A stretch of DNA of 20,038 nucleotides. It comes from a virus. Positions 1-20,038 of this stretch are shown one piece after another. The DNA is taken from the IMG/VR virus record IMGVR_UViG_3300046369_000444, positions 1 to 20,038 of that record; one strand, 5' to 3'. The notes below the pieces were generated by a model. It worked only from the letters and a program-made list of their open reading frames with translations. It made no database searches and was not told the origin of the DNA. Numbering within the stretch: position 1 is the first letter of the stretch; each line of letters begins with the position of its first letter. The translations under genes and the position numbers were made by a program.

Positions 1-3000
1 TTGAATATTTGCAATGTCTTCACTAACTAGAGAATTTGCATTAGTACCACTATATTGTTTTACTGTGACATACTCATTTGATAATGCATCTACTTTCACA
101 AATCTCTGCGATGTATTATCAGTTGTAATATTTGCTGTTTCAATTATTAAGCCTGTACCAATAGCATAACCTGAACCTGCATTTGTTACTTCAATAGTAT
201 CAATTTCACCTGTTGGTTTTAATGTAGGTACTGCTGTAGCAACATTACTTCCTGTTGTAGGATTATTAATTGTAATTGTTGGTACATCAAAATATTTATG
301 TTTAGCATCTACTACTGTAATACTGCCTATTGTACCAGTTGTATCTTGTGGGAAGGCAAGTGATATAAGTTGCGGATCTTGTACTACATTTGCACGGTCT
401 ATTTTTAACTCTATGCTTTGATCATTTGATACATCACCAAAATCGCCAACTTTAATAGCCCACTCGTCATAAACTTTCATCTCGCCCTGGACTATCTTAC
501 TACTTCTTCCAATTCTGCTTAAACTTGATCCTGTTCCTTTGTTTTGAATCATTCCTTTATAGAAATCGAATTGCTGGTCATCAGTAATGTCTAATTCATT
601 AAGATATGATCTTTCTTCGTATCCATAAAGTCTTCTACTTGCTTCATAAACATCTCTTTCTACAGGCACAAATCCTTGTTCTGTATATTTGCCCATTGTT
701 TGAGCTAAATTATCTAAGTTAGGTATAAGCTCATCACCACTTACAATAAATCCACTAGTTGTGAGTTTACCAGTCCAATCACCTGTTCTTGTTGCTTTAA
801 CTTTAATTCTGTTTTGACGTTGATTAATTATTGGGTCATAGATTGTATCTGCAAAGTCTGTAACATTGTCTATTACCATAGCATGTTCTATTTCTTTGTT
901 ATAAAGTACTATACCGTAAATTTCTGTACCTGCTGGAGGTGTAATTTCAATACTTGTTCCTTCTCTTAAAATATCACACTCTGTAGGCTCAATTGCTTTA
1001 CCTGTTTGATCCATTATGGAGAACATGTCTCTTTCTGATCTTTCTACTTTTGCAACAAATCCACCTGGTGGAGTAAATTTAACTTTGCCAGCCAACGGAG
1101 ATAATTCAATAGTGTTACCTATTTGCCAAGTTCCTGTTGTCCAGAAAAGATATTGTTTTGCTCCAAATAACCAATCTCTGGTATCTGAAATACTTACATC
1201 ATACTGAGTTAAGTCATAACCTGCTCTTGCTTGGAATCTTCCTAATGCGATTAAGAAGTCAAATAAACTTTGTGCAGTTGTATACTCTGTTTCATAGTAA
1301 ACTCTTTCAACCACATTTGTTGATTGTTGATAGTATACTGCTGTTGCTGAACCTTCTTGTGGTAAAGAACCTACTGACTGCCAAAATAATACATTAAATG
1401 TAGCACTACTTGGAACATCTGATTTTGCTCTATAGTAACTGCCATTATGTTCTACATAAGCATTATTAGAATACGATACATTTGCTGTCCATGTGCTATG
1501 GCTTACTGTATCGCCTCCGACTTGTACACTAGAAGTTGTGCCTGATTTATCTAGTTGTAGGGTATCAAAATAGCCTAATTTTTTATCATATCCTCTTACT
1601 TTCCATCCATTTTCTGATTTTTCTACAATTACACCACTGTAATAATTTCTTCTTTTGTATGCAGAATCATGTATATCAACTGTGATATTAACAGGAGGCA
1701 ATATTAAGTTAGTGGATGAACCTGTAGCACTATACTGATCTAATGTTAGTCGCATAGTATCTTTATCAACAAATCCTGCGAATCTGTGACCAAGTTTAAT
1801 GTTTAATGTTCTTAATTTTTGTGCAAAGTTGTCTGAGCTATTAAGTCCCTGGAAGTTTAACCAGGAATGTATAAATTGCGTATAACCAATATTTGTAATT
1901 GATTCATTTTCACTATTTAAATCACCATGTATTTCAAAATCTAATGGGTCAGCAAAATTCCATTTCTTTCTGGAAGTCTTACTGATGTAACTTCTTGTAT
2001 CTATATCAGGAGTTAAAATTTTTGTTGGGTCTGAAAATACTGTAGCAAATAAACCTGGTTTTGCAAGTAGTAATGCTTCAGTAACAGCAAATGGATATTC
2101 TACAGAATATTTCCATGCGTTTTCTACAGGAGCACCATCTCCTAATTTCCATTGGTCACTAATATTATTAGTGTTTGTTTGTATGTTTGCAAACACACTT
2201 AATATTGCACTTGTTTCAGCAAATTTAAATAAGCCCATATGCTCATTGTTTTCTACCTTAGGCATTGTATAAAACTTATTACTATAAGTCATACTTTCTG
2301 AATTGCTGTTAGTGTTGTTATTCCAAGATCTTGTTCCACCACCTACATGATAAGGGAACATTGGGTTTCCGGAATCATCTTGGGTACAAACATAAAATTT
2401 TATTGCTGTGGTTGGTGATTCTGGCGTAAACCCGTATCTAGTATTATATTTTCCTATAGATGCAGAACCACCTACATATCCAGGAGTACCTTCAAGGGAA
2501 GCATCATATGTAAAGTCTTGTGTAAACTCACCTGTATGGGCACCACCAACGGAACTGTCTCTGGTAGGATTAGTTTTTAATTTAAAGTTACTTTTTATGT
2601 TAGTAATTGTATTTGTTTTAATTGTACCATTGGCATGATATTCTGTGTAACCATATGGCCCGTAAATTGGTAACCCGTCGAATGCCCAACCTACTATGCC
2701 TGAGTGAGTGCTTGAATTACCCCAAGCAGTTTCTCCAACTATGTCTGCATTTAGTGTAAGGTAATATTGTATTCCTCCACTAGTAGTATTTCCTATTGCA
2801 AAAGCACTATCTTTTTTCTCTACTCTGTTATAGGTATAATCTGAAGAGCCGTATTTTTCAGTATCCTGAACATTAAAAATTGGTTGTCCGTTAATGGCTA
2901 AACCAATTGGATTTGTTCCTTGTGGTTGGCTTCCTTCAGTAATTGTATTAAGGTTTACTCTAGGTAAATTGTATCTTAACATCTGCTCTTTAACATCAAC

Positions 3001-6000
3001 ATATTCTATACTTTTATTGCTAATAGTTACATTATGATTTACAATATTGTTACTTAATACATAAATGTTTGCTGAATCATATCTTACATTGACGCCATCT
3101 AAACTTTTAAAACTTGTAGTTACATATCCTTGCGTTGTATCCGGCGTTGTATTAGTCCAAGTAGGAGTTAATGTTGTACTTCCTGTACTTGCTATGTCGT
3201 TAGGTGATTTTAAAGCACCTTCTGATGTAACAGGTAATATGTTTAGTAAACCTATTCTTCTATACGGATTAAATTCTGCTAATTTATATAATCCATTTAT
3301 AACATTTTCTCTTGGACCACTAACAATTTTACCTTGCTCTATGTCTTCCCACATAGTTTTATTGTTACTGCTATAATCTAAATATATTGATGTAATATAT
3401 GTGGTATCCCACCAACTTGGCTTTTCTGTAAATCCTAGCATTTCCCAAGGATGTGTATGTGGTTTTACTGTATCGTAATAGTATTCATACCAACCTCTCC
3501 AATGTCCTGGTAAGTCAGATATGCCTCTGTAGTTCCATGTAAACTCGTTTGTGAGGTCGTAAAAATCGTTTACTATAGGATCAACATTATTTTCTTTAAT
3601 CCAATTAGCAAAACTAAGATTTAATAAATCGTTCCAATCATTGTTTGATAAGTCTGTATTTCTAAAGTGACCTGGTCTTACATCTACCGCACTATAGTTA
3701 CCCATGCTATTTGCATTTCTAAATTCTGCTTTTGCTGAATTATAAAGTCTGTTTTCAAACTCTAATAATATTTCGTCTCGTCGGTCTCCAAATACACTTT
3801 GTCTAGAACCATCATGTCCTAAAATTAAAGTCTGTTCAGTTTGATAACTTGAATCTACTATTCTTGCAGGCTGATACAATGGGTATAAGCCCAATGTACT
3901 AGGTGTTGCAGGACATTGTCCACTGTCTCTTTGTGAATCATAAAATTTAAATACCAACACATCACCAGTATTAAATTGTTCATTATTAATTAAACCTATT
4001 GTAATAGGGTTAAATGATGTGAATATGTAATCTTTGTCTACACACAGTAAAGTCCTTTCGGTTCCTCTGTCTTTATATACTAATAAACTGTTTTCAATTT
4101 TATCTAAATCATAGTAATTTGTTGGAGTATAGTCTGTAATTGCTGTATCTGAAATTGTAATTGATTCTTCAACATAATTGTCACCAAACGGCAGGCAATA
4201 TGTTGTATTAAATACTTTTCTTCCTACACTAAATGAAATTACACTTCTAATTACTTTTTCTAAAACAAATTCATTAGATAAGTCTGTTACGTCGAAATTA
4301 TTAAAGTAATTGTTAAGTTCATTAACAAAACGTTTTTTATATTTTTTATATTCTTTTGCATTGAACCTAATTGCGTCTACAAGGTTATGTGGCTTATCGT
4401 CTAATAAATATGTACCCAATAAGGTATCTTGTGTTGATTGCACAATGTCTGTAGCATGTTCTGTACTTTTTAATAAATCTTTAGAATTATTTTTAGATAA
4501 AACATTTCCAGTAAACCCTGCTTGACTTTCTAAATAATTTGAGAAATGATGTAAGTACTCGGGCTCTGATATTGTTAGTATTTCTGCATTTGTTGGATTG
4601 CTTCTCCAACTTAAAGGAATACTGTATTTGCTTATGCTTTGTTCTGAAAGTAATCCAGTATCAGATTTTACATATATGTCAATTAAGTTTTCTTTAACAA
4701 AATCAAAACTATTAAATTTAATAAATCCATTACCATCATATGTGTAATTAGTATTAGTTTTACCATTTACTTTTATATCAATGTCGTAGCCACTTGCTGA
4801 TGTAGTGCTAATGTTTGGCTCAGCACCACAAAAATATATTAACTGTTCGCTGTCTACTTCAGTTCCTGATATAACATGATGAGTATCTATAGTTTGTTTT
4901 GATTTTTTATCTGTATTTTTAAATAAGTTATGATATTCAACTGTTGGTTTATTAAGTTTATAATAGAAATAACCGGTTTGTGCTGTAGTAGTTACAGAAC
5001 CTACTGCTGTATATTCATAAGATGATGTCAGTGCAAAATTTTCGTACTCTATTTCACTTGCACTTTTAAATGCTTTAAAACTTAAAGGAAAACCATATTC
5101 AGTATCATTTGCGCCAGTACCTACTTTATGAGCAAATACTTTGTTACCCTCAAAATTATTAAATGGGTATAATATATTATCACCAAGGAATGTTTTGTCA
5201 TCTTTATAGAGATTAAATAATGGTGCAGTTGATTTATTTGGTTTAGCCTGTGCCAGTTTTAAATTACTGCCATCATAATAATACTCTAATCCAATATAGT
5301 CTACTCCTCTATGTACACTTACTGCGTCTCCTGTAGTAAGGGTATCTACTATACTGAATGACAATGTACTTCCAGATGTTGTAATTTCATATATATTTTT
5401 ACTAATACTGCCGTCTTCGTTAGGGAAAATACATCTATATTTTGGTGTTACATTACCAGCAAGTAGTTTAGTTCCGTCTACTAATTGAGTGGATTGTAAA
5501 TTAGATGCTTGTTCAAATGTAAAGTCTGCAAAACTTAAATCTACTTGTCCTTTATATTTTGTGCCGTGATCAAATAATTCTATGTCTGCATCATATTCCA
5601 GTATAGGCCTTAAAGCTCTTTTATCTGGATTAGGTATACGATCATTTGCATCTAAGTAATTGTCTTTATGCCACCAAAAGTTATTTCTGCTCCAAATATT
5701 TTTATTTTCAGAGCCTCTGCCTAATTGAATATAATCTTTTCCAGTAACAAATGAGTATGGTGCTGATGTACTTGTTGTACGGTCTACTAATCTAATACTT
5801 GTACCAACACCTTCTACTACATACTCTTGTCCGATTGTAATTGTGTTACTTAATACATTTGACCCTGTAAATTGTACAATCATGCCATTTTTAAATTGAG
5901 TGCCACCATTTACATAAAGGTAGTTCTTTTTGCCTATAATATCTCGTTCTACATCGATATAATTTTCTAATGTAGGAGCAATACTGATTACAGATGGTCC

Positions 6001-6813
6001 ACTGGTATGTAAAATTTTACCTCCTGACGACCATGCAGTAAATCCTGTTGTGTCTAAAGGTACTCTTAAGTCTTTATCAGTATATAATTTAAATGTTCTT
6101 GATGTAACTTTTTCTATATAGTAATTTTGGTTATTGACTTCTGTCATACCAACTACACCAGTAATCGTTACTTTATCACCTGAGTAAAAATTGTGATCCT
6201 GATTAGTTGTTACAATAGCAGGGTTGCTTTGTGTAATGTCAGGCACATAATTGTATGTGTCTAGCGAAGCATCATTTACAAAATTAGAGCCTGATGTAAA
6301 GTTTCTATTTGCAATATAGTATTGTCCAGAATTTAAAACAACTTCATGAGTAACAAAATCTGTATTTGCTGTCCAGGCTGTGACTGTATGACAGTTTGCT
6401 GATGTTTCTGGATCCCAATAATACTCTGTGTAGTTGAGTAGTTTATCTGGCTCAACTGGTGGCATAAATGCTTTAAAGTCGCTTGAAAAAACCTTGTTTT
6501 GATTTATTGTATTTGCGCCATAAATTTTTAATGTATTTACTGCCTCATCAAAGAATATGAAGTCTTCACTTTTACCTGTTGTCAAATTAAGTGTATTGAC
6601 TACAGGAGATAAACTGTAAAATGTTCTGTCTACAGTTGGCTCAGGTAAGTATGCAATAGCAACATTATGATCATCGCTTGTCTTTTTGCCTATAAAACCA
6701 GTAATTATTTCACTATTTGCCTCTGCAAATAATTGCTCAACAGTACTTTCAAAAAAGTTTTTAACTGCTGTAGTCTGGTGGACTACTGGTAATTGTTCAT
6801 AAATTTTTGCCAT
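1..6813 (-). CDS. Giant baseplate/tail structural protein (partial, C-terminus outside window), gp7 position
   Basis: An open frame runs without a stop from the ATG at 6811-6813 to base 1, giving 2271 codons with the C-terminus missing. I read the frame line by line because no stop lies in the window. The start follows the gp6 stop by one base (TAATATG) with no clear ribosome site, so translation is probably coupled to gp6. Modules seen: an FCCH-like beta domain at about residues 199-267; a segment with NNFWWHKD and RALRPILEYDADIELF around residues 385-430, of a kind I recall from marine T4-like structural proteins; a YHYH-like domain at about 1310-1495; a CBM5/12-like sugar-binding module at 1774-1815; a segment with YEASRRLYGYEERSYL near 2040; and a beta-repeat EVTNAGSGY near 2208. 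No signal peptide or membrane segment is evident. Its place after gp6 matches T4 gene 7 (1032 residues), but I see no sequence likeness to T4 gp7. A wedge or host-contact role is inference. Confidence 0.88.
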   Translation of the reverse strand, partial: MAKIYEQLPVVHQTTAVKNFFESTVEQLFAEANSEIITGFIGKKTSDDHNVAIAYLPEPTVDRTFYSLSPVVNTLNLTTGKSEDFIFFDEAVNTLKIYGANTINQNKVFSSDFKAFMPPVEPDKLLNYTEYYWDPETSANCHTVTAWTANTDFVTHEVVLNSGQYYIANRNFTSGSNFVNDASLDTYNYVPDITQSNPAIVTTNQDHNFYSGDKVTITGVVGMTEVNNQNYYIEKVTSRTFKLYTDKDLRVPLDTTGFTAWSSGGKILHTSGPSVISIAPTLENYIDVERDIIGKKNYLYVNGGTQFKNGMIVQFTGSNVLSNTITIGQEYVVEGVGTSIRLVDRTTSTSAPYSFVTGKDYIQLGRGSENKNIWSRNNFWWHKDNYLDANDRIPNPDKRALRPILEYDADIELFDHGTKYKGQVDLSFADFTFEQASNLQSTQLVDGTKLLAGNVTPKYRCIFPNEDGSISKNIYEITTSGSTLSFSIVDTLTTGDAVSVHRGVDYIGLEYYYDGSNLKLAQAKPNKSTAPLFNLYKDDKTFLGDNILYPFNNFEGNKVFAHKVGTGANDTEYGFPLSFKAFKSASEIEYENFALTSSYEYTAVGSVTTTAQTGYFYYKLNKPTVEYHNLFKNTDKKSKQTIDTHHVISGTEVDSEQLIYFCGAEPNISTTSASGYDIDIKVNGKTNTNYTYDGNGFIKFNSFDFVKENLIDIYVKSDTGLLSEQSISKYSIPLSWRSNPTNAEILTISEPEYLHHFSNYLESQAGFTGNVLSKNNSKDLLKSTEHATDIVQSTQDTLLGTYLLDDKPHNLVDAIRFNAKEYKKYKKRFVNELNNYFNNFDVTDLSNEFVLEKVIRSVISFSVGRKVFNTTYCLPFGDNYVEESITISDTAITDYTPTNYYDLDKIENSLLVYKDRGTERTLLCVDKDYIFTSFNPITIGLINNEQFNTGDVLVFKFYDSQRDSGQCPATPSTLGLYPLYQPARIVDSSYQTEQTLILGHDGSRQSVFGDRRDEILLEFENRLYNSAKAEFRNANSMGNYSAVDVRPGHFRNTDLSNNDWNDLLNLSFANWIKENNVDPIVNDFYDLTNEFTWNYRGISDLPGHWRGWYEYYYDTVKPHTHPWEMLGFTEKPSWWDTTYITSIYLDYSSNNKTMWEDIEQGKIVSGPRENVINGLYKLAEFNPYRRIGLLNILPVTSEGALKSPNDIASTGSTTLTPTWTNTTPDTTQGYVTTSFKSLDGVNVRYDSANIYVLSNNIVNHNVTISNKSIEYVDVKEQMLRYNLPRVNLNTITEGSQPQGTNPIGLAINGQPIFNVQDTEKYGSSDYTYNRVEKKDSAFAIGNTTSGGIQYYLTLNADIVGETAWGNSSTHSGIVGWAFDGLPIYGPYGYTEYHANGTIKTNTITNIKSNFKLKTNPTRDSSVGGAHTGEFTQDFTYDASLEGTPGYVGGSASIGKYNTRYGFTPESPTTAIKFYVCTQDDSGNPMFPYHVGGGTRSWNNNTNSNSESMTYSNKFYTMPKVENNEHMGLFKFAETSAILSVFANIQTNTNNISDQWKLGDGAPVENAWKYSVEYPFAVTEALLLAKPGLFATVFSDPTKILTPDIDTRSYISKTSRKKWNFADPLDFEIHGDLNSENESITNIGYTQFIHSWLNFQGLNSSDNFAQKLRTLNIKLGHRFAGFVDKDTMRLTLDQYSATGSSTNLILPPVNITVDIHDSAYKRRNYYSGVIVEKSENGWKVRGYDKKLGYFDTLQLDKSGTTSSVQVGGDTVSHSTWTANVSYSNNAYVEHNGSYYRAKSDVPSSATFNVLFWQSVGSLPQEGSATAVYYQQSTNVVERVYYETEYTTAQSLFDFLIALGRFQARAGYDLTQYDVSISDTRDWLFGAKQYLFWTTGTWQIGNTIELSPLAGKVKFTPPGGFVAKVERSERDMFSIMDQTGKAIEPTECDILREGTSIEITPPAGTEIYGIVLYNKEIEHAMVIDNVTDFADTIYDPIINQRQNRIKVKATRTGDWTGKLTTSGFIVSGDELIPNLDNLAQTMGKYTEQGFVPVERDVYEASRRLYGYEERSYLNELDITDDQQFDFYKGMIQNKGTGSSLSRIGRSSKIVQGEMKVYDEWAIKVGDFGDVSNDQSIELKIDRANVVQDPQLISLAFPQDTTGTIGSITVVDAKHKYFDVPTITINNPTTGSNVATAVPTLKPTGEIDTIEVTNAGSGYAIGTGLIIETANITTDNTSQRFVKVDALSNEYVTVKQYSGTNANSLVSEDIANIQ

Positions 6814-6814
6814 A

Positions 6815-9800
6815 TTATCTATCTGTTCTCAAAGTTTGTGAAGTAATTTTTTCTACTATAGATATATCATTTACAGTTGCAGTACTAATAAACAGTTCAT
6901 TAGGTTCTGCTTTTACCTGGAATAAATCTCCAAAACTACCTGCTGTATTTTTAGGAAGTATAACGATACTTCCAACACTTGTGCCTAAGTTTTGGTGTAT
7001 ATAACTTGAAAGTTCTGTAAAATAAAAAGTTTCTCCAAACTCCCAATTATTAACATTAAAGTATTGATTAATCAAAGATATAACTTTTGATTTTACTTCA
7101 TTGTCGCTTAGTGTGGAGCCAGGTAATTTTACTATTTTAAATTTAGCCTGGAAAGTATCATCTGCATCAGCACCAAACAGTAATTTAAATTTAGCACTTC
7201 TGTATACTATTGTATCACTAGCACTTTTAAATTCATTTAATTTTTCAAATTCGTTTGATAGTTCTTCACTTGTAGGTGCTACTGGGTATGCTGTTCCCGG
7301 CACATTTAAATATTTTAAAATTTGCGTATAGTATGTTTGTGTAAGTACAAGCATTTCTACAACGTTACTAATACTAGGATCAATCCTAACATCATTAGGT
7401 GCTGTATGATTCCATTTAATAATAACATTTTGTGGATCTTGTATAGCAGTATTTTGTGTACTTGCTCTACCTTCACGTACTATATAATCTGATGTTTCAA
7501 GTAAAGTAATATTTGTACTTGCAGTACTACTTGCTGTCATTTGATAAACTTTTTTGTTTTCTGTAACATAAACTACCATACCATTATATCTTGATTGTAC
7601 ATTGTTTAATTTTTCTGCTATAGCCAATGTGTCTACTATCAAGTAATCTACTGATGATGCTAATGTTTGATCCACATAACTAGCAGGAGACATAAATTCT
7701 ACATCTGATAAATTAATATCTATTTCGCCTCTGTAATCTAAGAAGTAACCACTTACAGGTCTATCATATGTGTAACCATCAAAATCAGTGTAGTATTCAA
7801 AAAATACTAAACTTTCAGAGTTTACAAAATCATCATACTGCAATGGATCATCTGGTACTAAGTCCTCGTCTGAATCTATAGGTGCTACTTTTACTTTTCT
7901 AGGATCGCAATATCCATCTGCTTCTTTAAATGTATCTGATATTGTCCATTTAATATCTTTATCTAATTTTTCTTTATCGTTCAGATAAATGACTCTTAAT
8001 TTATCAACACTGAAATTTGAACTGCTGTCTGCGGCATGTAAAAATGCGGCTGATGTTTGTAAATCATCATAAGTTAATGTTCCAGTCTGTGCTACAGCAT
8101 TTGCATTTGTGATAGTAATCTTTCCAAGTGCAGATGTGTTAGCAGTACTTCCGTTAATTCCAAACGAGTGGCTAGTTCCGTTAGCAAATGCTTTATAATA
8201 TTCCGATCTTGCTAATCCTGTATTTTCTTGCAAGTAGGTAACATTGCCGTCAGCATCAAATATGTTGTAACCAAATGTTGTATTGTCAAAATCTACAACA
8301 ATCTTTCCTGGAAAATGCTCTATCCTTCCTGATATATTTGCAATAGTAATATTTGTTCTGTCTGCAAATACTGTATTGTCTTCATAGAATGTATTAATGT
8401 TTACTATTGCCTCGTCTACAAATCTATTGTTTAAAAGTACGTTAGCACTAGAGTTCCCTTGACCTCTTAGCAAACCAAATGTACTTTGCCATTCACAATT
8501 TATATCATACCAATAATAATTTCTGCTTCTAAGTGGTATGTTAGGCATTGTTGTACGTGGAGTGTATCTTTCTCCTGTCTCTTGGCTTTCCCATTGTTCG
8601 CCCAAGTTATCATTATCGTTGTCGTACCATTTAAATACTTCCATAGCACCAGGCTTTGTATTAAGTGTATTAAACGTAATAGTATCTCTGACTGCTTTAG
8701 TTGTATTGTCTGTTACTTTAACATTTTTAACATTATAAAACTTTAAGTTATCTTTACTCTGTACAACGTAATCTAAGCCTCTGACAGTAACATTATAACT
8801 GTAAGATGTATTTGATATAGCATTAAATTTGAAGTGTATTATATAACTGGCGTCAGCATTACTATTTGAGGTATCTTTTGCATTTTGATATGAAAAATCT
8901 GGCAGTACACCATTAACAGGTAATGTTAAATTTTCATTCTGTACTATATAATATTCGTCTATTGCTGGGTCATATCCTAAACCAAAATTTCTCTTTGCGT
9001 TTAGTTCTGAAATAATAGCATTTTGTTCTGTCGCTGTGAATGTTTTTCTTAATGTAGAAATTATTTCATTTGCTTTCCAGCCATTTTGTATTGAACTGCT
9101 TAGTGTAATTGGCCCAGTAGACGTACTTAGTCCACTTGATAATTGGCCGTTGTTGTCTATTCTTGTAATTCTTACCCACTTATAGTCTGCTACGTTGTTA
9201 GGATTTGCAAACTTAATAAAGTTGTTTTCCTTAAACATAGATGTTTCTGCTGTCGTATTAATTAATACACTAGTTGTTGCTACTCCAGATGCAACTGTTT
9301 GCTCTGTAATATATCCTGTTGTATTAAATGTTTTAACAGGTAATGTAGCCCAATTAATAGTTCTACCGCTGGTATCAAATGTTGCTGGTGTTGTTTTTAC
9401 TATGCTTTTTCTAAATGTATTATATACAAAATTATTTAATTCTTGTCTTTTTAAATACAACGGAAGAACACTATTTGCTATTTCTGTTGCAGTATTATTT
9501 TCATTTATAGTAAAACTTTCAGACAAGTTATTTTTATCTGCATATATTACACCATCTTCTGCATAAGACTCAATGCTTTGGAATGTACCTGTAGGATCTG
9601 TGATATCAATATATCTACTATGTCCAGCATGTGTCCTATTTGTTGCTTTTAATTTATTAATATTCGAGGACTGGCTAGTTGGAAATACTTGATAGTCCTG
9701 AGCACTTACCATTCTGTTTTGTGTATAGAATGTTTGTGGAGCATTTTGTTTTACTGAGTTTAAAGTTTCTCCTGGTAAACTATTATTAACTGCTGAGCGT

Positions 9801-11002
9801 AAACCAAAACTTAGTGTTAAACTAAATGCCTGTCCTGCCGCATTTTCGTAAGGCAAAACAACACTTAAATTATTTGCATCGTCTGGTTGTATAGAATAAG
9901 AAACTGCATCACTGGTTCTATACCAAACTCTAAATACACCATTAGGTATATTACCAAAGTTTCCATCAGGGAATTTAATTCTTATGCCGTCGTTGTTTAA
10001 GTTCTCAACTGCATAAAGATTTCTTGTACCTAATGTTTGGCTATTAAAGTTTAATGTTTGACCTACTGTATTAGGAATTTTAGTCCACTGATTTAGTACT
10101 GTTCCTCCAGTAGTAATTTCTTGTATGTACACATCTGTTTCATTAATGTTTTGAATATTAATATCTTGTACTCTACTTACTACAGGTGTTGTAAAATCAA
10201 AGTCTTGGAATTGTAAGTTACCCTGCTTAAACAGTAGGAAAAATCCTGTATTATTACTAGCAATGCCTTGACCGTCGTTTCTGTAAAATAAACCAAAATC
10301 ACTTAATGGATCAGGATTACCTTCATAAAAATATTTGCCATCAATAAAATCACCGTTTACAATTTCACAACTTCTATTAACACCATTTGCATTAACATTA
10401 AATGAGTATGAAATAGGTGAACCTATTGTGCTGTTTAGTAAATATTTTTCTGTATTAATATTTGCAACTTTGCCTGTCTTTACAGGTGCAGTAAATCTGT
10501 TAGTACTGCTCATTGCAGAATTTAAAATTGTTATAAATTGTTCGTAACTATCAGGATTATTTGCATCGTCCCAGAAGACTTTTGTATTACTTAATTGGTT
10601 GCCTTGACTGTCTGTTAGAGGCTCTGTTGTAGTTACTGCTGAAAGTTTCATTAATCCACTTGCAGGAATATTTCTTTTAGGATTGTATCCTAACATTCTT
10701 GCTAGTTTAAATACTGAGTCTCTTCTTTCTGCTGTTTCCAAAAAGTTTTCCCTAGTATTAACATCCATTCTGAATGCAATACTGGTACTTAAAAATGCTA
10801 GTAATTCTAGTATAGCAATAAATTCTGAACTTTCTGTATAGTCATTAAAGTTTTCAGGAAAGTTTGTTCTTATATATTCAACAAGTGCTGTTCTGATTGA
10901 GTCGAAATCGTATGCTTGGAAGTCTACTTGACTAAAAACTTTATATGCTAATTTCCAATCTTCCGCCGCAAATAAATTATTTTGTCTATTAACTGTTGCC
11001 AT
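6815..11002 (-). CDS. gp6: Baseplate wedge subunit gp6
   Basis: gp6 dimers form the inner ring of the T4 baseplate that links the wedges round the hub. The N-terminal 120 residues have the family look (residues 44-73 contain a YIRTNFPENFNDY segment, followed by ILELLAFLSTSIAFRMD and NTRENFLETA), and NAPQTFYTQNRMVSAQDY near residues 415-433 is the conserved core motif shared with J-type baseplate proteins. A conserved C-terminal section begins near residue 1205 (IDPSISNVVEMLVLTQTYY). At 1395 residues it is about twice T4 gp6 (about 660), the extra length being a beta-rich, Asn/Thr-rich middle at about 540-1200 with two Asp-rich loops that could bind calcium. The ATG overlaps the gp25 stop (TAATG), indicating coupling. 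The family call is firm. The role of the middle is unknown. Confidence 0.95.
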   Translation of the reverse strand: MATVNRQNNLFAAEDWKLAYKVFSQVDFQAYDFDSIRTALVEYIRTNFPENFNDYTESSEFIAILELLAFLSTSIAFRMDVNTRENFLETAERRDSVFKLARMLGYNPKRNIPASGLMKLSAVTTTEPLTDSQGNQLSNTKVFWDDANNPDSYEQFITILNSAMSSTNRFTAPVKTGKVANINTEKYLLNSTIGSPISYSFNVNANGVNRSCEIVNGDFIDGKYFYEGNPDPLSDFGLFYRNDGQGIASNNTGFFLLFKQGNLQFQDFDFTTPVVSRVQDINIQNINETDVYIQEITTGGTVLNQWTKIPNTVGQTLNFNSQTLGTRNLYAVENLNNDGIRIKFPDGNFGNIPNGVFRVWYRTSDAVSYSIQPDDANNLSVVLPYENAAGQAFSLTLSFGLRSAVNNSLPGETLNSVKQNAPQTFYTQNRMVSAQDYQVFPTSQSSNINKLKATNRTHAGHSRYIDITDPTGTFQSIESYAEDGVIYADKNNLSESFTINENNTATEIANSVLPLYLKRQELNNFVYNTFRKSIVKTTPATFDTSGRTINWATLPVKTFNTTGYITEQTVASGVATTSVLINTTAETSMFKENNFIKFANPNNVADYKWVRITRIDNNGQLSSGLSTSTGPITLSSSIQNGWKANEIISTLRKTFTATEQNAIISELNAKRNFGLGYDPAIDEYYIVQNENLTLPVNGVLPDFSYQNAKDTSNSNADASYIIHFKFNAISNTSYSYNVTVRGLDYVVQSKDNLKFYNVKNVKVTDNTTKAVRDTITFNTLNTKPGAMEVFKWYDNDNDNLGEQWESQETGERYTPRTTMPNIPLRSRNYYWYDINCEWQSTFGLLRGQGNSSANVLLNNRFVDEAIVNINTFYEDNTVFADRTNITIANISGRIEHFPGKIVVDFDNTTFGYNIFDADGNVTYLQENTGLARSEYYKAFANGTSHSFGINGSTANTSALGKITITNANAVAQTGTLTYDDLQTSAAFLHAADSSSNFSVDKLRVIYLNDKEKLDKDIKWTISDTFKEADGYCDPRKVKVAPIDSDEDLVPDDPLQYDDFVNSESLVFFEYYTDFDGYTYDRPVSGYFLDYRGEIDINLSDVEFMSPASYVDQTLASSVDYLIVDTLAIAEKLNNVQSRYNGMVVYVTENKKVYQMTASSTASTNITLLETSDYIVREGRASTQNTAIQDPQNVIIKWNHTAPNDVRIDPSISNVVEMLVLTQTYYTQILKYLNVPGTAYPVAPTSEELSNEFEKLNEFKSASDTIVYRSAKFKLLFGADADDTFQAKFKIVKLPGSTLSDNEVKSKVISLINQYFNVNNWEFGETFYFTELSSYIHQNLGTSVGSIVILPKNTAGSFGDLFQVKAEPNELFISTATVNDISIVEKITSQTLRTDR

Positions 11003-11376
11003 TATGCTTCGTCCGTACTAGTTGTGACATATTCTAAAAATAAGGTATCGCTACTGTTAAGTAATTTGTACTTAATTTGTACCTCTGCTTGTATAGTATG
11101 ATCTAGTACTAATAATTTTGTTGATAAAAACTCTACTCTAGGATCACTTTTTACAATTCTAATGATGTCTTCTTTTATAATTTCTTGTGTTTCAGGGTCT
11201 TCTGGTTCCATAAGGTAATCCCAAATAACACTTCCGAATGTGGGTCTCATTATTCTTTCACCAATTCTAGTATAGAAATGATTAAGTAGATCTCTCTTTA
11301 CTAGATCTGCATCAGTCAGAGTGTAAGGTGCTCTAACTTTATCAACTGTACTAAATCCTTTAAATAATGTTGCCAT
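11002..11376 (-). CDS. gp25: Baseplate wedge subunit gp25
   Basis: gp25 is the small wedge protein that helps nucleate the contractile sheath, related to type VI secretion TssE. This product is 124 residues, against about 132 in T4. It shows the family fold: a DLVKRDLLNHF helix, then GERIMRPTFGSVIWDYLMEP, then a DPR motif (SDPRVEFL) where many relatives have EPR. I chose the ATG at 11374-11376 (MATLFKGFST) over an ATG 21 bases upstream. The shorter start matches marine gp25 N-termini as I recall them, and the longer one would lie inside the late promoter. There is no ribosome site before either start. It is first in a gp25-gp6-giant gene operon and its stop overlaps the gp6 ATG. Confidence 0.93.
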   Translation of the reverse strand: MATLFKGFSTVDKVRAPYTLTDADLVKRDLLNHFYTRIGERIMRPTFGSVIWDYLMEPEDPETQEIIKEDIIRIVKSDPRVEFLSTKLLVLDHTIQAEVQIKYKLLNSSDTLFLEYVTTSTDEA

Positions 11377-11381
11377 GCAAG

Positions 11382-11389
11382 TATTTATC
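11382..11389 (-). promoter_or_regulatory. T4-type late promoter for gp25-gp6 operon
   Basis: On the minus strand this reads GATAAATA followed by CTTGC and then ATG. It matches the T4 late box TATAAATA at seven of eight positions, and the following CT also fits. If the usual spacing holds (last A of the box at -6), +1 is the A of the gp25 ATG, so the message would have no leader. The same eight bases stand before the gp48 operon. Confidence 0.7.
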
Positions 11390-11419
11390 ATATTCATTAT
11401 AACAAGTTTTAATTAATAG

Positions 11420-11448
11420 TTGACTTTGAACCATTTCTAGTATATAAT
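11420..11448 (+). promoter_or_regulatory. Consensus sigma70-type (early) promoter for hydrolase operon
   Basis: TTGACT at 11420-11425, a 17-base spacer and a perfect TATAAT at 11443-11448 make a near-ideal housekeeping promoter. With the -10 box ending at -7, +1 falls on base 11455, which is the A of the hydrolase ATG, so a leaderless message is predicted. It points away from the gp25 late promoter. Confidence 0.85.
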
Positions 11449-11454
11449 CAGAAG

Positions 11455-12060
11455 ATGAAAAATGCTATATACTTACACGGTGCAAATGCCAGCCCAGAAA
11501 ACTTTAATTACTTTACTTTGAAGTTACCTGAGCATAAATTTTTGGCTCCGGCATATGATATGGAAGATGATCCGTTCGATATAGTAGAAATACTAAGAAT
11601 TCGTAAGGAAAGAGAGTTTGGAAAGGAACCTGTTGTGGTTGTAGGACATAGTTTTGGTGGTTTAATTGCTAGTTGGTATGCTAGTGTATATCCTAGGCGT
11701 GTTAAACACTTAGTTACTATTGCAACACCTTGGGAAGGTACGCCTGTAGCAAGAATATTTGGAATGTTCTTTAAAGGAAAAGTATTTCAAAACACTAAGC
11801 CAGGTGCAGATGTGTTGGCTTTACTACAAGAAAAAAACTTTAATGGTAAGCATACTAACATAATATGTACCAGAGGCTCAAACCCTGTTGCTGGCCTAGG
11901 CGGTAAAGCAAACGACGGAATGATATCTTGCGATAGTCAGGGTGCAACACCTCCAGGTTTTAAAAACACTCAAAACATCACAATAGAAGCAGGTCATAGT
12001 GAAGTTTTGTTAAATAATACTGTAACAGACCTGTTACAAAACATAATATTTGAGGAATAA
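11455..12060 (+). CDS. Alpha/beta hydrolase (lipase/esterase-like)
   Basis: A compact 201-residue alpha/beta-hydrolase. What is seen: YLHGA at residues 6-10 (oxyanion-hole HG), the nucleophile elbow GHSFGG with Ser66, HLVTIATPWEGTP after the next strand as in many lipases, NDG with Asp154 as likely acid, and GHSE with His181 as likely base. The triad therefore looks complete and the enzyme should be active on an ester, thioester or amide. The substrate cannot be told. No signal peptide or membrane segment is seen, so it should act in the cytoplasm or at lysis. It stands on the opposite strand to the baseplate genes around it, with its own strong promoter and no ribosome site, which suggests an early-expressed accessory (moron-type) gene. 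The downstream coiled-coil gene starts two bases after its stop. Confidence 0.9.
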   Translation: MKNAIYLHGANASPENFNYFTLKLPEHKFLAPAYDMEDDPFDIVEILRIRKEREFGKEPVVVVGHSFGGLIASWYASVYPRRVKHLVTIATPWEGTPVARIFGMFFKGKVFQNTKPGADVLALLQEKNFNGKHTNIICTRGSNPVAGLGGKANDGMISCDSQGATPPGFKNTQNITIEAGHSEVLLNNTVTDLLQNIIFEE

Positions 12061-12062
12061 AA

Positions 12063-12284
12063 ATGGCTGATATTTCCACACTAAATGACACTCTTGAAGA
12101 AGAGTTAAGACGTATGCTTATTGATAAAAACAATGAGTGTAATAGTTTAAGAACTCATATTGAACTACTAGAAAAAGCAGTAGCAGAAGAACAAGAACAA
12201 AAATACAGGTTGCTTGTTGATAATATGGATTTAAAAAAGGCGTTGGCTTTGATTAGGGATTCTAAAACTACTACAAAGCAATAG
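12063..12284 (+). CDS. Small coiled-coil protein, unknown function
   Basis: A 73-residue acidic protein that I do not recognise. Almost all of it should be helical: from about residue 7 to 65 hydrophobic residues recur with heptad-like spacing (LNDTLEEELRRMLIDK, then LRTHIELLEKAVAEE and YRLLVDNMDLKKALALI), so it probably forms a dimeric coiled coil. A good ribosome site (GAGGAA, 12052-12057) lies in the last codons of the hydrolase gene, five bases before the ATG. The two genes are thus co-transcribed. Its last 14 bases overlap the 3' end of gp5 on the other strand. It could be a partner of the hydrolase or an independent small regulator. There is no evidence to choose. Confidence 0.8.
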   Translation: MADISTLNDTLEEELRRMLIDKNNECNSLRTHIELLEKAVAEEQEQKYRLLVDNMDLKKALALIRDSKTTTKQ

Positions 12285-15057
12285 TTTTATAACCCATTTC
12301 TACATACTTTTTATCTTTTGCACTTCTTAGCATAGATCTTAATTGCCTGAACGATAAATTTTTATCTGATGTTAGGCCCATTTCTTCATTTGTTAATTTA
12401 ACCCAGTCAGGTGTAGTAAACAATTCTATCTCATATTCTCTTCTTTGTACATAATCCTGTCTTACTTGTACATCACTTGCTTCACCAACTTTTCCTGTTC
12501 TCCATCTTTTCATATATTTGGGTATACTGCCATAGTTGCCTTTATTAAGTTCTAAAAGCAGATAACTATTTGCAAAATTCTTTATGCCTATGTGTGTAGC
12601 AAAACTTGTAAGTGAAAGTAATTGATTTTCACTTAATGGCACAGTTATAAGTTGAGCCATCTCACGTTTGGTAAATTCCAGCTCACTTTTCAAACCAATA
12701 GTTGTTCCTATTGGTCCTACACCATTAGACACATCTATAACTTTTGTGCCTGTTTTTCTATCTGTAAAAATTAAACTTGGTCCGTCAACAGTAAGGTCTA
12801 TTCCTTTTGTACTAAGTTCTTCTTTAACTAAGTTAAAATTATTTGCATTAATACCCATGGAACCCATGGCTTCTCCTGTTTGCTGATCAATAGCAAAATT
12901 AGGATGTCCACTACGCAATTTATCTGCTTCGGTCATTAAATCACCGTATTGGTTGTACAAGCCTTCTGCTTTACTTACTGCATCTGTAACACTATTTACT
13001 GCATCTAATACTTGTCCTTTAAGTGCTTTAACATCAAAGCCTTCTAGGTCTAATGGCAAGTCAAACTGGTCTAAACTAAATTGGCCTAATCTGGCTTCCA
13101 TTTCTTTTAGTTGTTTTGCTATACCAACAAACTTATCTCCTAATGCATTTCCTGTAGGGAATCTAAATGGCGGAATTGCTATGCCCATAGCAGACATAAG
13201 TCCGTCCATATTTTGTAAACTTCCTAAATTTTGTAAACTGGCAGGTAAAAAGTTACTGAGCATTCCTTCAACATCAGCCATATTAGGAATCATATCCATT
13301 ACACTACCTATTGCTCCTCCCAGAGCCGTACCTGCTTCTGTAAGTCCGTTGCCCACGGCATTTGTAATATCTGATGCTTTTGCAATGGCACCTGATGCCG
13401 GATCTTTAAATCCATTGCCTAATTTATCACCTTCAGGTGTTACTTGGTCTGCTGGGTCTTCATCGCCTTTACTTGTTTGTCCATCTAAAGTTTCTGCATC
13501 TGCTGTCGTATCTTCTTCCATGGATTCCTGATCTTCTGTAGTAGGGTCAAATTGGCCGTGGCCTGCATACGGCTCAGCAGTAATTAATGTGCCTACTATG
13601 GTTGAAATCTTGTTAGCCTTTCCTGGTCTTACACCACCACTTGTGAGTGCTACATCTCCTTCTCGATCATATTCCGGCATTTCACTAGGTTGGTCCTCTT
13701 GCTCAACACCTTCTAATGAAGGAGCAGAAACTTTTAGTGCATCTAGTCCTTGTAATATTGGTGCAGGTCCTGTATTTAGGTTTATTAAACCTCCAGATAT
13801 ACCTGTAAGTGCTGATGTTATTCCTACTGCCGGAGCGGCTATACCAACTACACCTGCTTTTGCATTTATATCTACACCCATTGTTGTACTTGATATTGAT
13901 GTTGCTGTACCACTTACTGTTTTTAACATATTACCACTATTGATATCTACGTCTCCACCTACTGCGGATAATTGTGCATTACGAGTTGCTAATATACCTA
14001 AATCTGCGGCGGCATGAAAGTTAATATTACCTCCTGTGCCTAATGGTGGTAGTCCTAGTTTACCTAATTTACTGCCCATGTATTCACCAGCAGTATTATC
14101 ACCTGCGGCTTTCATTCTGATATTTTGTCCTGCTTCAATATTGATATCGTAATCAGCACGTAGATTAAAATTCTTTTTAGCTCTAAGGTTCATATCCCCT
14201 TCACCAAATATATTAATGTTTCCTAGCATGTCTAACTCTACCCATGCTTTACCATCCTTATTGATAGCATACATTGTGCCTGTAACATCATCTAGTAATA
14301 TTTGCTGACCTTTACCTGAACGTATTCTGATCATTGCAGAGTCAGGCGCATCGTCCATTATAAACTGGTGTCCTGCCTGTGCTGGTGATATGCCGTCTTT
14401 TCCTCTGGAGCCTTTTGTTAGTATTCCTACTATCTGGCTTGGTGTGTCTCTTCTTGCACCTGCACTACCGGCCCCTCTGATAGTATCATTTATCAAACCC
14501 TGTTTAACTATGGGCTCTGCGGCATCATGGTGAATAGGTCTTAAAATATCTGTATGACCAGACTGTTCTGAATATCTATTTTTTTCTGCTACTGGTGTTA
14601 AAAAGTTTCCGCCCTGAAAACTTTTACCTGCAGGAATACCAGGTAACATATGATTGTATTGTGGCGGCAATACGTGGCTTAAAATGTATCCGTGTTTTCT
14701 ATTGCCATCTGCAAAGGCAACTAATACAATACTTCCTATATCAGGAGGAGAAAACCACATACCATAACTTTGTTGTGTGTTTTCATATTTTTCTGTTTCA
14801 TCTGACTTTACGTTTTTCCAATTTGATATGCCACCAAATGGAGTAGAAAATTGTACTTTTTTAATTGCTTTTACTTTCTTACCAGTAGTTCTGTGCAATG
14901 CTGGTATCTCAACATCAATACTGCCACTTAAAAACTCATCTTTATTGTTGACAACTTTTGCTAAGTATATGCCATTATCGATTAATGCATCTTTATTAGG
15001 ATCAGGATCATGATATGAGCTTCCTAATTTTTGTCTGTTAAAATCTCCTCTAGCCAT
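12271..15057 (-). CDS. gp5: Baseplate hub/tail spike protein gp5 with C-terminal lysozyme-like lobe
   Basis: gp5 is the hub spike that pierces the outer membrane. Order in the 928 residues: an OB-fold domain at about 28-135 (IYLAKVVNN, MWFSPPDIGSIVLVAF, HGYILSHVLPP); a linker; a VgrG-like beta-helix from about 230 to 450 (QQILLDDVTGTMYAINKDG, then short repeats such as NLRAKKNFNLRADYDINIEA); a low-complexity Asp/Glu/Thr stretch near 500-560; an Ala/Gly-rich region; and at 808-885 a segment like the C-terminal lobe of T4-type lysozyme. Unlike T4 gp5, no lysozyme lies between OB fold and helix. I take the ATG at 15055-15057 rather than the in-frame GTG six bases upstream, because AAGGA sits about eight bases before the ATG. 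The ATG overlaps the stop region of the previous gene. Confidence 0.92.
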   Translation of the reverse strand: MARGDFNRQKLGSSYHDPDPNKDALIDNGIYLAKVVNNKDEFLSGSIDVEIPALHRTTGKKVKAIKKVQFSTPFGGISNWKNVKSDETEKYENTQQSYGMWFSPPDIGSIVLVAFADGNRKHGYILSHVLPPQYNHMLPGIPAGKSFQGGNFLTPVAEKNRYSEQSGHTDILRPIHHDAAEPIVKQGLINDTIRGAGSAGARRDTPSQIVGILTKGSRGKDGISPAQAGHQFIMDDAPDSAMIRIRSGKGQQILLDDVTGTMYAINKDGKAWVELDMLGNINIFGEGDMNLRAKKNFNLRADYDINIEAGQNIRMKAAGDNTAGEYMGSKLGKLGLPPLGTGGNINFHAAADLGILATRNAQLSAVGGDVDINSGNMLKTVSGTATSISSTTMGVDINAKAGVVGIAAPAVGITSALTGISGGLINLNTGPAPILQGLDALKVSAPSLEGVEQEDQPSEMPEYDREGDVALTSGGVRPGKANKISTIVGTLITAEPYAGHGQFDPTTEDQESMEEDTTADAETLDGQTSKGDEDPADQVTPEGDKLGNGFKDPASGAIAKASDITNAVGNGLTEAGTALGGAIGSVMDMIPNMADVEGMLSNFLPASLQNLGSLQNMDGLMSAMGIAIPPFRFPTGNALGDKFVGIAKQLKEMEARLGQFSLDQFDLPLDLEGFDVKALKGQVLDAVNSVTDAVSKAEGLYNQYGDLMTEADKLRSGHPNFAIDQQTGEAMGSMGINANNFNLVKEELSTKGIDLTVDGPSLIFTDRKTGTKVIDVSNGVGPIGTTIGLKSELEFTKREMAQLITVPLSENQLLSLTSFATHIGIKNFANSYLLLELNKGNYGSIPKYMKRWRTGKVGEASDVQVRQDYVQRREYEIELFTTPDWVKLTNEEMGLTSDKNLSFRQLRSMLRSAKDKKYVEMGYKTIAL

Positions 15058-17905
15058 TATCACGTTCCTTTATATAACTTAAATATGCATCTTTTTGTTC
15101 AGATGTAATGGCGCCGTTATCCATTAACTCCTTCACTGTTTTACCCTGATTACCATTATCAAGCAATCCTTGTACATAAGCCCATTCTGGTCTTTCAAAA
15201 AGATTTCCGTCTTCATCTCTTTTATAACCGTCTTGCTCCATTGCTGAGAAACCTCTTCGGTTTTCATCCACATATGAAAACTGTGATTTTGTTCTGTCTA
15301 TATTTTTTAAACTAATTGCAGTTTCTTTGATAGCGGTCATGTCCATGGTGTATACGCCCATTTTAAAATTATGTGTAACACTTCTTACCTGATAAATTCC
15401 TGATATAAAGTATGATGTGCCGTCACCTTCTTTTATCCATAAACCAGTATTGTTGTCTTCATTCTCTGTGTCTGGGTCAAATAGTCTTGGAGAATTTATA
15501 CTAAACATCATGAAGTTTTCTCTACTTGATACTGCATAATTATCTGCATCAGCATCGTCATCTTCTGTTTTCTTGGCATCTAATCCTGTTTGTTGTATAG
15601 GGTTAAGCAACATTTCTTTTCCTAACCAGTAAGGGTCTCCTCTGAGCTCTAAGTCTAACTTCATTAAAAAATCTATTGCTTGATGCTGATCGTACAAATA
15701 TGTAAATAAATTATTTTTAATTGTTTTAGTTGTACCCACGTTTGCAAATCCAGTTTTGTTATGATATTCTTTTCTTTGTGCAATACCTGTATTGTCTGTT
15801 TCTTCTTCTTTTTTATCATCTTTACTGCTAGGCGTATAATGAGCTTTCTTTGAGCCATCTGATAGTTGCTGTGCATACTTGGTATCGCCTACAAGATCTC
15901 CACCGTACACAAAGTCTGTTGTGGTGGAAGATATTGTATCTGTTTCTGTTGTAACATTTGACTGTGGAGAATTTTTTCTGTTTTCTGTCAGTTTATCTGC
16001 AACTGCTTGAGCTGTTGCCTGATTAGAAAGTAAATCTTCTAATTGCTGTGCTGTAGAACCATTTGTATTTGTAATAAGATCTTTTATTTGTGAACCTGTA
16101 AAGTTTGCGGCATTGCCTATCTCTTTTAAAAAACTTTCTCCTTTTTCAACATCATCTTTTAACTTTTTTAATTGGTCAAAAAATGATCCTGACTTGCCGT
16201 CTTTTTCTGCTTCTTCAACCAGTTTATCTACACCATTATCTTTCAGGGATTCAGTTTTTGCTTTAGGTGAAGGGTTCAGAATACTTTGAGCGTTCAAACT
16301 TATATCGCCCAACATTCCTCTATCAGGCGGTAGTAATAATGCCATACCCTCTCTGTAATCTAAATTTACATTTATAATTTGATCATTTCTGCCTGTAAAA
16401 ATGTATTCGTATGCCTTTTTAATCTTCATCTGATTAACACGTTGCTTTGATTCATCCTTAGTTAAGTTATTATTTTTATCAACTTCTGAAGGGGTAATAG
16501 CAATATCTGTTTTATTAGATTTTCTAGTAACCGGAGTTATGTGAGCCAGTTTTGCATATACTTTTTCTTTGTTATCGAAATCAACATACTCAACACTACC
16601 TCTGAAATCATACCATATAGGTTCTTTAGTTGGCTCAACTTCCTCATTTTCAGGATCTTCTATGTCTTTTGATCTTGATGCTTTTTGCATAAATTCTTTA
16701 TTCATGGACAGTATTATACCTAATACCCTATCCATTGTTATACCTTCTTTGAGATCTAATGTAATATTATTTGTTTCTGGGTTTTTATTAATTGAAGAGC
16801 TTTTAGCCTTGTCTGGAGTTTCCTCACTTTCCTCGGTGGCCTCTTCTGTATCTTTTGCTTCTGTAACTTCTAATTTAGTAATTTTTGCAATAGTTTCTGC
16901 ATTATCAATATCTAGTGATTGGTCAGTTATATCAAAATTTGGCACAAAATAATCATCTCTACTTTCAAGTACTTTGTCTGAACCTTCTTTTGAGAAATCT
17001 TTTTCACCCAGATCATCTAATCCAAACGAAATCCTATCTATTATTTCTTCTTTTTCGTTGTACTCGTTTGTTTGTGTTTCTAAGTCCTTTAACATCATGC
17101 CAATAGTTCTGCCAGATATAGTATAAAACTTTCTGGTTCTAAAAAATGTATCAGCAGTATATGTGTCATTTTTCATCACTGTCTGGAACTGATATGTAGA
17201 TCCTGACTGATCTATACTCATGGAGAAATTTTTCAGTAATAATGTATAAACAAACGGCCCTGAAATATCTACAAGTTCTCCACCTTTGTCCATATCCCAA
17301 TCGTCCATATTTTCGTTGGATTCTTTTCTGCCTCTAAAAGTTACTTCTAAAAAGAAAGGACAATCAATAGCATCTGCAGGAGCACCTAAATATGTTCTGG
17401 CTTTTACTATTTGATCTGGGAAGTCTGCGGCATTTGGTTGTGTGATTGTAAAATTGACCTGGCTACCTTCTGTACCGCCACCAATTGCACCAGGAACTGT
17501 TACTATTTCTAATTCATCTATTCCAACTTCTGTGACACCTGTTTGTGCTAATACTACTGTATTTTCTGGAGGTGCAGTAACTGAATTATTTAAATAACCG
17601 TCTCCTGTAGTATATAATGTTCCTTTTTTATTTGCTACTGTTTCTCTAGCATCGTTTCCATCAGATACATCAGAATCCTGTGTAACACCTGCTGGATTGC
17701 CTGCACTGGTATTTTTACTACCTGGACCTATCATATAAAGTTTTAAATTATATGTAGGCAAATCATATCGGTCTAAAATGTTACCAAAAACATCTCCAAT
17801 ATATTCGTTTATTATTTGTGGAGGCTTCTTCTCTACATTGACCTTAGTAGTTCTAGTCGGCTCATTATGTTGTCTGCCTGTTCCATCACCCGCATCTTGA
17901 GCCAT
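15050..17905 (-). CDS. Virion structural protein, probable baseplate hub (gp27-like role)
   Basis: A 951-residue protein between gp53 and gp5. The N-terminal half is beta-rich, with TVVLAQTGVTEVGIDELEI at about 116-134, DCPFFLEVTFRGRKE at 181-195, FVYTLLLKNFSMSID at 218-232 and YQFQTVMKND at 238-247, a pattern I recall from structural proteins of marine T4-like phages. Acidic, probably disordered stretches follow near 355-380 and in the 540-720 region. The C-terminal part (LELRGDPYWLG at 752, GIYQVRSVTHNFKMGVYTMDM at 836-856) resembles the closing strands of gp27/late-control-D hub proteins. Position directly before gp5, its T4 partner, supports a hub role, but it is far longer than T4 gp27 (about 390). 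The hub role is inference. It has a strong ribosome site (GGAGG, inside gp53) five bases before the ATG. Confidence 0.72.
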   Translation of the reverse strand: MAQDAGDGTGRQHNEPTRTTKVNVEKKPPQIINEYIGDVFGNILDRYDLPTYNLKLYMIGPGSKNTSAGNPAGVTQDSDVSDGNDARETVANKKGTLYTTGDGYLNNSVTAPPENTVVLAQTGVTEVGIDELEIVTVPGAIGGGTEGSQVNFTITQPNAADFPDQIVKARTYLGAPADAIDCPFFLEVTFRGRKESNENMDDWDMDKGGELVDISGPFVYTLLLKNFSMSIDQSGSTYQFQTVMKNDTYTADTFFRTRKFYTISGRTIGMMLKDLETQTNEYNEKEEIIDRISFGLDDLGEKDFSKEGSDKVLESRDDYFVPNFDITDQSLDIDNAETIAKITKLEVTEAKDTEEATEESEETPDKAKSSSINKNPETNNITLDLKEGITMDRVLGIILSMNKEFMQKASRSKDIEDPENEEVEPTKEPIWYDFRGSVEYVDFDNKEKVYAKLAHITPVTRKSNKTDIAITPSEVDKNNNLTKDESKQRVNQMKIKKAYEYIFTGRNDQIINVNLDYREGMALLLPPDRGMLGDISLNAQSILNPSPKAKTESLKDNGVDKLVEEAEKDGKSGSFFDQLKKLKDDVEKGESFLKEIGNAANFTGSQIKDLITNTNGSTAQQLEDLLSNQATAQAVADKLTENRKNSPQSNVTTETDTISSTTTDFVYGGDLVGDTKYAQQLSDGSKKAHYTPSSKDDKKEEETDNTGIAQRKEYHNKTGFANVGTTKTIKNNLFTYLYDQHQAIDFLMKLDLELRGDPYWLGKEMLLNPIQQTGLDAKKTEDDDADADNYAVSSRENFMMFSINSPRLFDPDTENEDNNTGLWIKEGDGTSYFISGIYQVRSVTHNFKMGVYTMDMTAIKETAISLKNIDRTKSQFSYVDENRRGFSAMEQDGYKRDEDGNLFERPEWAYVQGLLDNGNQGKTVKELMDNGAITSEQKDAYLSYIKERDNG

Positions 17906-17906
17906 G

Positions 17907-18209
17907 TTAACCTCCTGCTACAGATTTGACAGATTCCGGAGATGGTAATTTAATAGTTATGCCTGCTTTAAAGTCTCTAATAGGATCTTTTAAAATGTCA
18001 GGATTTCGTAATGCAAATACCCACCATAATGATGTAGTGCCGTATACTTTATATGCAAGTATATCCGGTCTGCCTTCCACATCGCTACCAATTTCGTAAT
18101 CTTCGTCGTAAAGGCCTTTAGGCATCCTAGGTAAATTATTTACATCTAGGAAGTTGTCTATAAGTCCTGCGTTTCTTAAGAAACTATTACTGCTGTGAAA
18201 TTTTGCCAT
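17907..18209 (-). CDS. gp53: Baseplate wedge subunit gp53 (short form)
   Basis: gp53 joins adjacent wedges in the T4 baseplate through a LysM-like fold. The 100-residue product shows the recognisable core RPDILAYKVYGTTSLWWVFALRN (around 47-69), followed by DPIRDFKAGITIKLPS, which is the LysM-like part of the family. It is about half the length of T4 gp53 (about 196), so it is close to a minimal version with a short N-terminal arm. The ATG overlaps the gp48 stop (TAATG), and the next gene starts a few bases after its stop, so it is coupled on both sides. Confidence 0.85.
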   Translation of the reverse strand: MAKFHSSNSFLRNAGLIDNFLDVNNLPRMPKGLYDEDYEIGSDVEGRPDILAYKVYGTTSLWWVFALRNPDILKDPIRDFKAGITIKLPSPESVKSVAGG

Positions 18210-19147
18210 TAAATAAATCCGTCCATATATCCATTGCCTGTTGTAAGGCTTGTGATATCATATCTTTTTCTTAGTTTCTGTGGTGTGTAGTTTACTGATA
18301 AGTTGATTGAAATTAGTGCGGCCGTAGGTACATAAGTCACGGTGTCTTCACCGCCCATTTTATAATGTACTGGAACATAATCTATATCTTCTCCATATTG
18401 TATGGAATAATCTTTAATTATAACAGGAACTTTATTAAAACCGTGCTGTCCTAAATATTCAAATAGTAACACAGGCGGTGGTGTTCCTGCTACACCTTGT
18501 GCAACTGAGGATTCACCAGCAAAACTTTTTGTTGCTACTTTTAAGAAAGTTATAATTGCTAACATATATCTTGCTTCGTCGATATTGTTTGCTGTAAATT
18601 CAGAAGCAATAGGAAGTTCAGGAGGTCTACTATTCATATAGGAATGTATTGGATAATTCATACCCTGTAATTCATGTGCCTGATAATTTGCACCAGCAGA
18701 TACAAAAATTTGCGGTGTATATTGCCATACAAGACCACCAGAGTCTATAATAGGTTGCATTATATTTGTGCCACCTACTTCACTCTGATCTGCATAGTTT
18801 ATACCATACACATATTTCTCTCCACCTCTTTTAGGTCGTAATCTAGCTCTCCAATCGTAATTTTGTTGGAGTGGTAATTGGCTTGCTTCGGACTTTAAAT
18901 TTCCAAACTGTTCAGTTTGTTGTTGTAATTCTTGCCTTAACTGAAGCTCACTCAACATCCTAGCACCAAAAAGTAAATTTTGGTCTGGGTTTCTGGGAGG
19001 ATTACTTAATCCAGGTATATAATCTCCAAATGCATTGCCCAAAAGATTACCTGCAATCCTTCTTGCATGAGGATTTTTAATACCACTTAATTTTTGGTTA
19101 GCCTTGGCACCTAAATAGCCACTAGCAATGTTTTTTAAAAAACCCAT
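18209..19147 (-). CDS. gp48: Baseplate tail-tube cap/initiator protein, gp48-like
   Basis: A 312-residue protein, close in size to T4 gp48 (364) and gp54 (320), the two tube-like proteins that cap the hub and start the tail tube. Residues 1-55 are basic and Gly/Asn-rich. The core holds GGLVWQYTPQIFVSAGANY at about 140-158, a helix DEARYMLAIITFLKVATKSF, then PPVLLFEYLGQHGFNKVPVII and IKDYSIQYGEDIDYVP, ending with ALISINLSVNYTPQKLRKRYD. This beta-helix-beta layout is tube-protein-like and is what marine phages have as gp48. I cannot exclude that gp54 is the closer match. It is first in the operon, with a ribosome site AGGAG five bases before the ATG and a late promoter upstream. Confidence 0.75.
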   Translation of the reverse strand: MGFLKNIASGYLGAKANQKLSGIKNPHARRIAGNLLGNAFGDYIPGLSNPPRNPDQNLLFGARMLSELQLRQELQQQTEQFGNLKSEASQLPLQQNYDWRARLRPKRGGEKYVYGINYADQSEVGGTNIMQPIIDSGGLVWQYTPQIFVSAGANYQAHELQGMNYPIHSYMNSRPPELPIASEFTANNIDEARYMLAIITFLKVATKSFAGESSVAQGVAGTPPPVLLFEYLGQHGFNKVPVIIKDYSIQYGEDIDYVPVHYKMGGEDTVTYVPTAALISINLSVNYTPQKLRKRYDITSLTTGNGYMDGFI

Positions 19148-19165
19148 ATATTCTCCTATTACATC

Positions 19166-19173
19166 TATTTATC
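19166..19173 (-). promoter_or_regulatory. T4-type late promoter for gp48-gp53-hub-gp5 operon
   Basis: The minus strand reads CTGATAAATAG, the box being GATAAATA, identical to the one before gp25. With the usual spacing transcription would start near 19160, giving a leader of about 13 bases that still includes the ribosome site AGGAG. gp55, whose T4 counterpart recognises such boxes, is encoded next door. Confidence 0.7.
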
Positions 19174-19243
19174 AGGTTTATTAAAACATGTTATAATATT
19201 CCTATAAACATTTCCAGTTTTCTCCAGATCTGGTAAATATTAA

Positions 19244-19271
19244 TTGACAATGCACTATTACTGTGTATAAT
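19244..19271 (+). promoter_or_regulatory. Consensus sigma70-type promoter for gp55
   Basis: TTGACA at 19244-19249 and TATAAT at 19266-19271 are both perfect, with a 16-base spacer. Transcription should start near 19278, about 33 bases before the gp55 ATG. This fits a gene read by the host polymerase before late transcription begins. Confidence 0.85.
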
Positions 19272-19310
19272 ACTAACAATATAAATGAATTATAATTTTG
19301 AGGAGAGTTC

Positions 19311-20038
19311 ATGGCACAGAAGAAAGTCAATTATCTAAATAATAAAGATATATTAAAAGAAATCCATAAGAGCAAAATGACATACTGCTGGTTAGCAGAT
19401 GAGAATTATGGCTTTTTTGATATCATATTAGAAGACGTTAAAAAGATCAACAGAATCAGTATTAAAGCCGCAAGAGAAAATAAAGCCGCAAAGATGCAGT
19501 ATGACGCATATCAGGCCGCAATGGCATTACATGATCCTAAAGATTACAGAAATAAACCCAAGCAAAAAGAATTTGCTGTAGATCCTAAAAGCATAGCAAA
19601 AGAGGACTTAGTTTTCCGTGTAATGACAATGGAACACATTCCATTAGAACCAGGCAGGAAAAAGAATCCTAGGAACGAAGCAGAAACAAAAGCAAAGGTT
19701 AATTTTCCTCCGTTTATGCATTATGCATACGTTGGTGATGAAATTAAGGAAGTTGCAAGAAGTCATTGGGAAGGTGGCATAGGCAATGGACACTTTAATC
19801 CTGAACACGGAAAGATCACAAATAAATTAGGAACTATGTTTTTAAAATTAGTTGAAAGATATAGTCACAGAGGTAACTGGAGAGGTTATACTTATGTAGA
19901 TGAAATGCGTGGACAAGCATTGCTACAATTAAGTTATATTGGCCTACAGTTTAATGAGCAAAAATCAGATAACCCATTTGCTTATTATACAGCCGCCGTT
20001 AATAATAGTTTTACAAGAGTACTTAACTTGGAAAAAAG
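19311..20038 (+). CDS. gp55: Late-transcription sigma factor gp55 (partial, C-terminus outside window)
   Basis: gp55 binds core RNA polymerase and directs it to late promoters. The frame is open from ATG 19311 to the window end (242 full codons). The N-terminus VNYLNNKDILKEI at 6-18 matches T4 gp55 (NYVNNKELLQAI as I recall it), and GYTYVDEMRGQALLQLSYI (192-210) plus NPFAYYTAAVNNSFTRVL (221-238) match its sigma-region-2-like core. Between these lies a stretch of about 184 residues where T4 has about 50, so there is a large insertion, rich in Lys and Ala at 43-100. A clear ribosome site (GAGGAGAG, 19300-19307) precedes the ATG. It is read from a strong sigma70-type promoter and away from the baseplate operon. 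Confidence 0.9.
   Translation, partial: MAQKKVNYLNNKDILKEIHKSKMTYCWLADENYGFFDIILEDVKKINRISIKAARENKAAKMQYDAYQAAMALHDPKDYRNKPKQKEFAVDPKSIAKEDLVFRVMTMEHIPLEPGRKKNPRNEAETKAKVNFPPFMHYAYVGDEIKEVARSHWEGGIGNGHFNPEHGKITNKLGTMFLKLVERYSHRGNWRGYTYVDEMRGQALLQLSYIGLQFNEQKSDNPFAYYTAAVNNSFTRVLNLEK

Follow-up and report, generated by a model that had tools for sequence, protein, structure and literature searches.

We analyzed a stretch of 20038 nucleotides (hereafter the window), which comprises a whole 20-kb IMG/VR contig of a T4-like phage lineage without a close named relative; a similarity search of the window DNA against named phages gave no match. Along the window, the genes are arranged in the order gp48, gp53, a 951-aa virion protein, gp5 lysozyme, a divergent hydrolase pair, gp25 and gp6. 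No homologue of the hydrolase was found in named phages. The following genes are central to the analysis:
6815–11002, minus strand: gp6-like baseplate wedge protein (open reading frame whose start overlaps the stop of gp25; PA5oct has the same gene order)
11002–11376, minus strand: gp25 baseplate wedge protein (Pfam GPW_gp25, 5.5e-9; phrog_261, 1.9e-14; MATLF start kept in relatives)
11455–12060, plus strand: alpha/beta hydrolase, predicted to be leaderless (Pfam Abhydrolase_1, 4.5e-13; relatives begin MKN/VKN..YLHGA)
12063–12284, plus strand: second gene of the hydrolase pair (Shine-Dalgarno (SD) sequence GAGG at 12052–12055)
18209–19147, minus strand: gp48-like structural protein (phrog_12050, 1.5e-40)
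19311–20036, plus strand, running off the contig: late sigma factor, homologue of T4 gp55 (phrog_12791, 4.4e-77; phrog_234, 3.1e-18)

The gp55 gene (19311–20036) is oriented divergently from gp48 and its product exceeds T4 gp55 in length, the part matching the T4-type profile being preceded by about 160 residues.

Two divergent promoters occupy the intergenic region between gp25 and the hydrolase gene, together with a palindromic element:
11382–11389, minus strand: T4-type late box of gp25, GATAAATA, which spans -13 to -6 relative to the ATG (T4 box position from PMC1524935)
11396–11413, minus strand: 18-bp palindrome ATTAAAACTTGTTATAAT at about -37 to -20, with 6 bp between it and the gp25 box
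11420–11425, plus strand: -35 hexamer TTGACT of the hydrolase promoter, read directly from the sequence
11443–11448, plus strand: -10 hexamer TATAAT of the hydrolase promoter, 6 nt from the ATG

On the minus strand, GATAAATA (11389–11382) is followed by CTTGC and the gp25 ATG at 11376. As the late boxes of T4 span -13 to -6 (PMC1524935), the +1 of the gp25 promoter would fall on the A of the ATG; relative to this inferred +1, a box of the type TATAAATA/NATAAATA lies at -13 to -6, and the phage itself encodes a gp55 late sigma factor. On the plus strand, TTGACT, a 17-nt spacer, TATAAT and CAGAAG lead to the hydrolase ATG at 11455, an arrangement that fits a host sigma-70 promoter (TTGACA and TATAAT, spaced by 16–18 nt). 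The -10 hexamer of sigma-70 promoters occupies -12 to -7, which would place the +1 of the hydrolase promoter on the A of its ATG as well. The sequence-only reading had proposed exactly this geometry for both boxes, and its coordinates were confirmed. It had also seen no ribosome-binding site before gp25 and the hydrolase gene; indeed, no usable SD sequence was found before either start in the window. Conversely, the sites it had described at the second gene of the hydrolase pair (GAGG, 12052–12055) and at gp48 (AGGAG) are present. The motif AGAAG adjoining the hydrolase ATG was considered as an SD sequence and rejected, being too close and not kept in relatives. An in-frame ATG at 11397 was likewise discarded as the gp25 start, since many relatives lack it and MATLF lines up with the starts in relatives and in PA5oct. 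Both gp25 and the hydrolase gene are the first genes behind an adjacent promoter. A terminator was sought between gp5 and gp25 in the window and not found, so a read-through RNA with a long leader may carry gp25 as well.

Next, we looked at the conservation of both spacings among relatives of the window, which were collected via protein searches. For gp25, the distance from box to start is 5 nt in all of the roughly 40 distinct upstream sequences read from relatives, and 44 promoters with an identical layout were gathered. The five nucleotides themselves differ among relatives (CTTGC, CATGT, AAGGT, TGTGT and others), and gp25 keeps its own promoter in relatives whose hydrolase gene sits elsewhere without a promoter. 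At the hydrolase gene, the -10 hexamer lies 6 nt from the start in 24/25 distinct upstream sequences with a clear promoter and 7 nt in the remaining one. These sequences have a spacer of 16 or 17 nt between -35 and -10, share no discriminator sequence and start with either ATG or GTG. Since the surrounding sequence varies while the spacing stays, it is the distance that selection maintains. The box-to-ATG spacing thus held in the relatives, where the sequence-only reading had suggested looking for it. In the loci L086–L093 the hydrolase starts with GTG instead of ATG, with the spacing still at 6 nt; if the model is right, these starts imply that the host tolerates leaderless GUG starts. However, GTG starts are poor for leaderless translation in E. 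coli, and the six hydrolase variants with a GTG start therefore count against the leaderless reading.

The second divergent gap of the window, between gp48 and gp55, provides a leadered internal control:
19166–19173, minus strand: GATAAATA, the gp48 late box, located 18 nt upstream of the ATG; SD sequence AGGAG
19180–19197, minus strand: palindrome ATTATAACATGTTTTAAT, again 6 bp upstream of a late box, here that of gp48
19244–19271, plus strand: sigma-70-type promoter TTGACA-16-TATAAT of gp55, 39 nt before the ATG, with the SD sequence GAGGAG at 19300–19305

In the very phages whose gp25 spacing is constant, the gp48 box lies at variable distances of 17–20 nt from the ATG and is accompanied by a GGAG-type site. 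One relative, G005, has its gp48 box 5 nt from the start.

To place these promoters in a wider context, the distance from each NATAAATA box to the first gene start was measured with a simple gene caller. In the window and 13 relatives taken together, a distance of exactly 5 nt accounts for 28 of about 76 cases, followed by 18 nt with 7 cases; these counts come from related sequences of one lineage and are not independent. A 250-kb relative (G017) has 25/52 late-box genes at 5 nt and the others mostly at 16–39 nt, while a 340-kb distant relative (G014) has 14 of about 53 at 5 nt. No spike at 5 nt was seen with scrambled boxes, and the Poisson probability of the real spike against a uniform spread is about 1e-23; one scramble, ATAAATAN, corresponds to the real box shifted by one base and was disregarded, leaving three true controls. 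Distances of 9–13 nt form a near-empty zone, as expected if RNA starts 5 nt past the box, since leaders of genes at these distances would be too short for an SD sequence. G017 has 29 short distances, none at 10–13 nt and 25 long ones, 22 of which have an SD-like site. Orthologues of G017 and G014 mostly stay in their class (10 short in both, 13 long in both, 3 switched; Fisher 2e-4). A second leaderless late family, phrog_11259, shows 5 nt in 38/59 distinct upstream sequences, the rest being mostly at 6 or 8 nt. Sigma-70 promoters accumulate at 6 nt to a lesser extent, with five cases in G017 and five in G014, including one orthologous pair at 6 nt in both. These distributions indicate that the leaderless geometry is a trait of the whole lineage and not a peculiarity of the gap between gp25 and the hydrolase gene. 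In this marine T4-like family, roughly every second late promoter and some early promoters are placed such that mRNA is predicted to start on the start codon.

Some individual loci deserve mention. In G001, G005, G007 and G008, the leaderless late box of the MSTRLTKALEFANYR gene comes immediately after a hairpin with a T-run that resembles a terminator and isolates the unit. On the minus strand of G017, at about 3377, a leaderless late box precedes a ferredoxin gene of bacterial type; the ferredoxin is nearest to those of marine gammaproteobacteria including SAR86 (63%), a similarity too weak for naming the host.

Altogether, we consider it highly probable that the two divergent promoters of the window initiate on the start codons and that the gp25 and hydrolase mRNAs are leaderless or nearly so (0–2 nt). 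Geometry, conservation, the bimodal distances, the lack of SD sequences and the gp55 gene were observed and make this well supported as a prediction; the exact RNA 5' ends, the timing and the mode of translation are deduced. One possible explanation close to it is that the promoters are real with wobbling initiation, so that transcripts start 1–4 nt further upstream and carry ultra-short leaders which would use the same 5'-end-dependent route. Distances of 6, 7 and 8 nt do occur in relatives, but the modal distance is sharp at 5 nt for late and 6 nt for sigma-70 promoters instead of being smeared, and we regard such wobble as rather unlikely. Still less credence is due to the idea that the AT-rich box is no promoter, and instead acts as an S1-type ribosome-binding or unstructured translation element on a longer read-through mRNA. 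In its favor, the box lies roughly at the SD position and no terminator was found between gp5 and gp25; however, the same box with its palindrome is found 17–20 nt before gp48, which has a separate SD sequence, the box matches known T4 late promoters, and scrambled AT-rich boxes give no spike, leaving it very improbable. Finally, a mere coincidence of spacing in a very AT-rich genome, which does yield many TATAAT-like and ATAAATA words, can practically be dismissed in view of the spacing conserved by relatives and the genome-wide spike.

The palindrome upstream of the gp25 and gp48 boxes follows the consensus ATTAAAAC-NN-GTTTTAAT. Its offset of 24 to the box is constant across 63 distinct promoters, and at this offset on average 6.9/9 dyad pairs are formed, compared to 3.0 at other offsets. 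A 32-bp matrix of palindrome and box gave 33 matches in about 680 kb and 0 in simulated sequence. G017 and G014 hold few copies of the palindrome each, mostly near late boxes; the distance between palindrome and box varies from 3 to 9 in G014 and is not fixed at 6 there. The element is absent from the other leaderless late boxes. As it is kept at gp25 even without an opposing early promoter, it must be counted as part of the late promoter. In T4, late promoters lack a conserved -35 element (PMC2988020); the gp25 and gp48 promoters depart from this rule by the palindrome fixed upstream of their boxes. We infer that it is a candidate operator for late regulation, a site for a dimeric phage regulator. 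Both palindromes of the window have a late promoter on one side and a divergent sigma-70 promoter on the other. Paired, opposed late boxes within one intergenic region were seen at L216 (G001, about 46350–46460) and in G014 (281147–281218), each with a palindrome or half-palindrome. An apparent third class of boxes, whose palindrome would lie at -29, was dropped because most of its members proved to be the gp48/gp55 gap seen from the opposite strand. Matches to a short promoter query were confined to unrelated phages with E>=0.1, one of them within a gene of Melnitz, and were taken as chance.

We further compared the promoters with those of named systems. The late promoters of T4 (TATAAATA; gp55/gp33/gp45) share the class of 8-bp box before baseplate genes and the sigma gene of the gp55 family, but in our count none of their boxes lies at a distance of 0–6 nt, whereas about half of those in the window lineage are predicted to be leaderless, some with the fixed upstream palindrome. 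In cyanophages such as S-PM2 and Syn9, the late promoters (NATAAATA) have a variable first base and the same core as here (PMC2984593); in contrast to the window lineage, boxes at 5 nt number 0 in Syn9 and 1 in P-SSM2. A like layout occurs in the Pelagibacter phage HTVC008M, which has NATAAATA-5-ATG at 9/18 genes including gp25 and gp48. Its independently deposited gene starts lie at 5 nt for gp25 (31132), gp48 (19456), gp2 (18916, minus strand), a tape-measure protein and others. However, this phage is distant and has no palindrome, and its gp48 is leaderless by layout, unlike the leadered gp48 of the window. Among 51 pelagimyophage gp25 genes, the distances are 5 (21), 6 (16), 8 (12), 7 (1) and 9 nt (1), a spread that would correspond to leaders of 0–4 nt. 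The Pseudomonas jumbo phage PA5oct (Arenbergviridae) shares the order gp55 ... gp5, two divergent small genes, gp25 and gp6, and has GATAAATA before gp25, but there the start is a GTG behind a leader of about 25 nt with an SD-like AGGA. Boxes at 5 nt number two each in PA5oct and Melnitz. The PA5oct orthologues of four leaderless G017 genes are leadered, which suggests that leaderless genes are a derived state of the marine lineage. The sequence-only reading had called leaderless starts unusual for a T4-like phage. This stands for T4, Syn9, P-SSM2 and PA5oct and fails for the marine lineage and pelagimyophages such as HTVC008M, in which the leaderless layout is the commonest single late-promoter layout. 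In Deinococcus-Thermus, mycobacteria and Caulobacter, the -10 element is placed such that +1 coincides with the start codon, as described in two reports (PMC12340547, PMC4633059); those cellular genes use sigma-A-type promoters only, whereas here a phage late sigma factor would be involved too.

A plausible course of expression can be drawn from these elements. Early in infection, host sigma-70 polymerase would make the hydrolase mRNA from its AUG and the gp55 mRNA with a 30–40 nt leader containing an SD sequence. Subsequently, gp55 would send the polymerase to the late boxes, and the gp25 mRNA would start at its AUG. The gp25 gene is thus predicted to be the leaderless opening gene of a late unit gp25-gp6, in which gp6 would be translated after gp25 via the start-stop overlap, read here as predicted translational coupling. 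Ribosomes would recognize the 5' AUG/GUG of the gp25 and hydrolase mRNAs directly, and the downstream genes of both transcripts would rely on SD sequences or translational coupling. Late genes of the lineage fall into two classes, with the start either 5 nt past the box and predicted to be leaderless or 16–39 nt past it, mostly with an SD sequence. A more far-reaching version, which we put forward tentatively and think doubtful, is a two-class translation programme in which about half of the late promoters produce leaderless mRNAs for a separate initiation route, and in which a bipartite subset with the 18-bp palindrome is bound by a dedicated regulator replacing or supplementing the T4-type activation by the sliding clamp.

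Leaderless mRNAs are known from some bacteria, from archaea and from few phage genes. No report of a T4-type late sigma factor driving leaderless mRNAs genome-wide was found in the open-access literature, and we regard the lineage of the window as a new variant of T4-type gene expression. The cultured pair of HTVC008M and Pelagibacter ubique HTCC1062 shares the layout and makes a direct test possible. Should the prediction hold, abundant marine phages would make their baseplate, terminase and other late proteins without SD leaders, which would bear on the annotation of gene starts, on the evolution of late promoters and on the question of which ribosomes and initiation factors act late in infection.
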